From contig NZ_PXYJ01000002.1 in NCBI RefSeq assembly GCF_003012815.1, positions 62,001 to 126,000 on the forward strand: 64,000 bases of DNA, given 5' to 3'. This document shows positions 1-64,000 of the stretch, one piece after another. The position numbers and the translations under genes were made by a program. The notes beneath the pieces are model-generated. The model was not told where the DNA came from and did no database searches. It saw only the letters and a program-made list of their open reading frames with translations. Source of the DNA: Allosphingosinicella vermicomposti (lineage in GTDB: Bacteria; Pseudomonadota; Alphaproteobacteria; Sphingomonadales; Sphingomonadaceae). Each line of letters opens with the position of its first letter. Position 1 is the stretch's first letter.

Positions 1-393
1 CAGATCGTCGAGAAGTCGCTCCGCCGCGCCGGCCTATGGGACGAAGTGAAGGACCGCCTTTCCGACAGCGGCACGGCGCTCTCGGGCGGCCAGCAGCAGC
101 GCCTCTGCATCGCCCGCGCCATCGCGGTGAACCCGGAAGTGATCCTGATGGACGAACCCTGCTCGGCGCTCGATCCAATCGCGACGGCGAAGATCGAAGA
201 GCTGATCCACGAACTGCGCGGCCGCTACGCCATCGCAATCGTCACGCATAACATGCAGCAGGCGGCGCGCGTATCGCAGCGTACCGCCTTTTTCCACCTC
301 GGCACGCTCGTCGAATATGGCGATACGTCGGAAATCTTCACCAATCCGCGCGAAACCCGCACCAAGGATTATATCACCGGCCGTTACGGCTAA
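1..393 (+). CDS. pstB: Phosphate ABC transporter ATPase PstB (5' end cut off)
   Basis: ATP-binding subunit of the PstSCAB high-affinity phosphate importer, acting on the inner face of the membrane. The reading frame is open from base 1, so only the C-terminal 130 residues are present. Visible motifs are the ABC signature [14 protein letters not shown], the Walker B stretch [13 protein letters not shown], the switch histidine in IVTHNMQQA, and a tail ([10 protein letters not shown]) typical of PstB. The Walker A lies outside the window. phoU starts 12 bases downstream and phoB follows, the usual pst-phoU-phoB order of alphaproteobacteria, so this is the end of a phosphate-starvation operon. 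Confidence 0.96.
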
Positions 394-405
394 GAGGATA
401 AGAGC

Positions 406-1104
406 ATGGCCCCGACCAGCGGACATACGATCAAGGCGTTCGACGACGAACTGGACCAGCTGCGCGGCAGCATCGCGCAGATGGGCGGCCTTGCCGAGCG
501 CGCGATCATGGAATCGATGCGCGCGCTGATGCAGCGCGACACCGAAACCGCCGCCCGCGTCGTCCAGGACGACAAGAAGATCGACGCTCTTGAGGCGGAG
601 GTCGAGCGTACCGCCGTCCAGATTATCGCACTGCGCGCGCCGATGGCGGACGATTTGCGCGATGTCGTGGCGGCCCTCAAGATCGGTGGCGTCGTCGAGC
701 GCATCGGCGATTATGCCAAGAATATCGCCAAGCGCGTGCCGGTGCTGGGACAGGCAACGAGCATCCAGCCTTTGTCCCTCCTCCCCGAAATGGGCCGGAT
801 CGCGGGTGAGATGGTCGCTTCATCCTTGAACGCCTTCGCGGCGCGCGATGCCAAGGCGGCGCTCGCCGTGTGTGAGCGGGATCAGGCGTTGGACGATTTC
901 TACAACAGCATTTTCCGCACCCTGCTCACCTTCATGATGGAAAATCCGCACAATATCACGCAGGCGACGCACCTTCTCTTTATCGCGAAGAATTTGGAGC
1001 GGATCGGCGATCACGCCACCAACGTTGCGGAAATGGTCTATTTCGCGGCAACCGGCGAACAGATGGGCGAGCGCTCCAAGGGCGCGGATCCGTCCGAAGG
1101 CTGA
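406..1104 (+). CDS. phoU: Phosphate signalling regulator PhoU
   Basis: PhoU links the Pst transporter to the PhoR-PhoB two-component system and keeps the regulon off when phosphate is plentiful. The 232-residue protein shows the two three-helix PhoU repeats: the first around residues 15-110, with the metal-binding segment VVERIGDYAKNIAKR, and the second around 115-215, with its counterpart NLERIGDHATNVAEMV. These E/D-rich segments bind metal ions in known PhoU structures. The start is preceded by AGAGGATAAGAGC, a good ribosome binding site. It lies between pstB and phoB, with only 4 bases before the phoB start. Confidence 0.96.
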   Translation: MAPTSGHTIKAFDDELDQLRGSIAQMGGLAERAIMESMRALMQRDTETAARVVQDDKKIDALEAEVERTAVQIIALRAPMADDLRDVVAALKIGGVVERIGDYAKNIAKRVPVLGQATSIQPLSLLPEMGRIAGEMVASSLNAFAARDAKAALAVCERDQALDDFYNSIFRTLLTFMMENPHNITQATHLLFIAKNLERIGDHATNVAEMVYFAATGEQMGERSKGADPSEG

Positions 1105-1108
1105 TGCC

Positions 1109-1807
1109 ATGAGCAAGGGCCGCATCCTGCTCGTCGAGGACGATAAAAGCCTCGCCGAATTGCTCATCTACAACCTCGAACGGGAAGAGTTCGCGGTCGA
1201 GCATACCGTGGATGGCGAAGAAGCCCTGATGCTGGCCGCCGAAAGCCCCCCCGATCTCGTCCTGCTCGACTGGATGATCGAGGGCGTGTCTGGGATCGAG
1301 GTCTGCCGCCGCCTGCGCCGTCATCCCGATACCGCCAACGTGCCGATCATCATGCTGACGGCGCGCGGCGAGGAGCCTGATCGGCTCCGCGGCTTCGAAA
1401 CCGGCGCCGACGATTATGTCGTAAAGCCCTTCTCACCCAAGGAACTGGTCGCCCGCGTCGGCGCCGTGCTGCGCCGCGTGCGGCCCGCGCTCGCCGGGGA
1501 GCAACTCTCTTATGCCGACATCGAGATGGACATCGTCGCCCACAAGGTGAAGCGCGGCGGCGAGACGATCGCGCTCGGGCCCACCGAGTTCCGCCTGCTG
1601 AAGCACTTCCTTGAGCACCCGGGCCGCGTCTTTTCGCGCGAGCGGCTGCTCGACAATGTCTGGGGCCGCGACACGGATATCGAAACCCGCACCGTCGACG
1701 TCCATATCCGCCGCCTGCGCAAGGCGATCAATGAAGGCGGCCGCGCAGACATCATCCGCACCGTGCGCTCCGCAGGCTACGCCCTGGATAGTGAGGACAG
1801 GCTCTAA
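1109..1807 (+). CDS. phoB: Phosphate regulon response regulator PhoB
   Basis: OmpR-family response regulator of 232 residues. The receiver domain (about residues 5-120) has the acidic pair DD near residues 11-12, the phospho-acceptor Asp54 in LVLLDWM and the conserved Lys in YVVKPFSP. The C-terminal winged helix (about 135-230) has the family hallmark LGPTEFRLLKHFLEHPGRVF and the recognition-helix region RTVDVHIRRLRKA. Frames open further upstream but overlap phoU; the chosen ATG follows AAGG and starts the protein at MSKGRILLVEDD, as in relatives. The histidine kinase PhoR is not in the window, so it must be encoded elsewhere. Confidence 0.95.
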   Translation: MSKGRILLVEDDKSLAELLIYNLEREEFAVEHTVDGEEALMLAAESPPDLVLLDWMIEGVSGIEVCRRLRRHPDTANVPIIMLTARGEEPDRLRGFETGADDYVVKPFSPKELVARVGAVLRRVRPALAGEQLSYADIEMDIVAHKVKRGGETIALGPTEFRLLKHFLEHPGRVFSRERLLDNVWGRDTDIETRTVDVHIRRLRKAINEGGRADIIRTVRSAGYALDSEDRL

Positions 1808-1917
1808 CTCTCTGGTTTCCGGGTTTGGGAAATTGGGAGAAAAACCCGCCCAGCATCGTTGACCGGGCCGGAGGGGCTTTCGGGCAAGCCTTATATGGGC
1901 TGCCGCTAGGAGGTCTG

Positions 1918-2301
1918 ATGAAGACGATGCTTTTCACCGCCGCGCTGCTTTTGTCTGGCGCAGCCGCTGCGCAGGATACCCAAACTCCGACGGAGACGGA
2001 GACGGAAACCGAAGCGCAAACCACTGCAAGCCCGGGTCAGACGCAGACGACCACCGATACGACGACCCGGACCACTACCACGGCAACGAAGCCGGACGGC
2101 ATCACCGCCGAAGGCACCGATCCCCAGGGTCAGGCGTCCGCGCCTCCTGGGACCAATGTCGTCGCAACGCCGTCAGGCGGCGGTGTCATCGTGGCACCCA
2201 ATCAGGGCGGAATGTTCACCACCCAAGGCGCGACCAAGGACTATCCGCGCTGTTCGCGGACCGTGACGGATAATTGCGTCCAGGGCGGCCCGCGCCGCTA
2301 A
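1918..2301 (+). CDS. Small secreted Thr/Gln-rich protein, function unknown
   Basis: 127 residues with a clear Sec signal peptide (MKTMLFTAALLLSGAAAAQ, cleavage predicted after AAA-AQ). A low-complexity Thr/Glu/Gln stretch (TPTETETETEAQ and TTTDTTTRTTTTATK) follows, and then a C-terminal part with two cysteines (RCSRTVTDNCVQGG) that could form a disulfide. The start follows TAGGAGG at ideal spacing. It stands alone between phoB and a membrane protein. It is probably an exported protein of the periplasm or cell surface; no family is recognised, and the Thr-rich linker carries little functional information. Confidence 0.75.
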   Translation: MKTMLFTAALLLSGAAAAQDTQTPTETETETEAQTTASPGQTQTTTDTTTRTTTTATKPDGITAEGTDPQGQASAPPGTNVVATPSGGGVIVAPNQGGMFTTQGATKDYPRCSRTVTDNCVQGGPRR

Positions 2302-2400
2302 GCGCATGAGGGGCGGGGCGGCAATCGCCGCTCCGCTTCCCACGTGTATTGCCTTGATATAACACCAATGCTATCCTGCCGTCCGTTAGGGAGGATAAGC

Positions 2401-3489
2401 ATGTATAGCGAAAGCGACCTGGAAGCGGCAGTTGCGGCAGGGGCGATCAGCCCCGATACCGCCACGCGTCTGCGCAACTTCGTGGCCGAAAGCCGCGCCA
2501 CGCCTGTAGTGGACGAAGAACATTTCCGCCTGCTCACCGGCTTTAACGACATCTTCGTTGCGATCGCAGCCACGATATTGCTCGTCGCCGTCGGCTGGAT
2601 CGGCAACTCCATCCCGCCGCAGATCGAGGTCGGCGGCCCCTCACCTTTTACCGGCGTCCTGGTCGCAGCGACCGCCTGGGGGCTCGCCGAATTCTTCACG
2701 TTGAAGCGGCGCATGGCGCTGCCCAGCATATTGCTGCTCCTCGCCTTCGTCGGAGGTGTCCTTGGCGCATCCTTCTTCACGCTGGCACTCGTCATCGGCG
2801 AAAGCCGGTTCGAAAATAATGAGACGCTGGCCGCCCTCGTCGCGGCTGGAGCGGCTGCCGTGGCCGCCGGGGGAGCATGGTTGCACTGGCGGCGGTTCCG
2901 CGTGCCGATCACCGTGGCGGCCGGCACGGCGGCACTGGTCGGCCTCACCCTCGCGCTCGTCGCGTCCGCGATTGGCAATACCGCCGCGCTACGCGATGTG
3001 ACGCTGGTCTGCGTTCTCCTGCTCGGCATCGCCGTATTCCTGCTGGCCATGTGGTGGGACGGTTCGGACCCCCGCCGCGAAACGCGCCGGTCGGATGTCG
3101 CTTTCTGGCTTCACCTTCTGGCGGCGCCGATGATCGTCCATCCGATCTTCTCGCTCATGGGTCTGACGGACGGCAATGCCACCGCAGTCGAAGCGGGCAT
3201 CGTCGTGCTGGTCTACCTGGTGTTCGTGGTGGCGGCACTGGCCATAGACCGTCGCGCTCTGCTCGTTTCCGCGCTGGCTTACGTCTTGTGGGCGCTCACT
3301 GATTTGTTCGAGCGTTTCGGCGCGGTGGAATTGAGCTTCGCGCTGACGGCGTTCGTCATCGGATCGGCGCTGCTGCTCCTGTCCGCCTTCTGGCACACGG
3401 CCCGCGCCACGATCGTCAGAGGTCTGTCGCCTTCGCTACAGGCCCGCCTGCCGGTGCTGGACCGGATCAGCCCGCTACCAGCTTCATAA
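2401..3489 (+). CDS. Multi-pass membrane protein, DUF2157-like
   Basis: 362 residues. A hydrophilic N-terminal 40-50 residues (SESDLEAAVAAGAISPDTATRLRNF) resembles the short helical head of DUF2157-type membrane proteins. It is followed by roughly ten hydrophobic segments through to the C-terminus. The ATG follows GGGAGGATAAGC. The last 23 bases overlap the 3' end of the convergent DUF2794 gene. No enzymatic motif is visible; the role is unknown. The DUF2157 assignment rests on overall layout only. Confidence 0.72.
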   Translation: MYSESDLEAAVAAGAISPDTATRLRNFVAESRATPVVDEEHFRLLTGFNDIFVAIAATILLVAVGWIGNSIPPQIEVGGPSPFTGVLVAATAWGLAEFFTLKRRMALPSILLLLAFVGGVLGASFFTLALVIGESRFENNETLAALVAAGAAAVAAGGAWLHWRRFRVPITVAAGTAALVGLTLALVASAIGNTAALRDVTLVCVLLLGIAVFLLAMWWDGSDPRRETRRSDVAFWLHLLAAPMIVHPIFSLMGLTDGNATAVEAGIVVLVYLVFVVAALAIDRRALLVSALAYVLWALTDLFERFGAVELSFALTAFVIGSALLLLSAFWHTARATIVRGLSPSLQARLPVLDRISPLPAS

Positions 3490-3808
3490 GACGGCGTTCG
3501 ATGGGTGCGAGAACGGGGCCGAGTTCATGGCCCCGTTTCAGCACCACTCCATGTTCCCCGATCAGCGCCCACATGCCCTGCCGGTTACGCAGAGCCGGGC
3601 GCTTTTCGATCCGGACTTCGGGATGTTCGGCGGAGCGACGGAAGGCCGCGAAGGACGCCGCTTCCTTCCCGAACTCCATCGCATAATCTTTCCAGTGACC
3701 GGCCGCGACCATCCGGCCGTAAAGATCGACGATCTTGTTCAATTCCCGCCGCTCGAAGGCGACCTGGCTCGGTTGGCCGGCGGAAGGAAACGGGGTTACT
3801 TCCCCCAT
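3467..3808 (-). CDS. DUF2794 family protein
   Basis: 113-residue soluble protein matching the DUF2794 family, an alphaproteobacterial family of unknown function. The recognisable core is FERRELNKIVDLYGRMVAAGHWKDYAM followed by RRSAEHPEVRIEKRPALR and RQGMWALIGEHGVVLKRG. Its ATG overlaps the stop of cysE (shared bases at 3806-3808), so the two are translated together from a cysE-first transcript read leftwards. Nothing in the sequence tells what it does. Confidence 0.85.
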   Translation of the reverse strand: MGEVTPFPSAGQPSQVAFERRELNKIVDLYGRMVAAGHWKDYAMEFGKEAASFAAFRRSAEHPEVRIEKRPALRNRQGMWALIGEHGVVLKRGHELGPVLAPIERRLMKLVAG

Positions 3809-4497
3809 CAGGCGCGGTCTCTCCGCGCCTCATCGCGCGCCTCGATCAGCGCCTGGAGGCGGGCACGCAGCTCCTCCACTTCCTTGTTCAGCGCATCGAG
3901 CTTCTGTCCAGCCGGATCGCAATTTTCCGTGCAGGGCGTGCCATAGGGCACGAAATCCTTGGCATAATCCTTCGCGTCGATCAGCGTCGCCTTGGCCGGA
4001 ATGCCGACCATCGTCGCGCCTTCGGGTACATCCTTCGTCACCACCGCATTGGCGCCGACACGGGCGCGGTCGCCGACATGGATCGGCCCCAGCACCTGCG
4101 CGCCCGAACCGATAATGACATTGTTGCCGATGGTCGGATGTCGAAGCCCGGCAACGCCCCCTGCCGGATTGGTGCCGCCGAGGGTCACGTTCTGGTAGAT
4201 AGTGACATTGTCGCCGATGACGGCGGTTTCCCCGATCACCGTGAAGCCATGGTCGATGAAGAAAAAGCGGCCAATCTTCGCGCCCGGATGGATATCGATC
4301 GCGGTCAGGAAGCGGCCGATATGATTGACGAAGCGGGCCAGGAAATAGAGCTCGCCCTTATAAAGCCAATGCGCGGCGCGATGGAAAACAAGTGCCCAGA
4401 CACCCGGATAAAGCAGAATTTCCCAGCGGGACCGCGGAGCCGGATCGCGCGCCTTCACGGAATCAAGATAGGCGACGAGGCCCGAAAACATTGGCAA
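3808..4497 (-). CDS. cysE: Serine O-acetyltransferase
   Basis: Makes O-acetylserine from serine and acetyl-CoA, the first step of cysteine synthesis in the cytoplasm. The protein is 229 residues, of the shorter EpsC-like form. A helical N-terminal part is followed by a left-handed beta-helix with hexapeptide repeats: [72 protein letters not shown]. The catalytic His-Asp region is visible (DIHPGA, FIDHGF). A charged coiled-coil tail (residues about 195-229) ends the protein. It precedes DUF2794 with a 3-base overlap. Confidence 0.93.
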
Positions 4498-4659
4498 ACC
4501 CGTTCTTGGTTTCAGTGTTGGGAAGATAAGCAGCCACGGAGCGGATTGCTAGTCGCGGTGGCAAAGGGGTCCGGAGATAGAAAGGAAGGGGCGCGTGACA
4601 AAAATTGCCTCGCTCCCCTTCTCAGAGGCCTATGACTAACCCCCAAGAAGGAGCAGTAC

Positions 4660-4791
4660 TTGATACGCAAACCTCATTCAGACCAAGGCAAAGCAGATGC
4701 GGCCAAAGCGCTGAACAAGGTTGCGAATACAGACCCACCTTCCACCGATCCAATTGATAAGTTAGATGTTGTTGATCGAGGCAGCCGATGA
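4660..4791 (+). CDS. Possible 43-residue leader peptide upstream of oxyR
   Basis: A short frame with a TTG start preceded by AAGAAGGAG at good spacing encodes a hydrophilic 43-residue peptide (begins MIRKPHSDQGKADAAKALNK). Its stop codon overlaps the oxyR start (ATGA at 4788-4791), the arrangement of translationally coupled genes. Against it: the region is less GC-biased at third codon positions than the neighbours, and an ATG at 4632 opens a different frame of similar length. It is a candidate only. Confidence 0.35.
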   Translation: MIRKPHSDQGKADAAKALNKVANTDPPSTDPIDKLDVVDRGSR

Positions 4792-5690
4792 ATACCTACC
4801 TTCCGACCGTGAAGCAGCTCCAATATCTCGTGGCACTGAAGGATCAGGGGCATTTCGGACGCGCGGCGGAGGCCTGCTTCGTCACGCAGTCAACCTTGTC
4901 CGCCGGCCTTCGCGAACTGGAATCCCTGATCGGCATCACGCTGGTCGAACGCACACGCCGGGTCGTCCGCTTCACGCCGTTGGGGTTGAGAATCGCGGAA
5001 AAGGCGCAGCGCGTCCTCCGCGAGATGGAGGAGCTGGCCGATATGGCGCGCGCGGCGGGCAAGCCGCTGACCGGGGAGCTGCGGATGAGCGTCATCCCCA
5101 CCATCGCGCCCTTCCTGCTCCCCAGCCTTCTCCCGGGCCTCCGCGCCGAATGGCCGGATCTCAAGCTTTTTCTCCGCGAGGAAACGAGCCAGGCGGCCTG
5201 CGATTCTCTCCACCGGGGCCAGGTCGACTGCGTCCTTCTCGCCCTCCCCTTCGGCTGCGGCGAGGTGGAGAGCGAGACATTGTTCGACGATCGGCTTTTC
5301 GTCGCCTTCCCGCCCGGCGAAACCCCGCCCGCCCATGTGACGCCCGCCTCCATCGACGAGCATAAGCTGCTGCTTCTTGAAGACGGCCATTGCCTGAAGG
5401 AACATGCGCTCGCCGCTTGCAACCGCCCGGAGCTGAGGGCCGAAGCGACGATGCTCGGCACATCGCTCCACACATTGGTGCAAATGGTCGGCAACGGCCT
5501 TGGCATGACATTGGTGCCCGAAATGGCGGTGAAAGCCGGGCTCCTCGACCGGACCGGTGCTACCGCACGCCCACTGGAGGCGGATCATCCCAGTCGCCAG
5601 ATTTCCCTTATCTGGCGCAAGGGCAGCCCGCGCGAGAAAGAGTTTCGATTGTTGGCGGAAGCGTTGAAGGCGGCTGCGGGCCGTCACTAA
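4788..5690 (+). CDS. oxyR: Peroxide-sensing LysR-type regulator OxyR
   Basis: LysR-type regulator of 300 residues. The winged HTH is at about residues 8-65 (LQYLVALKDQGHFGRAAEAC, TQSTLSAGLRELE) and the effector domain at about 92-295. The segment LEDGHCLKEHALAAC places Cys202 and Cys211 nine residues apart, the same spacing as the redox pair Cys199-Cys208 of E. coli OxyR, which forms a disulfide on exposure to hydrogen peroxide. It converges on ahpF, and the ahpC-ahpF operon is a classic OxyR target. GAGG upstream supports the ATG start. Confidence 0.93.
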   Translation: MNTYLPTVKQLQYLVALKDQGHFGRAAEACFVTQSTLSAGLRELESLIGITLVERTRRVVRFTPLGLRIAEKAQRVLREMEELADMARAAGKPLTGELRMSVIPTIAPFLLPSLLPGLRAEWPDLKLFLREETSQAACDSLHRGQVDCVLLALPFGCGEVESETLFDDRLFVAFPPGETPPAHVTPASIDEHKLLLLEDGHCLKEHALAACNRPELRAEATMLGTSLHTLVQMVGNGLGMTLVPEMAVKAGLLDRTGATARPLEADHPSRQISLIWRKGSPREKEFRLLAEALKAAAGRH

Positions 5691-5710
5691 CCCAGATTAT
5701 TATCCCAACC

Positions 5711-5787
5711 CCGCAAGGGCTGAGCCTGTCGAAGCCCGTGGGCATCGTGGGTTGCCCACGCCCTTCGACAAGCTCAGGACTAGCGGT
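5711..5787. repeat. Dispersed inverted repeat, copy 1
   Basis: Inverted repeat built from GGGCTGAGCCTGTCGAAGCCC on one side and CCTTCGACAAGCTCAGGACTAGCGG on the other, with a smaller palindrome (GTGGGCATCG..GTTGCCCAC) in the middle. Related copies lie at 11201-11268 and 22081-22146. It sits between the convergent ends of oxyR and ahpF, where it may also act as a bidirectional terminator or REP-like element. Confidence 0.85.
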
Positions 5788-5798
5788 TGTAAAACGGC

Positions 5799-7382
5799 TT
5801 AAGCGGCTGCCGCAGCCTCTTCGACCGGCACCTGGCGGATCAGATAATCGAAGGCCGATAGCGCCGCAGTGGACCCCTGCCCCATCGCAATCACGATCTG
5901 CTTGTAAGGCACGGTCGTCGCATCTCCGGCAGCAAACACGCCCTCGATCGAGGTATGGCCGCGATGATCGATCTCGATCTCGCCGCGCTGGGTGAGCGCG
6001 ACGCTGTCGGTCAGCCATTCGGTATTCGGCACAAGGCCGATTTGAACGAACACGCCTTCCAGCTCGACCATATGCGATTCCTCGCTGTTCCGGTCCTTAT
6101 AGGTCAGGCCGATCACCCGCTCGCCATTGCCATGCACTTCAGTCGTCAGCGCGGAGGTAACGACCGCTACGTTGGGCAGACTATAGAGCTTCCTCTGCAA
6201 TACGGCATCGGCGCGCAGCTGGTTGTCGAACTCGATCAGCGTGACATGCGAGGCCAAGCCCGCAAGGTCGATCGCCGCCTCGACGCCGCTATTGCCGCCA
6301 CCGATGACCGCGACGCGCTTGCCCTTGTAGAGCGGACCGTCACAGTGCGGGCAATAAGCCACGCCGCGATTGCGATATTCGTCCTCGCCCGGCACGTTCA
6401 TCTGCCGCCAGCGCGCGCCGGTGGAGAGGATCACGGTCTTGGCCTTCAGGGACGCGCCATTTTCGAGCTCGACCGTCGCGAGGCCGCCCGGACGATCCGC
6501 GGGGATAAGCTTAGCCGCCTTCTGAAGGTTCATGATGTCGACGTCATAATCCTTCACATGCTGCTCGAGATGCGCGGCAAGTTTCGGGCCTTCGGTATGA
6601 GGAACCGAGATGAAATTTTCGATCGCCATCGTGTCGAGCACCTGGCCGCCGAAGCGTTCCGCGACGATGCCGGTGCGGATGCCCTTGCGTGCCGCATAAA
6701 TGGCCGCTGCCGCGCCTGCCGGGCCACCGCCGACGACCAGAACGTCGAATGGCTCCTTGGCCGCGATCTTCTCGGCTGCGCGCGCCACGGCGCCGGTGTC
6801 GAGTTTCGCAAGGATCTGTTCCAGCTCCATCCGGCCCTGGCCGAACGGTTCGCCGTTCAGGAACACGCTCGGCACGGCAAGAACCTTGCGGCTGTCCACC
6901 TCCTCCTTGAACAAGGCTCCGTCGATGGCGACGTGGCTGATCCGGGGATTGAGGACGCTCATCAGGTTCAGCGCCTGCACCACGTCCGGGCAATTCTGGC
7001 AGGACAATGAGAAATAGGTTTCAAACCGGAAGTCGCCGTCCAGCGCCTTCACCTGTTCAATCACATCCTCGCTCACCTTCGGCGGATGACCGCCGACCTG
7101 CAGCAGGGCAAGGACGAGCGAGGTAAATTCGTGCCCCATCGGAATGCCGGCGAAGCGGACCGCGATGTCGGTGCCCGTGCGGCGAATGAGGAAAGAGGGC
7201 TTGCGGGCATCGTCGTCAGCGCGGACGAACGATACGAGGCTGCTCAGCGAGGCGATATCCTCGAGAAGGCCCTGCAGCTCCTTCGATTTGGCGCCATCGT
7301 CCAGCGACGCGATCAGCTCGATCGGCATCTTCACATTGGCCAGATAGGCCTTCAGCTGCTCCTTGAGATTTGCGTCAAGCAT
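5799..7382 (-). CDS. ahpF: Alkyl hydroperoxide reductase flavoprotein AhpF
   Basis: NADH:peroxiredoxin reductase that feeds electrons to AhpC. The 527 residues have the full AhpF layout. The N-terminal tandem thioredoxin-like domain carries the Cys128-x2-Cys131 pair ([10 protein letters not shown]). The FAD/NADH thioredoxin-reductase-like module has [14 protein letters not shown] near 215, the redox pair Cys344-x2-Cys347 (YCPHCDGP) and a second dinucleotide motif [12 protein letters not shown]. The C-terminal FAD motif [10 protein letters not shown] is near 485. It follows ahpC by 86 bases on the same strand and ends close to the convergent oxyR. Confidence 0.96.
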
Positions 7383-7468
7383 GATGATTCCTGTTGCTTT
7401 GGAAGGAAGGGTTGCAGGCCCGGAAAGCCAGGGGGAGGGGAGGAGGCTTTCCGGGCCCGCGCGTCGGC

Positions 7469-8032
7469 TTAAATTTTGCCGACGAGGTCGAGCGACGGGG
7501 CGAGCGTGGTTTCACCCTCTTCCCACTTGGCCGGGCAGACTTCGCCCGGATGCGCGCGGACATATTGCGCCGCCTTGATCTTGCGGATCAGTTCTTCGGC
7601 ATTGCGGCCAACGCCTTCCGACGTGATCTCGACGAGCTGGATGATGCCGTCCGGATCGACCACGAAGGTGCCGCGATCGGCAAGGCCCTGGCCTTCGCGC
7701 ATCACGCCGAAATTGTTGGTGACGGTGCCGTTCGGATCGCCGATCATCGTGAACTTGATCTTGCCGATGGCGGGCGAGCTGTCGTGCCACGCCTTGTGCG
7801 AGAAATGCGTGTCGGTCGAAACGCTGTAGATTTCGACGCCGAGCTGTTCGAACGTGGCGTGATTGTCGGCAAGGTCTTCAAGCTCGGTCGGGCAGACGAA
7901 GGTGAAGTCCGCCGGATAGAAGAAGAAAACCGACCACTTGCCGCGGGTGTCGGCATCCGTGACGGTCACGAACTTGCCGTCGCGAAACGCCTGGGCGGTG
8001 AACGGTTTGATTTCGGTATTGATGATGGACAT
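7469..8032 (-). CDS. ahpC: Peroxiredoxin AhpC
   Basis: Typical 2-Cys peroxiredoxin of 187 residues that reduces hydrogen peroxide and organic peroxides. The peroxidatic Cys47 lies in DFTFVCPTE and the resolving Cys in GEVCPAKW near residue 165. The chosen ATG gives [11 protein letters not shown], the usual N-terminus, and follows AAAGGAGGCCTC. Longer frames upstream have no ribosome binding site. The operon ahpC-ahpF is read leftwards from a region shared with the divergent gene at 8209, in which an OxyR site would be expected. Confidence 0.96.
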
Positions 8033-8109
8033 GAGGCCTCCTTTGGAATTGCCAAGCCCATGTAGGGACGCCCAAGCCATCGACCAAGTGAATAAGTGCG
8101 GTCAAAGAT

Positions 8110-8124
8110 ATCGATTTTTTCGAT
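8110..8124. promoter_or_regulatory. Palindrome in the ahpC upstream region
   Basis: The perfect inverted repeat ATCGA-TTTTT-TCGAT lies 78 bases upstream of the ahpC start, in the 176-base region between ahpC and the divergent gene at 8209. LysR-type regulators bind such T-N11-A palindromes, and oxyR is nearby, so this is a candidate OxyR site. It does not match the full E. coli OxyR consensus. Confidence 0.3.
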
Positions 8125-8208
8125 TAAAGCCGACCAACTTTGCAAGAGATGCAGGGACCGTTGCTCCCTCCCCAATTAAGGCGTAGAATTGGCGCGGGGA
8201 GAAAAGAC

Positions 8209-9174
8209 ATGAAGATTTTGGCTATTGCTGCGGGTTGGGTGACGCTCTCCCTTTCTGCGTCCTTATCGGCCCAGCCTGAAGCGCCATTTCCTCTCACGGG
8301 CGACGAAGGGGCTTCCGAAAGCTATGATCTCGCCCTTGGCCACAACCGTACGCGCATGACCGTCCCGGTAAGTGTGGATGGGCAGGGTCCGTTCAACTTC
8401 GTCATCGATACCGGGGCCGAGCGGACGGTAATCGCGTCCAGCCTGGCCGAACGGCTCCGCCTCGCGCCGGGCGATGGGGTGACGATGCACAGCATGAGCG
8501 GCGTCGATTTCGTGCCCACGGTCGTAATCCCCCGCCTCTCGGTCAGCGCCCGCAAGACTGTGACGGACATCCAGGCCCCGGCGCTCGAAGAGGCGCATCT
8601 GGGCGCGATCGGCATGCTGGGCGTCGATAGCCTCGCAGCACAGCGCGTGACGTTCGACTTCAAGAACAGCCGCATGACAGTGATGCCGTCGAACGAGGCG
8701 CGCAAGAAAAGCTATGACAATGCCATCGTCGTCACGGCGCGCAGCCGTTTCGGACGCCTGGTACTGGTCGATGCCAAGCTCGACGGGCAGAAAGTTTGGG
8801 TGGTGATCGATACCGGATCGGAAGTGTCCGTCGGCAACAGCGTACTGCGCGCAAAGCTGGAAAAGCGCAGGCGCCTCAAGGAAACTCAGCCGATCGAAAT
8901 GACGAGTGTCACCGGCGATCGAATCATGGCCGATTATACGCGCGCCGATGAACTGACCTTGAGCGGCGTGACGGTGAAGGACATGCCCATCGCCTTCGCC
9001 GACGTGTCCCCTTTCGAAAAGCTGGAACTGACCGACAAGCCCGCCTTGCTGCTCGGCATGGACGCCCTCCGCGCCTTCTCCCTCGTATCAGTGGATTTCG
9101 CCGACCGGAAGGTACGCTTCATCACCTCGCAGCCGGGTGAGAACGGCAAGGTTCGGTTCGCCGGCCTCCGCTGA
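8209..9174 (+). CDS. Exported double retropepsin-like aspartic protease
   Basis: 321 residues with a signal peptide (MKILAIAAGWVTLSLSASLSAQ). Two retropepsin-like halves follow, each with an active-site Asp: FNFVIDTGAERTVIAS in the first (around residue 65) and VWVVIDTGSEVSVGNS in the second (around residue 200). Each half ends with a Gly-hydrophobic flap-closing segment (GAIGMLGVDSL and ALLLGMDALRAF). Viral retropepsins need two subunits, each giving one DTG; here one chain carries both, so it could fold as a self-contained protease. The start follows GGGGAGAAAAGAC. It converges tail to tail with pgsA. Substrates are unknown. Confidence 0.82.
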   Translation: MKILAIAAGWVTLSLSASLSAQPEAPFPLTGDEGASESYDLALGHNRTRMTVPVSVDGQGPFNFVIDTGAERTVIASSLAERLRLAPGDGVTMHSMSGVDFVPTVVIPRLSVSARKTVTDIQAPALEEAHLGAIGMLGVDSLAAQRVTFDFKNSRMTVMPSNEARKKSYDNAIVVTARSRFGRLVLVDAKLDGQKVWVVIDTGSEVSVGNSVLRAKLEKRRRLKETQPIEMTSVTGDRIMADYTRADELTLSGVTVKDMPIAFADVSPFEKLELTDKPALLLGMDALRAFSLVSVDFADRKVRFITSQPGENGKVRFAGLR

Positions 9175-9726
9175 TCAATCCATATGTTTGATGCCGACTC
9201 GGAGATAATCCCAGCCGGTAACGAGGGTGAGCACCGCGGCGGCCCACAGGCTCAACAGCCCCACATCATGGACCCAGGGCCATTGCGGCGTCGCACCCGC
9301 GAGGATCAACGCGCCTAACGACACGAGCTGGAATGTCGTCTTCCACTTGGCAAGCTGGCTGACCGGCACGGACACCTGAATGCCCGCCAGGAACTCGCGC
9401 AGCCCCGACACCATGATCTCGCGGAGCAGGATGATCAGCGCCGCAATGGCATGGACGCCCGAAATCGTGCCGATGAAGACGAGCATCAGGATGACCGCCG
9501 CGACCATGATCTTGTCGGCAATGGGATCGAGAAATACGCCAAGCCGCGACACCGTCCCCCGCGCGCGGGCGAGATAGCCGTCAAAATAATCGGTAATGCC
9601 CATCAGGCAGTAAACCGCGAAGGCCAAAGCATAATCGAACCACCCGCCGCCCGGCCACAACAGGAAGACCAGGATCGGCACCGTGATGATGCGCGACAGG
9701 GTGAGGATATTGGGCAGGGTCAGCAT
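9175..9726 (-). CDS. pgsA: CDP-diacylglycerol-glycerol-3-phosphate phosphatidyltransferase
   Basis: Makes phosphatidylglycerol phosphate in the inner membrane, the committed step to phosphatidylglycerol and cardiolipin. The 183-residue, multi-helix protein has the CDP-alcohol phosphotransferase signature DG-x2-AR-x8-G-x3-D-x3-D (in DYFDGYLARARG through LDPIADK, around residues 46-73). The N-terminus MLTLPNILTLSRI is typical for PgsA. Its stop codon abuts that of the convergent gene ending at 9174. Confidence 0.93.
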   Translation of the reverse strand: MLTLPNILTLSRIITVPILVFLLWPGGGWFDYALAFAVYCLMGITDYFDGYLARARGTVSRLGVFLDPIADKIMVAAVILMLVFIGTISGVHAIAALIILLREIMVSGLREFLAGIQVSVPVSQLAKWKTTFQLVSLGALILAGATPQWPWVHDVGLLSLWAAAVLTLVTGWDYLRVGIKHMD

Positions 9727-9770
9727 CGGCGGGCAGTCTTAGCTGCTTTTCGCATGAAATGAAGCCTTGT

Positions 9771-9835
9771 TCTCCGGCGAAAGCCGGAGACCAGCGGCAC
9801 CGTCCGAGTGGCTGGGTTCCGGCCTTCGCCGGAAC
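9771..9835. repeat. Paired hairpin repeat
   Basis: Two short hairpins about 25 bases apart: TCTCCGGC-GAAA-GCCGGAGA (9771-9790) and GTTCCGGC-CTTC-GCCGGAAC (9816-9835), lying between the pgsA start and the transporter at 9887. They look like another REP-type intergenic repeat. The first has a GNRA-like GAAA loop. Confidence 0.75.
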
Positions 9836-9886
9836 ACACCGAACAGTCATTGGACCGTCCGAAAAAGGCCGCTATGAGCAACGCCC

Positions 9887-11188
9887 ATGCAGGCATCTTT
9901 CGAACTTCTCCGCCGCCGCCGCTTTCTGCCCTTGTTCGTCACCCAGTTCTTGGGGGCGTTCAACGACAATCTCTACAAGTCGGCGATGGTGATCCTCGTC
10001 ACCTACGCGATCTATAGCGATCCGACGAAGGAAGCCTCGTTCAACGCAATCGCGGGCGGCCTCTTCATCCTGCCCTTCTTCCTCTTTTCGGCGCTCGCGG
10101 GCCAGCTTGCGGATTCGAGCGACAAGGCGCGCATCATCCGCATCGTGAAGACAGCGGAAATCTTCATCATGATCGCGGGCGCGGCGGGGCTCATCCTCCA
10201 CAGCATCCCGCTCCTGCTCCTCGCCCTTTTTGCGATGGGCGTCCATTCGAGCTTTTTCGGCCCGATCAAATATGCGATTCTGCCCCAACATCTCGAAAAG
10301 GATGAGGTGCTCGGTGGCACCGGTCTTGTCGAAGCGGGCACCTATTTCGCGATCCTGATGGGTACGATTGCGGGCGGCCTCCTGGGCAGCAACCATTACA
10401 ATATCGCGGCCGCGGGCGTCCTGATCGTCGCGATCATCGGCCGCATTGTCGGCGGCATGGTGCCCCCCGCCCCGCCTGAAGCCGATGCCCCGCCGCTCCA
10501 GATGGATTGGCACATCGTCCGCTCGTCCATCACGCTCGTCTCGGCCACACTCCATATTCCGCGCCTCTTCTTGGCCATCGCCGCGATCAGCTTCTTCTGG
10601 GCACAAGGCGCGGTACTCGCCGCGCAATTCCCCCCGCTCGTGAAAAATGTACTCGGCGCGAATGAAGAAGTCGCAACCCTGTTCCTCGCCATCTTCTCGG
10701 TCGGCGTCGCGGTCGGATCGATCCTGATCAACCGCCTGCTCGCAGGCCGGGTTCTCGCCAAATATGCGCCTGCGGCGGCGATCCTGATGGGCCTCTTCGT
10801 CCTTCACCTCTATTGGAATGTGACCCAATGGACGCCGGTGCCGGGCGCGTTGATGGACCTTCGTACCTTCATCGTCATTTCGCGGGCCGAATGGGTGATG
10901 TTCGATCTGTTCGGGGTCGCGGTGTTCGGCGGCATGTTCGTCGTGCCGCTCTACGCCTTCCTCACCACCACCGTGTCGAAATCCGAAACGGCACGCACGG
11001 TGGCGGCGAACAATATTGTCAATTCCGGCGCGATGGTGCTGGCGGCGATCCTGCTTACCCTGCTCGTAAATCTCGGCGTATCGGTCGCCGAAACCCTGCT
11101 GATGGTCGCCATCGCCAGCATCGGCGCCGCCTGGATCGCGTGGAAACTGCACAAGGCCTGCGACGACGAAGCCTGTCGGGCGGACTAG
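9887..11188 (+). CDS. MFS transporter, LplT-like
   Basis: 433-residue major facilitator protein with about 12 membrane segments. The N-terminal motif LFVTQFLGAFNDNLYKSAMV matches LplT, the lysophospholipid flippase, and the membrane part of LplT-Aas-PlsC fusions. No acyltransferase or acyl-ACP synthetase domain follows, so it is the stand-alone form. Import of lysophospholipids across the inner membrane is inferred from family resemblance, and the neighbour pgsA makes a lipid role plausible. The chain ends in a short cysteine-containing tail (KACDDEACRAD). Confidence 0.82.
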   Translation: MQASFELLRRRRFLPLFVTQFLGAFNDNLYKSAMVILVTYAIYSDPTKEASFNAIAGGLFILPFFLFSALAGQLADSSDKARIIRIVKTAEIFIMIAGAAGLILHSIPLLLLALFAMGVHSSFFGPIKYAILPQHLEKDEVLGGTGLVEAGTYFAILMGTIAGGLLGSNHYNIAAAGVLIVAIIGRIVGGMVPPAPPEADAPPLQMDWHIVRSSITLVSATLHIPRLFLAIAAISFFWAQGAVLAAQFPPLVKNVLGANEEVATLFLAIFSVGVAVGSILINRLLAGRVLAKYAPAAAILMGLFVLHLYWNVTQWTPVPGALMDLRTFIVISRAEWVMFDLFGVAVFGGMFVVPLYAFLTTTVSKSETARTVAANNIVNSGAMVLAAILLTLLVNLGVSVAETLLMVAIASIGAAWIAWKLHKACDDEACRAD

Positions 11189-11200
11189 GCCCCCTCCACC

Positions 11201-11268
11201 CGCTAGGGCTGAGCTTGTCGAAGCCCGTTCCAGCTGGTTCCGTCCTTCGACAGGCTCAGGACTAGCGG
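11201..11268. repeat. Dispersed inverted repeat, copy 2
   Basis: Second copy of the repeat at 5711-5787: GGGCTGAGCTTGTCGAAGCCC on the left and CCTTCGACAGGCTCAGGACTAGCGG on the right, separated by a short spacer. It lies 12 bases after the stop of the MFS gene. Confidence 0.88.
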
Positions 11269-11290
11269 TGTTGGGGGAGTAGAAATTTTC

Positions 11291-11381
11291 CTCGTCATTG
11301 CGAGCATAGCGAAGCAATCCAGCCGCACGGAACCCAGCCGCAAGGTGGATTGCCGCGTCTCTATACTCCTCGAATGACGAG
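11291..11381. repeat. Second type of dispersed inverted repeat
   Basis: The ends are CTCGTCATT (11291-11299) and AATGACGAG (11373-11381), a perfect 9-base inverted pair. Inside are TGCGAGCATAGCGAAGCAATCC and a GGTGGATTGCCGCGTC arm that pairs loosely with it. The motif CGTCATTGCGAGC..GAAGCAATCC recurs in many bacterial genomes as an intergenic repeat. Only one copy lies in this window. Confidence 0.8.
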
Positions 11382-11382
11382 C

Positions 11383-11538
11383 CTATCCCAGATAAGTCCC
11401 GAAAAACACCAGCCCGCCCATGAAGGCATAGCCAAACTGCCGGAAATCCGCGTCCGAAAGGCCGAGAGTCAGCCACCGCCCACCCATCGGAGGATCGCGG
11501 CGCAGCTTGCGGCCGAACAGGAGCGGAGACTGGATCAT
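11383..11538 (-). CDS. Small membrane protein, unknown
   Basis: 51 residues starting MIQSPLLFGRKLRRDPPMGG and ending with one hydrophobic segment (FRQFGYAFMGGLVFFGTYLG), so probably a single-pass inner-membrane peptide with its basic end in the cytoplasm. It is read away from imuA, and its start lies about 80 bases from the LexA box at 11617, close enough for the box to influence it. No family is recognised. It is supported by the clean hydropathy pattern and by its place directly behind an intergenic region. Confidence 0.5.
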   Translation of the reverse strand: MIQSPLLFGRKLRRDPPMGGRWLTLGLSDADFRQFGYAFMGGLVFFGTYLG

Positions 11539-11616
11539 GCTGCATAAATTAACAAATTGTTTACCTTGTTCCCTGCGCGATGCGGTTGACAGGCACGATA
11601 TCCATGATGGTATTTG

Positions 11617-11631
11617 GAACAAAGAGTGAAC
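11617..11631 (+). promoter_or_regulatory. LexA (SOS) box for the imuA operon
   Basis: GAACAAAGAGTGAAC is an exact GAAC-N7-GAAC direct repeat, the LexA operator of alphaproteobacteria. It lies 29-43 bases upstream of the imuA start, just downstream of a TTGACA (11586-11591) with a possible -10 (TGGTAT) near 11608. LexA bound here would block transcription of imuA-imuB-dnaE2 until DNA damage. Confidence 0.85.
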
Positions 11632-11659
11632 AATATGAATTGGTGAGTCGAGGTTGGAC

Positions 11660-12418
11660 GTGGCCCTATGCTGCCCTTCTTCGCCCCGGCCCGATCCCGG
11701 CAGCCTTCTCCCCGCCTGCTTCGGATTGGGCTGCGATGGCATTGACCAGCGCCTTGGCGGCCTTCCGCGCGGGCGGCTGCACGAGACGATCGGGCGGCAG
11801 GCGGAGGATGTCGCGGCCGCCTCCGCTTTCTCCCTGCTCCTCGCCTGGCGGGCCCTCGAACGAAGCAAGCCCCTTCTCTGGATCCGCCATGACAAGGGAG
11901 AGCGGCGGTCGGGGCGGCTCGACCCGCATGGCCTTGCCGCCCTCGGCATCGATCCCGCGCGCCTCCTGATCGCGCATGCGGGCGAAGAGAAAGTCGCACT
12001 TCAGGCCGGGCTCGATGCGGTGCGTTGTGCAGGCCTTGGCGCGGTGCTGATCGAAATCTGGGGCAAGCCGCCGGTGCTGGATTTGACCGCAACCCGCAAG
12101 CTCGGCCTCGCCGCCGAACATTCGGGCGTTACGGTCTTCCTGACCCGGATCGAGGCGCAAGCACAGCCAAGCGCGGCCCACACACGCTGGGAAGTGACGG
12201 CCGCGCCCTCCGCCCCCTTCCCCGCCGATGCGCCGGGTTTCCCCGCCTTCGCCCTCACTTTGCTCCGCGACCGGCGGGGCGTGCCGGGCTTTTCCGTCAA
12301 TTTGGAGTGGGATTGTGACACAGGATCCTTCCGGGAACCGCCGTTACCTCGCGGTCTGGTTCCCCTTCCTGCCCGCCGACCGGCTGCGGCTGGAAGAACG
12401 CTCGCCCGCGCCGCCTGA
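11660..12418 (+). CDS. imuA: SOS mutasome protein ImuA
   Basis: About 252 residues. ImuA is a RecA/SulA-like accessory factor needed with ImuB and DnaE2 for damage-induced mutagenesis in bacteria without umuDC. Recognisable segments are GCDGIDQRLGGLPRGRLHE, LLLAWRALERSKPLLWI and ALTLLRDRRGVPGFSVNLEWD, which resemble ImuA homologues. The start is uncertain: GTG at 11660 sits 6 bases after GAGG, while TTG at 11654 is too close to it. The frame runs 104 bases into imuB, an unusually long overlap; the last 30 or so residues are Arg/Ala-rich and may be a by-product of the GC-rich overlap. Confidence 0.85.
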   Translation: MALCCPSSPRPDPGSLLPACFGLGCDGIDQRLGGLPRGRLHETIGRQAEDVAAASAFSLLLAWRALERSKPLLWIRHDKGERRSGRLDPHGLAALGIDPARLLIAHAGEEKVALQAGLDAVRCAGLGAVLIEIWGKPPVLDLTATRKLGLAAEHSGVTVFLTRIEAQAQPSAAHTRWEVTAAPSAPFPADAPGFPAFALTLLRDRRGVPGFSVNLEWDCDTGSFREPPLPRGLVPLPARRPAAAGRTLARAA

Positions 12419-13856
12419 AGGCCCACGCGTCTTCGTCCACAAGGTAAAGGGCGCGATGCGGATCGCGGCGGTGGACGCCCGCGCACTGGAACTCGGCCTG
12501 ACGCCCGGCCTCGGCCTCGCCGACGCGCGTGCGCGCGTGCCGGACCTAGACGCGCGGGACATGATGCCGGACCGCGACCGTGCCCTGCTGGAGCGGATCG
12601 CGGACGGCTGCGAGCGCTACACGCCGATGATCGCGATCGACGGCGAAGATGCGCTGGTGCTGGATATTACGGGATGCGCCCATCTGTATGAGGATGAGCG
12701 GGGATTAGCGGGGCATCTCCTTAACTCCCTCTCCCCTTTAGGGGAGAGAGAGCTCTCCCTCCGTCTTGCCCTCGCCAATACCCCCGACAAGGCCCTTGCC
12801 CTCGCCCGCTTCGGCTGGAAAGGCGCCACCCCCAACGATCTCCCCGTCGCCGCCCTCCAGGCCTCGCCCCAAACCGAAACCGCCCTCCGCCGCGCCGGCC
12901 TCAAGACCATCGGCGACCTCGCCACCCGCCCTAGCGCGCCCCTGGCGGCGCGGTTCGGATCGGCGCTCGTCACCCGCCTCGCCCGCATCCTCGGCGAAGA
13001 AGACGCCCGCATCACCCCGCGCCGCGCACCACCGCCGATCATCGTCCACCGCCGCTTCGCCGAGCCCGTCGCCCGCGTCGATGACATGCTCGCCGCGCTC
13101 GAAGCCTTGCTCGGCGAAGCGGGCGAAGAGATGGAGCGGCGCCACAAAGGCGGGCGGCGTTTTGATGCCGCCCTCTTTCGCACCGACGGCAAGGTGATGC
13201 GCCTCAGCATCGAAACCGGCCACCCCGCCCGCGCGCCCGCTCCGATGATGCGCCTGTTCCGCGAGCGGATCGATGCTTTGCGCGATCCGATCGACCCCGG
13301 CTTCGGCTTCGATCTCATCCGCCTGTCCGTGCCGGTGATCGAGCCGCTGGCCCCTTCCTCCCCCTCGCTGGACGGAGAGGAAGAAAAAATGGAGAATGGG
13401 ATCGACAGCCTGATCGACCGCTTAAGCACCCGCCTCGGCCGCACGCGCGTCACCCGCTTCCTGCCCTACGACACGCACATCCCCGAACAGGCCGCGTTCG
13501 AAGCGCCCGCCGTCGATCGCCGCCCCGCGACATGGGACCAGCCGGAAGCGGGCGAACCCCCTCACCGCCCCCTCCACCTTCTCCATCCGCCGCAATTGAT
13601 CGACGTCACCGCAGAAGTGCCGGACGGCCCGCCCCGCCGCTTCCGCTGGCGTCAGACCATGCATCAGGTCGCGAAATCCGAAGGCCCGGAGCGCATCGCC
13701 GCCGAATGGTGGCGCCGCGCGGACGGCAAGGGGCTGACCCGCGATTATTACCGGGTGGAGGACATGGACGGCCGCCGCTTCTGGCTGTTCCGCCACGGCC
13801 TCTACGGCGCCGAAAAGGCCCATCCGGATTGGTATATCCACGGCCTGTTCGCATGA
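12315..13856 (+). CDS. imuB: SOS mutasome protein ImuB (Y-family polymerase-like)
   Basis: 513 residues. ImuB is a catalytically dead Y-family polymerase that bridges DnaE2 to the sliding clamp. The N-terminal palm/fingers part begins RRYLAVWFPFLPADRLR, and GMRIAAV-like and MIAIDGEDALVLDITGCAHLY segments follow. The helix-hairpin-helix-like region (GLKTIGDLATRP) and little-finger part follow. The start is the GTG at 12315, eight bases after GGAG; the frame is open further upstream but only inside imuA. The stop overlaps the dnaE2 start (ATGA), so ImuB and DnaE2 are coupled. Confidence 0.92.
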   Translation: MTQDPSGNRRYLAVWFPFLPADRLRLEERSPAPPEGPRVFVHKVKGAMRIAAVDARALELGLTPGLGLADARARVPDLDARDMMPDRDRALLERIADGCERYTPMIAIDGEDALVLDITGCAHLYEDERGLAGHLLNSLSPLGERELSLRLALANTPDKALALARFGWKGATPNDLPVAALQASPQTETALRRAGLKTIGDLATRPSAPLAARFGSALVTRLARILGEEDARITPRRAPPPIIVHRRFAEPVARVDDMLAALEALLGEAGEEMERRHKGGRRFDAALFRTDGKVMRLSIETGHPARAPAPMMRLFRERIDALRDPIDPGFGFDLIRLSVPVIEPLAPSSPSLDGEEEKMENGIDSLIDRLSTRLGRTRVTRFLPYDTHIPEQAAFEAPAVDRRPATWDQPEAGEPPHRPLHLLHPPQLIDVTAEVPDGPPRRFRWRQTMHQVAKSEGPERIAAEWWRRADGKGLTRDYYRVEDMDGRRFWLFRHGLYGAEKAHPDWYIHGLFA

Positions 13857-16800
13857 CCGGTTTCGCCGAAATGGTCGTCGCGACGCATTATTCCTTCCTG
13901 CGCGGCGCCTCGCATCCCAGCGACATGGTGGGGCAAGCCATCGCGCTCGGCCATAAGGGCATCGGCATTGCGGATCGCAACACCGTCGCAGGCGTGGTCC
14001 GCGCCTGGGTCGCCTTGCGCAATGCCAATGCGGAGGCCCGAGAAAAATTCGGCGAAGAACTCGATTTCAAGCTCGCAGTCGGTGCCCGCCTCGCCTTCGT
14101 GGACGGAACGCCGGACATCGTCGCTTATCCCGAAACCCGCTATGGCTGGGGCCGCCTCACCCGCCTCCTCACCGTCGGCAATCGCCGGGCCAAAAAGGGC
14201 GATTGTCTCCTCCAGTTCGAAGACCTTCTCGAATATGCTCAGGATTTGCTCCTGATCGTCATGGGCGGTGAAAAGGACGGAGGTATACTCCGCCGCCTTA
14301 CCGAAGCCGCGCCTGGTAATGTCTGGCTCGCCGCCACCATGCCCCGCACGGGCAAAGACCGGCGTCACCTCGCAACCCTCGCCGCGCTGGCGGATCGCGC
14401 CGCCGTCCCCCTCCTCGCCACCAACGATGCCCTTTATGCCGAGCCCGAGCAGCGCCCCCTCCACGACACCCTCACCTGCATCCGAGAAAAGACGACCATT
14501 CACGAAGCCGGCCGTCGCCTCGCCGCCAACGCCGAACGCCATCTTAAGGAGGGCGCGGAGATGGCGCGCCTGTTTAAGGATCAGCGCCAAGCCGTGGACG
14601 AAAGCCTGAAGCTCCTCTCCCGCATCAATTTCACCCTCGATCAGCTCCGCTACGAATATCCTCACGAACCCGTGCCCGAAGGCCGGGAGCCGCAGGAATG
14701 GCTCGAACATTTGACGCTCGCCAAGGCGCATGAACGCTACGGCCCCATCATTCCAGAAAAGGTGCAGAAGATGCTGGATGAGGAGTTCGCCCTCATCCGA
14801 AAGAAGAATTACGCTTATTATTTCCTGACCGTTCACGACGTTGTGGCTTATGCGCGGAGCCTGACCCCGCCCATCCTTTGCCAAGGACGAGGCTCAGCGG
14901 CCAACTCGGCCGTTTGCTTTCTCCTCAACATTACCTCGGTTGACCCGACCCAGCACAACCTTCTTTTCTCCCGTTTCGTTTCCGAAGAACGGAACGAGCC
15001 GCCTGACATCGATGTCGATTTCGAACATGAGCGGCGTGAGGAGGTGATGCAGTATATCTACCAGCGATACGGCCGCCACCGCGCGGGCATTGCGGCGACC
15101 GTCATCCACTACCGCCCACGCAGTGCGGTTCGCGAAGTCGGCAAGGCTTTGGGTTTATCGGAGGACATCACCACCCGCCTGTCCAGCACCGTCTGGGGCA
15201 GCTTTTCCAGCGGCATGCAGGATGCGCGCTATCAGGAAGCAGGCTTCGCCCTCGATAATCCCGAAATCGCTCGGCTCCAGAGCCTCGTCGATCAGATCCT
15301 GCAATTCCCCCGCCACCTGTCTCAACATGTCGGCGGCTTCGTCCTCACCGAAGACCGCCTCGATGAAACCGTGCCGATCCACAATGCGGCGATGGATGAG
15401 CGTACCTTCATCGAATGGGACAAGGACGATATCGACGCGCTCGGCCTGATGAAGGTCGATATCCTTGCCCTCGGCATGCTCACCTGCATCCGCAAGGCCT
15501 TCGACCTGATCGAAGCGAACGGCGGTCCGCGTTACGAACTGGACACGATCCCGCAGGATCAGCCTGATGTCTACGACATGCTCTGCAACGGCGACAGCAT
15601 CGGCGTCTTTCAGGTCGAAAGCCGCGCGCAGATCAACATGCTCCCCCGCCTCAAACCGCGCGAATTCTACGATCTTGCCATTCAGGTCGCGATCGTCCGC
15701 CCCGGCCCCATTCAGGGTGACATGGTCCATCCCTATTTGAGGCGCAGACAGGGGAATGAGAAGGTCGACTATCCTTCGCCGGCCCCGCCCCACGACCCAG
15801 ATGAATTGAAGAAAATCCTGAAACGCACGCTCGGTGTCCCCCTATTCCAGGAACAGGCGATGATGCTCGCCATTATCGCAGCAGATTTCACCCCTGCCGA
15901 AGCCAATCGCTTGCGCCGCTCCATGGCGACATTCCGCAATGTCGGCGGGATGGAGGATTTTCAGGAAAAGATGATCAAGGGGATGGTCGGCCGGGGCTAC
16001 GATCAGTCCTTCGCCGAACGCTGCTATCACCAGATCGAAGGCTTCGGAAGCTACGGTTTCCCCGAAAGCCATGCTCTTTCCTTCGCAAGCCTCGTCTACG
16101 TCTCCTCCTACATCAAATGCCGCTACCCCGCCGCCTTCGCCTGCGCCCTCCTCAACTCCCAGCCCATGGGCTTCTATGCCCCCGCCCAGATCGTCCGCGA
16201 CGCACAGGACCATGATGTCGAGGTTCGCCCCATCGATGTAAATGCGAGCAGTTGGGACAACAGTTTGGAAGCGACCACCGGCAAGCCCGCTCTCCGCCTA
16301 GGTTTCCGGCAGACGGATGGTTTCAAGGAAGAATGGGCAAGCGCCATTGCCGCCGCGCGCCCCATCCGGGACATTGAAAGTCTGGCCCGTGACACGGCTC
16401 TTCCACAGCGCGCGCTGCAGGTGCTGGCCGACGCCGACGCCTTCCGATCGCTGGGCAAAGACCGGCGCGCGGCATTGTGGGACGTACGCCGTTTACCGGG
16501 CGGCACCCTCCCCCTGTTCGAACATGCCCGCGCCCGCGAACTGGCAGCAGAAGCCGATGCGCGCCTCCCCGCCATGCCGCTCTCCGAACATGTCGCCGCC
16601 GATTATCAGACGACGCGGCTGTCGCTGAAGGGGCATCCGATGCAGTTTCTCCGTCCTCTGTTCGATGCGGAGGGCGTGAAGAGCTGCCTCGCCGCTACGA
16701 ATGCCCAACGCGATTCCATCGTGCGCACCGGCGGCATCGTCCTCGTCCGCCAGCGTCCGGGCGAAGGAAACGCCATCTTCATCACGCTGGAGGATGAAAC

Positions 16801-17095
16801 GGGCATCGTGAACGTCGTTCTCTGGGCGCGCCTCTTCGAAACCTTCCGCCGCGAGGTGATGGCCGCGCGCCTCATGCTGGTCGAAGGGCAGATTCAGCGG
16901 AGCAAGGAGAATGTCGTCCACCTGATGGCGACGCGCATCTACGACCGCTCAGCCGAACTCGCGCGCCTCAGTGACGACCACGACGTCCGCCCCCTCGTCG
17001 CCCGGGCGGACGCCGTTGCCCATCCCCAATATCCGCGCAACCACGGCCATCCGCGCAACGTCCGCATCCTGCCCAAATCCCGCGATTTTCATTAG
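13853..17095 (+). CDS. dnaE2: Error-prone DNA polymerase III alpha subunit DnaE2
   Basis: 1080-residue C-family polymerase for translesion synthesis during the SOS response. The PHP domain opens the chain (VATHYSFLRGASHPSDMV, then GIGIADRNTVAGVVRAW). The catalytic palm has the acidic motif PPDIDVDFEHERREEV with the active-site aspartates, followed by the fingers (GVFQVESRAQINMLPRLKPREFYDLA) and an OB-fold near the end (GGIVLVRQRPGEGNAIFITLEDETG). The ATG overlaps the imuB stop; the open frame upstream is a shadow of imuB. Length and gene order fit DnaE2 rather than the replicative DnaE1. Confidence 0.97.
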   Translation: MTGFAEMVVATHYSFLRGASHPSDMVGQAIALGHKGIGIADRNTVAGVVRAWVALRNANAEAREKFGEELDFKLAVGARLAFVDGTPDIVAYPETRYGWGRLTRLLTVGNRRAKKGDCLLQFEDLLEYAQDLLLIVMGGEKDGGILRRLTEAAPGNVWLAATMPRTGKDRRHLATLAALADRAAVPLLATNDALYAEPEQRPLHDTLTCIREKTTIHEAGRRLAANAERHLKEGAEMARLFKDQRQAVDESLKLLSRINFTLDQLRYEYPHEPVPEGREPQEWLEHLTLAKAHERYGPIIPEKVQKMLDEEFALIRKKNYAYYFLTVHDVVAYARSLTPPILCQGRGSAANSAVCFLLNITSVDPTQHNLLFSRFVSEERNEPPDIDVDFEHERREEVMQYIYQRYGRHRAGIAATVIHYRPRSAVREVGKALGLSEDITTRLSSTVWGSFSSGMQDARYQEAGFALDNPEIARLQSLVDQILQFPRHLSQHVGGFVLTEDRLDETVPIHNAAMDERTFIEWDKDDIDALGLMKVDILALGMLTCIRKAFDLIEANGGPRYELDTIPQDQPDVYDMLCNGDSIGVFQVESRAQINMLPRLKPREFYDLAIQVAIVRPGPIQGDMVHPYLRRRQGNEKVDYPSPAPPHDPDELKKILKRTLGVPLFQEQAMMLAIIAADFTPAEANRLRRSMATFRNVGGMEDFQEKMIKGMVGRGYDQSFAERCYHQIEGFGSYGFPESHALSFASLVYVSSYIKCRYPAAFACALLNSQPMGFYAPAQIVRDAQDHDVEVRPIDVNASSWDNSLEATTGKPALRLGFRQTDGFKEEWASAIAAARPIRDIESLARDTALPQRALQVLADADAFRSLGKDRRAALWDVRRLPGGTLPLFEHARARELAAEADARLPAMPLSEHVAADYQTTRLSLKGHPMQFLRPLFDAEGVKSCLAATNAQRDSIVRTGGIVLVRQRPGEGNAIFITLEDETGIVNVVLWARLFETFRREVMAARLMLVEGQIQRSKENVVHLMATRIYDRSAELARLSDDHDVRPLVARADAVAHPQYPRNHGHPRNVRILPKSRDFH

Positions 17096-17104
17096 GCAAA
17101 GAAA

Positions 17105-17124
17105 AAGCGCCCCGAAGGGCGCTT
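17105..17124 (-). terminator. Rho-independent terminator behind tRNA-Ala
   Basis: Hairpin AAGCGCCC-CGAA-GGGCGCTT. Read on the minus strand it is followed by a run of T (the AAAA tract at 17102-17106 and beyond), so it terminates the tRNA-Ala transcript 10 bases after its CCA end. It may also stop dnaE2 from the other side, but there is no T run in that direction. Confidence 0.75.
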
Positions 17125-17134
17125 CATCGAGAAA

Positions 17135-17210
<76 letters not shown>

Positions 17211-17297
17211 GAACCTTTTCGCCGCCGGCTGGGAGCCGGGCGGGCGTTTGAGGCGCTGCCTTTAGTTTAGGCAGCAGCGCCCCGCAAGTAGCGATTT

Positions 17298-17621
17298 TTA
17301 GATTTCTTCGTCTTCGTCGCTCGATTTGGTCACGCCGATATCATCGTCGCCGCCAAGATCGACCTCATCGTCCGGATTTTCTTCCGCATCCTCGTCGATT
17401 TCCAGATCGTCGGCCGCCAGATCCGCATCGTCCGCGACTTCGGCCTCGCGCTCCTTCTTCGGCGCGTCGTAAGGAAGCGGCTGCTTCGATTTCAGGACGG
17501 GTTCCGGCTCCCACGACACGCCGCATTCGATGCAGGTGACGGGATTATCCTTGCCCAGATCGTAGAAACGAGTCGCGCATTTCGGGCAAGTCCGCTTCGA
17601 GCCCCATTCAGCTTTCACCAT
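17298..17621 (-). CDS. FYDLN-acid family protein (TIGR02300)
   Basis: 107 residues. The N-terminal zinc-ribbon-like half has CPKC and CIEC pairs (RTCPKCATRFYDLGKDNP and TCIECG), and the FYDLG motif matches the alphaproteobacterial 'FYDLN acid' family. The C-terminal half is a long, very acidic tail (Asp/Glu-rich, pI very low). The start MVKAEWGSKR is the family norm; the frame is open 27 codons further but without support. Function is unknown; the zinc ribbon plus acidic tail suggests protein or nucleic-acid binding. Confidence 0.87.
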   Translation of the reverse strand: MVKAEWGSKRTCPKCATRFYDLGKDNPVTCIECGVSWEPEPVLKSKQPLPYDAPKKEREAEVADDADLAADDLEIDEDAEENPDDEVDLGGDDDIGVTKSSDEDEEI

Positions 17622-17765
17622 GGGTGAGAGAGCCTCCGCAAAAAGAGTGTGAAAAACCAGCTGGAACCAACAGACCAGCCTTGTTGCCCGGCGCCTTGCC
17701 ATAGCGAAAGCGCGCTGTCAAAAGCCTTGGCGCTCCTTCCTCCCCCAAGGACGTGTTCAATTCTT

Positions 17766-19094
17766 ATGTCTTGCGTATCTTCGCTACCGGTGGCGTTCAG
17801 GTCAGGCAGGCCGCTCATCGGCGCAACCCGGGTTCCGGGCGATAAATCCATTTCCCACCGCGCCCTGATGCTCGCCGCGATCGCGAGCGGAAGAAGCCGC
17901 ATCACCGGCCTCTCTCCGGGCGGAGATGTTCGTTCCACCGCCGATGCCCTGCGACAGATGGGCGTCGCCATTTCCAACGAAGGCGATCAGTGGACAGTGG
18001 AAGGTCGCGGCGAAGCCGGTCTGTCGGAGCCTCCCGGTCCGATCGACCTTGGCAATAGCGGCACGTCGGCCCGGCTGCTGATGGGCCTCATCGCCAGCCA
18101 CCCGATACGTGTGACGATAATCGGCGATTCGTCGCTGAGCCAGCGGCCGATGGAGCGCGTCGCGGCGCCGCTCCGCACCATCGGCGCGGCGATCCAGGCG
18201 AGCCCTGGCGGCACGCTTCCGGTCACGGTCGAAGGTCAGGGCAAGGCCATGCCGCGCCATCATCGCCTCGCCATTGCGTCGGCGCAGGTCAAATCGGCAT
18301 TGATGCTTGCCGCGCTTCGCACGCCCGGGACGAGCAGCGTGACCGAGCCTGTCGCGACGCGCGACCATAGCGAACGGCTGTTCGACCGCTTCGGCGCCCC
18401 GATTTCCATCGAAGAAGATGAAGCGGGCGGGCGCACAATCACCATCACCGGTCCGGCGGCGCTCACGGCGCAGGATATTCGCGTTCCGGGCGACCCGTCC
18501 TCCGCCGCTTTTCTCGCGGTCGCGGCATTGATCGTGCCGGGTTCGGACATCTTCATCCGCGACGTCTGCATCAATCCGCTGCGCACCGGCCTGTTCGAAG
18601 CGCTGCGGCAGATGGGCGGGGACATTATTTTCGTGGACAAGAAAATGGTGGACGGGGAGCCGGTCGCCAACATCCGCGCCCGCCATTCCCGCCTCTCCGC
18701 AATCGACATCGCACCCCAGAAGGTGCCGTCGATGATCGACGAATTCCCGATTTTCTTCATCGCGGCGGCCTTTGCGGATGGAACGAGCCGTGCCCGCGGC
18801 CTTCGCGAACTGCGCGTCAAGGAATCGGACCGCATCACTGCTATGGCGGACGGACTGAAGGCGATCGGGGTCGATGTCGAGGAATCGGAAGACGGCCTTG
18901 CCATCACCGGCAGCGGCGGCGGCCATCTGCGCGGCGGCGCATCGATCGCCTCGCGGCTCGATCACCGCATCGCGATGAGTTTCGCCGTCGCTGGTCTTCA
19001 TTGCGATGAAGCTGTAACGATCGACAGCATGATGCCGGTGGATACGAGCTTCCCCGGCTTTATCGAGAGATTGAGGGAATTGCAGAACGCATGA
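17766..19094 (+). CDS. aroA: 3-phosphoshikimate 1-carboxyvinyltransferase (EPSP synthase)
   Basis: Sixth step of the shikimate pathway: shikimate-3-phosphate plus phosphoenolpyruvate to EPSP. 442 residues. Substrate-binding motifs are VPGDKSISHRALM near the N-terminus, LGNSGTSARLLMG, SAQVKSALMLAA, RDHSERLF and the C-terminal LRVKESDRI. The SAQxK and VPGDKS forms are those of class II EPSP synthases, as in Agrobacterium CP4, rather than the E. coli type. The ATG at 17766 gives a short N-terminal extension before the core; no strong ribosome binding site is visible. The stop overlaps the cmk start. Confidence 0.95.
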   Translation: MSCVSSLPVAFRSGRPLIGATRVPGDKSISHRALMLAAIASGRSRITGLSPGGDVRSTADALRQMGVAISNEGDQWTVEGRGEAGLSEPPGPIDLGNSGTSARLLMGLIASHPIRVTIIGDSSLSQRPMERVAAPLRTIGAAIQASPGGTLPVTVEGQGKAMPRHHRLAIASAQVKSALMLAALRTPGTSSVTEPVATRDHSERLFDRFGAPISIEEDEAGGRTITITGPAALTAQDIRVPGDPSSAAFLAVAALIVPGSDIFIRDVCINPLRTGLFEALRQMGGDIIFVDKKMVDGEPVANIRARHSRLSAIDIAPQKVPSMIDEFPIFFIAAAFADGTSRARGLRELRVKESDRITAMADGLKAIGVDVEESEDGLAITGSGGGHLRGGASIASRLDHRIAMSFAVAGLHCDEAVTIDSMMPVDTSFPGFIERLRELQNA

Positions 19095-19720
19095 TCATCG
19101 CCGTGGATGGGCCGGCCGCGAGCGGCAAGGGAACGATCGCCCGGGCACTCGCGCGCCATTACGGCCTGCCGCATCTCGACACAGGCCTTCTCTATCGCGC
19201 TGTGGGCCTCAACCTCCTGCGCTGGGGCGGCGATCCCGACAGCGAGTTTGCAGCGGTGCGCGCCTGCGACTTTGCCCAAGTGGACTTCGACGATCCGGAA
19301 TTGAAGAGCGAGACGGTAGGCGGCCTCGCCTCGCGCATTTCGGCTTATCCGATGGTCCGCGAAACCCTGCTCGCCCGGCAACAGGATTTCGCCCGGCAGG
19401 ATGGCGGCGCCGTTCTCGACGGTCGCGATATCGGGACGGTGATCGCGCCCGATGCCCCGGCCAAGCTCTTCGTCACCGCCGCTCCGGAAGTCCGTGCTAT
19501 GCGCCGCCATGAAGAACTGAAGCGCATGGGGCGCACCACCCATCTCGACGACGTCCTTATCGACATTCGCGCCCGCGACGAACGGGACATGGGCCGGTCC
19601 ACCGCGCCTCTCGTTCAGGCGGACGATGCCGACTTGCTCGATACCAGCGATATGACTATAGACGCGGCCGTCCAGCGGGCCGTTGCGCTCGTGGAGGCCC
19701 GGCTCAAGCACAGCGCGTGA
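19091..19720 (+). CDS. cmk: Cytidylate kinase
   Basis: Phosphorylates CMP and dCMP with ATP. The 209-residue protein has the P-loop IAVDGPAASGKGTIARALA (residues 3-21), the CMP-binding segment LDTGLLYRAVG and the arginine-rich lid region RDERDMGRSTAPL. The core GAVLDGRDIGTVIAPDA is highly typical of Cmk. Its ATG overlaps the aroA stop (ATGA), and rpsA follows, reproducing the widespread aroA-cmk-rpsA order. Confidence 0.96.
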   Translation: MIIAVDGPAASGKGTIARALARHYGLPHLDTGLLYRAVGLNLLRWGGDPDSEFAAVRACDFAQVDFDDPELKSETVGGLASRISAYPMVRETLLARQQDFARQDGGAVLDGRDIGTVIAPDAPAKLFVTAAPEVRAMRRHEELKRMGRTTHLDDVLIDIRARDERDMGRSTAPLVQADDADLLDTSDMTIDAAVQRAVALVEARLKHSA

Positions 19721-19840
19721 GGATGTTTTAGGCTAACCGCCTGACCCTGCGCGCCTTTTCGCTTTTCCAGCCCTTCCACACGCATAGCCTTAAAGGACGC
19801 CGCGACCGGCATGGTGCCGCCGCGGCATTTTGGGCCAAGA

Positions 19841-19860
19841 CTGCCGGAGACAACCGGCAG
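19841..19860 (+). promoter_or_regulatory. Hairpin in the rpsA leader
   Basis: CTGCCGG-AGACAA-CCGGCAG, a 7-bp hairpin ending 29 bases before the rpsA start, in a 169-base untranslated stretch after cmk. Ribosomal protein S1 represses its own translation through its leader in E. coli, so a leader structure is expected, but nothing here proves that role. Confidence 0.35.
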
Positions 19861-19889
19861 CCGGAAAAGCAACAAAGGATATCAGCTTT

Positions 19890-21596
19890 ATGGCCACGTC
19901 GGCAAACCCGACCCGCGACGATTTCGCGGCACTCCTCAATGAACATCTTGGCGGCGAAAACGAAAATTTCGAAGGCCGTGTCGTTAAGGGCACCGTCACC
20001 GGAATTGAAAATGACCTCGCCGTCATCGACGTCGGTCTGAAGTCCGAAGGCCGCGTGCCGCTGCGCGAATTCGCAGCGCCGGGTCAGAAGGCTGAACTCA
20101 AGGTCGGTGACGAAGTCGAAGTCTATGTCGACCGCGTCGAAAACCATCAGGGCGAAGCGATGCTGTCGCGCGACCGCGCACGCCGCGAAGCCGCCTGGGA
20201 CAATCTTGAAACCGAATATGCCGCCGGCAACCGCGTCGAAGGCGTGATCTTCGGCCGCGTGAAGGGCGGCTTCACCGTCGATCTTTCGGGCGCCGTGGCC
20301 TTCCTTCCGGGCAGTCAGGTCGACATCCGTCCAGTTCGCGACGTGCAGCCGCTGATGGACCTGCCGCAGCCGTTCCAGATCCTGAAGATGGATCGCCGTC
20401 GCGGTAACATCGTCGTGTCGCGCCGCGCGATCCTGGAAGAAACCCGCGCCGAACAGCGCACGGGCCTCATCCAGAACCTCGCCGAAGGTCAGGTCATCGA
20501 CGGCATGGTCAAGAACATCACCGATTACGGCGCGTTCGTGGACCTGGGCGGCATCGACGGCCTGCTCCACGTTACCGACCTTAGCTACAAGCGGGTCAAC
20601 CACCCGTCGGAAGTTCTCAACATCGGCGACACCGTCAAGGTTCAGATCATCCGCATCAACCGCGACACGCAGCGCATCAGCCTCGGCATGAAGCAGCTCG
20701 AAAGCGATCCGTGGGAAGGCGCGCAGGCCAAATATCCGATTGGCGGCGTGTTCCAGGGCCGCGTCACGAACATCACCGAATATGGTGCGTTCGTTGAACT
20801 CGAAGCCGGTATCGAAGGCCTCGTCCACGTTTCGGAAATGAGCTGGACGAAGAAGAATGTCCATCCGGGCAAGATCGTCTCCACCAGCCAGGAAGTCGAA
20901 GTGGCTGTTCTGGAAGTGGACGAAGAAAAGCGCCGCATCAGCCTTGGCCTCAAGCAGGCTCAGGCCAATCCGTGGGCCGCTTTTGCTGAAAAGCACCCGG
21001 TCGGCAGCGAACTCGAAGGCGAAGTGAAGAATTCGACCGAATTTGGTCTCTTCATCGGCCTCGAAGGCGACGTCGACGGCATGGTCCACATGTCGGACAT
21101 CGCATGGGGCATTTCGGGAGAAGACGCGCTCAATCTCCACCACAAGGGCGAGATGGTGAAGGCCGTCGTGCTCGACGTGGACGTCGAGAAGGAACGCATC
21201 AGCCTCGGCATGAAGCAGCTTGAGCGTGGTGGTGTTTCCGCCGCTGGCGCAAGCGGCGGCGCTGGCGTCAACAAGAACGATATCGTCACCGTGACCGTTC
21301 TTGAAGTCCGCGACGGCGGCCTCGAAGTGCAGATTGGCGAAGACGGTGCAACCGGCTTCCTCAAGCGCACCGATCTTGGCCGCGACCGCGACGAACAGCG
21401 TCCGGAACGCTTCCAGGTCGGCCAGAAGTTCGACGCGATGGTCACCGGCTTCGATCGTTCGAAGAAGCCGAACTTCTCGATCAAGGCAATGCAGATCGCC
21501 GAAGAGAAGCAGGCCGTGGCTCAGTACGGATCGTCGGATTCGGGAGCGAGCCTTGGCGATATTCTTGGCGAAGCGCTGAAGCAGCGTAATAGCTAA
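19890..21596 (+). CDS. rpsA: 30S ribosomal protein S1
   Basis: RNA-binding protein of the small subunit that helps mRNA onto the ribosome. The 568-residue chain holds six S1/OB-fold repeats. Clear repeats start GRVVKGTVTGIENDLAVIDVG, GVIFGRVKGGFTVDLSGAVAF, IDGMVKNITDYGAFVDLGGID, FQGRVTNITEYGAFVELEAGIE and LEGEVKNSTEFGLFIGLEGDVD, with a weaker last repeat near residue 475. A glycine/alanine linker (GASGGAGVN) precedes it. The start MATSANPTRDDFAALL follows AAAGGAT. A strong terminator follows directly. Confidence 0.97.
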   Translation: MATSANPTRDDFAALLNEHLGGENENFEGRVVKGTVTGIENDLAVIDVGLKSEGRVPLREFAAPGQKAELKVGDEVEVYVDRVENHQGEAMLSRDRARREAAWDNLETEYAAGNRVEGVIFGRVKGGFTVDLSGAVAFLPGSQVDIRPVRDVQPLMDLPQPFQILKMDRRRGNIVVSRRAILEETRAEQRTGLIQNLAEGQVIDGMVKNITDYGAFVDLGGIDGLLHVTDLSYKRVNHPSEVLNIGDTVKVQIIRINRDTQRISLGMKQLESDPWEGAQAKYPIGGVFQGRVTNITEYGAFVELEAGIEGLVHVSEMSWTKKNVHPGKIVSTSQEVEVAVLEVDEEKRRISLGLKQAQANPWAAFAEKHPVGSELEGEVKNSTEFGLFIGLEGDVDGMVHMSDIAWGISGEDALNLHHKGEMVKAVVLDVDVEKERISLGMKQLERGGVSAAGASGGAGVNKNDIVTVTVLEVRDGGLEVQIGEDGATGFLKRTDLGRDRDEQRPERFQVGQKFDAMVTGFDRSKKPNFSIKAMQIAEEKQAVAQYGSSDSGASLGDILGEALKQRNS

Positions 21597-21605
21597 GAAA
21601 TGAAA

Positions 21606-21638
21606 GAGCGGGGACTTGACGAAAGTCCCCGCTCTTTT
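21606..21638 (+). terminator. Rho-independent terminator after rpsA
   Basis: Perfect 12-bp stem GAGCGGGGACTT / AAGTCCCCGCTC with the loop GACGA, followed by TTTT. It begins 10 bases after the rpsA stop. Confidence 0.95.
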
Positions 21639-21775
21639 CATGAAGGCAAGACAAGTCTCTCTCTTCACCGCCCCGAGTGAGAGTTATTGTTGCTAAAATG
21701 CAAATCTAATGCAATTGAGCCGGCCGGGTCGCGATGGCGATCGATAATGGTTCGGTTCCAAAGGGGGGAATTGAA

Positions 21776-22054
21776 GTGATCCGTTCAGAACTCGTGCAAA
21801 AGCTTTGCGACGACCATCCCGATCTCAGGATCAGGGAAATCGAACGCGTCGTATCGTCCTTCTTCGACGCGATTTCGGATCAGCTTCAGCAGGGCGGCCG
21901 CGTTGAGCTGCGTGGCTTCGGCGCCTTCTCCACCCGCGACCGCGACGCCCGCAAGGGTCGCAATCCGCGTACCGGCGAAGCCGTCGATGTCGACGCCAAG
22001 CGCGTTCCCTATTTCAAGCCCGGCAAGGAAATGCGCGAGCGCCTGAACGTCTGA
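21776..22054 (+). CDS. ihfB: Integration host factor beta subunit
   Basis: Nucleoid protein of 92 residues that bends DNA as a heterodimer with IhfA. The N-terminus [17 protein letters not shown] and the signature [28 protein letters not shown] with the DNA-inserting proline region are typical of IHF-beta. The start is GTG at 21776, seven bases after AGGGGGGAA; an in-frame ATG at 21734 would add 14 residues not found in homologues. It lies alone after the rpsA terminator, a common place for ihfB. Confidence 0.94.
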
Positions 22055-22080
22055 GCGCTGGAAGATTTTCAGTTTTTAAC

Positions 22081-22146
22081 CCCGCTAGGGCTGAGCCTGT
22101 CGAAGCCCGTTCCAGCCGTCCTTCGACAAGCTCAGGACTAGCGGGG
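22081..22146. repeat. Dispersed inverted repeat, copy 3
   Basis: Third copy of the family at 5711 and 11201: CCCGCTAGGGCTGAGCCTG..GAAGCCCG on the left and CCTTCGACAAGCTCAGGACTAGCGGG on the right. The outer arms CCCGCTAG / CTAGCGGG are perfect here. It lies 26 bases after the ihfB stop. Confidence 0.9.
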
Positions 22147-22212
22147 AATTAAGGTTGAATCTCAAGAGGACTTGACCCGACCCGCCTCCCCCGTCCACGG
22201 GATTGCAACAGT

Positions 22213-22262
22213 GCGGACGTGGCGGAATGGTAGACGCCAGAGACTTAAAAACTGTTTCCTTA
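22213..22262 (+). pseudogene. Decayed 5' half of a tRNA-Leu(UAA), intronless
   Basis: The first 50 bases resemble the spliced form of the intact tRNA-Leu at 22444: the acceptor and D-arm part GCGGACGTGGCGGAAT-GGTAGACGC and the anticodon-loop stretch GACTTAAAA are shared, but no intron interrupts it. The anticodon stem no longer pairs well and no T arm or 3' acceptor strand follows; the next 180 bases are unrelated. It is best read as a tRNA pseudogene or integration remnant. Confidence 0.65.
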
Positions 22263-22443
22263 CTCGGTTCGTCGCATTTTTTGAGCATAAGAAATGGCTG
22301 AGATCCGCCATTCTTGACGCGACGGGTTGCGATGGAAGCCGAGCTTGCTGGCGCTGAGAACCAAATAAGAACCACGCGGAAGCGATTCGCGGGAAAGTTC
22401 TGGCATTCGCCGGAGTGGTGTGGCACGTCGCCCCAGCACACGT

Positions 22444-22760
22444 GCGGACGTGGCGAAATCGGTAGACGCAGCAGACTTTAATTGGAGTGCCCGGGCGGAA
22501 ACGCCCGGAGTAGAACCGCTCAAAGTCGGGGAACGCTAACGGGCTCTGCGGATCCCTAGGCCAATCCCGAGCCAAGCCCCTCCCCTTACGGGCGGCGGAA
22601 GGTGTAGAGACTGGACGGGCGGCGCCTAAAGCCTTCATGGCCATGGCGAAGGGACAGTCCGGACCACGAACGCTTCCCTGAAGCGGCGGTGAAAGCCGAA
22701 GTGGTGCGAAAATCTGTTATCCTCCGGGGTGTGCGGGTTCGAGTCCCGCCGTCCGCACCA
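22444..22760 (+). tRNA. tRNA-Leu(UAA) interrupted by a group I intron
   Basis: The 5' exon is 22444-22478 (GCGGACG acceptor strand, D arm, ending in GCAGACTT) and the 3' exon 22709-22760 (AAAATCTG onward, with T arm GCGGGTTCGAGTCCCGC, acceptor CGTCCGC and encoded CCA). Joined, they give an 87-nt class II tRNA with anticodon stem GCAGA/TCTGT around CTTAAAA, anticodon UAA, and a long variable arm (ATCCTCCGGGGT). The break falls after the anticodon U34, the same place as in the cyanobacterial and plastid tRNA-Leu introns. Confidence 0.95.
22479..22708 (+). ncRNA. Group I intron in tRNA-Leu(UAA)
   Basis: 230 nt. P1 forms between exon ACTT (22475-22478) and intron GAGT (22485-22488), placing a U-G wobble at the 5' splice site. 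P2 is CCGGGCG-GAAA-CGCCCGG. The conserved core shows CTCAAAGTCGGGGAA, CCAATCCCGAGCCAAGC (P4-P6 region, with TCGGG/CCCGA pairing) and GGAAGGTGTAGAGACTGGAC with the later partner CAGTCC (P7, guanosine site). The intron ends in G (22708). No reading frame for a homing endonuclease is present. These blocks closely follow the cyanobacterial tRNA-Leu intron. Confidence 0.93.
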
Positions 22761-22952
22761 TAGGCGTCTGAATAACTACACCATTCGGATTCGGCATATG
22801 CTCGACGGGTGAGCCGTGGCTAACGGGTCCGATTCACTAACGTCGCCTGATGACGAACGAGAATGAATAGGTGTAATCAGGTATCCGCGCCTGCTTAGCG
22901 ACCGGTAGGCTCTCTTCGTTCGGGGAAATTAAATTGGGCTGGAAAGCAGCGA

Positions 22953-23273
22953 ATGAATGCTAAATGCTTTATTGCCTCAAGCCCTCTTCTCCTAGCTTCA
23001 GCTTGCGGGGAAGGATCACCGAGCACCAATGAAATCCGTGCAGCCTATGCCGTCCATATGGGAATAGATCCCGTTCACGAGGTTGGGATGAGGGCTCGCG
23101 CCCAACCCGTTGTCATCCCCAATCAGGAGCCGGACTGCTCCTCAGATGGTAATGGCCACTTCGATTGTCGCATCCGGGTGATCTATGAAAGTCCGGCCGG
23201 ACCGGCGAGCCAGCAGCAGACAATTCATATCCGGCGGACGGCGGATTCCTGGATTATCGATAGCCTCAATTAG
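22953..23273 (+). CDS. Small lipoprotein, function unknown
   Basis: 106 residues with a short hydrophobic N-terminus and the lipobox LASAC (Cys18), so probably lipidated and exported. The mature part has two cysteines (PDCSSDGNGHFDCRI) that could form a disulfide, and ends in a beta-rich segment (TIHIRRTADSWIIDSLN). It is the first gene of the island, 192 bases after tRNA-Leu. The intervening 192 bases hold no recognisable integrase or site. Confidence 0.65.
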   Translation: MNAKCFIASSPLLLASACGEGSPSTNEIRAAYAVHMGIDPVHEVGMRARAQPVVIPNQEPDCSSDGNGHFDCRIRVIYESPAGPASQQQTIHIRRTADSWIIDSLN

Positions 23274-23316
23274 CCAAAAGCACTTGCAGGCGTTGACGCG
23301 TAATCACTCCTTTCCG

Positions 23317-24219
23317 TCAGGGATGGACGTGAGAGGCATCTGAACACGCTTCCTGTTCGACCTGCACAGTCACGTGCTCGATATCAAACCTTTCGGCAAA
23401 TACTTCCGTCACAGCAAGGCGCACCGCTTCGCCCGCAACAGCGTCGGAAAGCTCTATATGAACAGAGGCGCTGATATCATCGCTCGTCAAAGACCAGACG
23501 TGAAGGTCGTGGACGCCAGCGACGCCCGCAGTTCCTGAGATCGCGGACCGTATTTCACTAAGATCCAGCCCTCTGGGCACTCCTTCAAGCAGAACGTGTG
23601 TAGTGTCCCTCAGCAGTATCCATGTTCTTGGAAGCACCCACAGGCCGATGCCGACCGCGACCAGGGGATCGATCCACTGCCACCCCGTCAGCATGATGAT
23701 CCCGGCCCCCAAGATTACGCCGATCGACCCGAGCATGTCCGCCCAAACTTCTAGATAAGCCCCTTTTACGTTGAGGCTATTCTCCTTGCCCGCCGACAAG
23801 AGGCGCATCGCGACGATATTCACGACCAATCCTACCGCCGCTACTGCGAGCATTCCTCCGGTCTGCACTTCCACGGGTTCATAGAAGCGTCCAGCGGCTT
23901 CCAAAAGAACGTATCCCGCCACCGCAAACAACAGCAGTGCGTTGAATGCTGCTGCCAGTATCTCGAACCGGCGATACCCAAAGGTTCTCTCATTATCAGC
24001 AGGGCGCTGCCCGACCTTCACGGCGGCCAATGCGATGGCCAGTGCCGCTGCGTCCGTGAACATATGGGCGGCGTCGGAAAGCAAAGCCAAACTGTTAAAG
24101 ACGAACGAGCCGATTAACTCGGCAATCAGGAATATCGTGGTCAGTCCAAGCGCAAGCGCGAGCATTTTGCTGTTCGCGCCCGCGCCGTGACTGTGAGAGT
24201 GGTCGTGTCCTGCGCCCAT
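23317..24219 (-). CDS. Cation diffusion facilitator, CzcD/ZitB type
   Basis: 300-residue metal/proton antiporter that expels Zn, Cd or Co from the cytoplasm. The N-terminus is His-rich (MGAGHDHSHSHG). Six membrane helices follow, with the metal-site motifs LSDAAHMFTDAAALAIAL (TM2, His/Asp) and YLEVWADMLGS (TM5, Asp). The cytoplasmic C-terminal domain (about residues 215-300) has VHDLHVWSLTSD and ends in a His/Cys tail (EACSDASHVHP). The HDxxD-like pairs are those of the Zn-CDF group. It is the last gene of the leftward czc operon. Confidence 0.92.
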   Translation of the reverse strand: MGAGHDHSHSHGAGANSKMLALALGLTTIFLIAELIGSFVFNSLALLSDAAHMFTDAAALAIALAAVKVGQRPADNERTFGYRRFEILAAAFNALLLFAVAGYVLLEAAGRFYEPVEVQTGGMLAVAAVGLVVNIVAMRLLSAGKENSLNVKGAYLEVWADMLGSIGVILGAGIIMLTGWQWIDPLVAVGIGLWVLPRTWILLRDTTHVLLEGVPRGLDLSEIRSAISGTAGVAGVHDLHVWSLTSDDISASVHIELSDAVAGEAVRLAVTEVFAERFDIEHVTVQVEQEACSDASHVHP

Positions 24220-24223
24220 GACT

Positions 24224-24829
24224 TCAGGCTTCCTTTGCTAGCTTAGCCTCACAATTGGCGTCCCTCCAGATTTCAAGCCCACCCTTGATGGCAATAGCGG
24301 CGACAGCGACGCCGACCACTAAGTCAGGCCATGCCTGCCCGGTCCAAAGGACCACCGCGCCTGCGACTAGAATGCCTGCGTTCGAGAGGAAATCGTTGGC
24401 GCTGAATGTCTGAGCGGCCCTTAGGTTCACATCCGCCTTCCGTACGCGCTTCAAGAGCCATAGACATATGGCATTGATGATTGCTGCTCCGAGCGCCATG
24501 GTCATCATGGTGTAGCCAATGGGCTCGGTTCCCATAAGTACGCGGCGGGCAGCGTCCAGGAGAACACCAACCGCGAAAATCATGAGCATCACGCCGGAAA
24601 CCCTTGCGGCCGCCCGCTTCCATCGTGGCGGGCGGCCAAGTGCAAGAAGACTTATGACGTAAACAACTCCGTCTGATGCGTTATCGAGAGCATTCGCGAT
24701 CAGGGCGCTAGAGTCGCCGAGCCAACCTGTAATCGCGAATGCCACAGCTAATCCGATGTTCAGGAGAAGAACGATCCAGAGGATCCTTCGTTGGCTAAGC
24801 GAAGTAAGGTTGAAGTCCCTCTCGCCCAT
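24224..24829 (-). CDS. Short CDF-type cation transporter lacking the C-terminal domain
   Basis: 201 residues with six predicted helices and the CDF-like segments LIANALDNASDGVVYVISLLAL (TM2, Asn/Asp) and SANDFLSNAGILVAG (TM5, Asn-Asp). It lacks the usual cytoplasmic C-terminal dimerisation domain. The TM2 and TM5 metal residues differ from the HDxxD pattern of CzcD, so its substrate may differ. It lies between czcA and the full-length CDF gene, 4 bases from the latter, as part of the same operon. Confidence 0.82.
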   Translation of the reverse strand: MGERDFNLTSLSQRRILWIVLLLNIGLAVAFAITGWLGDSSALIANALDNASDGVVYVISLLALGRPPRWKRAAARVSGVMLMIFAVGVLLDAARRVLMGTEPIGYTMMTMALGAAIINAICLWLLKRVRKADVNLRAAQTFSANDFLSNAGILVAGAVVLWTGQAWPDLVVGVAVAAIAIKGGLEIWRDANCEAKLAKEA

Positions 24830-24862
24830 TATCGTTCCAGCTCCTCTTTTGTTCAGTCGCGA

Positions 24863-27800
24863 TCACGAAGATGCAGGCAGCGGACCGCCAAGAGCATCCT
24901 CGTCGTCATAGTCGCCTCGCACATGGCGCCGCCCCTTGTCGCGAAGCAGGAGCTTGCTCAGCGCGGGAAGAACGAACAGGGTCAAAGCGGTCGAAGTAAT
25001 CAAGCCTCCGATCACCACCACCGCCAGGGGCTTCTGGACTTCCGCACCCTGGCCGGTAGCAAGCGCCATCGGCACAAAGCCCAACGAAGCCACAAGGGCC
25101 GTCATCAAAACGGGCCGCAGCCGCTTGATTGCGCTGTCGTGGATCGCTTGATCGATTGGCACCCCCTGCGATCGCAAATCTTCCACCGAGCTCATGAGCA
25201 CCAACCCGTTCAGAACGGCGATACCGGAGAGTGCAATGAACCCCACGGCTGCCGAGATTGAGAAAGGCAAGCCAGCAACGGCCAGGCCGAACACGCCGCC
25301 GGCTAATGCGAGGGGGATCGCCGAGTAGATGGCCAAAGCCGGCCGCACCCCCCGCAAACCAATGAACAACAGGCCGAAGATCGCACTGAAAACGACCGGG
25401 ATCATGATCGACAGCCGTCGACTTGCGGCTTGCAGGTTCTCGAACTGGCCTCCCCATTCGATGAAAACCCCCGGAGGCAGGTCGACGTTCTGCTCAACTG
25501 CGGCCTGTGCATCGGCCACATAGGAGCCAAGATCCCGGCCTCGCACGTTGGCCTGCACCACAACACGGCGCTGGCCATTCTCTCGACTTACCTGATTGAC
25601 GCCCTCGGACATCTGGAACGTAGCCAGCTCACGCAGGGGCACCGATTGTCGCACGCCAGATCCGGTATCCGGAAGCATCACTGGGAGAGCGCCAGCTGCT
25701 TCAAGATCATTCCTGGTGGCATTCTCCAATCGAACGACGATGTCGAAGCGCCTGTCTCCTTGGAAGACAATGCCTGCCTCCCGTCCCCCCAAGGCCGCAG
25801 CCACTGTGTCGGTGACATCTTCGATGGCCAGACCGTAACGCGAGATTGCGTCCCGGTTGAATTGCAGATCCAGAGTTGGGAAGCCTGCTGTCTGCTCCAC
25901 CCGAAGGTCCGCTGTTCCTTCGATGCGGCTCATGGCCTGAGAGATACGGCGGGCTACCTGCCCGAGCTGATCAAGGTCTTCCCCGAACACTTTCACAGCG
26001 ATATCGCCGCGAACCCCAGCAATCAGTTCGTTGAACCGCATTTCGATCGGCTGACTGAGCTCGTATGCGTTTCCGGTAAGGTTTTCCATCCTCTGCTCGA
26101 TACGCTCGATCACCTCTTCCTTGGTTTCGACACCCTCAGGCCATTGCTCCTTCGGCCGCAGGATGATGAACGAGTCCGAGGCATTCTGCGGCATTGGATC
26201 CGTGGCAACTTCTGCGGTGCCCGTCTTTGAATAAACATAAGCCACCTCAGGGAGAGACGAGATGGCCCGCTCCACCCGAAGTTGCATGTCCTTGGATTGT
26301 TCGAGCGATGTCGACGGAATGCGCAACGTCTGCATCGCGAGGTCACCCTCGTCCAGCTGCGGGATGAACTCCCGGCCAAGACTGGTAAACATGAGAGCCG
26401 CGATTAGGAACGTACCCACGCCAGCACCAATCCATGGCCAGGGTCGCGCGAGAACTCGACCCAGGACCGGTTCATACCTGCTCTTCGTCCATGCGATCGC
26501 CCTCACCTCTTTCTCGGAGACTTTGCCCCGTATGAGGAGAGCAACCATGGCAGGAACGAAAGTCAGAGAAAGGATGAATGCGCCTGCGAGCGCAAGCATG
26601 ACCGTGACCGCCATCGGCGTGAACATCTTGCCTTCCACACCGGTGAAGGTCAGCAGCGGCGCAAATACGAGGAATATGATGGCCTGCCCGTATATTGTCG
26701 GCTTCACCATCTCTCGGGCGGCCTCGAACACTTCGTGCAGCCTCTCGGGCAGCGTCAGCAGACGACCTTCGTGGTGCTGGCGTTCGGCCAAACGCCTCAA
26801 GCAGTTTTCAACGATGATGATAGAACCGTCAACGATGAGGCCGAAATCCAGCGCACCGAAGCTCATCAGGTTGCCTGAAACGCCCAACCTATTCATCCCG
26901 ATCGCCATCATTAGAAACGAGAGCGGAATTACGAGAGTGGCGATGATCGCCGCTCGAATATTTCCAAGGAGGAAGAACAGCACAGCGATCACCAGCAGAG
27001 CGCCTTCCACGAGGTTCTTCTCGACCGTGGCGATCGTGGATTCGACGAGTGAGGATCGGTTGTAGACCGGGGTTACCATAACCCCTGGCGGAAGTGACTT
27101 TGAGACCTCCTTCAGCCTTCCAGAGACGGCATCTGCAACAATGCGGCTATTGCCCCCCGCAATCATGAGCGCCGTTCCGATGACCGTTTCGCGGCCCTCC
27201 ATGGAAGCAGCACCCGTGCGAAGTTCACCGCCGACGCGAACGGTCGCTACGTCCCCAACTCGGACTGGCACGCCGCCTCGGTTAGCAACTGCTGCACTTG
27301 CGATTTCGTCGATGTGACGAATTCGAGCGTCAGCGCGCACGAGATAGGCTTCTCCGGCACGCTCAACGAAGTTGGCACCAACCGAAATATTGGCTCGCTC
27401 AAGGGCCTCGGCGAGTTCCGAGAACGAGATACCATAGGCCGCCAGGCGCCCCGGGTCGGGCTGAACCAGGAATTGCTTCTCATAGCCGCCGATGGAGTCG
27501 ATACCAGCTACTCCCTCCACGGTACGCAATTGCGGCCGCACCACCCAGTCCTGGACCGTACGGAGGTACGCCAACCGCGAGACGTCATCGGTCAGCCGCT
27601 CACCCTCGGGCGTAAGGTAGGATTCGTCCGGCTGGAAGCCGGGTCGTCCCGGGATTTTCGGAGATTTGGCTGTGGCAGTCGGCGCGTAATGCACGGACCA
27701 CATCAGAACCTCGCCCAGTCCGGTGGAGACCGGCCCCATTTGGGGCTCAACTCCTGCAGGTAAACTCTCTCGAGCTTGGCTGAGGCGCTCAGCTACCTGC

Positions 27801-28123
27801 TGGCGGGCGAAGTAGATGTCGATGTTCTCGTCGAACACTGCCGTGACTTGACTGAACCCGTTCCGGGAAACGGACCGGGTGTGATCCAGTCCGGGGATTC
27901 CGGCGAGTGCCGTCTCCATTGGAAAGGTCACAAGCCGCTCCATATCGAGCGGGCCGAAAGCAGGTGCGGATGTGTTGACCTGAACCTGTTTGTTCGTGAT
28001 GTCCGGCACCGCGTCGATCGGCAGCCGGAAGAGCTGGATCGCACCAAACACGGCGACCAAGAGGGTGACGATCACGACGGCCCAGCGGAAGCGGACCGAA
28101 GCGTCTAGAATACGATCTATCAT
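24863..28123 (-). CDS. czcA: Heavy-metal RND efflux pump CzcA
   Basis: 1086-residue inner-membrane proton-driven pump of the HME-RND family. It has 12 membrane helices and two large periplasmic loops (about residues 35-335 and 560-870). TM4 holds DFGLIVDGSIIIVENC, close to the DFG-x3-DGA-x3-VEN signature of the Zn/Co/Cd group (HME1), with Ser in place of Ala. The N-terminus (VTLLVAVFGAIQLFRLPIDAVPDITNKQV, shown in part) is typical. Together with CzcB and CzcC it spans the envelope and exports metal from periplasm or cytoplasm to the outside. Confidence 0.95.
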   Translation of the reverse strand: MIDRILDASVRFRWAVVIVTLLVAVFGAIQLFRLPIDAVPDITNKQVQVNTSAPAFGPLDMERLVTFPMETALAGIPGLDHTRSVSRNGFSQVTAVFDENIDIYFARQQVAERLSQARESLPAGVEPQMGPVSTGLGEVLMWSVHYAPTATAKSPKIPGRPGFQPDESYLTPEGERLTDDVSRLAYLRTVQDWVVRPQLRTVEGVAGIDSIGGYEKQFLVQPDPGRLAAYGISFSELAEALERANISVGANFVERAGEAYLVRADARIRHIDEIASAAVANRGGVPVRVGDVATVRVGGELRTGAASMEGRETVIGTALMIAGGNSRIVADAVSGRLKEVSKSLPPGVMVTPVYNRSSLVESTIATVEKNLVEGALLVIAVLFFLLGNIRAAIIATLVIPLSFLMMAIGMNRLGVSGNLMSFGALDFGLIVDGSIIIVENCLRRLAERQHHEGRLLTLPERLHEVFEAAREMVKPTIYGQAIIFLVFAPLLTFTGVEGKMFTPMAVTVMLALAGAFILSLTFVPAMVALLIRGKVSEKEVRAIAWTKSRYEPVLGRVLARPWPWIGAGVGTFLIAALMFTSLGREFIPQLDEGDLAMQTLRIPSTSLEQSKDMQLRVERAISSLPEVAYVYSKTGTAEVATDPMPQNASDSFIILRPKEQWPEGVETKEEVIERIEQRMENLTGNAYELSQPIEMRFNELIAGVRGDIAVKVFGEDLDQLGQVARRISQAMSRIEGTADLRVEQTAGFPTLDLQFNRDAISRYGLAIEDVTDTVAAALGGREAGIVFQGDRRFDIVVRLENATRNDLEAAGALPVMLPDTGSGVRQSVPLRELATFQMSEGVNQVSRENGQRRVVVQANVRGRDLGSYVADAQAAVEQNVDLPPGVFIEWGGQFENLQAASRRLSIMIPVVFSAIFGLLFIGLRGVRPALAIYSAIPLALAGGVFGLAVAGLPFSISAAVGFIALSGIAVLNGLVLMSSVEDLRSQGVPIDQAIHDSAIKRLRPVLMTALVASLGFVPMALATGQGAEVQKPLAVVVIGGLITSTALTLFVLPALSKLLLRDKGRRHVRGDYDDEDALGGPLPASS

Positions 28124-28186
28124 GATGAAGCGATCCTGTGGCCGCTCACAAGCGGCGTGCAGCGGAGGGCGAGGCGGAAACCGGGT

Positions 28187-29374
28187 TTAATGTTCGGCCT
28201 CGCTTGCACCGAGCTGGGATTTGAGCACGAAGGCGCCGGCGGTAACGACGACCTGACCAGGCCGAAGTCCTTCCGTGATCTCGACGCGGCCAGACGACCT
28301 GCTGCCCACCGTAACCGGAACGGCCTGAAATCCTCCCCCCGTTTGGACGAACACAACCTCCCGGCCTTCAACCTGCTGAACCGCTTCCTCAGGCAGAACG
28401 ATGGCTCCGCTTGTCACGGTGCCCCGCGGCGCGATGCGTACACGCACGGCCTGCCCTTGTGCCAGCGCTGCGCTACTGACCGGCTGAAGAACAATCGTCG
28501 CCGCCCGACTTTCGGGATCGAGCGCCGGCGTTGTGGACCGAACGACCGCATCCAATGTCGCCCCATTTGGCAACTCGATGACTGCAGGATCGCCTTGCCG
28601 GATATTCTGCGCTTCCAGTGCGGTAACGGCAGCTTCGATCTGAATGCGCCTTGGATCCGAAACGTTGAAAAGCTCTGCGCCGGCGGCGACAAATGCCCCT
28701 AGCTGAGTGTCTATCTCGGTTATGCGCCCGGAAATCGGGCTCCGAACGGCAAGGTAACGTCCGTTCCCGACTACACCTGCAGTCCGGACTGCGGCCTCGG
28801 TCCGTTGCAGTTCGGCTTCGGCTTGTGCCCGAGCTGCATTTGCAGCTTCCAGGTCTTGTCGCGCCGTGATCTTTGCATTGAATAGGCGCTGCTCTCGCGC
28901 AGCCGCAGCGCGGGCCGCTTGTGTTCGCGCAGCGGCGGCATTGCGCTCCGCCAGGAAAGCAGCTGCTTCACGGCTCTCTAGTAGAGCGACCGTCTCACCA
29001 GCCCCCACAGGGTCTCCGAGGCGCTTGCTGATCCGCACGACCGCGCCGTCTGCGCGTGCGGTGAGTAAAGCCTGTCCTTCAGGGGGAGCCGTGACGCTCG
29101 CCTGCGAGATGATCTCGGCAGCAATAGAGCCCTCTTTGACCGTGATCGTTCGTATGCCGCTTGCCGCAATCCGAGCCTGCGTCATCGGTATGAAACCTTC
29201 CCGACCTTCCGCTTCTTCCTGACCCTCCTCGCTACCCTCTCCCGCTGCCTGCGCATTCTCAGCGGGTTCGATCGACCTTCCGACCCATACGCCGCCAATT
29301 CCGGCGAGCAACGCAATGGCGGCAGCGCCTCCCAGCAGCTTGTTTCGATCCTGCATGTTCGTGATCAAATTCAT
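28187..29374 (-). CDS. czcB: Efflux adaptor protein CzcB
   Basis: 395-residue membrane fusion protein joining CzcA to CzcC in the periplasm. It has an N-terminal membrane anchor (AAAIALLAGIGGVWVG), an acidic linker (EEGQEEAEGRE), a barrel-sandwich (lipoyl-like) domain split by an alpha-hairpin (about residues 140-215, Ala/Arg/Glu-rich), and beta-barrel and membrane-proximal domains (LRPGQVVVTAGAFVLKSQ at the end). It lies 63 bases before czcA and 11 after czcC. An internal ATG seven codons in is an equally good start. Confidence 0.92.
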   Translation of the reverse strand: MNLITNMQDRNKLLGGAAAIALLAGIGGVWVGRSIEPAENAQAAGEGSEEGQEEAEGREGFIPMTQARIAASGIRTITVKEGSIAAEIISQASVTAPPEGQALLTARADGAVVRISKRLGDPVGAGETVALLESREAAAFLAERNAAAARTQAARAAAAREQRLFNAKITARQDLEAANAARAQAEAELQRTEAAVRTAGVVGNGRYLAVRSPISGRITEIDTQLGAFVAAGAELFNVSDPRRIQIEAAVTALEAQNIRQGDPAVIELPNGATLDAVVRSTTPALDPESRAATIVLQPVSSAALAQGQAVRVRIAPRGTVTSGAIVLPEEAVQQVEGREVVFVQTGGGFQAVPVTVGSRSSGRVEITEGLRPGQVVVTAGAFVLKSQLGASEAEH

Positions 29375-29385
29375 TTTCTATGTCC

Positions 29386-30708
29386 TTATTGCGCCGATGA
29401 CCGGCCGAGTTCGGCCGTGGCGAGCGCCTGCGCGAGGCGCGCTTCGACGAGGGCCGTCTCAACGGCGCGAAGCGCTTCCTGCGCATCCAGAAGTTCAAGG
29501 AGCGACGCACGACCTTCGCGATAGGATATCTGCGCGAGGCGGAGAGCTTCAGCCGCCTCCGGCACGGCAGCATCGGCCAAGGCCTCCGCCCTCGCTTGCG
29601 CCGCCTCAAGGTTCGTGATCGCGTTCCGCCCTCTCACGCGCGCTGATGCCCTCGCGTTGACGAGGTTGGCTTCGGCGGCCCGAACGTTGGCCCGCGCAGC
29701 AGCTATACCGCCCTGATTCCGGTCGAAGATCGGGATGGGCATCGAAACGCCCCCGACAAGAGCCACATCTCCAGATTGGCGAACATGCCGCACACCAAGC
29801 CCAACGGCAGGGTCGAGGCGGCTAGCCGAAACCTCACGGTCGACCTCAGCCTCAGCCCGTAGGCGCTCGGCCTCGGCGAGCCGCACTTCCAAGCTACGTT
29901 CTGGATCAAACGTCTGCGGCGTGAGATCGATTTCACTCCCCGCCACAACCGTAGGCGGTTCGGTGACCCCGAAGAGCCCCGCAAGCGTGCCACGTGCCGC
30001 CGCCTCTTCCGCCTGTGCTGCCTGCAGCTCCGCGCCCGCCTGTGCGGCCGCAGATCGCGCGCGCAAGGCTCGCAAGGGAGGTTCCCGTCCCTCCTCGACC
30101 AACGTCACAGCGATGCTCGCTAGATCCCGCGCCCACTGCTCGTTCTGAGCGGCAATCCGTAGTCTCTCCCGTGCACTCACCGCGCGCGCAAACTGCTCCC
30201 TTACCGAACGGGCAAGGTCGGCGCGGGCGATGCTCAGGCGAAGCTGCTCCGCTGCCAGTTCGGCCTCAGCTGCCGCCACCCTGCTCCGCCGCCGACCACC
30301 AAGGTCGAGGCGCTGATTGACTGCAAGGGTCGTCTCAGTGCCGCGAAAGCCTGAGAGCTCCCCAGTTCCGGCGAAGTTTTCGACCTCCAGACTCAATTCT
30401 GGATTCGATCGAAACCCGGCTTGGCGAATTCGGGCTTGGGCCGCTTCGACCCTTGCGCGCCCTGCAATTACGGCTGGTGCGCGTGCCTCGGCCTCCTCCA
30501 GCGCTTGCTGGAGCGTAAGCGACTGCGGCAACGGGCCTTCGCGCCGAGAGAGGGGCACGCTGCGCAACTCCGGAGCCGGAGGGCCCAAAGGAGTTGTCGT
30601 TGGCGCACCCACGCGGGGCGTAGCAGGCGTACCCACCTGCCCGCTTGCGCCCACCCCATAGATAGGGAGCAAGACCGCAGCCGTGGCTGCGACGAAGAAG
30701 AATTTCAT
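29386..30708 (-). CDS. czcC: Outer-membrane efflux protein CzcC
   Basis: TolC-family outer-membrane channel of the Czc pump, 440 residues. Signal peptide MKFFFVAATAAVLLPIYGVGAS, then a proline-rich stretch and two OEP repeats with long helices. Typical segments are LTLQQALEEAEARAPAVIAGRARVEAA (in part), FRSNPELSLEVENF, GVSMPIPIFDRNQGGIAAARA and LAQISYREGRASLLELLDAQ. The start follows GGAGTCATCATA; an in-frame ATG 45 bases upstream has no such site. Next upstream is the His/Cys-rich protein at 30774. Confidence 0.92.
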   Translation of the reverse strand: MKFFFVAATAAVLLPIYGVGASGQVGTPATPRVGAPTTTPLGPPAPELRSVPLSRREGPLPQSLTLQQALEEAEARAPAVIAGRARVEAAQARIRQAGFRSNPELSLEVENFAGTGELSGFRGTETTLAVNQRLDLGGRRRSRVAAAEAELAAEQLRLSIARADLARSVREQFARAVSARERLRIAAQNEQWARDLASIAVTLVEEGREPPLRALRARSAAAQAGAELQAAQAEEAAARGTLAGLFGVTEPPTVVAGSEIDLTPQTFDPERSLEVRLAEAERLRAEAEVDREVSASRLDPAVGLGVRHVRQSGDVALVGGVSMPIPIFDRNQGGIAAARANVRAAEANLVNARASARVRGRNAITNLEAAQARAEALADAAVPEAAEALRLAQISYREGRASLLELLDAQEALRAVETALVEARLAQALATAELGRSSAQ

Positions 30709-30773
30709 TATGATGACTCCTGACGACGCGGGACGACCGGTTGGGCTTGCCAACCGGTGTAGCTAGCGTGTCG

Positions 30774-31109
30774 TCAGGCGATCGGAGGTCTCAGGGCCGC
30801 TCCAGGCGAAGCCCCGACACGAAAAGGAACTGCGGCGGTCCGGTTGCCGATGCCAGCCATTTGAACGACATTGCCAGCGTGCGCATCGGTCGGAACCCCG
30901 ACACAATGGCCATGGCAGGTGCCGTGGTGATGAGGTACACCCTTTTCGGCATCAGCAGGAACTTCGTCGCCGTCGCCTTCGAAATGGCCGGCCACCTCGC
31001 CACTCGCCACTTCACCACATTTTGTGACTTCGATGGCATGCGCAGCGCTTCCGGACCATACCATAAGGGCCAGCATCAAGGCACTGAAAAGGGGTAGCAG
31101 GCGGTGCAT
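30774..31109 (-). CDS. His/Cys-rich periplasmic protein of the czc cluster
   Basis: 111 residues with a signal peptide (PLFSALMLALMVWSGSAAHA). The mature part is dense in possible metal ligands: EVTKCGEV, GHFEGDGDE, then HHHGTCHGHCVG with six His/Cys in eleven positions. Its place between a CDF gene and czcC, and its export, suggest a periplasmic metal-binding or sensing protein, comparable in place to CzcI or CnrX, though no homology to either can be claimed. It is preceded closely by the CDF gene (11 bases). Confidence 0.75.
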   Translation of the reverse strand: MHRLLPLFSALMLALMVWSGSAAHAIEVTKCGEVASGEVAGHFEGDGDEVPADAEKGVPHHHGTCHGHCVGVPTDAHAGNVVQMAGIGNRTAAVPFRVGASPGAALRPPIA

Positions 31110-31120
31110 GGGGCGTCCTC

Positions 31121-31795
31121 TTAACAGCTATTGCCTGGCAATGGGAGAGCTGACCGCGATCCGCCGTTACTCAAGCGCTCTTCCTCAAGTTCTCGCCTCG
31201 CCTGGCGAATGATCTGCCGACCGCCCGATATGCCGAGAGCAGCAAGAATACTTGCCACGATGAGATCCGGCCAGGCGGTACCGGTGCCAAAAACACCAGC
31301 AGCGGCAGCTACCACGGCCATGTTTCCCACCGCGTCGTTGCGTGAGCAAATCCAGACCGACCGCATGTTCGCATCGCCGGACCTGAACCGATAGAGGAGA
31401 AGAGCCACCACTGCGTTTGCAACGAGTGCCATGATGCCGATGATACCCATCGTCTCGGCGTCGGGTAGGGTGCCAACGTAGGCGGCATAGGCTGTGCTGA
31501 GGAGCACCCAAAGCCCGAGGATTAGCAGCGTCGCTCCTTTGAAGAGCGCAGCTCGAGCCCGCCAAGTCAGCGCCATCCCGGCAACGGCAAGGCTGATCGC
31601 GTAGTTGGCCGCGTCCCCAAAAAAGTCGAGTGCGTCCGCCTGGAGAGAGCGGGAGTGTGAGGCCACGCCAGCACCCAGCTCCACGGCGAACATGCCGGCA
31701 TTCACTATCAGCGCGATCCATAAAGCGCGCCTCCATTTGGGGCCAACGTTCCGGGGCGCCTCGGATGTGCAGCTATTGCAGGCCATGATTGTCAC
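31121..31795 (-). CDS. Short CDF-type cation transporter, first gene of the czc operon
   Basis: 224 residues. A Cys-containing N-terminus (MACNSCTSEAPR) leads into six helices with CDF-like segments LQADALDFFGDAANYAISLAV (in part) and CSRNDAVGNMAVVAAA. Like the gene at 24224 it lacks the folded C-terminal CDF domain and instead ends in a basic tail and a final cysteine (LPLPGNSC). It is the gene closest to the MerR-type operator at 31828 and so probably the first gene of the metal operon. Start at 31795 or at the second Met (31786). Confidence 0.82.
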   Translation of the reverse strand: MTIMACNSCTSEAPRNVGPKWRRALWIALIVNAGMFAVELGAGVASHSRSLQADALDFFGDAANYAISLAVAGMALTWRARAALFKGATLLILGLWVLLSTAYAAYVGTLPDAETMGIIGIMALVANAVVALLLYRFRSGDANMRSVWICSRNDAVGNMAVVAAAAGVFGTGTAWPDLIVASILAALGISGGRQIIRQARRELEEERLSNGGSRSALPLPGNSC

Positions 31796-31827
31796 TCTCG
31801 AACGAATCAGAATGACGCTTATATGGT

Positions 31828-31846
31828 CCCTGTAGCAACTACAGGG
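31828..31846 (-). promoter_or_regulatory. MerR-family operator/promoter of the czc operon
   Basis: Perfect inverted repeat CCCTGTAG-CAA-CTACAGGG between the divergent CDF gene and the merR-type gene. On the minus strand it fills the spacer between TTGACC and ATATAA, about 20 bases apart, the overlong spacing that MerR-type activators correct by twisting DNA. The left-going promoter would drive the whole metal block down to 23317. Confidence 0.85.
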
Positions 31847-31861
31847 TCAAGGCCGATGGGC

Positions 31862-32293
31862 ATGAAAATCGGAGAGCTGTCGCGAGCCACCGGCACCAAT
31901 GTGGAGACCATCCGATATTACGAACGCATCGGCCTGCTTCCTGCGCCTTCGCGAACGGCAGGAAATTACCGCGACTATTCTCAAACGCACCTCGACCGTC
32001 TCAACTTCGTTCGACATGCTCGTGGTCTTGGCTTCGACATCGCCGATATCCGGTCTCTTCTTAATCTGGCGGAGCAACCGGATAGGGATTGTGGCGAAGC
32101 AGACAAGATCGCGTCCGGACATCTGAAGAGTGTCGAAGCGAAGATAAGCCGCTTGGAGCAACTGCGTTCAGAGTTGAAACACATGATCACGCAGTGCCGA
32201 GGCGGGCAGGTATCGGAGTGCAGAATTATGGAAGCACTGGGGGATCACGATCATTGCTCGACTGCCCACGTTCCCAATGGAATCCTTTCCTGA
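31862..32293 (+). CDS. MerR-family heavy-metal regulator
   Basis: 143 residues. N-terminal winged HTH MKIGELSRATGTNVETIRYYERIGLL, coiled-coil dimerisation helix (about 80-115) and a C-terminal metal loop with Cys residues (DRDCGEADK, ITQCRGGQVSECRIM, DHDHCSTAH). The Cys-x8-Cys loop plus a His/Cys end resembles the Zn/Cd/Pb/Co branch (ZntR, CadR, PbrR). It is divergent from the metal operon with the operator between. The ATG at 31862 is nine bases after AAGG; an ATG at 31856 is too close to that site. Confidence 0.87.
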   Translation: MKIGELSRATGTNVETIRYYERIGLLPAPSRTAGNYRDYSQTHLDRLNFVRHARGLGFDIADIRSLLNLAEQPDRDCGEADKIASGHLKSVEAKISRLEQLRSELKHMITQCRGGQVSECRIMEALGDHDHCSTAHVPNGILS

Positions 32294-32456
32294 GAGCTTC
32301 CTTGGTTTCCCTAGGCGAGCAGCCGACGTGCTGTCTTCAGACACGCCTCTATCGAATATGCGGGGCAACTGGCGCCCGTTTGAGCTGTAGGCCCCATCTC
32401 AGAAAGCTCGCCCGTGCTGGCGCGCGGGCCCTCGCATCGGACCCGTCGACGGCGAC

Positions 32457-33623
32457 TCAGCCTCTCCACGGTTGGAGGACCAGATCCCGATGCAACACTA
32501 CGCGCAGCGGCCAGCCGGGCCGCACGGTGATAGTGGGCTTCATCGAGAGGTTTCGCGATACAATCTGCTGGCCCGCGTCACTGGCGCTTTGTTGGCCCGC
32601 CTCGCGCAGAGCTTCCACGATTTCGCTTTCGCCGCCTATGCTTAACTCGGTGCCGACGCCCAGCAAGGCAGCAAGAGCGATGCCTTTGAGCAGCCGCCCC
32701 GTATGGGCATTGGTGCGGTCGCGAAGTCCTGCATAGCCGGACGTGTCGCTGGCGGGTGCATTGTCGAGCGCCATCGATGCTCCGTTGGGGAAAACAAGGC
32801 GCTCCCAAATTAGGAGAGCTCGGTTCTGCCCGAAGGCTATGGCGCTGTCGTAACGGCCGATGAGGCGTGTTCCTTGTGGTATGACGATAGTTCTCCCTGT
32901 TGCGCTGTCGGTGACGTTCTCTGTGACTTGAGCGGTAACCAAGCCCGGCAGATCCGAATTGATGCCGGTGAGAAGGCTTGCTGCGATGACGGTGCCGGCA
33001 TTCAGCTGCCAGGGTGACGAAGCCTTTTGCAGAGTTGCAGCCGGCTTCGCTGCTGATGCCTCGGGCGCATTACTAGCGAGCTCAGGCACGCCTAACCTCT
33101 CGGCCTCGTTCCGCTCCGCAATTCCCATGCCGGAAAGCTGCGTCAAAACGCCGGCCGTTCGGACAGCTCGGAGTTCCGCCTCCTTGCGCTGCCGCTCCAC
33201 CTCCTCTCTCACAGCATTGGCGTCGGCAGGTTCTGCGTTATGAGCATCGCCCATCTCAACCGCGCGCTGGTGAGCAAGTATCGGCCTTCCAAGATCCCCG
33301 GGCAGCGGCGGCCCCAAATCAGGAACCCCCGTCTTCGCCTGCCCGTAAGACCCCGGAAGAGAAGAAAGGGCTTCTGGGGGAGATTTGCGGTCGGGTCCGA
33401 CCCTCTCGTCGCCCTGGGCAGCCAGCTTGAAACTTGCGGGTTGCAATGCCAGCCAAGTAACGGCGCTGATCGACGTGGCCGCAAGTACGGCGATGCCGAT
33501 CAGTAACCCTCTCCTAAATCGGACAACTCTACGCGGCGATCCGCGCAGCACGAGCGCTTCGGGATCAAGCTTCTTGGCTGCTCTCCCGGGGACCGCATCC
33601 GTTTCGACAGGAGCTCCGTTCAT
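32457..33623 (-). CDS. trbI: Conjugal transfer protein TrbI (VirB10-like)
   Basis: 388 residues. VirB10-type proteins span the inner membrane and reach the outer membrane in the type IV secretion core. Here there is an N-terminal cytoplasmic part, a membrane helix (RRGLLIGIAVLAATSISAVTW in part, about 40-60), a proline-rich periplasmic stretch and the conserved C-terminal barrel: AGTVIAASLLTGINSDLPG, VIPQGTRLIGRYDS, RLVFPNGASM, and a final helix-loop. It is the last gene of the trb operon; 160 bases to its left hold no gene. Confidence 0.94.
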   Translation of the reverse strand: MNGAPVETDAVPGRAAKKLDPEALVLRGSPRRVVRFRRGLLIGIAVLAATSISAVTWLALQPASFKLAAQGDERVGPDRKSPPEALSSLPGSYGQAKTGVPDLGPPLPGDLGRPILAHQRAVEMGDAHNAEPADANAVREEVERQRKEAELRAVRTAGVLTQLSGMGIAERNEAERLGVPELASNAPEASAAKPAATLQKASSPWQLNAGTVIAASLLTGINSDLPGLVTAQVTENVTDSATGRTIVIPQGTRLIGRYDSAIAFGQNRALLIWERLVFPNGASMALDNAPASDTSGYAGLRDRTNAHTGRLLKGIALAALLGVGTELSIGGESEIVEALREAGQQSASDAGQQIVSRNLSMKPTITVRPGWPLRVVLHRDLVLQPWRG

Positions 33624-34612
33624 GACGCCCTCCGCCCGCGCTTGGAGCTTTGCCTGCGATCGTCAACCCGGCGGATGCGAACCACCTGCTGGCGAGCCTT
33701 GCCTAACCGTAGCTCGGCCGCTTCGAACAGTTTGTCGACGATGTAGTAGTTGCCGCGAATGCGATAGTTCACGAGCTCGGCGCTACCATCAGCTGCAAGA
33801 ACGAACAGGGGCGGCGCTTCCTTCTGGCCGATGTCAGCGGGAAATTCGATGAAGACCTGCCGTCCGTCATCGAATGCTCGGATGGGCCGCCACGCGGGCT
33901 TGTCCCCAAGAACGACGTAGTTGAAGCGCAGGCTCGCCGCGTCCACGGTGGGAACCTCGCTCGCGCCGCTTGCCCCGATGGCCGTTCCTCGAAGTGCCAA
34001 AAGCCCGTCTTCGGGATATGTCCACGATATGGCCGCCATAGCGGTTTTAGCGGTGCTTTCGAGTTGCAGATGATAAGTCCTGCGGTCCGTTGTGATAACA
34101 ATGTTTGTTCTGAGCCCGATGCCAGACGGCTTCACTAGAATGTGGCTACGTTTTCCGGTGCCGGACCCGCTGCTCGTATCGCCAACTATCCATCGAACCG
34201 TATCGCCCGCCGCCACTGAAACAAGCCGCTCCCCTGGCTCGAGCGCGATATCGCTGACCTGCTCGGGTGCTGCGTAGAGGCGATAGACCGAGCCTTCCAT
34301 CCAAGGATATACTTGCACTGCATTAACGTAATTATCGCTTCGCGGCTCGCGAAGGGCGGCGCGATTGGCCTTCTCGACGCGCTTCGTCGGGAAGGACTTT
34401 TCACCGCCGATGTGCGTGGCCGGGATCGGGAGCAATTGACCTGGTACAGGGATTAGCTCTCGTGCGGACTGCGCATGCGAGGCTGCGGGTGCAGCGTCAA
34501 CACTCGTCTCCAAGTGGGCTGGCGCAAACGCGACCTCACTTGGATGATGCCTCGCGGCGCATCCAGCTAGGCTGGTGGCCATGCACAAACCGATTGCCAG
34601 CTTATTCTTCAT
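33620..34612 (-). CDS. trbG: Conjugal transfer protein TrbG (VirB9-like)
   Basis: 330 residues, periplasmic/outer-membrane part of the type IV core. A lipoprotein-like signal MKNKLAIGLCMATSLAGCAA places a lipobox Cys at about 18. The VirB9 pattern follows: NAVQVYPWMEGSVYRLYAAPEQV, IALEPGERLVSVAAGDTVRW, LVKPSGIGLRTNIVITTDRRTYHL (in part) and the C-terminal IEFPADIGQKEAPPLFVL with VNYRIRGNYYIVDKLF. It overlaps trbI by 4 bases and the trbF end by 11. The frame extends upstream inside trbF; the chosen ATG is the one with a signal peptide. Confidence 0.94.
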   Translation of the reverse strand: MKNKLAIGLCMATSLAGCAARHHPSEVAFAPAHLETSVDAAPAASHAQSARELIPVPGQLLPIPATHIGGEKSFPTKRVEKANRAALREPRSDNYVNAVQVYPWMEGSVYRLYAAPEQVSDIALEPGERLVSVAAGDTVRWIVGDTSSGSGTGKRSHILVKPSGIGLRTNIVITTDRRTYHLQLESTAKTAMAAISWTYPEDGLLALRGTAIGASGASEVPTVDAASLRFNYVVLGDKPAWRPIRAFDDGRQVFIEFPADIGQKEAPPLFVLAADGSAELVNYRIRGNYYIVDKLFEAAELRLGKARQQVVRIRRVDDRRQSSKRGRRAS

Positions 34613-35321
34613 TCGCAACCTCCTGAGGTGGGGTTTCCGTCTCAAGCTCGCGCGACCAGTCGATCGCATTGACGTAGAGACCGAGAGGGTTCTTCCGAAG
34701 TTCGTCCGCCTTTCGCGGCGTCTGCACCGCAACCGTAAGGATGGCCGTCCACCGGTCTGTTCCAACAAGGCTCCCGCGCTCGAAAGCCGTCTCGGTCCAT
34801 TTCACCTGAAAGGAGTTCTCGGAGGCGCGGACAACGCTGGTTACCTGCACCGATACGCTGCGCGTGCCGATGGCCGCGAAGGGATTGTTGGCGCGCGCAT
34901 GCTCGTTCAAGAACAAGGCGGCCTTGTCGGCCGCAAAATCATATGCGGAGAGCCAGTTTTCGCGGACGAGCACGGCATCGGTCGAAACCGACCGCACATT
35001 TTTGATGAACTTGGCCAAATGCCAGGCGATCTGCGCGTCGGTGGGCCGGTACTCGGCGATGGCGGGCGAAACGGCGCGCGCTTCGCCTAACCGATCCACC
35101 TCCACGACATAGGGCGCGACACGGCTTTGCGTTGATTGCCACAACAGTCCGCCCGAAAGGCCTGCCGAAATGCCGAGGCACCCGAGCGCGGCGAGACGCC
35201 AGTTGCGCGCTTGCACTCGCGCGGATCCGATCCGCTCATCCCAGAGTTGCGCGGCTTTCTGGTATGGCGTGACCGGCTCAGGCGTCCGGCCGTATCGCTG
35301 TATCGTTCGTCTGAAGATCAT
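34602..35321 (-). CDS. trbF: Conjugal transfer protein TrbF (VirB8-like)
   Basis: 239 residues, bitopic inner-membrane protein of the mating channel. A cytoplasmic head (PYQKAAQLWDERIGSARVQA) leads to one helix (LAALGCLGISAGLSGGLLW) and a periplasmic VirB8 fold with VAPYVVEVDRLGEARAV and DRWTAILTVAVQTPRKADELRKNPLGLYV (given in part). It shares a base with the trbL stop and overlaps the trbG start, typical of tight trb coupling. Confidence 0.93.
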   Translation of the reverse strand: MIFRRTIQRYGRTPEPVTPYQKAAQLWDERIGSARVQARNWRLAALGCLGISAGLSGGLLWQSTQSRVAPYVVEVDRLGEARAVSPAIAEYRPTDAQIAWHLAKFIKNVRSVSTDAVLVRENWLSAYDFAADKAALFLNEHARANNPFAAIGTRSVSVQVTSVVRASENSFQVKWTETAFERGSLVGTDRWTAILTVAVQTPRKADELRKNPLGLYVNAIDWSRELETETPPQEVANEE

Positions 35322-36607
35322 CAGTCCTCTCGCTCCTTGATGTCTGGATTGGCAGGCGCGCTTGGGCGGTCGCCCTCACGAATGGCCTGGACGGCTGCGT
35401 GCCGTCTTTGACGGTTCGTTTGCTCTGTCCGAAGGCGGCGCGCCCACTCAGGCGCCGCGTCAGAAGAAACACCGGCCCCTCCTTGTGCTGGGCTGCCGCT
35501 CCACGCGGCTTCTCGGCCAGCTTCTGCCGCGGCGCCGAGGCCCAAACCGCGCCCCGCCACTGAAGCGGCATTGGCGGCAACCGCCTTGAGACCGGCGCCG
35601 ACGCCGGCCGCGCCTGTTGCGCCGGACGTTTCCTTTCCGAGGCTGTAGGATGCGGCGGCAGATGCACCCACTGCAGTGCCCGATCGAATTGCGGCGAGGC
35701 CGCCGGAGCCCAGCGCACGCGCGCCAGATATCGCAGCCCCGGCACCAAGGGCCGCACCGCCCGCGATCGCGCCGACAGTTCCGACGGCCGCGCCGGCGCC
35801 AAGCTGCGGGGCCCCGGCGACGAGGCCGGAAGCGATCCCCGGGCCAAAGATGCCGAGGCCGAACAGCGCCATGGAAGCCAACACGAGAGACATGGCCTGC
35901 CCGATGTCGGGCTCCTGACCTTTCAAGGCGCCGACGAACTCACCGAAGAAGCCGGACCCGATCCCGACGATCACGGCCATCACCATGACCTTGATGCCCG
36001 AAGCCACGACGTTACCGAGAACGCGCTCGGCGAGGAAGCTCGTTCGATTCCAGAGAGCGAACGGGACAAGGACAAAGCCTGCAAGGCTGGTCAGCTTGAA
36101 CTCGATGATGGTGATAAAAAGCTGCACCGAAAGAACGAAAAAGGCGACGATCACCACAAGCCAGGCGACCAGCAGAACTACAATCGTCAGGAAGTTGTCG
36201 AAAAAGCTGGTGAAGCCGAGAAGCTCACTCACCTGCTCAAGCAACGGCCAGGCCGCCTCGAACCCGGTGCCGGCGAGCTTTCCAGGCTTCAGGAGATCGT
36301 CCGCGCTCACGGCGCCCCCGCCTGCGGTCAGGCCGAGCCCCGCAAAGGATCGGAACACAATCTCTGAAAGGGACGAAAAGCTCCCGAGAATGAATGCAAA
36401 CGTCCCGACGTAAAGTATCTTCTTGATGAACTTTCCAAGGACATTGTCCCCGCCCTCCATCGCCCAGAACAGGCCAGCGAGCGTGATGTCGATGCCAATG
36501 AGCACGGTCGTCAGAAAAGCGACGTCGCCGCCGAGCAGCCCGAAGCCGCTGTCGATGTAGCGGATGAAGGTGTCCATGAACCGGTCGATGACGTTCAGGT
36601 CGCCCAT
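35321..36607 (-). CDS. trbL: Conjugal transfer protein TrbL (VirB6-like)
   Basis: 428 residues, polytopic inner-membrane channel component. The N-terminus NVIDRFMDTFIRYIDSGFGLL is typical of TrbL. About six helices follow up to residue 250, including LTSLAGFVLVPFALWNRTSFLAERVLG. The C-terminal 170 residues are Gly/Ala-rich and disordered (GAGAAVGTVGAIAGGAALGAG in part) and end in a charged tail. It lies 30 bases after trbJ. Confidence 0.93.
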   Translation of the reverse strand: MGDLNVIDRFMDTFIRYIDSGFGLLGGDVAFLTTVLIGIDITLAGLFWAMEGGDNVLGKFIKKILYVGTFAFILGSFSSLSEIVFRSFAGLGLTAGGGAVSADDLLKPGKLAGTGFEAAWPLLEQVSELLGFTSFFDNFLTIVVLLVAWLVVIVAFFVLSVQLFITIIEFKLTSLAGFVLVPFALWNRTSFLAERVLGNVVASGIKVMVMAVIVGIGSGFFGEFVGALKGQEPDIGQAMSLVLASMALFGLGIFGPGIASGLVAGAPQLGAGAAVGTVGAIAGGAALGAGAAISGARALGSGGLAAIRSGTAVGASAAASYSLGKETSGATGAAGVGAGLKAVAANAASVAGRGLGLGAAAEAGREAAWSGSPAQGGAGVSSDAAPEWARRLRTEQTNRQRRHAAVQAIREGDRPSAPANPDIKERED

Positions 36608-36637
36608 GCGGCGTCGCCTTTCTGTTCGAAGCTGGGA

Positions 36638-37336
36638 TTATTGAGGCGTGTAAGCGCGCCCTTCGCCAAGGAAGCGCTTGGTGGCCGCGCGAGCCTCGCT
36701 TTCAGCCTGGCCTCGCCGCGCCTGTTCCATTGCTTCTGCACGATATTGAGCCGCCATCAGCGACTGGATCTGGAACTGCTGCTTGGCGGCAAGGGCAAGG
36801 AGCTGATTGGCGGCCTGCGAGACTTGCAGGCTGCCCTCCGCGCCTTGGCTACGCTGGACCAAATCCTTGAGGAGAGCCTCATCGTCCCGCACATTCTCCA
36901 CGACCTGCGCTTGCACTGTCATGGTGTGTTTGAAGGCCGACATGGCGTTCTCCCAGCGCATCTTCGCGTCGCGTACGGCGCGGTCGGCGTCCTGCGCGGC
37001 AGCTCCGGGGAAGAGTGATTTGAACTTCGCGTCGACCGACTGCACCTCGAATGCGACACCTTCAGCCTTGCCGATCAACTGGTCGATCTTCTTCAGCGCA
37101 CCGGATATCTGATCGATCGAAGAATAATCGAGCTTTTGAAGATGTTTCGCCTGGTTCTGCAGCATCTTGATCTGCTGATCGATCTGCTGGAGCGCCCGTG
37201 CCGCCTGGAGAACGTTCTGGGCATGGTTGGTCGGATCGAAGACGGCGATCTGTGCAGCCGCCGGAGCGGCTCCAGCGAAAAAGGTTGCCATCGCCACGGA
37301 CCCGGCAACGAGGTTCTTCAATATTGATCGTCCCAT
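36638..37336 (-). CDS. trbJ: Conjugal transfer protein TrbJ (VirB5-like)
   Basis: 232 residues. A signal peptide (LVAGSVAMATFFAGAAPAAAQ) is followed by VFDPTNHAQNVLQAARALQQIDQQIKMLQNQ (in part), the hallmark start of TrbJ, and long coiled-coil helices throughout. VirB5-type proteins sit on the pilus. It lies directly after trbE and before trbL in the canonical order. Confidence 0.93.
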   Translation of the reverse strand: MGRSILKNLVAGSVAMATFFAGAAPAAAQIAVFDPTNHAQNVLQAARALQQIDQQIKMLQNQAKHLQKLDYSSIDQISGALKKIDQLIGKAEGVAFEVQSVDAKFKSLFPGAAAQDADRAVRDAKMRWENAMSAFKHTMTVQAQVVENVRDDEALLKDLVQRSQGAEGSLQVSQAANQLLALAAKQQFQIQSLMAAQYRAEAMEQARRGQAESEARAATKRFLGEGRAYTPQ

Positions 37337-37340
37337 GATT

Positions 37341-39763
37341 TTACTCCTTTGCTTGAGGGAAATTGGCGAGGATGTCCGCAGCCCAAGGCAGGCCGGAATC
37401 GGCTAGGAAGTTCGCTGCAAAGTCGGCTTGGCCATGGTCGGCGAGGATCCTGCCGATGCGCGCTTGCGCTGCTGCATCCGAAGCGCCGCAAAGCGCCAGG
37501 GCGATGGGTCCGAGCCCAAGCTGGAACAGGCGGTTCCCGCGTCTCGACTGAAGGTAATAGTCCCGTTTCGGCATCGCGCGCGCGATCAGCTCGATCTGCC
37601 GTGCATTGAGGCCGAACCTTTCGTAGGCGCTACGCGCCTGCGGCTCGATCGCACGGTCGTTCGGCAGGAAGATGCGCTGCGGACAGCTCTCGATGATCGC
37701 TGGCGCAATGCTGCTTGATGAAATGTCTGACAGTGACTGCGTGGCGAATACCACCGCCACATTCTTCTTGCGCAGCACTTTCAGCCATTCACGGATGCGC
37801 GCGGCAAACAGGGGATGATCGAGAAACAGCCAAGCCTCGTCGAGGATCAACAAGGTCGGACGACCGTTGAAACGCTGTTCAAGACGATGGAACAGATAGG
37901 TGAGCACCGGGAGTACCGCGCCCCGCTGCCCCATCAGCGCCTCGGTTTCGAAGCATTGGACACCGTCGATGCGCAACCTGTCTTTAGAAGCGTCAAGGAG
38001 CCGCCCGAACGATCCTTCAAGCGTGTAGGGCTGCAAGGCCGACTTCAGCGGCAGCGACTGGACGAGCAGCGAGAGACCGGTAAGGGTACGTTCCTCGGGT
38101 GGCGCTGAAGCCAGACTGCAAAGAGCAGACCAGACCGCCTCCTTGATCTCGGGCGTAACCGGCAGATTCTCATGTTCGAGGAGGCCGTTGAGCCAATCCG
38201 CGGCCCAGCTGCGTGCGGCTGGATCATCGATGTCGCGGAGCGGCTGGAATGCGAACGGGTCGCCCCCCTCGCCCTCCGCAGTTCCGAGCGCCAGGTGCGT
38301 TCCGCCCATCGCAAGCACCGCCGCGCGGGCCGACCATCCCTTGTCGAACACATAAATCTGGGCGGAAGGATAGCGGCGGAACTGTAATGCGAGCAGCGCG
38401 AGCAGCACGGACTTGCCCGCCCCCGTTGGTCCAACGATGAGCATGTGCCCCACGTCTCCGACATGGGTTGAAAGCCTGAAGGGCGTGGAACCACTCGTCT
38501 GCGCGAAGAGAAGCGGGGGGCCGTCGAGCTGAGCATTCCGCTCAGGGCCCGCCCAGACGCAGGACAGCGGCATGAGGTGCGCCAAGTTGAGGCTATGGAC
38601 GAGCGGCTGCCGCACATTGGCGTAGACGTGCCCAGGCAGGCTCGAAAGCCACGCCTCCACCGCATTCGCCTGCTCGCGTATGCAGGTGAAACCGAGACCG
38701 TTCACGATCCGCTCAACGGCGCGCACCTTCTCGTCGGCCGTTTCCGCGACCTCGTCCCACACCGTGATGGTGGTGGTGAGATAGCCGAACGACACATGGT
38801 CTCCGCCAAGCGCCTGCAGCGCCAGGTCCGCATCAACGACCTTGTTGTCGGCATCGCCGCGGGCTGGTTGTAGAGGACCTCGCGCAGGAGGGCCGTCACC
38901 GACTTGCGCTTGTTGAACCATTGCCGACGAAGCTTGGTCAGAACCTTCGTTGCCTCGGTCTTATCGAGGGCAATGAAACGGGTGACCCAGCGGTAGGGAA
39001 AATCCTGGTGATTGAGTGCATCAAGGATCCCAGGGCGGCTCAGGCCAGGGAAGCCGAGGATGGTCAGTGTGCGGAGGTGCCGGTCCCCCAGCATGGGTTC
39101 GAGGCCGCCGGAAAGTGGCGTGTCGGCAAGAAGGCCGTCGAGGTAAATCGGCGTGCTGGGGACCGCTACGTCGTGCCGCTTCGTCGAGATTGTCCGGTGA
39201 AGGAACGACAATGTCGCCGCATCGTCGAGCGCGTCGATTTCGGCGAGGATGCCGGAGAAGAGGTCGAAGGCACGATCGGTCTCCGCGACAAAGGAGGCCA
39301 GAGCTTGGCGCCAGTCGCGGCCCGCCACGTGCTGGCTACGTTCGACCAGTGCGCGCTCTGCGTGCGCCACCTGATCGGCCGGAGGAAGCCAAACGAGCGT
39401 GAAATAATAGACACTTTCGAAATGGGCGGAAGCGCTGCGAAACATCGCCTCGCGCTCCTTGTCGACCAGTGCCGATACCGGATCGGGGAAGCTGCTCTCT
39501 GGATAGCCGACCGCTTCGGACCGCTCCGCCTCCAAGAACAGAGCCCAGCCGGTTCCAAACCGGCGCAGCACATTGTTGACCCGGGCGGCCGTTCCCACGA
39601 GCTCCGCCTCGGTGGCGCTTTCAAGATCGGGCCCCCGAAACCGGAAGGTGCGTTGGAAGCTGCCGTCCTTGTTGAGGATGACCCCCGGGGCGACGAGCGC
39701 TGCCCAGGGAAGATGGTCGGCAAGCCGGTCCGCCTTGCTGCGATATTCGCGCAAGTTTAGCAT
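37341..39763 (-). pseudogene. trbE: Conjugal transfer ATPase TrbE (VirB4-like), split by a frameshift
   Basis: Together two frames make the usual TrbE of about 807 residues. The N-terminal part (39763 to about 38860) begins MLNLREYRSKADRLADHLPW and runs to REVLYNQP. The C-terminal part (about 38860 to 37341) continues GDADNKVVDADLALQALGGD and holds the Walker A GPTGAGKSVLL and Walker B TLLILDEAWLFLD. Adding one base at about 38855-38865 would join them. VirB4 ATPases are essential for conjugation, so the element is disabled unless this is a sequencing error, a recoding site, or the downstream ATG at 38921 yields a working partner. Confidence 0.87.
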
Positions 39764-40029
39764 CTAAGATGACCTTTCTGGCGAAGGTGCCGGGCGAGAA
39801 CGGCCGCAAAATCGGGATCCCGCTTGGCCGCGAAGACGGCGAGCGTGTGCCCAAGCGCCCAAAGGAGCAGGCCTGCGATCCACTGCTGCAGGCCGAGCCC
39901 CAAGGCCGCTGCCACGGTTCCGTTGACGATGGCGATCGCACGTGGCGCTCCGCCGAGCAGGATCGGCTCGGCGAGCGCGCGATGGAGCGGCACCTCGAAC
40001 CCCTCGATGTGGCTCTCAGCCCCGTTCAT
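39757..40029 (-). CDS. trbD: Conjugal transfer protein TrbD (VirB3-like)
   Basis: 90 residues, small inner-membrane protein associated with the VirB4-type ATPase. It begins HIEGFEVPLHRALAEPILLGGAPR, the family hallmark, has two hydrophobic segments (AIAIVNGTVAAALGLGLQQ and WIAGLLLWALGHTLAVFAA) and ends in DPDFAAVLARHLRQKGHLRC. It overlaps trbE by 7 bases and trbC by 4. Open frame upstream of the ATG lies inside trbC and is not supported. Confidence 0.92.
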   Translation of the reverse strand: MNGAESHIEGFEVPLHRALAEPILLGGAPRAIAIVNGTVAAALGLGLQQWIAGLLLWALGHTLAVFAAKRDPDFAAVLARHLRQKGHLRC

Positions 40030-40355
40030 CCGACCAGCGCCCCGCCCCCGAAGCTGAAGAAGCTGAGGAAGAAGGAGGAGGCCGCAAAGGCGATGGACAG
40101 ACCGAAGACGATCTGGATCAGCCTTCGAAATCCGCCGCTCGTCTCGCCGAAGGCGAGCGACAGTCCTGTAGTGATGATGATGATCACCGCGATGATCTTG
40201 GCGACAGGACCCTGCACGGATTCGAGAACCTGCTGGAGCGGCTCTTCCCAAGGCATCCCCGATCCTGCCGCCTGCGCCGCGATCGAGAAGGCGGAGCCCG
40301 CTGCAACAGCAAGCATGGCCGTGAAGCGTGGACGGACTAGAGGGTTGGCAGTCAT
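40026..40355 (-). CDS. trbC: Conjugal transfer pilin TrbC (VirB2-like)
   Basis: 109 residues. A long leader (MTANPLVRPRFTAMLAVAAG to SIAAQAAGSG) precedes the mature pilin with two hydrophobic helices: VAKIIAVIIIITTGLSLAFGE and LIQIVFGLSIAFAASSFFLSFF (each in part). VirB2 pilins are cut after AxA and, in the TrbC branch, cyclised by the TraF peptidase; a TraF gene is present at 55347. It overlaps trbB and trbD by 4 bases each. Confidence 0.93.
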   Translation of the reverse strand: MTANPLVRPRFTAMLAVAAGSAFSIAAQAAGSGMPWEEPLQQVLESVQGPVAKIIAVIIIITTGLSLAFGETSGGFRRLIQIVFGLSIAFAASSFFLSFFSFGGGALVG

Positions 40356-41350
40356 TGACGATGCTCCTTGGTAGCTGGGGGGAGGATGAGATCGGTGAGC
40401 GCGTAGTCGCCTTCGGGCGTCAGCCCTTCGACTGCGGCGATGCTCTGGACGCGGCGACCAATGCCGCGACCGGCGATGAAGACGACGAGGTCGATCGCCT
40501 CGGCGATCAGTATGCGCGGGACCGTGACGACGCTTTCCTGCACCAGCTGCTCAAGGCGATAGAGAGCCGAGCGCGCGCTGTTCGCGTGGACGGTCGCGAT
40601 GCCGCCGGGGTGGCCCGTGTTCCAGGCCTTCAGCATGTCGAGAGCCTCGGCGCCACGAACCTCACCGATGATGATGCGATCGGGGCGGAGGCGGAGCGTC
40701 GAGCGGACGAGGTCCGCCATCGTTACGACGCCAGGGCGCGTGCGGAGTGCCACGCAATCGGCGGCCGCGCATTGAAGCTCGCGCGTATCCTCGATCATGA
40801 TCACGCGCTCGTCGCGCGTCGCCATCTCGGCGAGCAGCGCATTGGCGAGCGTCGTCTTTCCAGAACTCGTGCCGCCGGCGATGAGCAGGTTTCGGCGATC
40901 GGCGACCGCACGGCGCATCGCTTCGGCGGCAGCCGGAGCGATGATCCCATCGCTCACATAATCCGCCATTGTGTAGATGCGGGATGCGGGCTTGCGGATG
41001 GAGAAGCACGGGCTGCTGACGACTGGCGGTAGCAATCCCTCGAACCGCTCGCCTGCGGTGCCGTCCTCCCGCGCCGGAAGCTCGGCGCTGACGATCGGAC
41101 TGTCGGCATGAACCTCGGTGCGGGCGTGGCTCGCGACGAGGCGAATGATGCGCTCAACCTGCGCGGGATCGACGCGAACGCCGATCGCGGCCTTCCCCGC
41201 GCCGAGCCGGTCGAGCCACAGCATGCCGTCGGGGTTCACCATGACTTCGACCACCAGCGGATCGCTGAGCGCGACCGCGATCGAAGGCCCCATTGCGGTC
41301 CGGAGCATGACGCGTCGGCGCTCAAGCGATTCCGATGTCGAGCTGCTCAT
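40352..41350 (-). CDS. trbB: Conjugal transfer ATPase TrbB (VirB11-like)
   Basis: 332-residue hexameric secretion ATPase at the cytoplasmic face. Walker A GGTSSGKTTLANALL (about residue 160), Asp box VIMIEDTRELQC, His box region MAWNTGHPGGIATVHANSA-like (KAWNTGHPGGIATVHANS) and Walker B-like RIIIGEVRGAEALDML. N-terminal domain VMVNPDGMLWLDRLG. It overlaps the RHH gene by 4 bases and trbC by 4, so it heads the trb structural genes. Confidence 0.95.
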   Translation of the reverse strand: MSSSTSESLERRRVMLRTAMGPSIAVALSDPLVVEVMVNPDGMLWLDRLGAGKAAIGVRVDPAQVERIIRLVASHARTEVHADSPIVSAELPAREDGTAGERFEGLLPPVVSSPCFSIRKPASRIYTMADYVSDGIIAPAAAEAMRRAVADRRNLLIAGGTSSGKTTLANALLAEMATRDERVIMIEDTRELQCAAADCVALRTRPGVVTMADLVRSTLRLRPDRIIIGEVRGAEALDMLKAWNTGHPGGIATVHANSARSALYRLEQLVQESVVTVPRILIAEAIDLVVFIAGRGIGRRVQSIAAVEGLTPEGDYALTDLILPPATKEHRQ

Positions 41351-41748
41351 CGATCCCCCTCCTCCGCCCTTGGTCCAAGGCTGCGCTTGCCGCCGGCAAG
41401 CTGCCTTCCGACCTGCGCGACAAAGGCTTCGAAGCGGTCGCGGCCAAGAGCACGCCCAGCCGCATCGGCTTCAGGAAGAGGCGCGCTGATGGTCAGCTGG
41501 TAGCGAATGAAGAGAGCGAGGCTCTCGAGGAGCACATGCTCGTCCCGTTCGATGCGGGAGAGCTGGTTGCTGATCCGGTCGAGCCGGATCTTGAGCATGT
41601 CGTCCAGTTCACGGCTGGCGCGCCGCGTTAGATAGGCGCGGAGCGCATCCGAGACGATCGCCGATTTCGACGTGCCGGGCTTGGAGGCAAGCGCCTCCAG
41701 CTGCTCGGTCAGCTGATCGTCGAGATAGAGGTGGTGGCGAGGTTTCAT
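41347..41748 (-). CDS. Ribbon-helix-helix protein upstream of trbB
   Basis: 133 residues. The N-terminal 50 residues (HHLYLDDQLTEQLEALASKPGTSKSAIVSDALRAYL, in part) form a CopG-like ribbon-helix-helix. The rest is helical (DDMLKIRLDRISNQLSRIERDEHVLLESLALFI). A gene of this kind regularly sits between traG and trbB in such elements and probably regulates the transfer operon. It lies 10 bases after traG and overlaps trbB. Confidence 0.85.
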   Translation of the reverse strand: MKPRHHLYLDDQLTEQLEALASKPGTSKSAIVSDALRAYLTRRASRELDDMLKIRLDRISNQLSRIERDEHVLLESLALFIRYQLTISAPLPEADAAGRALGRDRFEAFVAQVGRQLAGGKRSLGPRAEEGDR

Positions 41749-41758
41749 GACGCTCGCC

Positions 41759-43795
41759 TCAGAAGCTCGGCAGGAGGTCGTCGTCCGATCCTCCGCCTTC
41801 GTTCATTGCGTGCGCCCGAGCGACGGCGCTGAGGCCTCGGATGCGGTCCATCGCGCGGGCATCGAGCGGCGCTTCGCCGTCGTCATCGGCGAGGCCGAGA
41901 AGGTCCGAGGGCTCTGGGGGGGCGACCGGCGCCACGGCTTCTTCGCCAAGGCCGGGGTGACGCTGCTGTTGGATGCCGCCTTCGTCCTCATCCGACCGCA
42001 CGGGATCGCTGGCGGTGGCGAGCCGCTGGTCCGTGCCGCGCACGAAGGATCCCCAGTCATTCGAGCGGGCTATCGGATGATCGGTCCAGCCGTTCTCGGC
42101 TAGCGCCGGTGCGTCCCTCAGTCTGGCCGTGAAATTGCGATCTTCATAATAGCGCAGCTTCCGGGCGCGGATCGGGGACAGACCGGAGACGAGGACGAGC
42201 TCATCCTCGGGCGGCAGTTGCATGACTTCGCCAGGGGTAAGGAGCGGTCGGGCCGTTTCCTGCCGGCTAACCATGACGTGCGCGAGCCAAGGCGCCAGCC
42301 GGTGACCGGCATAGTTGCGCATGGCGCGCTGCTCGGTCGCCGTCCCGAGCGCATCGGAGATGCGGCGCGCTGTCCGCTCGTCATTGCTGCTGAAGGCGAC
42401 CCTCACATGGCAGTTGTCGAGGATGGAATTGTTCTCACCATAGGCCTTCGAGATCTGGTTCAGCGACTGCGCGATGAGGAAGGCGCGGATGCCGTAGCCC
42501 GCCATGAAGGCGAGCGCTGTTTCGAAGAAGTCGAGGCGGCCGAGCGCAGGAAACTCGTCCAGCATCATCAGCACCTGGTGCTTGCGCGCCTTCGTGGGGT
42601 CGCCTTCGAGCCGCTCTGTCAGCCGGCGTCCGATTTGATTCAGCACCAGTCGCACGAGCGGCTTGGTCCGCGAAATGTCGGACGGTGGAACGACCAGATA
42701 CAACGAGACCGGGCGCGCTGCGTCGACGAGATCGGCGATCCGCCAGTCGCAGGCTGCCGTCGTCGCGGCGACGGTGGGATCGCGATAGAGGCCGAGGAAC
42801 GACATTGCGGTCGACAGCACGCCGGAGCGCTCATTCTCGCTTTTGTTAAGGACTTCGCGCGCGGCGGACGCCACGACCGGATGCACCTTGGGCTGCTCGG
42901 GCGTCCCCAGATGGTTCGTCGCCATCATGCGCTTCAGTGTTTCGACGAACGAGCGCTGCGGGTCGGAAAGAAATGTCGCCACGCGCGCGAGCGTCTTTTC
43001 CTCCTCGGCATAAAGGATGTGAAGGATCGCGCCGACGAGCAGGGAATGGCTGGTCTTTTCCCAGTGCGAGCGCCGCTCCAGCGCGCCCTCAGGATCGACG
43101 AGGATGTCCGCGATGTTCTGGACGTCGCGCACTTCGTGCTCGCCGCGCCGGACCTCCAGCAGCGGATTGTAGCGCGCGGAGCGCATGTCGGTCGGATTGA
43201 ACAGCAGGCAGTGGGAGAAGAGCGAACGCCAGCCTGCGGTGATCTGCCAATTCTCGCCTTTGATGTCGTGGATGACGGCGGAGCCGGTCCAGCTGAGCAA
43301 GGTCGGCACGACAAGACCGACGCCCTTGCCGGACCGGGTGGGCGCGAAGGCCATGACATGCTCTGGCCCGTCGTGCCGAAGATAGCGGCCGTGGCAGTGG
43401 CCGAGGAACACGCCGGCATCGCCGTGCAGGCCTGCGCGCGTGATCTCGCTTTCCATTGCCCAACGGGCTGAGCCGTAGGTCGTGACCTGCGCGCTCTGCC
43501 GAGCGCGCCACAAGGATCCCGCTATCGCGGCCGCGCAGCCGAGAAAGCCGCTCGTCCCGGCGATGGTTCCTGCCCGGTCGAAAACGTGCGGAGCATAGGC
43601 TTCGTAATGATACCACCAGGCGAAAATCTGCCACGGGCGATAGACGGGCGCATTGCCAACCAGGAACCAGGCTGCGCCGAGCTCGGGCTGATAGGCGAGC
43701 GCGGCGGCAGCCCATTGGGTTGCCGCCCACACGCCGCCGATTACGATCGCGAAGACGACGAGGATCTGGCCGATGAGGAGCTTGGTTGGTGTCAC
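41759..43795 (-). CDS. traG: Type IV coupling protein TraG (VirD4-like)
   Basis: 678 residues. It docks the relaxase-DNA complex to the mating channel. Two N-terminal membrane helices (IGQILVVFAIVIGGVWAA, and a second near 85-105) precede the ATPase domain with Walker A PTRSGKGVGLVVPTLLSW, TraG signature VIHDIKGENW and Walker B LMMLDEFPALGRLDFFE. Segment LIAQSLNQISKAYGENNSILDNCHVRV (in part) is also typical. It is the first gene of the leftward transfer block. Confidence 0.95.
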   Translation of the reverse strand: MTPTKLLIGQILVVFAIVIGGVWAATQWAAAALAYQPELGAAWFLVGNAPVYRPWQIFAWWYHYEAYAPHVFDRAGTIAGTSGFLGCAAAIAGSLWRARQSAQVTTYGSARWAMESEITRAGLHGDAGVFLGHCHGRYLRHDGPEHVMAFAPTRSGKGVGLVVPTLLSWTGSAVIHDIKGENWQITAGWRSLFSHCLLFNPTDMRSARYNPLLEVRRGEHEVRDVQNIADILVDPEGALERRSHWEKTSHSLLVGAILHILYAEEEKTLARVATFLSDPQRSFVETLKRMMATNHLGTPEQPKVHPVVASAAREVLNKSENERSGVLSTAMSFLGLYRDPTVAATTAACDWRIADLVDAARPVSLYLVVPPSDISRTKPLVRLVLNQIGRRLTERLEGDPTKARKHQVLMMLDEFPALGRLDFFETALAFMAGYGIRAFLIAQSLNQISKAYGENNSILDNCHVRVAFSSNDERTARRISDALGTATEQRAMRNYAGHRLAPWLAHVMVSRQETARPLLTPGEVMQLPPEDELVLVSGLSPIRARKLRYYEDRNFTARLRDAPALAENGWTDHPIARSNDWGSFVRGTDQRLATASDPVRSDEDEGGIQQQRHPGLGEEAVAPVAPPEPSDLLGLADDDGEAPLDARAMDRIRGLSAVARAHAMNEGGGSDDDLLPSF

Positions 43796-44100
43796 GCTGT
43801 CGCCCTGCGCGCACCGCGGCGTGCGGTGGCTGGCGCGAAACTGCGTCAGGCGCGGCGAAAACCGTATCGCGCTTACCTACGCCCGAGGCGCGCGCGGACC
43901 GCATTTCAGATCGAAGCGGAAGAAAGGGGTCGGGTGTGGAACCTCTGTGCAGAGGCCCGCTAGTTCGAAAACAACGCCGCACGCCGACACGCGGAGCGTG
44001 TCCCCTGGCTCAAGAGCGCCGCCCCTATTTCACGGACCCGACGGCCGGAGAGTTGCAGCAAAGTGCGAAGGCACGCAATATCGCCGCAACGGAGTTAGAG
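43796..44100. other. Intergenic region between traG and the cargo block
   Basis: 305 bases between two divergent genes, so it should hold the traG promoter on the minus strand and one for the gene at 44101. Frames are open by chance in this GC-rich DNA, but none has a good start. GCGGAGCGTGTCCCCTGGC and neighbours show no clear operator. Confidence 0.4.
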
Positions 44101-44349
44101 ATGCCGAAGTACGATCCTCTTGAACGATATCTCCGGCGCAAGGGCGGCGCCGAGTTGGAATTGAGCTTCGCCGATATCGAGCGGATCATCGGCGGAATGC
44201 TTCCGAATAGCGCGGTACGTCCGCAATGGTGGGCGAACGAGGGGGCTGACAGCCGGCATGTGCAGGCGCGATCATGGCGCGGCGCTGGCTACGATGCCTT
44301 CCTGATCCAGGGCGCCGAGCGGGTCCGCTTCGCCCCGCGACAAGCCTGA
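44101..44349 (+). CDS. Small protein of the DUF7662 type
   Basis: 82 residues: PKYDPLERYLRRKGG, then ELSFADIERIIGGMLPNSAV, then RPQWWANEG and ARSWRGAGYDAF. The order KYDPL..L..F.dIE.ilg..LP.sA....WWaN......A..W...G is that of a family of small proteins (DUF7662) often found beside mobile and defence genes. GGAGTTAGAG upstream supports the start. It reads away from traG, nine bases before the next gene. Function unknown. Confidence 0.75.
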   Translation: MPKYDPLERYLRRKGGAELELSFADIERIIGGMLPNSAVRPQWWANEGADSRHVQARSWRGAGYDAFLIQGAERVRFAPRQA

Positions 44350-44358
44350 GCGCGCGCC

Positions 44359-44637
44359 ATGCCCGATCAGCCTGAAACCCGCTGGACTGTTTCTGAAAAT
44401 CTGACGCCGGAAGACATTGTCGAAGCACGGCGAGTGGTTGAAGAATTAGCGAAATTGCTGGGGCGAAGAACCGCCCAGTTCTGCGTTGAGCGAGGCATCC
44501 ACTTCGACATGGATGACCCGCAGGTCGCCAGAGAGGTCATGATGGCGGCGTTCGATGGTCTTTTCCGTCTGCAACCGCGACCAAGGACAGCCGCTAAAAG
44601 GATCAAGCGGCGCGCTGAAGCTCCTCAATGCGATTGA
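44359..44637 (+). CDS. Hypothetical protein
   Basis: 92 residues, helical and charged (TPEDIVEARRVVEELAKLLGR, HFDMDDPQVAREVMMAAFDG), ending in a basic tail (RTAAKRIKRRAEAPQCD). It starts nine bases after the DUF7662 gene and its last 35 bases overlap the convergent MNT-HEPN gene. No clear ribosome binding site; coupling with the upstream gene would explain that. Not recognised. Confidence 0.6.
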   Translation: MPDQPETRWTVSENLTPEDIVEARRVVEELAKLLGRRTAQFCVERGIHFDMDDPQVAREVMMAAFDGLFRLQPRPRTAAKRIKRRAEAPQCD

Positions 44638-45514
44638 GGCTTACCTCGCGGATCAGGTCGCGCAGATGTTGGACACGTTCTTCGAGCCACGCCAATTCCT
44701 CGCGCGTGATCCGGTAATGTCGTGAATAGCGCGCCTTCACATAGGCGGCGCGGATCAGCTCATAGCAGCGTTTTTGAAACTTGGTCTCGGTCGGCCAGAT
44801 GTCCTTCAAGCGAGGTTCGAGATCCTCTCCCAGGGTGCGCAGACGGTTTAGGTTGTGCGTCTTCGGACTGTAGAGAGTCCGCACAAGAAACAGGCAGTGA
44901 TAGAAGCGTTCAGCCGTCTGGTGAAACAAGAACGCACTTTCCTTAAGCATGCCTTTTGCACGAGCTTCGACCGCCAAGTGATGGAAGTTCTCTGCGCTCC
45001 CGAACCATTCATCAAAATAGTCTTGTGTCTGCTCGAGCGCCTGCTGCGGCGTTAGCTGCTGAGGCCGGGCGAATGCGTGTCCCGACTCTGCAAACAACTC
45101 GATCCCGTCAGTCACGATATCAATGAAGAAGTAGCGGCCAAGAGTCAGCTGCTCATTCACGTCATCAAGGCTGTGATAGATTATGCTCACCGGCGTTCGG
45201 AGCTGCTTTCCCGAAGAGAGTTCCGCCAACAGCCGATCCTCCAGCTGCAGCCAGAACTCCGGCACATCCGTCAGATCCTCATGATCGACCACGACGAGCA
45301 AATCATAATCCGAAAAGTAACGCCCGACCGGATCCTCAACCCAATCGCCGCGCGCATAGCTTCCGAACAGGATGATCTTAAGAAGCCGCCCATCCTTGAA
45401 CCGAGGCGCCTTCCGATCAGCCACCGCCTCGGCAAAGCTCGCCCTGATAAGCTCGACCACATAAGCCAACTCATGGCGCTTCCCTTCCGGAAGATGGCTA
45501 AGGTTAGTCTTCAT
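44603..45514 (-). CDS. Fused nucleotidyltransferase-HEPN protein
   Basis: 303 residues. The N-terminal MNT-like nucleotidyltransferase (about 35-150) has GSYARGDW followed 12 residues later by SDYDLLVVV, the GS-x10-DxD motif that holds the metal ions. The C-terminal HEPN domain (about 170-290) contains the helical FHHLAVEARAKGMLKESAFLFHQ and HNLNRLRTLGEDL; a clear R-x4-6-H RNase motif is not visible. Split MNT and HEPN pairs form toxin-antitoxin systems in which the MNT adenylylates the HEPN toxin. Here both are in one chain. The start at 45514 gives MKTNLSHLPEGKRHEL; more codons are open upstream. Confidence 0.82.
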   Translation of the reverse strand: MKTNLSHLPEGKRHELAYVVELIRASFAEAVADRKAPRFKDGRLLKIILFGSYARGDWVEDPVGRYFSDYDLLVVVDHEDLTDVPEFWLQLEDRLLAELSSGKQLRTPVSIIYHSLDDVNEQLTLGRYFFIDIVTDGIELFAESGHAFARPQQLTPQQALEQTQDYFDEWFGSAENFHHLAVEARAKGMLKESAFLFHQTAERFYHCLFLVRTLYSPKTHNLNRLRTLGEDLEPRLKDIWPTETKFQKRCYELIRAAYVKARYSRHYRITREELAWLEERVQHLRDLIREVSLNRIEELQRAA

Positions 45515-45663
45515 GATGCTAGTTTCGTCCGTTTGAGGTCGTATGCCAATGATAAAATGTCGTTCAATCGATCCTTCCACACGGTAGCTGAACGGCAGAA
45601 GTGGCCGATAGCGGAACGGCTGCTCTTCAACGACCAAGGAAAGAAAGCGGTCGCTCGCGCAAC

Positions 45664-45888
45664 CTATGAGGAGCAACAGCTACTGGCCGCCCCGGTTCGC
45701 TGGGCCTCCTGGATCGGAGGGCACGCCACGTCTGCGTAGGAGCAGAAGACGCAGCAATCGCCCTGGAGCGGGCGGAGCACCTCGCCGCAATGCTTGCAGT
45801 CATAGAAAAACTGACAGGCGTCCGTCGGCATGGTCTCGGTGGAAACTCCGCCGCACTTGGGGCAGGTGAGCGTCGATCTCAGCTCCAT
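45664..45888 (-). CDS. Cys-rich small protein next to merT
   Basis: 74 residues with twelve cysteines in pairs: LTCPKCGG, ACQFFYDCKHCGE, GDCCVFCSYADVACPPIQ and a C-terminal SSCCSS. The GDCCVFCSY..CPP motif is that of small proteins that accompany merT in many proteobacteria. Its ATG overlaps the merT stop (TGATG), so the two are coupled. A role as a cytoplasmic mercury carrier or scavenger is plausible from the cysteines but unproven. The final CC-SS resembles the vicinal pair that MerA uses. Confidence 0.8.
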   Translation of the reverse strand: MELRSTLTCPKCGGVSTETMPTDACQFFYDCKHCGEVLRPLQGDCCVFCSYADVACPPIQEAQRTGAASSCCSS

Positions 45889-46286
45889 CACACGCCTCCA
45901 AGCGCGCGCATAAGCGGCGCCTCGATGAAACTCCAGCAAGCCGAGATCGTCACGAATACGGTGGCCACGCAGAGAAGTACGAAGGTGCTTTTCGCCGGGG
46001 TCGGGGTCGTGCAGGTGGCGTCCCGCGCGCACGCTCGGCGCTTCCGTAGAAAGAAGAACCATCCGGCTCCGACTGCCGCGATCGCTAAAATCGTCAGCGG
46101 CCAGTGAAACGGCACCACCGAAGATAGCCCGGCCGAGCCGACGCCGAGGGTCACAAGGGCGAGCGGCAGGACGCAACAGGCCGCCGCCGACAACAGGGCT
46201 CCGATGCTCGCCAAGGCGCCTAGGGTGGCGACGCCTCGGTCCGCATTCGCGGTGATCCGGGGAGCCGCCGGGGCGGCCCGGGGCAT
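45888..46286 (-). CDS. merT: Mercuric ion transporter MerT
   Basis: 132 residues with three hydrophobic helices. The first holds the vicinal pair SAAACCVLPLALVTLGVG that MerT uses to take up Hg(II). The cytoplasmic loop has further cysteines (RRACARDATCTT), and the third helix contains SACWSF. No MerP gene is present; the cysteine-rich partner at 45664 follows instead. The start is uncertain: an in-frame TTG at 46322 with poor support would add 12 residues. It is divergent from merR, with the operator at 46339. Confidence 0.87.
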   Translation of the reverse strand: MPRAAPAAPRITANADRGVATLGALASIGALLSAAACCVLPLALVTLGVGSAGLSSVVPFHWPLTILAIAAVGAGWFFFLRKRRACARDATCTTPTPAKSTFVLLCVATVFVTISACWSFIEAPLMRALGGV

Positions 46287-46338
46287 GGTGTGTTCGGTAG
46301 GCAAGTCTCTTCTCCAAATCAATTCCCTGCTATATGCA

Positions 46339-46357
46339 TCCTGTAGTCACTACAGGA
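46339..46357 (-). promoter_or_regulatory. MerR operator of the merT operon
   Basis: TCCTGTAG-TCA-CTACAGGA, a perfect 8-base inverted repeat between merT and merR. On the minus strand TTGATC and CATATA flank it with 19 bases between, the hallmark spacing of a MerR-controlled promoter. It is nearly the same core (CCTGTAG-N3-CTACAGG) as the czc operator at 31828. Confidence 0.87.
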
Positions 46358-46371
46358 TCAAGAGAAATTTG

Positions 46372-46800
46372 ATGGGCAGCTTCACCATCGGCCAACTCTC
46401 CCAAAGGACCGGGGTGAACATCGAGACGATCCGCTATTTCGAGAAGGTCGGGCTCATCGCATCACCGCCGCGCACAGAAGGCGGTCACCGCGTCTACGGC
46501 GACGATCACTTGCGCGCCCTCGGCTTCATCCGCCGAGCTCGCGAACTCGGTTTTACGCCACAGGAGGTTCGGGGGATCCTCGCTCTTGGCGGTCCCACGG
46601 ACGCCTGCTGCGACGAGGTTCGGGAGATCGCCTCCCGGCAGCTCGACGCCGTACGCAGCAAAATGGCGGATCTTGCTCGGCTCGAAAAGCTTCTCGCCTC
46701 CACCATAGACCGCTGCTCTGGCGATCACGTCCCGCAGTGCGCGATCATTGACATGATCGAGCATGAGCCAACCGGCGAGCCGAAGACCGTCAGACGATGA
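46372..46800 (+). CDS. merR: Mercury-responsive regulator MerR
   Basis: 142 residues: winged HTH FTIGQLSQRTGVNIETIRYFEKVGLI, dimerisation helix near 80-115 (ARLEKLLASTIDRC), and the Hg-binding cysteines: one in DACCDEVREIA (position of Cys82 in Tn501 MerR) and two in RCSGDHVPQC (positions of Cys117 and Cys126, with 8 rather than 9 steps between them, as in many alphaproteobacterial MerR). The ATG lies 14 bases after the operator and is preceded by AAGAGAAATTTG. It controls the divergent merT operon. Confidence 0.9.
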   Translation: MGSFTIGQLSQRTGVNIETIRYFEKVGLIASPPRTEGGHRVYGDDHLRALGFIRRARELGFTPQEVRGILALGGPTDACCDEVREIASRQLDAVRSKMADLARLEKLLASTIDRCSGDHVPQCAIIDMIEHEPTGEPKTVRR

Positions 46801-46837
46801 AGAGGGACGGATGCGTCGCGAGATTAGCCGCCCACGG

Positions 46838-48178
46838 TTACAGCATGTAGCCTAGGTCGGAAGCTCCGGTCGGGTATGCGAACATCGTGGATTTGAGGTC
46901 ATTGGCGGTGAGGCCATGCCGAATGGCAAGTCCGAAAAGGTTGATCACCTCGTCGGCGTGTGGCCCCACCAAATGAGCGCCCAGTATTCGGCCCGTTCCC
47001 TCCTCGACAAGCGTTTTGTAGCCGTAGACCAGCTCCGCCACTCGACGGGCGGTGTACCAATCGGAAGTCCGTGCTGTCTTAACCCGATAGTGTAGCCCCG
47101 CCCGGGCGGCCTCAGCCTCGCCCATGCCGAAGGCCGCGATCGGCGGCAAGGTGAATGCGACTCTCGGCACGCCTCGATAGTCCGGCTTCCGATGATTACC
47201 ATCGATCAGATTGGCCGCCACGGCCTTTGCGTCATGACTTGAGACGGGCGTCAGGGGCGGTCCCATCTGCGCCGCGTCGCCGGCGGCATAGACAGCCGGG
47301 TTCGACACGCTCTGGAGATAGTCGTTGAGCCTCAAGCGGCCCCGCTCGATTTCGACATTCGCCGCCGCGAGATGGAGACGGTCCAGTGCGGGAGAGCGGC
47401 CAGCTGCATGCATGACCAAATCCGCTTCGATCCTCACCTCCTCACCATCCGCCTCCGCGTGCACGGTGAAAGCATCGCCATTTCGCTCGATCGCAGCGAC
47501 GGTCGTGTTGGTGCGCACCGCGACGCCGATCGCCTCGAAAGCGTCCATCAGCCAACCGACCAACTCTGGCTCGAACTGGGCCAACAAGCGCGGGCCACGC
47601 TGAAGGATCGTGACCTTAGCACCAGCCCTCGCGGCGATATGTGAGAATTCGGCAGCGATGTAGCCGCCGCCGACGAGCAAAATCCGGCGCGGCAGGCGCT
47701 CCATCGCGAGAAACCCCTCGTTGTCGATGAGATGCTCTTCGCCCGGAATGCCGAGGCGCACCGGCTCGGCACCCGACGCGATCAGGATATGCCGGGCCTG
47801 AATTTCGCTTCCGTTGATCAACAGCGAGTTTGGACCGGTGAAACAGGCGCGGCCATGAAAGGTGACGATGCCTTTGTCATCGTACCGTTGCTGGTGCTTT
47901 TCAGGGACTGGATCCGTGAAGGTCCGCTTGAACCTGATCAGCTCCCTCCAGTCGATGCTTGCCTGGCCGGCGACGCCATGTCCCTGCATTCGCCGCGCCC
48001 CGTCGATCACCTCGGCTCCGGGAATCAACATCTTCTTCGGATCACAGCCCCGTAGCGCGCAGGTGCCGCCGAAGGGCTTCTCATCGACGATCGCCACTGT
48101 CCATCTGGCGGCGCGGACGCGGAAGGCGGCCACCATCGCCGCAGTGCCTGAGCCGATGATAACGAGATCAATGTTCAT
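46838..48178 (-). CDS. FAD/NAD(P) disulfide oxidoreductase, MerA-like core without its ends
   Basis: 446 residues of the class I flavoprotein disulfide reductase family. FAD motif VIIGSGTAAMVAAFR, redox-active Cys40-x4-Cys45 in FGGTCALRGCDPKK, NAD(P) motif ILLVGGGYIAAEFS near 170, FAD motif AVYAAGDAA near 305 and a dimerisation domain to the end (ILGAHLVGPHADEVINLFGLA, in part). It has neither the N-terminal heavy-metal domain nor the C-terminal vicinal Cys pair of mercuric reductase. It lacks a canonical His-Pro dyad near the end, having GPHADE. A related group uses low-molecular thiols; the substrate here is unknown. Confidence 0.87.
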   Translation of the reverse strand: MNIDLVIIGSGTAAMVAAFRVRAARWTVAIVDEKPFGGTCALRGCDPKKMLIPGAEVIDGARRMQGHGVAGQASIDWRELIRFKRTFTDPVPEKHQQRYDDKGIVTFHGRACFTGPNSLLINGSEIQARHILIASGAEPVRLGIPGEEHLIDNEGFLAMERLPRRILLVGGGYIAAEFSHIAARAGAKVTILQRGPRLLAQFEPELVGWLMDAFEAIGVAVRTNTTVAAIERNGDAFTVHAEADGEEVRIEADLVMHAAGRSPALDRLHLAAANVEIERGRLRLNDYLQSVSNPAVYAAGDAAQMGPPLTPVSSHDAKAVAANLIDGNHRKPDYRGVPRVAFTLPPIAAFGMGEAEAARAGLHYRVKTARTSDWYTARRVAELVYGYKTLVEEGTGRILGAHLVGPHADEVINLFGLAIRHGLTANDLKSTMFAYPTGASDLGYML

Positions 48179-48478
48179 GTCCGATCCTCCAGCACCCGAA
48201 CGAAGCTGGAGCGGCTACGGGTTGCACCCGCCTGTAGCCTGCACCGGAAGGTCTGCTTTCGGAGCATCGGAAAGCCTCTGAGACGACGCCTTTGGGCGCG
48301 ATGACGACCGGCAGATTTTTGGGCCGAATGCGGTCCGACTGCTCTTAGCAGAGGACTGAAATACGCTGCCGGATCGGTCGGAGCACGCCCTATCCGAGGA
48401 CAAGGCCGCCGCGCGCCGATCCACTTCTTCCACGGCATTCGCTGCACGACCGGAGGGGGTAGCGACCGGGGGCTGCGG
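48179..48478. other. Intergenic stretch without a supported gene
   Basis: 300 bases between the oxidoreductase start and the end of the next gene. Open frames exist on the minus strand but are Arg/Ser-rich and lack starts with ribosome binding sites. It must carry the promoter of the oxidoreductase near its left end; no operator like the merR site is visible. Confidence 0.4.
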
Positions 48479-49162
48479 TCAGGTGTTTCGGGCGATGCTC
48501 TGGTCCAGCGCAGCAATCTGCCGTCGCAGCCCGTCGATTGAAGCCTGTTGGGCATCCTTGAGCGCCCGATTGGCCTTCCACGCGGCGCTGACCTTGCCGG
48601 TCGCCAGCTTCTTGCCGTCCTTCGCCTTCTGTAGGACCTCGGCCCACTCCTCGTCAGTCATCGAGTAGTCCTCGCCGGACTGATCGTTGTGGGCAGGCCA
48701 GTGCACGTCGCTCAGCGTGTCGGTCAGGTCCTTGAGCGCCGTTTTGAGGGTGGCCTTTGCCTCCTCCACCGGCGCGTCCTCGGTCCCCTCGAGCGTGACG
48801 AGGTACCAGTATAGGCGGCCTTCGATCATCTGCTCCACGTTGAACGCGTCATGCTCGCCTATCTCAAGCGGCTCGCCCACCGGGTCGCTCGTCAGGTCTT
48901 GGGCCTTCCACAGCGGGTCATCTATCGCCTTGGCGACCCGGGCGGCACGCTCCTCCGCCTCGCGCTGGCGAATGGCGAGCGTCTCCCGGTGCATGATCCG
49001 GGTCTGGAGATTGCTGTCCTTGAGCTGCCGCCAGACGGGAGCTCCGGCGTACCAAGCGGCCCCGATGGCAAGTATGCCCGTGATGAGCGTCTGATAGTTG
49101 TAGATGAAGGTGCCCACTTCGGCCCAAATCACCGACAACAGATGCGAAGCGGTAAGTCCCAT
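48479..49162 (-). CDS. Membrane-anchored coiled-coil protein, unknown
   Basis: 227 residues. One hydrophobic helix near residues 22-44 (TLITGILAIGAAWYAGAPVW), then a coiled-coil-prone, charged helix (QLKDSNLQTRIMHRETLAIRQREAEERAARV, in part), a central domain (about 90-165) and a C-terminal coil ending LKDAQQASIDGLRRQIAALDQSIARNT. No family is recognised. It is read away from the RloC-like gene, behind the gene at 49296, and all three lie between the mer set and the tRNA-Val fragment, so they may have arrived together. Confidence 0.72.
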   Translation of the reverse strand: MGLTASHLLSVIWAEVGTFIYNYQTLITGILAIGAAWYAGAPVWRQLKDSNLQTRIMHRETLAIRQREAEERAARVAKAIDDPLWKAQDLTSDPVGEPLEIGEHDAFNVEQMIEGRLYWYLVTLEGTEDAPVEEAKATLKTALKDLTDTLSDVHWPAHNDQSGEDYSMTDEEWAEVLQKAKDGKKLATGKVSAAWKANRALKDAQQASIDGLRRQIAALDQSIARNT

Positions 49163-49295
49163 CGTGATCCCCTATCTCCCGGGAGCCTGCGCTCTCAAGG
49201 GGCAGGGCCGATCTGTACTATTCCAGCTTTTCGTGGCCGACTTGCTGACAACCACGCGGGCTAGTCGCGGGGGGTGGCGAGGCCGCGCCCGCTGC

Positions 49296-49613
49296 TCAGC
49301 TCATCTTCTTCTTGTAGCCGATGGTCCGCAGGAATTCAGGCCATCCCCGGTAGCGTTCGGCGCCGGGCCGGGGCTCCACGCCATGCTTGTCGAGCGCCGC
49401 CAGAATGTCCGCGTCAGAGCCGTGCTTCGTCTCGTCCGCTGATAGGTCCATCGGGGAGAAGCTCGAGGACATGTACTCGCGGAAGCTCACCGTCAGCAGG
49501 CGGTCCGGCGGCGGGTCTCGGTGCGTCCAACCCGCGAAATCAATCTTGCTGCTGCCCTGCACCCATCCGTCCGGGGTCAGGTGCATCTCGTCAACTTCGT
49601 CACTTGCCGACAC
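49296..49613 (-). CDS. Hypothetical protein, divergent from the RloC-like gene
   Basis: 105 residues, soluble, beginning SASDEVDEMHLTPDGWVQGSSK and with aromatic-rich segments (FAGWTHRDPPPDRLLTVSFREY) and a helical end (DADILAALDKHGVEP, GWPEFLRTIGYKKKMS). The start is GTG at 49613, eight bases after GGAGGAG. The intergenic region to the divergent ATPase is 203 bases. Not recognised; a regulator or immunity partner of the ATPase is possible by position only. Confidence 0.68.
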   Translation of the reverse strand: MSASDEVDEMHLTPDGWVQGSSKIDFAGWTHRDPPPDRLLTVSFREYMSSSFSPMDLSADETKHGSDADILAALDKHGVEPRPGAERYRGWPEFLRTIGYKKKMS

Positions 49614-49788
49614 GGTGCCCGCTCCTCCTGTTGAGCCTAGCAGGTGTGATCGGGGCTGGAATTTTCAACCAGCCCCCTCTCATCAATGCCCGGCCGTTCG
49701 TTCCGTTGGCCTCGCCAGACCGTGCCGGAGAGGTGAGCCCATACGCCGTTTGATTGCGCCGATACTGAACAATCCCGCGAACAGCTTT

Positions 49789-49810
49789 GACTCCACTGTG
49801 ATTCGGAGTC
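49789..49810 (+). promoter_or_regulatory. Inverted repeat covering the ribosome binding site of the RloC-like gene
   Basis: GACTCC (49789-49794) and GGAGTC (49805-49810) can pair, with flanking AGCT/AGCT extending the symmetry. The GGAG of the right arm is the only ribosome binding site for the following gene (8 bases before TTG 49817, 14 before ATG 49823). In RNA the hairpin would hide it; in DNA it could be an operator. Either would keep a toxic nuclease low. Confidence 0.55.
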
Positions 49811-49816
49811 AGCTAT

Positions 49817-52141
49817 TTGTTCATGTTCAGCAAGTTCGTCATCCGCAATGTCGGGGTATTGCGCGCGTTCGATACGCCCGGGTCCCCGAAGCTCTCCCAG
49901 CTCACGCTGTTCTATGCGGGCAACGGGCGGGGCAAATCGACCCTCACATCCGTCCTGCGAGCGGCACGGGACGGTTGCTCGAATACCGTTCTCGCTCGCC
50001 AGTCCTTGGGCAACGGCGGCGCGGCGCCGGACATCACCCTTATGACTGACGCCGGAAACATCCGCTTCGACAATGGCAAGTGGAAGTCGAAGAGCGCGCC
50101 CATTGAGGTGTTCGACACCACCTTCATTGCCGACAACATTTACGCCGGGGAGCTCACCGATCTCGCCCATGATCGCGGCCTCTTCTCCGTCATTATCGGC
50201 AAGGATGGGGTGCGGCTGGCAACCCACCTCGAGCGCTTTAACGATATCAACCGGAAGACATCGGCGGAATTGAAGGCGGCCGAGACGGCCCTTGCCGAAG
50301 ACAAGCCCGCCGACATGGGACTGGACGAGTTTTTCGCGCTGGCACCCAACCCCGATTACGACAAGCGCCTCGAGGATGCTGAGCGCGCTGTGAAGGCGGT
50401 CCAGCAGGCGGACAAGATCGCTGCCCTCAAGCAGCTCGAGGAGCTTCCCGTCCCCGCTCTCCCGGCCGGGATGGCCGCCGTCCTCGCAAGCACCGTCGCT
50501 GACATTGATACCTCGGCTCGGGACCGCTTGCTCGAGCACTTCACCCGCTTCCGCCTCGACAAGAAGGCCGAGGAGTGGATCGGCTACGGCTTGGACCATA
50601 TCCACGATGATTCCTGCCCCTTTTGTGGGCGGGAGGACGTGGATCAGGCGGGGATGGTGACGCTGTACGCGCAAATCTTCGGGGACACCTACCAGGGCCA
50701 CCTAGCCACCGTCCGGGAGCTCGGGGGCGAGGTTGAAACCTCCTTGGGCGAGGACACCCGCACGGGCCTGACGGCCAAGATCGAAGCCAATGCCGAGGCC
50801 GCCCGAAAGTGGGGCGAATACGTTCGGCTGGATAAGCCACTCCCGGAGATGGCCGAGCTCGGCCCCGTGATCGCGGACGCGCACAAGGCGGCCAAGGCAC
50901 TATGCGACAAGAAGCGCGCGTCACCGCTGGACAAGCTCGAGGCCGAGGAAGAGCTGACTGAGATAGGCGCCAAGCTCACGGCCGCCACCAACCTCATCAA
51001 TACCTACAACGAGGCCGTTGTAGGCATCAATGACGCCGCCGCGAAGGTATCGACCGCCGCACCGACCAAATTGGCAGTCGCGCAGGCGACCCGCGACAAC
51101 GTGAAGAAGCGCATCGCCCGGCATGACGCGGGGGTCCAGAAGCGGGTCAATGCCTACTTCCGCGCGAAGAAGCGGGACGCGCGGGCGCGCAAGACCCGGA
51201 CCTACATTCAGAAGAAGCTCAAGGACGTGAACGAGGCCTCGGCCGCTCAGTACCACAGCCGAGTGAATCACCATCTCGGCCGCTTCGGTGCCAGCTTCAC
51301 CATCTCGAAGATCACAAACAGCATGCAGGGCAACTCGGGCCAGGTGGACTACGGGTTGCTCATCAAGGGCGAGACCGTCGCGCGCGGACGGGGGCGGCAG
51401 GCGGATGCCATTCCCTCATTCCGCAACACGCTGTCGGCCGGGGACAAGACCACGCTCGCCTTCGCGTTCTTCCTCGCCATGCTGGACGCGGACACGGGCC
51501 TCGCTGGGAAGACAGTGGTGGTCGATGACCCGCTGAGCAGCCACGATAGCCATCGCCGGTACATGACGGTCGAGGTCATCAAAGAGCTGTGCGGCCGCTG
51601 CCGCCAGATGATCGTGCTGTCCCACGATGAACACTTGCTCCTCGACATCGAGGCCCGTTGCGTGGGCACCCCTTGCGCAGCCTTCAAGATCGAGTTCGCC
51701 GCTGGGGGTCAGTGGTCGGAGGCGTCAGTCGCGGACTTGGACCTCCTCTGTCGAGCTCGGCACATCGAGATGATTGACGACCTCTCGGCCTACGTTGAAC
51801 GGAACGAGGGGGACCCTGCCAAGGTGGTTCTCACGGTGCGTCGCGTCCTCGAGACCCACTACAGGCGATACCGGGCATACTTCGCACCGGACCAAAACCT
51901 CGGCTCCATCGTCAAGGCGATCGCGAGCGAGGGACCCTCGCACCCGTGCCACCGAGACCTCACGCAGCTCGACCGCTGCAACAACGCGACATGCGACGAT
52001 CACCACGGCGAGAACGCCGATACCGGGCGGGCACGAACGTTGTCAGACGAGGAGGTCCGGGTGGTGGCTATCGATGCGCTCGAGCTCATTGGCGCCCGGC
52101 GGCCTGCGACGGCAATTCGCACTGCGGCAAATGCGGCTTGA
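49817..52141 (+). CDS. RloC/PrrC-like ATPase with zinc hook, putative anticodon nuclease
   Basis: 774 residues of the AAA_13 type. Walker A GNGRGKS (35-41) near the N-terminus; helical arms around a CxxC (Cys267-Pro-Phe-Cys270 in DDSCPFCGRED), the zinc-hook pattern of RloC and Rad50; second arm rich in Lys/Arg to about 475; ABC signature LSAGDKTTL (539-547); Walker B TVVVDDPLSS (566-575); H-loop LSHDEH (601-606). The C-terminal part (about 645-760) has Arg675-x3-Glu679 followed by His709, His712, His729 and His730; PrrC and RloC cut tRNA anticodons with an Arg-x3-Glu and a later His. Function as a phage-defence tRNA nuclease is inferred. Start is TTG 49817 or ATG 49823. Confidence 0.8.
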   Translation: MFMFSKFVIRNVGVLRAFDTPGSPKLSQLTLFYAGNGRGKSTLTSVLRAARDGCSNTVLARQSLGNGGAAPDITLMTDAGNIRFDNGKWKSKSAPIEVFDTTFIADNIYAGELTDLAHDRGLFSVIIGKDGVRLATHLERFNDINRKTSAELKAAETALAEDKPADMGLDEFFALAPNPDYDKRLEDAERAVKAVQQADKIAALKQLEELPVPALPAGMAAVLASTVADIDTSARDRLLEHFTRFRLDKKAEEWIGYGLDHIHDDSCPFCGREDVDQAGMVTLYAQIFGDTYQGHLATVRELGGEVETSLGEDTRTGLTAKIEANAEAARKWGEYVRLDKPLPEMAELGPVIADAHKAAKALCDKKRASPLDKLEAEEELTEIGAKLTAATNLINTYNEAVVGINDAAAKVSTAAPTKLAVAQATRDNVKKRIARHDAGVQKRVNAYFRAKKRDARARKTRTYIQKKLKDVNEASAAQYHSRVNHHLGRFGASFTISKITNSMQGNSGQVDYGLLIKGETVARGRGRQADAIPSFRNTLSAGDKTTLAFAFFLAMLDADTGLAGKTVVVDDPLSSHDSHRRYMTVEVIKELCGRCRQMIVLSHDEHLLLDIEARCVGTPCAAFKIEFAAGGQWSEASVADLDLLCRARHIEMIDDLSAYVERNEGDPAKVVLTVRRVLETHYRRYRAYFAPDQNLGSIVKAIASEGPSHPCHRDLTQLDRCNNATCDDHHGENADTGRARTLSDEEVRVVAIDALELIGARRPATAIRTAANAA

Positions 52142-52239
52142 AACCCGGAACCGAACCGGGGGTAGCGACTAAATCGCTACCGCTCGACTACCCCGGAAGG
52201 ACTGGCGGGACCACCTTTCCAGCTGCGTGCTTGAAAAGA

Positions 52240-52285
52240 TGGTGGGCGCGACAGGGATTGAACCTGTGACCCCACCCGTGTGAAG
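52240..52285 (-). pseudogene. 3' fragment of tRNA-Val(CAC)
   Basis: Read on the minus strand: TTCACAC loop, anticodon stem 3' strand, GGGGTC, T arm ACAGGTTCAATCCCTGT, acceptor strand CGCGCCC, A, CCA. The 5' half (D arm and acceptor strand) is absent; the bases beyond are unrelated. Such 3' tRNA pieces are usually the attachment-site copy left by an element integrated in that tRNA gene. Confidence 0.82.
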
Positions 52286-52402
52286 TGCAGGATCGATAGC
52301 CAGGTAGGAATGACCGCTTTCGGCTGTGAATGAATAGTTCACGAGCGTCCGCCATGGGCGCAAAGCGGACCCGAGCGTTTCTGCTCAGTGAAGCCGCCCG
52401 CA

Positions 52403-54379
52403 CTACGAAACTCCCTGTCCTCTCGATCTCCCAAATGTCCAGTTTACGTCGCTACCATTCGGCCGGACGATTCCCGTGACCTGCTTGCCGATCCTTTCCT
52501 CCAGCACCCGGCGCCAGGGCACGAGCGTGAACTCCTTGGATTTCTCCACCAGAGCATAACGCCCGCCGACAAGATCGATCTGGCGCGCCAGCTTCCCTTC
52601 TATTCGTTCGCCAGCCTTTGCTTCCGTAAAACGCAGGCCGAGTTCGTCCATTAATTGCGCGCCGGCCCGAAGCAGTTCCCGCCGCTGCAGTGTCGCGAGC
52701 ATGCCCGCGCGATAGACGGTGCCGCCACTCCGTTCTTCGGCAAGGCCTTGGTCAAGCAGCCATTGGCGCCGTATTGCCTGCGCCTCCCGCACGGCGCGTC
52801 CAAAGCCGGCGTCTCGCAGTGGGAGTGGCGTGGCTGCAGTCAATTCCCGGTCGAGCCAAGTTGGCGCGTCAGCGCCCAGCTGCCTTTCCAGCGGCTCCCT
52901 GGAGAGAAGCTCGACCGCGACCGGCCGCGCCCGCGCCTGCCGCTCCTCATAGGACGCTGCGGCCGCCAGATAGCCGTCCCCCAGGTTCCAGCTTCCGTCA
53001 GGCTGTCGATCCAGTGTGGCGCCGCTCCTCCGGACGGCCTCAAGTCGCCGCACATGTGTTGAGGCGAACGCCTCTGTGGCCTGTGGATCGTGCCGCAGGT
53101 GCAGATCGACGCTGTAGCGGCCGTCATTCTCGGCCGCGATGTTCGCGATCATCCGGTCTACCGGCCGCACCCCCGTTTTTCGTCCGCTGACGCACACGAT
53201 CGCGTTGTCGGGTGCAAGGTCGGCGACATCGCCGCTCCCGACATCGGCATAGTGAATACGTCCGTCGAGGCCGTCGACCAGCAGATAATAGCGACCGCTG
53301 AGCTCGTCGGAGAGACCGCGTGCGAGCACGCGTCCGACGACTTCCCGCTGCCCTTCTACGGTTGGATCGAAAACCGCATAATCGCACAGCGCGCGCTCGG
53401 CACCTTTCGCACCAAGCTGGCGGTGCATCGTCTTGATGATATCGCCGCGCTCTCCCATTCGCCGGAGCGTCGTCTCCAGATCCTCGGCAAGATGCCAGCG
53501 CCCGGGCGCGGTCTCGTCGGCCAAACCGAGACGTGTCAGTTTGACGAGGCGGCGAGTCAGCATCGCCTGCCGGAACGGACCGTCCGCCTGCGGGCTCACG
53601 AGACCTTCGACACCTTTTGCACGGAGCAATCTACGGTCGAGGCTCGTCAGCCTCTCCTGCTCGACTTCCCTCTCCAGCCGCGTTTCGATGTCACGATCGG
53701 TACGGGGTCCAAGGTCCAGCTGCACGATCTCGGCGGCACGCTCCCGCATGCCGCTCGCCATGTAGTCACGCGCGACGATCAAATCCTTGCCGCGCTCGTC
53801 CCTGCCGCGCAGCATGATATGGGTGTGAGGATGGCCGGTGTTGAAATGATCGACCGCGACCCAGTCCAGCTTGGTCCCGAGATCCTCTTCCATCTGCGTC
53901 ATCAGGCGCCGCGTAAGCGGCTTCAAGTCATCGTAGCTGCTGCCGTCTTCCGCCGAGACGATGAACCGGAACTGGTGGCGGTCCCCCGCCGCGCGTTCCA
54001 TGAAGTCCTTGCCGTCGGCGCGGTCGCTTGCCGCGTTGTAGAGCGCGCCAGGCTCACCGTCGCGAGTGACACCATCGCGCTGGATATAGCGCAGATGCGC
54101 ATGGGCGCCGGCGAGCGCCTTTCCGGCAAGCTTGACGATCCTCGACTTGATGACGACGCGCCGCTGCCGGAAGGCAGCCATGCGGTTACGCGCGGCGAGC
54201 ACCCTTCCTACCCCCGCACCCCGTCCGATACGATTGCCGTGAAAGCCGCTGTTGCGCGCCGCCCCGACGCCAGCAAGGTTCGCGGCGCGAAGCACCTGGT
54301 GCAGATATTTGCGGCCGCGCTTCGATCCCATTGACCGGATTTTGCCGAGCCGCGGTTCGAATGTCTCCTCGCCCGCCAT
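52403..54379 (-). CDS. Relaxase of the RlxS/VirD2-like type
   Basis: 658 residues. It nicks oriT and leads the strand through the channel. The N-terminal part has VIKSRIVKLAGKALAGAHAHLRYIQRDG (in part), FRFIVSAEDGSSYDDLKPLTRRLM (in part) and the three-histidine metal motif HFNTGHPHTHIMLRG (about residues 178-192). The remaining two thirds matches the DUF3363 region (SLDRRLLRAKGVEG, RGLSDELSGRYYLLVDGLDGRIHY in part, KSKEFTLVPWRRVLEERIGK). AAAGGAGAAGCGA precedes the ATG. It normally follows traG directly in these elements; here an 8.5-kb cargo block lies between them. Confidence 0.92.
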   Translation of the reverse strand: MAGEETFEPRLGKIRSMGSKRGRKYLHQVLRAANLAGVGAARNSGFHGNRIGRGAGVGRVLAARNRMAAFRQRRVVIKSRIVKLAGKALAGAHAHLRYIQRDGVTRDGEPGALYNAASDRADGKDFMERAAGDRHQFRFIVSAEDGSSYDDLKPLTRRLMTQMEEDLGTKLDWVAVDHFNTGHPHTHIMLRGRDERGKDLIVARDYMASGMRERAAEIVQLDLGPRTDRDIETRLEREVEQERLTSLDRRLLRAKGVEGLVSPQADGPFRQAMLTRRLVKLTRLGLADETAPGRWHLAEDLETTLRRMGERGDIIKTMHRQLGAKGAERALCDYAVFDPTVEGQREVVGRVLARGLSDELSGRYYLLVDGLDGRIHYADVGSGDVADLAPDNAIVCVSGRKTGVRPVDRMIANIAAENDGRYSVDLHLRHDPQATEAFASTHVRRLEAVRRSGATLDRQPDGSWNLGDGYLAAAASYEERQARARPVAVELLSREPLERQLGADAPTWLDRELTAATPLPLRDAGFGRAVREAQAIRRQWLLDQGLAEERSGGTVYRAGMLATLQRRELLRAGAQLMDELGLRFTEAKAGERIEGKLARQIDLVGGRYALVEKSKEFTLVPWRRVLEERIGKQVTGIVRPNGSDVNWTFGRSRGQGVS

Positions 54380-54494
54380 TCGCTTCTCCTTTCATTCGGG
54401 TCTCCCGGCCGGGGCGCCAGCGTAGCGCCACGTCCGGTGGCATGGCGCCATCCTTGCCGCAGAAAAAACGATGTGCAGACAAAAGCTTAGGAGG

Positions 54495-54540
54495 GTGCCA
54501 AGATTCCCGTGGCGCCATTCCTTTATCTTGCCTTCGGCAC
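54495..54540 (+). other. Candidate origin of transfer (oriT)
   Basis: In the 314-base gap upstream of the relaxase. GTGCCAAGAT (54495-54504) faces ATCTT (54525-54529) and GGCAC (54536-54540), an interrupted inverted repeat. TATCTTGCC (54524-54532) differs by one base from the IncP nic core TATCCTG|CC. Repeat next to nic-like core, upstream of the relaxase gene, is the expected layout. The rest of the gap (54380-54494, 54541-54693) has a palindrome ATGGCGCCAT and no gene. Confidence 0.55.
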
Positions 54541-54693
54541 TATTCCTCCTCCCTCCCCTGGACATCGCCGCCAATGCGGGCTGCGAAGCCCGTCCAGCCG
54601 CTGATAGAAGCGACGCCTCTCCGGCGGCGCGACCGGTCCCAATTCCCTTCAGAGACGAATGCCACAGGCAGCCGCAGCCTCGTGCCGACCCTT

Positions 54694-55359
54694 CTATTCC
54701 GCAGCCGAAATGCCGCCGGTCAGGCGCACGAAAACACTCGCCTTCGGCGCATATTCCACGCCTGCTGGTCCCCTCTCTGGGCGGGTGCGGAGCTGGAAAA
54801 ACAGCGCGCCGCCAAGCCCGTTCATTTGCCCCGGCGCGGCAATTTTTACAGCTTCCGGCACGCTTCGCAGCGCAGCGGAAGGCGCCTGCAACGGAGCGCT
54901 TGCGAGCTTCGCCACATAGGCACGCGTCTCCGCCGGAAGCCGCCGTCCGGCCTTCAGATAGTCCTCGTAGCGCCCCGGCCCGGCATTGTAGGCGGCGAAG
55001 AGCCCCGGATAACCGTAGCGGTCGTACATGGCTCTGAGGTAAGCAGTTCCCGCGAGGATATTGTCGCGCGGATCGTGCGGATCGCGGCCAAAGCCGTGCG
55101 CCCGGGCCAGTGCGGCATAGGTGCCGGGCATCACCTGCATCAGCCCCATCGCGCCCGCGTGGCTGGTGATCGGACGCCCCTTAAGGTGCGTCCGGCCGCC
55201 GCTCTCGGCCCGCATCACGCGCAAGATCCACTCCTGTGGAATGCCGAAGCGGGCGGAGGCCTCGGCAACGTGCGGCTGCCACTGACCGGCTGGCGCGGCG
55301 GAGGCGGCGCACGGCGCCGCGATCGCCAGAATGGCGATGAACCGGCTCACAACGCCCAT
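54694..55359 (-). CDS. Lytic transglycosylase (VirB1-like)
   Basis: 221 residues with a signal peptide (FIAILAIAAPCAASAAP). The SLT domain (about 28-135) has the catalytic Glu in ILRVMRAESGGRTH, then SHAGAMGLMQVMPGTYAALA and the AAYNAGPGRYEDYL motif. It opens the peptidoglycan for the mating apparatus. The C-terminal 70 residues are low-complexity. It overlaps the traF end by 13 bases, so the two are co-transcribed. Confidence 0.92.
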   Translation of the reverse strand: MGVVSRFIAILAIAAPCAASAAPAGQWQPHVAEASARFGIPQEWILRVMRAESGGRTHLKGRPITSHAGAMGLMQVMPGTYAALARAHGFGRDPHDPRDNILAGTAYLRAMYDRYGYPGLFAAYNAGPGRYEDYLKAGRRLPAETRAYVAKLASAPLQAPSAALRSVPEAVKIAAPGQMNGLGGALFFQLRTRPERGPAGVEYAPKASVFVRLTGGISAAE

Positions 55360-55919
55360 AGGAGCACCGCCTTTCCAAGGATGGCGCGTCCCGGCACCGG
55401 GCCGAAATAGCGGCCGTCATAGGAGGCGGGCACCTCCCCCATCAGCAGGAGATAGTGACCCTCGGCAATACGCCCGCAGCCTGTCCACCACGGCAAGGGC
55501 CTTCCCCGGCGATCATGATGGAGACGCGCGGCGGCGTGGCGGCCGTTGATGTAGAGCGCTTCGCCGATCGCGCAGACAAGATCGCCTTCGAGCGCCGCCA
55601 CTTTCTTCACCAGCGGCACGTTTCCGGGAAGATAATGGCGCTCGGCGGCAAGCGCGCGGGCGGCCGGAGGAAGCCAGGCGACAACGGCATCGCCGCGCGC
55701 GAGCGGCGCATCGGGCCGCACCCAATAAGGCCCCCTCGCCATGCTGTCCGAGACGTTCCAGACGACGCGCGGCCGGGGCGCGCCGGCCGCCGTTGCGAGG
55801 ACGAGGCCGCACAGAAGGCCGCCCGCGAGGAGGCGCTTGGTCAGGCGCCGCCGCGCGGTCCGCGCGCGGCGAAGCTCGGCGCCCCAGCGGAAGAGTGGCA
55901 GGTCGCGGGCCTCAGGCAT
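55347..55919 (-). CDS. traF: Conjugal transfer peptidase TraF (S26 family)
   Basis: 190 residues. One N-terminal membrane helix (LLAGGLLCGLVLATAAGA), then signal-peptidase-like boxes: catalytic Ser in NVSDSMARGPYWV, Lys in VPLVKKVAALEGDLV, and the closing segment HYLLLMGEVPASYDGRYFGPV. TraF matures and cyclises the TrbC pilin in IncP-type systems, and trbC is present at 40026. The start MPEARDLPLFRWG overlaps the HTH gene end; the open frame upstream lies within that gene. Confidence 0.92.
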   Translation of the reverse strand: MPEARDLPLFRWGAELRRARTARRRLTKRLLAGGLLCGLVLATAAGAPRPRVVWNVSDSMARGPYWVRPDAPLARGDAVVAWLPPAARALAAERHYLPGNVPLVKKVAALEGDLVCAIGEALYINGRHAAARLHHDRRGRPLPWWTGCGRIAEGHYLLLMGEVPASYDGRYFGPVPGRAILGKAVLLWAL

Positions 55920-56139
55920 GGGACCGCGCCGCGCTCGTGCCGCCTTCGGACCAGGCATCGAGATCGACGATGTGATAGCGCACATAACGGCCGTGCTTGC
56001 GAAAGCGCGGGCCTTGTCCGGCGCTCCGCATCTTCTCAAGCGTGCGCGCCGAAAGGCCGATATAATAAGCCGCCTGCGCCGTGTTGAGGAAAGGGCAGCC
56101 CTTTTTCGCCTTGGCGGCGCGGGCAATTTCATCGTCCAT
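55912..56139 (-). CDS. Small helix-turn-helix protein (HTH_17/AlpA-like)
   Basis: 75 residues: FLNTAQAAYYIGLSARTLEKMRSAGQGP with GRYVRYHIVDLDAW is the MerR-like winged HTH of excisionase and AlpA-type proteins. Such a gene regularly precedes traF in ICEs and may regulate or aid excision. It overlaps traF by 8 bases. The 161 bases to its right hold GAGGTCGACATG-like leader and no gene. Confidence 0.88.
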   Translation of the reverse strand: MDDEIARAAKAKKGCPFLNTAQAAYYIGLSARTLEKMRSAGQGPRFRKHGRYVRYHIVDLDAWSEGGTSAARSHA

Positions 56140-56300
56140 GTCGACCTCTCTTTGGCGCGGCGGGAATCGCCGCGGCCTTGGGCGAAGATGGTCGAGTGAG
56201 GGCGTGTCTTCGGAGGCTCGAAAAACGGCCGCCCTGAAAATCGATCCGCCCTTATCGAGGAAAAGCCCGCCGCGCATGTCGCGCGGCGGGCTTTCGGGGC

Positions 56301-56597
56301 TCAGCGCGACCAGATCAGGCTGTGCTCGCCATTCTCGCCCTCGATGAGGGTCGCAAAGATGGGCGCCGGAAAGCTCGGGTCATCGAGCTTCAGCGAAAGA
56401 TAGTCGCGGCCTTCGCGCGAGGTCTTCTTCCAGGCGGCGCCAAACTCGACGTTGCCGGCGAACACCCGGTAATCGGGTGCCTTGTCGTGGTCCTTGTCGG
56501 AGGGACGGAGGGTCGCCTTGACGTTGAGGGTCAGCGTCTTGATCGTGCCGCCGAGATTGCCGTTGTCGGTCGCGGTGAAGGTTCCGATCTGGGCCAT
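56301..56597 (-). CDS. DUF736 family protein
   Basis: 98 residues: [29 protein letters not shown] (in part), [43 protein letters not shown] (in part). This is the DUF736 family, found almost only on ICEs and plasmids of alphaproteobacteria beside traF and parB. AAGGAGACATGAC precedes the ATG. Function unknown; a small beta-barrel is likely. Confidence 0.95.
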
Positions 56598-56704
56598 GTC
56601 ATGTCTCCTTATGCTGCTTTCGGGACCGCCTCTTGCGGCCTCGATGGCTGTCGGGAGGCGCGGCGGCGGCCGGTCCGCACCGTCAGGCCGAAGCAGAGCG
56701 GAGG

Positions 56705-56779
56705 ACGGCGGGAGCCCAAGCTTCTTGTCTCGCGAGGAGCCGCAAGAAGCGGCGGGGAAGAAGGTTGGGCTCCCGCCGT
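56705..56779. repeat. 22-bp inverted repeat upstream of DUF736
   Basis: Left arm 56705-56726 (ACGGCGGGAGCCCAAGCTTC..) and right arm 56758-56779 (..TTGGGCTCCCGCCGT) match over 22 bases with one mismatch and a 31-base loop. It lies in the 361-base gap between DUF736 and the AbiEii-like gene, which holds no supported gene. It could be a transcript hairpin or a protein-binding site. Confidence 0.8.
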
Positions 56780-56958
56780 TGCGGGCATGAGGCCGGGGCC
56801 CTCCAGGGCCCGAACCGGCGCGCCAGACCAGCCCATCGATGAGGCCGTGAGGGCGGATCGCACAGCATCGAAGACACGTTGACATTGATCGGAAAAGCGC
56901 AGTCTCCGCGCCTCGAAGGCACTCTCGGCACGGCAGCATAAACCATCGCCCTGAGTGG

Positions 56959-58005
56959 CTAGACCCGGCCTGAACCCTCCACAGACCCGTCAGCGGCTGC
57001 CGCGTTCGCACGATCCTGGAGGTCCCGGATGCGATCCATAAGCGCCTCGAAGGGCTCCGCTTCGTCGAGCAGCAATCCGTCCTCGACCATCCGCCGATAG
57101 TCGTCGGCGAGGGCGCGGCGGCTGTCTCCCTCGGGCACGAGCCTTAAGTCCCCTGCGACGGCGGCGCCATAGTCGATCGTCTGCCGGCCGGCATCTTTCT
57201 CCGCGAAGAACCATCTCTTGTGGGCGGCGACGGCAGCGGCGATGGACCGGTCGGCGATCGCCGCCTCGGCGAGCCCGGCTTCATCGAGCTTGGCAAGGTC
57301 GTACCAGTGGCGCGCGAAGCGGTCGCCGCGCAAGGGGCCTTCCGAGCAGAAGACATGGGCGGCGGTCGCCTTCTCCCAGAAGGTCCGCTCGGCGCGCATG
57401 ACGCGCGGCCTCGCGACCGGAAAGGCGACCCCTTCGACGTGAGGCGCGGCATCGCAGGTAACCTCGTACGGCGCGCTCGGTTCACCGGTTGAACGGGCGC
57501 CGAATTCCAGCATGACGCGCGGGAGGACATAGCCGGAGCCCGTGGTCAGCGCCTCATATTCGACGAAGATCTTGTCCCCCTCGGCCCGAGCCTTGGCCGG
57601 GAGCGCATCGGCGGCGAGCCGCGCCTGGATGAGCGGCAACGCCTTCTCCGCGATCCATTGCGGAAGCCGCGTGCGAACCGCCTTGCTCCATCTCTTCTCT
57701 TCGCTCCGGGTTGCGGGAAGCGCGTCTTCCGCGCCATCGACGAGGTCGGGAACGAGCTTGCGGATGTCGTAGGTGAGGTCGATATCCTCGGAGAAACGGC
57801 GGATCGCCCCATAGACCTTGGAGAGCGACGTGCCGCCCTTGAAGACGAGATCGTCGCCCAAGGAATCGCCAAACAGGGCTCCGAGCGTCCAGACGACCCA
57901 GATGTCCTTTTCCAGAAGGTGCGGCGGTCGCCCCGAGGCGGAAGCGGCGACGCTCAGCACTTCGAGGCGGTCTTCGGGCGAAAGCCCGAAATAGGCCTCA
58001 GCCAT
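56959..58005 (-). CDS. AbiEii-type nucleotidyltransferase toxin (DUF1814)
   Basis: 348 residues. [17 protein letters not shown] and the nucleotidyltransferase motif [12 protein letters not shown] followed by [12 protein letters not shown] (metal-binding Asp pair) match AbiEii. AbiEii toxins transfer nucleotides to tRNA and stop growth, giving phage resistance or element maintenance. A later conserved patch is [13 protein letters not shown] and [12 protein letters not shown]. It overlaps its presumed antitoxin by 8 bases, as usual for type IV abiE pairs. Confidence 0.92.
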
Positions 58006-58594
58006 AAGCCGCGATTTCGCTCACGGGCTTGGCGATCCATGGCGGCAGGAGAGGTGAGACCGACACCATTTCCCGGAAAGCGGAGGGCGGCAGCGTGCGC
58101 TTAAGCTTGGTGAGCGCCGGACCCGCCTTCGCTTGCCCCAGCCAGGCGAGCGCGCGCACCGCCTCGCCCGCCGGACGGCCCGCCAGCGCGAGCTGCCAGC
58201 GCGGTGCGTGCTTTAGTTCCACGGTCTGGCGGCCGACCTTGAGCCTGCGGCTCGGTCCCGAGGTTAGATAGACTGAGCGGACCGGAACCTGCTCGGTGAG
58301 GCCGAGTGCGTTGGCGGCGGCGGCGCCGCTCGGCGTCACCGTCTCGCCGCATTGCTGGGCGAGCGCGGCAACGACCTTCTCGGCCGCCGGAGCGCGAGTG
58401 CCGAAGCGGGATTCGACCGGGCGGACGTAGAGGCCGCGGCCGGCGCGCAGCAGCGCGCCTCGCTGCACGAGACGCGACAGAGCCTGATCGACTGCCGCGC
58501 GGCTGCCCAGATGCAGCAGCGCCTTGGCGACGATTGGCGCGCCCTCCGGCAGCCCGGCGGCATATTTCATGATCTTCTCGGACACATGTTTCAT
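57998..58594 (-). CDS. AbiEi-like antitoxin/regulator (DUF6088)
   Basis: 198 residues. The N-terminal wHTH (EKIMKYAAGLPEGAPIVAKALLHLGSRAAVDQALSRLVQRG, in part) and RAGRGLYVRP match the antitoxin fold of AbiEi/DUF6088. The C-terminal part has ANALGLTEQVPVRSVYLTSGPSR. AbiEi proteins bind inverted repeats at their own promoter; two such repeats lie directly upstream at 58607. It is first in the pair, overlapping the toxin start. Confidence 0.88.
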   Translation of the reverse strand: MKHVSEKIMKYAAGLPEGAPIVAKALLHLGSRAAVDQALSRLVQRGALLRAGRGLYVRPVESRFGTRAPAAEKVVAALAQQCGETVTPSGAAAANALGLTEQVPVRSVYLTSGPSRRLKVGRQTVELKHAPRWQLALAGRPAGEAVRALAWLGQAKAGPALTKLKRTLPPSAFREMVSVSPLLPPWIAKPVSEIAAYG

Positions 58595-58606
58595 GGATTC
58601 ACCCTC

Positions 58607-58634
58607 TGTCAGAAACTTAGGCCTCTTTCTGACA
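58607..58634 (-). promoter_or_regulatory. Operator of the AbiE-type pair
   Basis: TGTCAGAAA (58607-58615) and TTTCTGACA (58626-58634) form a perfect 9-base inverted repeat with 10 bases between, so centres are about two helix turns apart. On the minus strand TTGTAA and TAAGTT, 17 bases apart, make a promoter that contains both arms. Binding of the antitoxin here would shut the operon. Confidence 0.72.
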
Positions 58635-58821
58635 CTTTACAACCATGAGGTTACGCGAAGGTTGCCAGCCTCCCTGAAAGGAGGGCCGGAGAAGCAGGTC
58701 GCGCTCTTATGTCGGAGCGAACGCCAGCGGACGCTGGCCCGCCCTTCCTCTTGCGACAGGCGAGGCCGGACCGGATGGGGCAGTGCTCTCGATCCTAATT
58801 CGTCCATCGACTGGAGGATAA

Positions 58822-58854
58822 CGCGCCCGGGCCTCCTGAGGAGGTCCGGGCGCG
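58822..58854. repeat. Strong GC hairpin
   Basis: CGCGCCCGGGCCTCC (58822-58836) pairs with GGAGGTCCGGGCGCG (58840-58854) over 15 positions with one G-T pair and a TGA loop. It lies between the ParB-like gene and the AbiE pair, all read leftwards, in a 380-base stretch with no supported gene. No T run follows on either strand, so it is not a standard terminator. Confidence 0.75.
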
Positions 58855-58974
58855 CGAACTTCAGGCATAGCAGATGAAGAAGCGCCGGACGCCACCGCCC
58901 GAAGGCGGGGTCGCCCGGCGCAATTGGAATCAAGGGACCGACGAGCGGCGGCTGGAGCCGCCGCTCACACGCAC

Positions 58975-60894
58975 TCAGGCCGCCACGCGATCCGCCTCGG
59001 CCATTGCCTCGGGGCCCGCCTTATCGGGGGCGATGCCGATGTCATCGGCACCGGCGGCGACATCATCGCCGTCGCCGGTAGCGGCCACCGGCTCGTCGGC
59101 GCGACCGTCGGCGACGTCGCCGTCCGCTTCCTCCGCCGACGCGAAGGCGTCGGCGGATACGCAATCATCCGCCTCTTCGCCGAACAAAGCCGCGACCCCG
59201 GTATGGCGGCGCACAGCGCCGACGCCGCCCCGGCCCGTATAAGCGGCGGGTGGTATCGCCATCCAGCGCGGCAGCCACACCTCTGCCTTGGTCCTGCCAT
59301 TCGCCCCTTCGAGATGATCGACGATCAGCCCCTTCAAGGTCTTGGCCTTCTCGTTCTGATTGGCGCGGGCGATGGCTTCCCCGCCGACCTCCGCAAGCAT
59401 CGCGCACAAGACTTCCTTGTCGCGGACCAGTTCGACGAGCGCCGCATCGGGCCGGTAGAGCACCGCCATGTCGGGCCGGATATGGTGAGCAACGGCTTCC
59501 ACAACCACGCTTCCCGCTTCAAGGGCTTCGCCCATCACCACCGCCGCGATGGCGAGCACATCGTCGTCAGCGAGGGGGAGGAGCCGCGCGAACAAAGTCG
59601 TCGTGCCCTGATCGTCGCCGCCGATGATCGTCGGCGCGTCGGCATCGAAGCCGAGCAGTGCGAGCACTTCGCGCCGCCGCGCGTCGAAGAGGGTTTCCGC
59701 CGCGCTCGTCTCGACGCTCTCCTGCACGACTTCATTACCCGCGCGCTGCGGCTCGGGCCTGACGCTGAAGAGGTGCGACCCGCTGATCGCATGGGCAACC
59801 AGCAACCGGAAGGCCGCGTCCTTGTGGTCCAAGAGCGCCGCGCGGACGGCGGCATGGCGGTGAAGGTCGATATAGGTCTGCAAGGGTCCGGTGACTTCGG
59901 GCCTGACCGGCTTCTCCCCTTCGCCCCCCGCGCCTCCGCCCGGCAAGCGGCGCGCTTCCTTGCGCGGCAGATAGCCTTCGTGGAAGATCACCTCGCCCCG
60001 CTGCGAGCGCTGGACGAAGACCTTGCCGCCCTTGCGCTTGGGCGCCTTCTCATGCTCCCAGCTGTTGAAATAGTCGCCGACATCGAGAAGCATGACCTCG
60101 GCCCAGCCCGCCTCAAGATAGGCCGCGCGGCGCGCCTCGATCTCGGCATTCTGGGCTTCCCAGAATGCATTGGCGTCCGCGAAATAGCCGTCCTCTCCAA
60201 AGAGGTCGGCGACGATTTCGCCCTTGTAGGTTTGAAGGTCGAACAAAGCGGCACCGGTCGCGATGGACTGACCGCCGAGCAGCCAGTTCTTGAGCTGGAC
60301 GCCGCCCGGCGCGTAGCAATCGGGGTCGGCGACCATCGCGAGCCATTCGCGCTGCTGCGCCTTGGTCGCCATGGTGAGATAGCGGATGCTCGCCGGGTCG
60401 ATCTCCTCCTTCCTGTAAAGCTCGCGGATCTTGGGGAGAAGGTTGCCGAGCGCCAGCACCTGCCGCACCTGCCGGTCGGTGAGGCCAAAGACGAGCGCGA
60501 TCTCCTCGGCGCTCCGCCCCGCCTTCACAAGGCCGGTGAAGGTCGCCCATTGTTCGACTTCATGGGCGTCCAGCCGTGCGACATTTTCAAGGAGCGAGGC
60601 TTCGAGCGCGGCGGCATCGTCGCCCGCCTCCATGATGGCGCAGGGTATGACTCTCCCCTCGCCCGCCTCGTTGCTCGTCTCCTCGACCACCGCTTTGGCG
60701 GCGAAATAGCGCCGCCGTCCGGCGACGATTTCGAACGTCTCCGGGCTGCCATTCTGGCGGACGAGGAGCGGCACGAGGATTCCCCGCGCGCGGACGGAGG
60801 GGAGAATATCGGCAAGGTCGGGCGGCTTCTTGCCGGACCGCATGTTGACCGGAGAAACCGAGAGCTTGCTTATGTCGATATGAGCGAGTTGCAT
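58975..60894 (-). CDS. ParB-like partition/plasmid maintenance protein
   Basis: 639 residues, much longer than chromosomal ParB. N-terminal ParB/Srx domain: SPVNMRSGKKPPDLADILPSV, the CTPase-type motif FEIVAGRRRYFAAKAV, ALEASLLENVARLDAHEVEQW (in part), then the HTH AGRSAEEIALVFGLTDRQVRQVLAL. The centre and C-terminus (from about 200) are specific to ICE/plasmid forms and end in an acidic Ala/Asp-rich tail. No ParA is next to it. It may act in element stability or regulation. Confidence 0.92.
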   Translation of the reverse strand: MQLAHIDISKLSVSPVNMRSGKKPPDLADILPSVRARGILVPLLVRQNGSPETFEIVAGRRRYFAAKAVVEETSNEAGEGRVIPCAIMEAGDDAAALEASLLENVARLDAHEVEQWATFTGLVKAGRSAEEIALVFGLTDRQVRQVLALGNLLPKIRELYRKEEIDPASIRYLTMATKAQQREWLAMVADPDCYAPGGVQLKNWLLGGQSIATGAALFDLQTYKGEIVADLFGEDGYFADANAFWEAQNAEIEARRAAYLEAGWAEVMLLDVGDYFNSWEHEKAPKRKGGKVFVQRSQRGEVIFHEGYLPRKEARRLPGGGAGGEGEKPVRPEVTGPLQTYIDLHRHAAVRAALLDHKDAAFRLLVAHAISGSHLFSVRPEPQRAGNEVVQESVETSAAETLFDARRREVLALLGFDADAPTIIGGDDQGTTTLFARLLPLADDDVLAIAAVVMGEALEAGSVVVEAVAHHIRPDMAVLYRPDAALVELVRDKEVLCAMLAEVGGEAIARANQNEKAKTLKGLIVDHLEGANGRTKAEVWLPRWMAIPPAAYTGRGGVGAVRRHTGVAALFGEEADDCVSADAFASAEEADGDVADGRADEPVAATGDGDDVAAGADDIGIAPDKAGPEAMAEADRVAA

Positions 60895-61014
60895 GATGAT
60901 GTTCCTTTTTTCGGGGTGGATCGGCTGCGGCCTTTCAAGACTGGAAAATCCCGTCGGCTGCGGGCCGGTAAGTGAGCGGCCCGCATCGTGCAGGCGCGGG
61001 TATCCTCGCCTCGT

Positions 61015-61251
61015 TCACGGAGGCCGGTCCGGGGCGCTCGTCCGCCCGGAGACGCCGAACAGGTCGAGCTGGAGGCGCGCCGCTTCATCGAATAGGCCGA
61101 AATCGGTGGCTTTCTGCGGCCTCTGCGGCACGAGCGGCGCGGCCATCTGCGCTTCCAGCCGCGCGCGCTGACTGATGGGCCGGACGCCGGGGACGAGGCA
61201 TTGCGCGCCCGCCGCCGTTGGCTCGGCCTCAAAGGGCGCGGCGACGCTCAT
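61015..61251 (-). CDS. Small protein coupled to the ArdC-like gene
   Basis: 78 residues beginning SVAAPFEAEPTAAGAQCLVPG and holding a conserved-looking core RPQKATDFGLFDEAARLQLDLF. Its ATG overlaps the stop of the ArdC-like gene by 4 bases, which supports it as a real, coupled gene. The family is not recognised. The frame is open further upstream, but only as a shadow of the ArdC-like gene. 120 bases separate it from the ParB-like gene. Confidence 0.62.
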   Translation of the reverse strand: MSVAAPFEAEPTAAGAQCLVPGVRPISQRARLEAQMAAPLVPQRPQKATDFGLFDEAARLQLDLFGVSGRTSAPDRPP

Positions 61252-62225
61252 TGCTTCGCCTCCCCGCCAATGGGATTGTGGAAGGCGAGCAGATAATCCG
61301 CTGCCTGACTGGCAAGCCGCGCGGCCTTGAAGATGGCGCGATTGTCCGCGCGGAGCACCGCCAGCCATGCGCCGAGATAGTCGGCGTGGCGCACGGTCGG
61401 CCTGATGCCGAGGCTCGCGCAGGTGAAGGCGGCGGCGAGTTCGGCCACCAGTTCCTCGCGCGCGTAAGCTTGCGAGCCGAACGGCCCGGATTGATCGCGA
61501 TTGAGTCGGGTCTCGTGGCCGGTCCAGTGGCCAAGCTCGTGAAGGGCGGTGCGGTAATAGTTGACGGGATCGAAGAAGGCCGATTGCGGCGGCACCGCCA
61601 CGAAATCCTGCGCGGGAGAATAAAAGGCCTGCGGCCCGGCGACGCGGAAGTCGGCGCCGGTGGCAGCGATCAGCGCTTCGGCGGCTGGCACCTTCTCGCA
61701 CTCGTCGACGCGGGGAGGCTGGCCGACCAACGCGTCCCGCAAGCCATCGCACTGGGCGACATTGAACAAGGTGAAGCGCTTGAGAAACGGAATGGCGGCG
61801 GCTTCGCAGCCTTCCTGTTCAGCGCGCGCTTTATCGGCGGCAGGAATGAAGCGGTCGGCATAGTAAACGGCGACGCCCGCTTCGCCCTTGCGGACGTTAC
61901 CGCCTGCGGCAAGGGCTTGGCGGAAGGTCAGCCAGCTCTGGCGCGGATAGCCGCGCGCGATGACCGCGCTCCACAGGAGGAGGATATTGATCCCGGAATA
62001 GGGCCGCGTGGTCGCCGCATTCGTCGGCATGCCGATGGCGGCGCTGCCGCTGTCCCACGGCTGCACCCATGGAAAGCGCCCCGCCTCAAGCTCCGCAATG
62101 ACCTTCCCGGTCACTTCCTCATAGAGGCTCGTTTGCGCCCTCGCCCCGCCCGCATCCGCCGCGCAGCGGCGGGAACTCCGCACCGCCTTTGCCGCGCCGC
62201 GCCTCGGCCTGTCGTCTCGCGCCAT
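61248..62225 (-). CDS. ArdC-like antirestriction protein (DUF1738)
   Basis: 325 residues. The N-terminal ArdC domain (SLYEEVTGKVIAELEAGRFPWVQPW in part, then GMPTNAATTRPYSGINILLLW) binds single-stranded DNA in relatives. The C-terminal metallopeptidase-like domain has the zinc motif HELGHWTGHETRL and REELVAELAAAFTCASLGI. ArdC protects incoming DNA from restriction during conjugation. The ATG follows AGGAGCCGGAGG. Confidence 0.92.
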   Translation of the reverse strand: MARDDRPRRGAAKAVRSSRRCAADAGGARAQTSLYEEVTGKVIAELEAGRFPWVQPWDSGSAAIGMPTNAATTRPYSGINILLLWSAVIARGYPRQSWLTFRQALAAGGNVRKGEAGVAVYYADRFIPAADKARAEQEGCEAAAIPFLKRFTLFNVAQCDGLRDALVGQPPRVDECEKVPAAEALIAATGADFRVAGPQAFYSPAQDFVAVPPQSAFFDPVNYYRTALHELGHWTGHETRLNRDQSGPFGSQAYAREELVAELAAAFTCASLGIRPTVRHADYLGAWLAVLRADNRAIFKAARLASQAADYLLAFHNPIGGEAKQ

Positions 62226-62613
62226 CCTCCGGCTCCTCTCCAATCCGCACAGCCACCCCGGAAGCGGGGTGGGCGGCGAACCAGCGACCAAGAGGCCCGC
62301 GGCTGAAGCGCCGGGCGCACCCGAAGGGCCGGAACGCAGTGGAGGACTGGCGCGTCAGCGCCGGTTGCGGCCGGTGCGCGCGGGCCTAGCCGGGAGCGCC
62401 GCCCATTCCGCGCGCCGGGAGCGGCCCACAGACACGCCGCCGCGCGAGCGGCGACCGCTTTCGAGCCGCGAGGCTCGGTTCCGTGTGACCGATCGTCACT
62501 TGACGGGCCGGACCGCGAAGAGGTCCGGCAACTGACCGGCTAATCCGCCAAGCGCGCGAAGCGCATGCGGTCCTTCGCCATCTGATTTTACTGAGGAGAA
62601 ATGAGAGTGTGCC
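62226..62613. other. Intergenic region upstream of the ArdC-like gene
   Basis: 388 bases, very GC-rich, no supported gene. It contains the hairpin GCCGGACC-GCGAAGA-GGTCCGGC (62510-62532 region) and shorter palindromes (GGCGCGTCAGCGCC). It should carry the promoter of ardC and the terminator, if any, of the gene at 62614. Confidence 0.45.
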
Positions 62614-62829
62614 TCAACTCGGTTCGAACACGCCGTTTTTGAGATGGAAGACGAGGAGCGCTTCGCGCTTTACACCTTCGATGTCCTTCACCGACGGATG
62701 GCAGAGATGATCCCGTGCACCGCTCAACCGATAGCTCCGCCCGGTCTTGTATATGCGGACCATCATTGGATCGCCGCCCGATGTCTCGCCGTGCAGCCGG
62801 CCGATCAGCTGTTCCTTGCTGCGCGCCAT
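62614..62829 (-). CDS. Small conserved-looking ICE protein
   Basis: 71 residues: ARSKEQLIGRLHGETSGGDPMMVRIYKTGRSYRLSGARDHLCHPSVKDIEGVKREALLVFHLKNGVFEPS (given in parts here: KEQLIGRLHGETSG, VRIYKTGRSYRL, VKREALLVFHL). GGGGAGATCT precedes the ATG. It lies between the DUF2285 gene and ardC in the same direction. No function is known to me. Confidence 0.65.
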   Translation of the reverse strand: MARSKEQLIGRLHGETSGGDPMMVRIYKTGRSYRLSGARDHLCHPSVKDIEGVKREALLVFHLKNGVFEPS

Positions 62830-62894
62830 AGATCTCCCCTCTAGGCAGGCGAGCATGCGGCGGCATCCTCTCTCGCGCAAGCGTCCTCATGGCA

Positions 62895-63717
62895 TCAGCC
62901 CTCCTCCCTTCCGCGAAGAAGCGCGCGGTAGCCGCCGGCGACCATTCGCGCGCTTTCGCGCACGAGGCGCTGGACCCTAAGGCGCAGAAAATCCGAACCG
63001 CCGCGCCAGTCTCGCGCGGCGACCTCATCGCCGAACAATGCAGCCGCGATCTCGCGCTGCCTCGCGCCTTGCGCGATCGCGTCGGCAGCGCGCAGCATCA
63101 TGATCCACCGCCCCGCGCGCCCTTCGGGCGGGAACAGTCCGGCCGGAAAACGGCCGAGGCGATCAAGCGCTGTCAGGCGCTGCAATGTTAGAAGTTTCGG
63201 CGCGAGCGTGCGCAGGCCGTGAAGACGATAGCGCAGATGCACAGCATCGTGGAGGAAGCTGCCGCTCTCGCTCGCGAGCTGCACTTGATGGAGGCCATCG
63301 CCAAGAAGCAGCTGCTCCCCTACGGGCGAGCGGACGATGGTCACATGAAGATCGTCGCGATTGAGTGTCAGAGCGTCGAAATCGGGGCGCTCTGCCGAGA
63401 CAACGTCCACCGGTACGACTGCGGGATGATCGGCTGCGCGCCAGGCAATTTGGACGTCCTGCGACTTAAGGTCGGGGTCCGCCAAGAAAGTGAAGGCACC
63501 AGGGCGCGGCGGCCCTGGCTTCCTCCTTGTCGGGCTGACGCACATCTACATGCTTGAACTTGGATGGCGCATTCGAACAGTGGAGACGCGCCGTGCGGCG
63601 ATATTCCTCGTTCCGGCGCAGAAACTCCCAGGCAAAGCCCGCGCGATCGAGGCCGCGGAGCGGCTGATATGCAGATTGCTCCCGCCACTGGGTCTCGGCT
63701 GGCGCGGGAGAGGCCAT
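62895..63717 (-). pseudogene. DUF6499-DUF2285 protein gene, frameshifted
   Basis: The first part (63717 to about 63500) encodes WREQSAYQPLRGLDRAGFAWEFLRRNEEYRR, in part, the DUF6499 'transcriptional regulator domain'. The second (about 63500 to 62895), in another frame, encodes FTFLADPDLKSQDVQIAWR and a DUF2285 end (LTALDRLGRFPAGLFPP, RQREIAAALFGDEV, RLVRESARMVAGGYRALL). In relatives the two are one protein. Removing one T near 63498 would join them as APW-AFTFLADPDL. GGAGGAGTCCT before the ATG at 63717 is a good ribosome binding site. A regulator of ICE transfer is likely; here probably inactive, unless the parts work separately. Confidence 0.75.
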
Positions 63718-64000
63718 AGGACTCCTCCTGTCTCTCCCGTTCGCATTCGAAGGAACAGCAAAAGCCCACTTGGAATCACGCGAAAAGCCGCGTCGAGCTG
63801 TCGATAGATGAGGATCCGCAACATCCTTGCCGCTTGCGCGCGCATTGTGCGCCATCTGCGCACAAAAGCGCCGATCCGCTGCGCGGAAAGGGTGCGTTTC
63901 CGGCGGCCCATGCGGCTGTGGAGACGCGCTCTCCGGCACGTCGCGCCGAAAGCGACCATAGCGCCCTGACGTGCCTAAAGAAAATGAAACCCCGCCGCAT
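63718..64000. other. Right edge, no supported gene
   Basis: 283 bases upstream of the DUF6499/DUF2285 gene. Several minus-strand frames stay open but are Arg/Ser/Pro-rich and lack ribosome binding sites; one running off the right edge (MRRGFIFFRHVRAL..) cannot be judged. The region probably includes the promoter of the frameshifted gene. Confidence 0.35.

Follow-up and report, generated by a model that had tools for sequence, protein, structure and literature searches.

A group I intron in the putative replacement tRNA-Leu(UAA) gene of an integrative conjugative element, and the pairing of such introns with the integration target

The window analyzed here, a 64,000-nucleotide stretch of an Allosphingosinicella vermicomposti contig, holds one end of an integrated element that has very probably split the native tRNA-Leu(UAA) gene of its host and carries an intron-bearing copy of that gene as the replacement. 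In the mechanism we propose from sequence comparison, an integrative conjugative element of ~81 kb would enter the one tRNA-Leu(UAA) gene of the host, an intronless gene, at its anticodon loop, and a complete tRNA-Leu(UAA) gene just inside the left end of the element would replace the lost function.

Native gene halves and the intron-bearing copy

The 5′ half of a native intronless tRNA-Leu(UAA) gene lies at 22213..22250 (+), begins ~230 bp upstream of the intron-bearing gene, and ends in the anticodon loop, forming attL of the element; element DNA fills the interval between this junction and the replacement tRNA (22251..22443, +). A search of the window's own genome (G000) placed the 3′ half, which begins in the anticodon loop, on contig C2 (G000:C2:165143-165197), 81 kb from the 5′ half and adjoining a tyrosine integrase. 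Both junctions have in common the 7-bp core CTTAAAA (22244-22250 in the left junction). Rejoined at this core, the halves are called as tRNA-Leu(taa) and equal the intact gene of a genome from the same genus (G008) at 85 of 86 letters; neither half alone is called as a tRNA. The 5′ half is preceded by rpsA and ihfB (the ihfB-like gene at 21734..22054, +) and the 3′ half is followed by tesA and an ABC gene, whereas in G008 ihfB, an intact intronless tRNA-Leu(UAA) gene, tesA, and the ABC gene adjoin (the names rpsA, ihfB, and tesA rest on resemblance and context). A tandem duplication of the tRNA is ruled out by the position of ihfB and tesA/ABC on the outer sides of the two halves. When 20 loci of relatives (L028-L047) were read, ARAGORN called an intact intronless tRNA-Leu(taa) in 19; of these 19, 16 belong to the window's genus and 17 adjoin ihfB. 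From the agreement of the rejoined halves with the G008 gene, together with these intact intronless genes, we infer that the native gene was intronless and was then split; it was not restored because the junctions share only 7 bp.

The copy inside the element consists of exon 1 (22444..22478, +), a group I intron of 230 nt after U34 (22479..22708, +), and exon 2 with an encoded CCA (22709..22760, +). With introns allowed, ARAGORN placed a single tRNA-Leu(taa), interrupted by an intron of 230 nt (gactt-intron-aaaat), at 22444-22760, and it called the spliced 87 nt as tRNA-Leu(taa) with encoded CCA; with introns disallowed, it called no tRNA in 22100-22900. The initial annotation had read this interval as a tRNA-Leu(UAA) gene that is split by a 230-nt group I intron and whose exons join into a full tRNA with encoded CCA, and had named an intron-permitting tRNA finder as a check; these calls, along with the fold conserved in 43 genes described below, agree with it on each point. 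Its proposed check with the Rfam group I model came out in part: Intron_gpI (RF00028) matched 22469-22631 at 23.8 bits (E 9e-4 for 801 bases), and this score stays below the model's gathering score of 50, which is a curation cut-off and not a structural feature. A scan of the whole window with Rfam at the gathering score did not find the group I intron, and minimum free energy folding of the split gene gave no signal either way (z −0.84).

Comparative structure is more telling. Among the window's genome and 97 relatives, 9 of the 98 (the window's included) have a full-length match to the intron-bearing gene, and we aligned 43 such genes to a structure drawn by hand that comprised the tRNA stems and P1, P2, P3, P4, P6, P7, P8, and P9 (P5 was not drawn). 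Over these 43 genes 97.9% of cells are paired, and two-sided changes occur in 28 of 60 pairs (shuffled mean, 11.0; as high in 0 of 500 shuffles). When the 3′ partners were slid by 1 to 3 columns pairing fell to 30 to 45%, a comparison that is biased in favor of the drawn structure, since it was taken from the window's own sequence. The pseudoknotted P3/P7 core is present with P4, P6, and P8 (cells paired: P3, 100%; P4, 99.5%; P6, 100%; P7, 100%; P8, 100%), and P3, P7, and P8 each show two-sided changes; in the window, P3 pairs 22516-22521 with 22617-22622 and P7 pairs 22609-22613 with 22655-22659. The U-G pair that the initial annotation had noted in P1 is found at the 5′ splice site in 43 of 43 aligned genes, window included, and at the 3′ splice site the intron ends in the expected terminal G (..GGTGCG, followed by AAAATCTG). 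Nor was a homing endonuclease seen among the ORFs listed at the intron, where those of at least 80 amino acids that overlap it are antisense and extend into the exons. On this comparative evidence the split gene is a tRNA-Leu(UAA) gene interrupted by a group I intron, for which splicing is predicted.

It could be argued that the split gene is dead and that something else reads UUA and UUG codons; after all, an intron-blind tRNA search misses it. We regard this as hardly credible. The compensatory changes over the 43 genes fall in tRNA stems as well as intron helices, and no other UAA or CAA tRNA was seen in this genome. It has 43 hits to RF00005, of which 41 are above the cut-off, the two below it being the 3′ half and the intron-bearing gene. 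The eight long hits read as one tRNA-Tyr, four tRNA-Ser, and three tRNA-Leu with anticodons UAG, CAG, and GAG; among all hits no other tRNA-Leu(UAA) and no tRNA-Leu(CAA) was seen, one of the 33 shorter ones (71 to 74 nt) having been read, as Ala. A competing functional tRNA-Leu(UAA), the finding that the initial annotation had said would count against it, was thus sought in the genome and only the two halves turned up. With tRNA-Leu(CAA) not seen either, UUA and UUG are both left with the intron-bearing gene as their sole candidate, and the absence of others together with its conservation suggests that it is the working tRNA. Intron-blind searches can report such genomes as lacking tRNA-Leu(UAA); run in this way, ARAGORN misses the gene here.

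By gene content, the ~81-kb island is an integrative conjugative element. An integrase, a relaxase, a coupling protein, and type IV secretion genes all lie between attL and attR, those identified being TrbL, a conjugative transfer protein (35321..36607, −), the conjugative transfer ATPase TrbB (40352..41350, −), the conjugative coupling protein TraG (41759..43795, −), and the relaxase RlxS (52403..54379, −). Its cargo includes an RND efflux transporter (ACR_tran; 24863..28123, −) and a multicopper oxidase. The integrase is a tyrosine integrase of 422 amino acids with Pfam Phage_integrase and Arm-DNA-bind_3 domains; its ORF starts 182 bp from the right junction core, and from this place beside the junction it presumably made the insertion. 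At E 1e-120 its relatives were found in no second genome among 298. A temperate phage was considered and rejected, given the conjugation genes TraG, TrbB, TrbL, and RlxS. An AbiEii-type nucleotidyltransferase (Pfam) also lies inside the element, at 56959-58005 of the window.

Target and intron across the int17 loci

The same layout recurs with another integrase family, which we name int17 after genome G017. In G007 and G017 the order is 5′ half, integrase, intron-bearing tRNA-Leu(UAA) gene 70 to 79 bp after the integrase, island, and 3′ half, and the core is flanked on both sides by repeats (e.g., TAGCGCATT or TAGCACATT); G037 has a similar layout with 24 bp from integrase to tRNA, its 3′ half not having been found. 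Layouts of this kind with an int17-type integrase are present in G007, G017, S. echinoides, S. lactosutens, and Caulobacter sp. Root655, and in all five the rejoined halves are called as tRNA-Leu(taa) and single halves as nothing. No int17 member was matched in the window's genome at E 1e-60, and the integrase of the window's element had no tblastn match among the fetched int17 loci at E 1e-3. Two tested members matched Pfam Phage_integrase weakly, below the cut-off, and three matched no NCBIfam model; the family to which these three belong marks a large set of islands.

Members of int17 were detected in 21 of 298 genomes of the family, 11 of 385 of the class, and, with a second member as query, 24 of 396 of the order. 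In the named genome collection, relatives occupied 515 stretches, and the best 80 of the 515, which were fetched, belong by record title to Alphaproteobacteria (59), "Proteobacteria" (6), and others (15). Isolates include Sphingomonas, Sphingobium, Caulobacter, Brevundimonas, and Bradyrhizobium; Acidobacteriota, Planctomycetota, and Verrucomicrobiota are represented by metagenome bins only, for which misbinning is possible. None of 50,697 phage records matched the int17 protein. There were two loci in viral contigs and 25 matches in 72,556 plasmid records, of which 5 cover more than 80% of the query, and the two plasmid records that were read lack a tRNA, an intron core, and an attachment core within 3 kb. 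A tRNA-Leu(UAA) query against 11 named genomes that carry UAA elements matched 46 times; no intact tRNA-Leu(UAA) was among the 7 that spanned the full query, all of which are tRNA-Leu(UAG) or tRNA-Leu(CAA), and the rest, read for all but 16 partial matches, proved to be halves, intron genes, or different tRNAs. The same query found the intact UAA gene in the control, G008.

Removing 9 loci with a letter-identical integrase from the 107 int17 loci left 98 (near-identical ones, e.g., L097 and L127, were kept), and a tRNA-Leu 5′ half lies upstream of the integrase in 78 of these, after L114, an intronless CAA gene with a spurious left junction, was dropped from the counts. The target and the intron go together. 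Among the 44 loci with a UAA core, there are 39 intron-bearing replacements, one intronless CAA gene (L122), and four without a replacement found, so that UAA-splitting elements carry an intron-bearing tRNA-Leu(UAA) in 39 of the 40 with a readable replacement. The four (L181, L182, L184, and L196) are on contigs that end 146, 319, 534, and 2,151 bases after the integrase match, respectively, and a looser scan shows an intron core in L182. The 34 loci with a CAA core comprise 29 intronless CAA genes, one with an intron (L180), L152, and three with none found, which by the same scan makes the replacement intronless in 29 of 30. L152 has an intronless CAA gene at +9.2 kb, which is its replacement, and an intron core in this locus was rejected as a chance match. 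L154, L166, and L178 have no CAA replacement within 4.5 kb (L178 has one at +9.9 kb). A further 19 loci, in which the scan found no Leu half, hold 3 intron genes, 6 intronless CAA genes, 2 UAG, 1 Tyr, and 7 none; one of the three with an intron gene, L137 from Caulobacter sp. Root655, has a UAA half further upstream.

The pairing rule was written down before a later sample of 41 loci was drawn from the class and order searches, of which 12 were already known and 29 were new. New loci with a Leu half followed it throughout, UAA with intron in 5 of 5 and CAA without intron in 3 of 3, in a sample that is partly dependent on the earlier one, some new integrases being close to earlier ones; the remaining new loci are at tRNA-Met, tRNA-Arg, or tRNA-Leu(UAG) or show no tRNA.

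On a tree of 88 integrases (in which L152 is mislabeled and which omits 10 loci, including L180, whose integrase stretch was short), the UAA/intron label changes 14 times, at least 10 of them on well-supported branches. The sign test, which excluded L152 and 5 loci where no replacement had been found, had 65 rows (37 UAA/intron, 27 CAA/intronless, 1 exception). Six independent supported pairs went the same way in 5.5 cases on average and the other way in none, a borderline result (P, 0.03 to 0.06) that leaves L180 outside the tree. The intron tree tells a different story in places: L153 is sister to L192 (96/87), whereas their integrases are far apart on the integrase tree. This disagreement indicates that cassettes move between integrases, which weakens the independence of the target switches.

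The initial annotation had left open vertical descent versus transfer. For this genome the question is answered: the native gene was intronless, with both halves still present, and the intron copy lies inside an integrated element. An old tRNA-Leu(UAA) intron inherited by descent, with the island beside it unrelated, would find a parallel in four other genera (G026, G036, G049, and G056) whose intron-bearing tRNA-Leu(UAA) is next to ihfB and in which no anticodon-loop halves were found. The halves of the native gene, however, flank the element, 19 relatives have intact intronless genes (16 of the same genus, 17 beside ihfB), and on an unrooted tree the four native-place introns fall among element introns (G026 with L131, 90/91); we therefore consider inheritance by descent very improbable. 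The intron of the window and that of G014, which is likewise beside ihfB and likewise yielded no anticodon-loop halves, stand apart from the others (99/85; bootstrap not settled). G049 has a 29-nt fragment of a tRNA 3′ end on another contig (C4:4133-4161), outside the anticodon loop. The intron genes beside ihfB fit element remnants that took over as the native gene, in so far as an unrooted tree can be read in this way.

The integrase core and a possible role for the intron

Lying after U34, the intron sits in the anticodon loop that forms the integrase core, and by this structure the copy would have to splice to be used. Were the core open in the copy, the integrase could recombine the copy with a nearby attP or attL, in which case the copy would be lost, and a second element could kill the host; there are about even odds that the intron, or a changed core, prevents such recombination. 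Put in terms of the intron, it may be a shield, removing the integrase core from an essential spare tRNA while splicing restores the core in RNA only, a proposal that in our judgment could fall either way. If it is true, endonuclease-free tRNA introns would be both maintained and spread by the elements, and hosts with such a gene would be immune to further elements of this target. It would also explain how such introns moved between tRNA-Leu(UAA) genes of Alphaproteobacteria with no homing endonuclease involved and offer a reason for bacterial tRNA introns sitting in anticodon loops.

What the cores themselves look like bears on this proposal. In all 38 UAA loci in which both could be read, exon 1 of the replacement retains the GACTT of the target, and thus the intron is what separates the copy from the attachment core. 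In the intronless CAA copies the core itself is mostly altered: the native core is GACTCAAAA and the replacement core is GATTCAAAA, and in 28 of 29 the five bases up to and including the first anticodon base are not those of the target. Over these 29 loci, GACTC occurs in 20 targets and 1 copy, and copies shuffled among the CAA targets gave a mean of 3.9 equal, with 1 or fewer in 4.2% of shuffles. The later sample added 2 of 3 CAA copies with a differing 5-mer. L180 has a CAA copy with an intron after U33, and its spliced core, as read, is the full GACTCAAAA. Several loci speak against a shield. An intronless CAA gene with the intact core GACTCAAAA is present in L158 and L173 (near copies of each other), in L159 and L272 the 5-mer of the copy equals that of the target, and L170 has the two 5-mers the other way round; in addition, the Tyr element L162 has an unchanged loop core in its copy, and L122 combines a UAA-type junction with an intronless CAA gene.

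The intron might instead be a passenger, a real possibility in our view if not quite an even one: the ancestral UAA replacement would have had an intron, and the core and tRNA cassette would have been swapped among integrases with no benefit to the element. Introns of distant integrases can be sisters (L153 and L192), as expected of cassettes that move as units, and target switches need not then be independent intron origins. Against this, no intronless UAA replacement was found beside 44 intron-bearing ones with a UAA junction (39 plus 5), even though an element encounters an intronless homologue in each host that it enters. The one intron in a CAA replacement, that of L180, is in a gene whose spliced core, as read, equals the attachment core, the core is changed in all but one of the 29 intronless CAA copies, and the different integrase of the window shows the same pairing.

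One locus may record what happens to a replacement without a shield. L120, from an Erythrobacter metagenome-assembled genome, has a junction like the window's left one (GACTTAAAAACTGTTT), followed by exon 1 letters equal to those of the window's replacement through GCAGACTT, and this copy is itself split by an int17 element carrying its own intron gene. The pattern of the window's left junction was found in 2 of 397 genomes, the window's own and G287, and the integrase of G287 is letter-identical to that of L120. It seems that an unshielded replacement was hit here; a search for the far, 3′ junction of this nested insertion did not find it, and we therefore infer rather than read whether the hit gene had an intron. 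The 4 kb upstream of the recognized junctions showed no second nested case. The replacement is ~0.2 kb from the attachment site in the window and usually ~1.4 kb in int17 elements.

Known systems and related observations

Group I introns in the tRNA-Leu(UAA) genes of cyanobacteria and plastids sit in the anticodon loop and are not known to encode an endonuclease. To our knowledge, all of these are in chromosomal or plastid genes, whereas the tRNA-Leu(UAA) introns described here ride on integrative elements. The finding joins endonuclease-free tRNA introns with anticodon-loop integrases and would give a transport mechanism for such introns as well as a possible benefit to the carrier. In the open-licence literature, searched by titles and the starts of abstracts, none of the matches listed joined a tRNA intron with an integrase or island.

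The closest parallel is tRNA-dependent lysogeny in mycobacteriophages and phages of Actinobacteria (Guerrero-Bustamante and Hatfull 2024, PMC10865867), in which, according to the sections available, a tyrosine integrase with an 8- to 17-bp core breaks a host tRNA gene without restoring it, and which in the phage Gaia involves tRNA-Leu-CAA, with the tRNA downstream of int. Both systems use a short core inside a tRNA gene that is not restored (CTTAAAA in the window). Given its conjugation genes, the element would work like tRNA-dependent lysogeny but is not lysogeny; the carriers in the sections of PMC10865867 available are phages, whereas here they are a conjugative element and int17 islands with a replacement that has a group I intron. 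The word "intron" occurs in PMC10865867 in a reference title only, and the sections available do not take up how the replacement escapes the integrase. Among Alphaproteobacteria, parts of a study of Sinorhizobium meliloti prophages (PMC11476347) describe elements that substitute a host tRNA gene, as here, in a main text from which the word "intron" is absent; PMC12429752, likewise available in part, is also on Sinorhizobium prophages.

Other group I introns have been linked to mobile DNA. IStrons likewise partner a group I intron with mobile DNA (PMC4227781, in part), but there the intron makes the transposon insertion harmless, whereas here it lies in the element's spare tRNA. Group I introns in the T-loop of tmRNA are mostly free of endonuclease genes and occur in a gene often used by islands for integration, and the parts of PMC11915505 available describe no replacement copy, the word "integrase" being absent from its main text. 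As of 2014, according to the available part of PMC3984707, every known phage intron lay in a protein gene, even though phages carry many tRNA genes.

At L087:9838-10146 (G052) a tRNA-Ile(CAU)-like gene, whose exons join around CAT by eye, is interrupted by a group I intron, with no integrase among the ORFs listed beside it. Similar intron cores are present by eye in a tRNA-Lys(UUU)-like gene (L089:2110-2398, G086) and a tRNA-Arg(UCU)-like gene (L090:9964-10311, G090), both named otherwise by ARAGORN.

The wider int17 set shows further arrangements. L215 and L224, 22 kb apart on one contig of Sphingobium cupriresistens, have two tRNA-Leu 3′ halves and are perhaps tandem elements. In L139, L189, and L254 the integrase is followed by an intact tRNA-Leu(UAG), and a core-like stretch upstream runs in the opposite direction (AACCTAAA). 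L158, L173, L169, and L194 have a core upstream of the integrase without a tRNA half and are possibly unintegrated attP forms. Complete class I tRNAs (Met, Arg, Lys, Phe) lie immediately upstream of int17 relatives in L249, L251, L252, L255, L256, L271, and L273-L275 and likewise in L278-L280, L283, L284, L099, L101, L103, and L151, with no replacement tRNA beside them within at most ~1.5 kb (4.5 kb for L151; less at contig ends); as an exception, L250 has tRNA-Met on both sides. At class II tRNAs (Leu, Tyr) a replacement is mostly present, and L162, which splits tRNA-Tyr(GUA), carries an intronless tRNA-Tyr(GUA) 53 bp after its integrase. Perhaps a class II tRNA, with its long 3′ half, is more difficult to restore.
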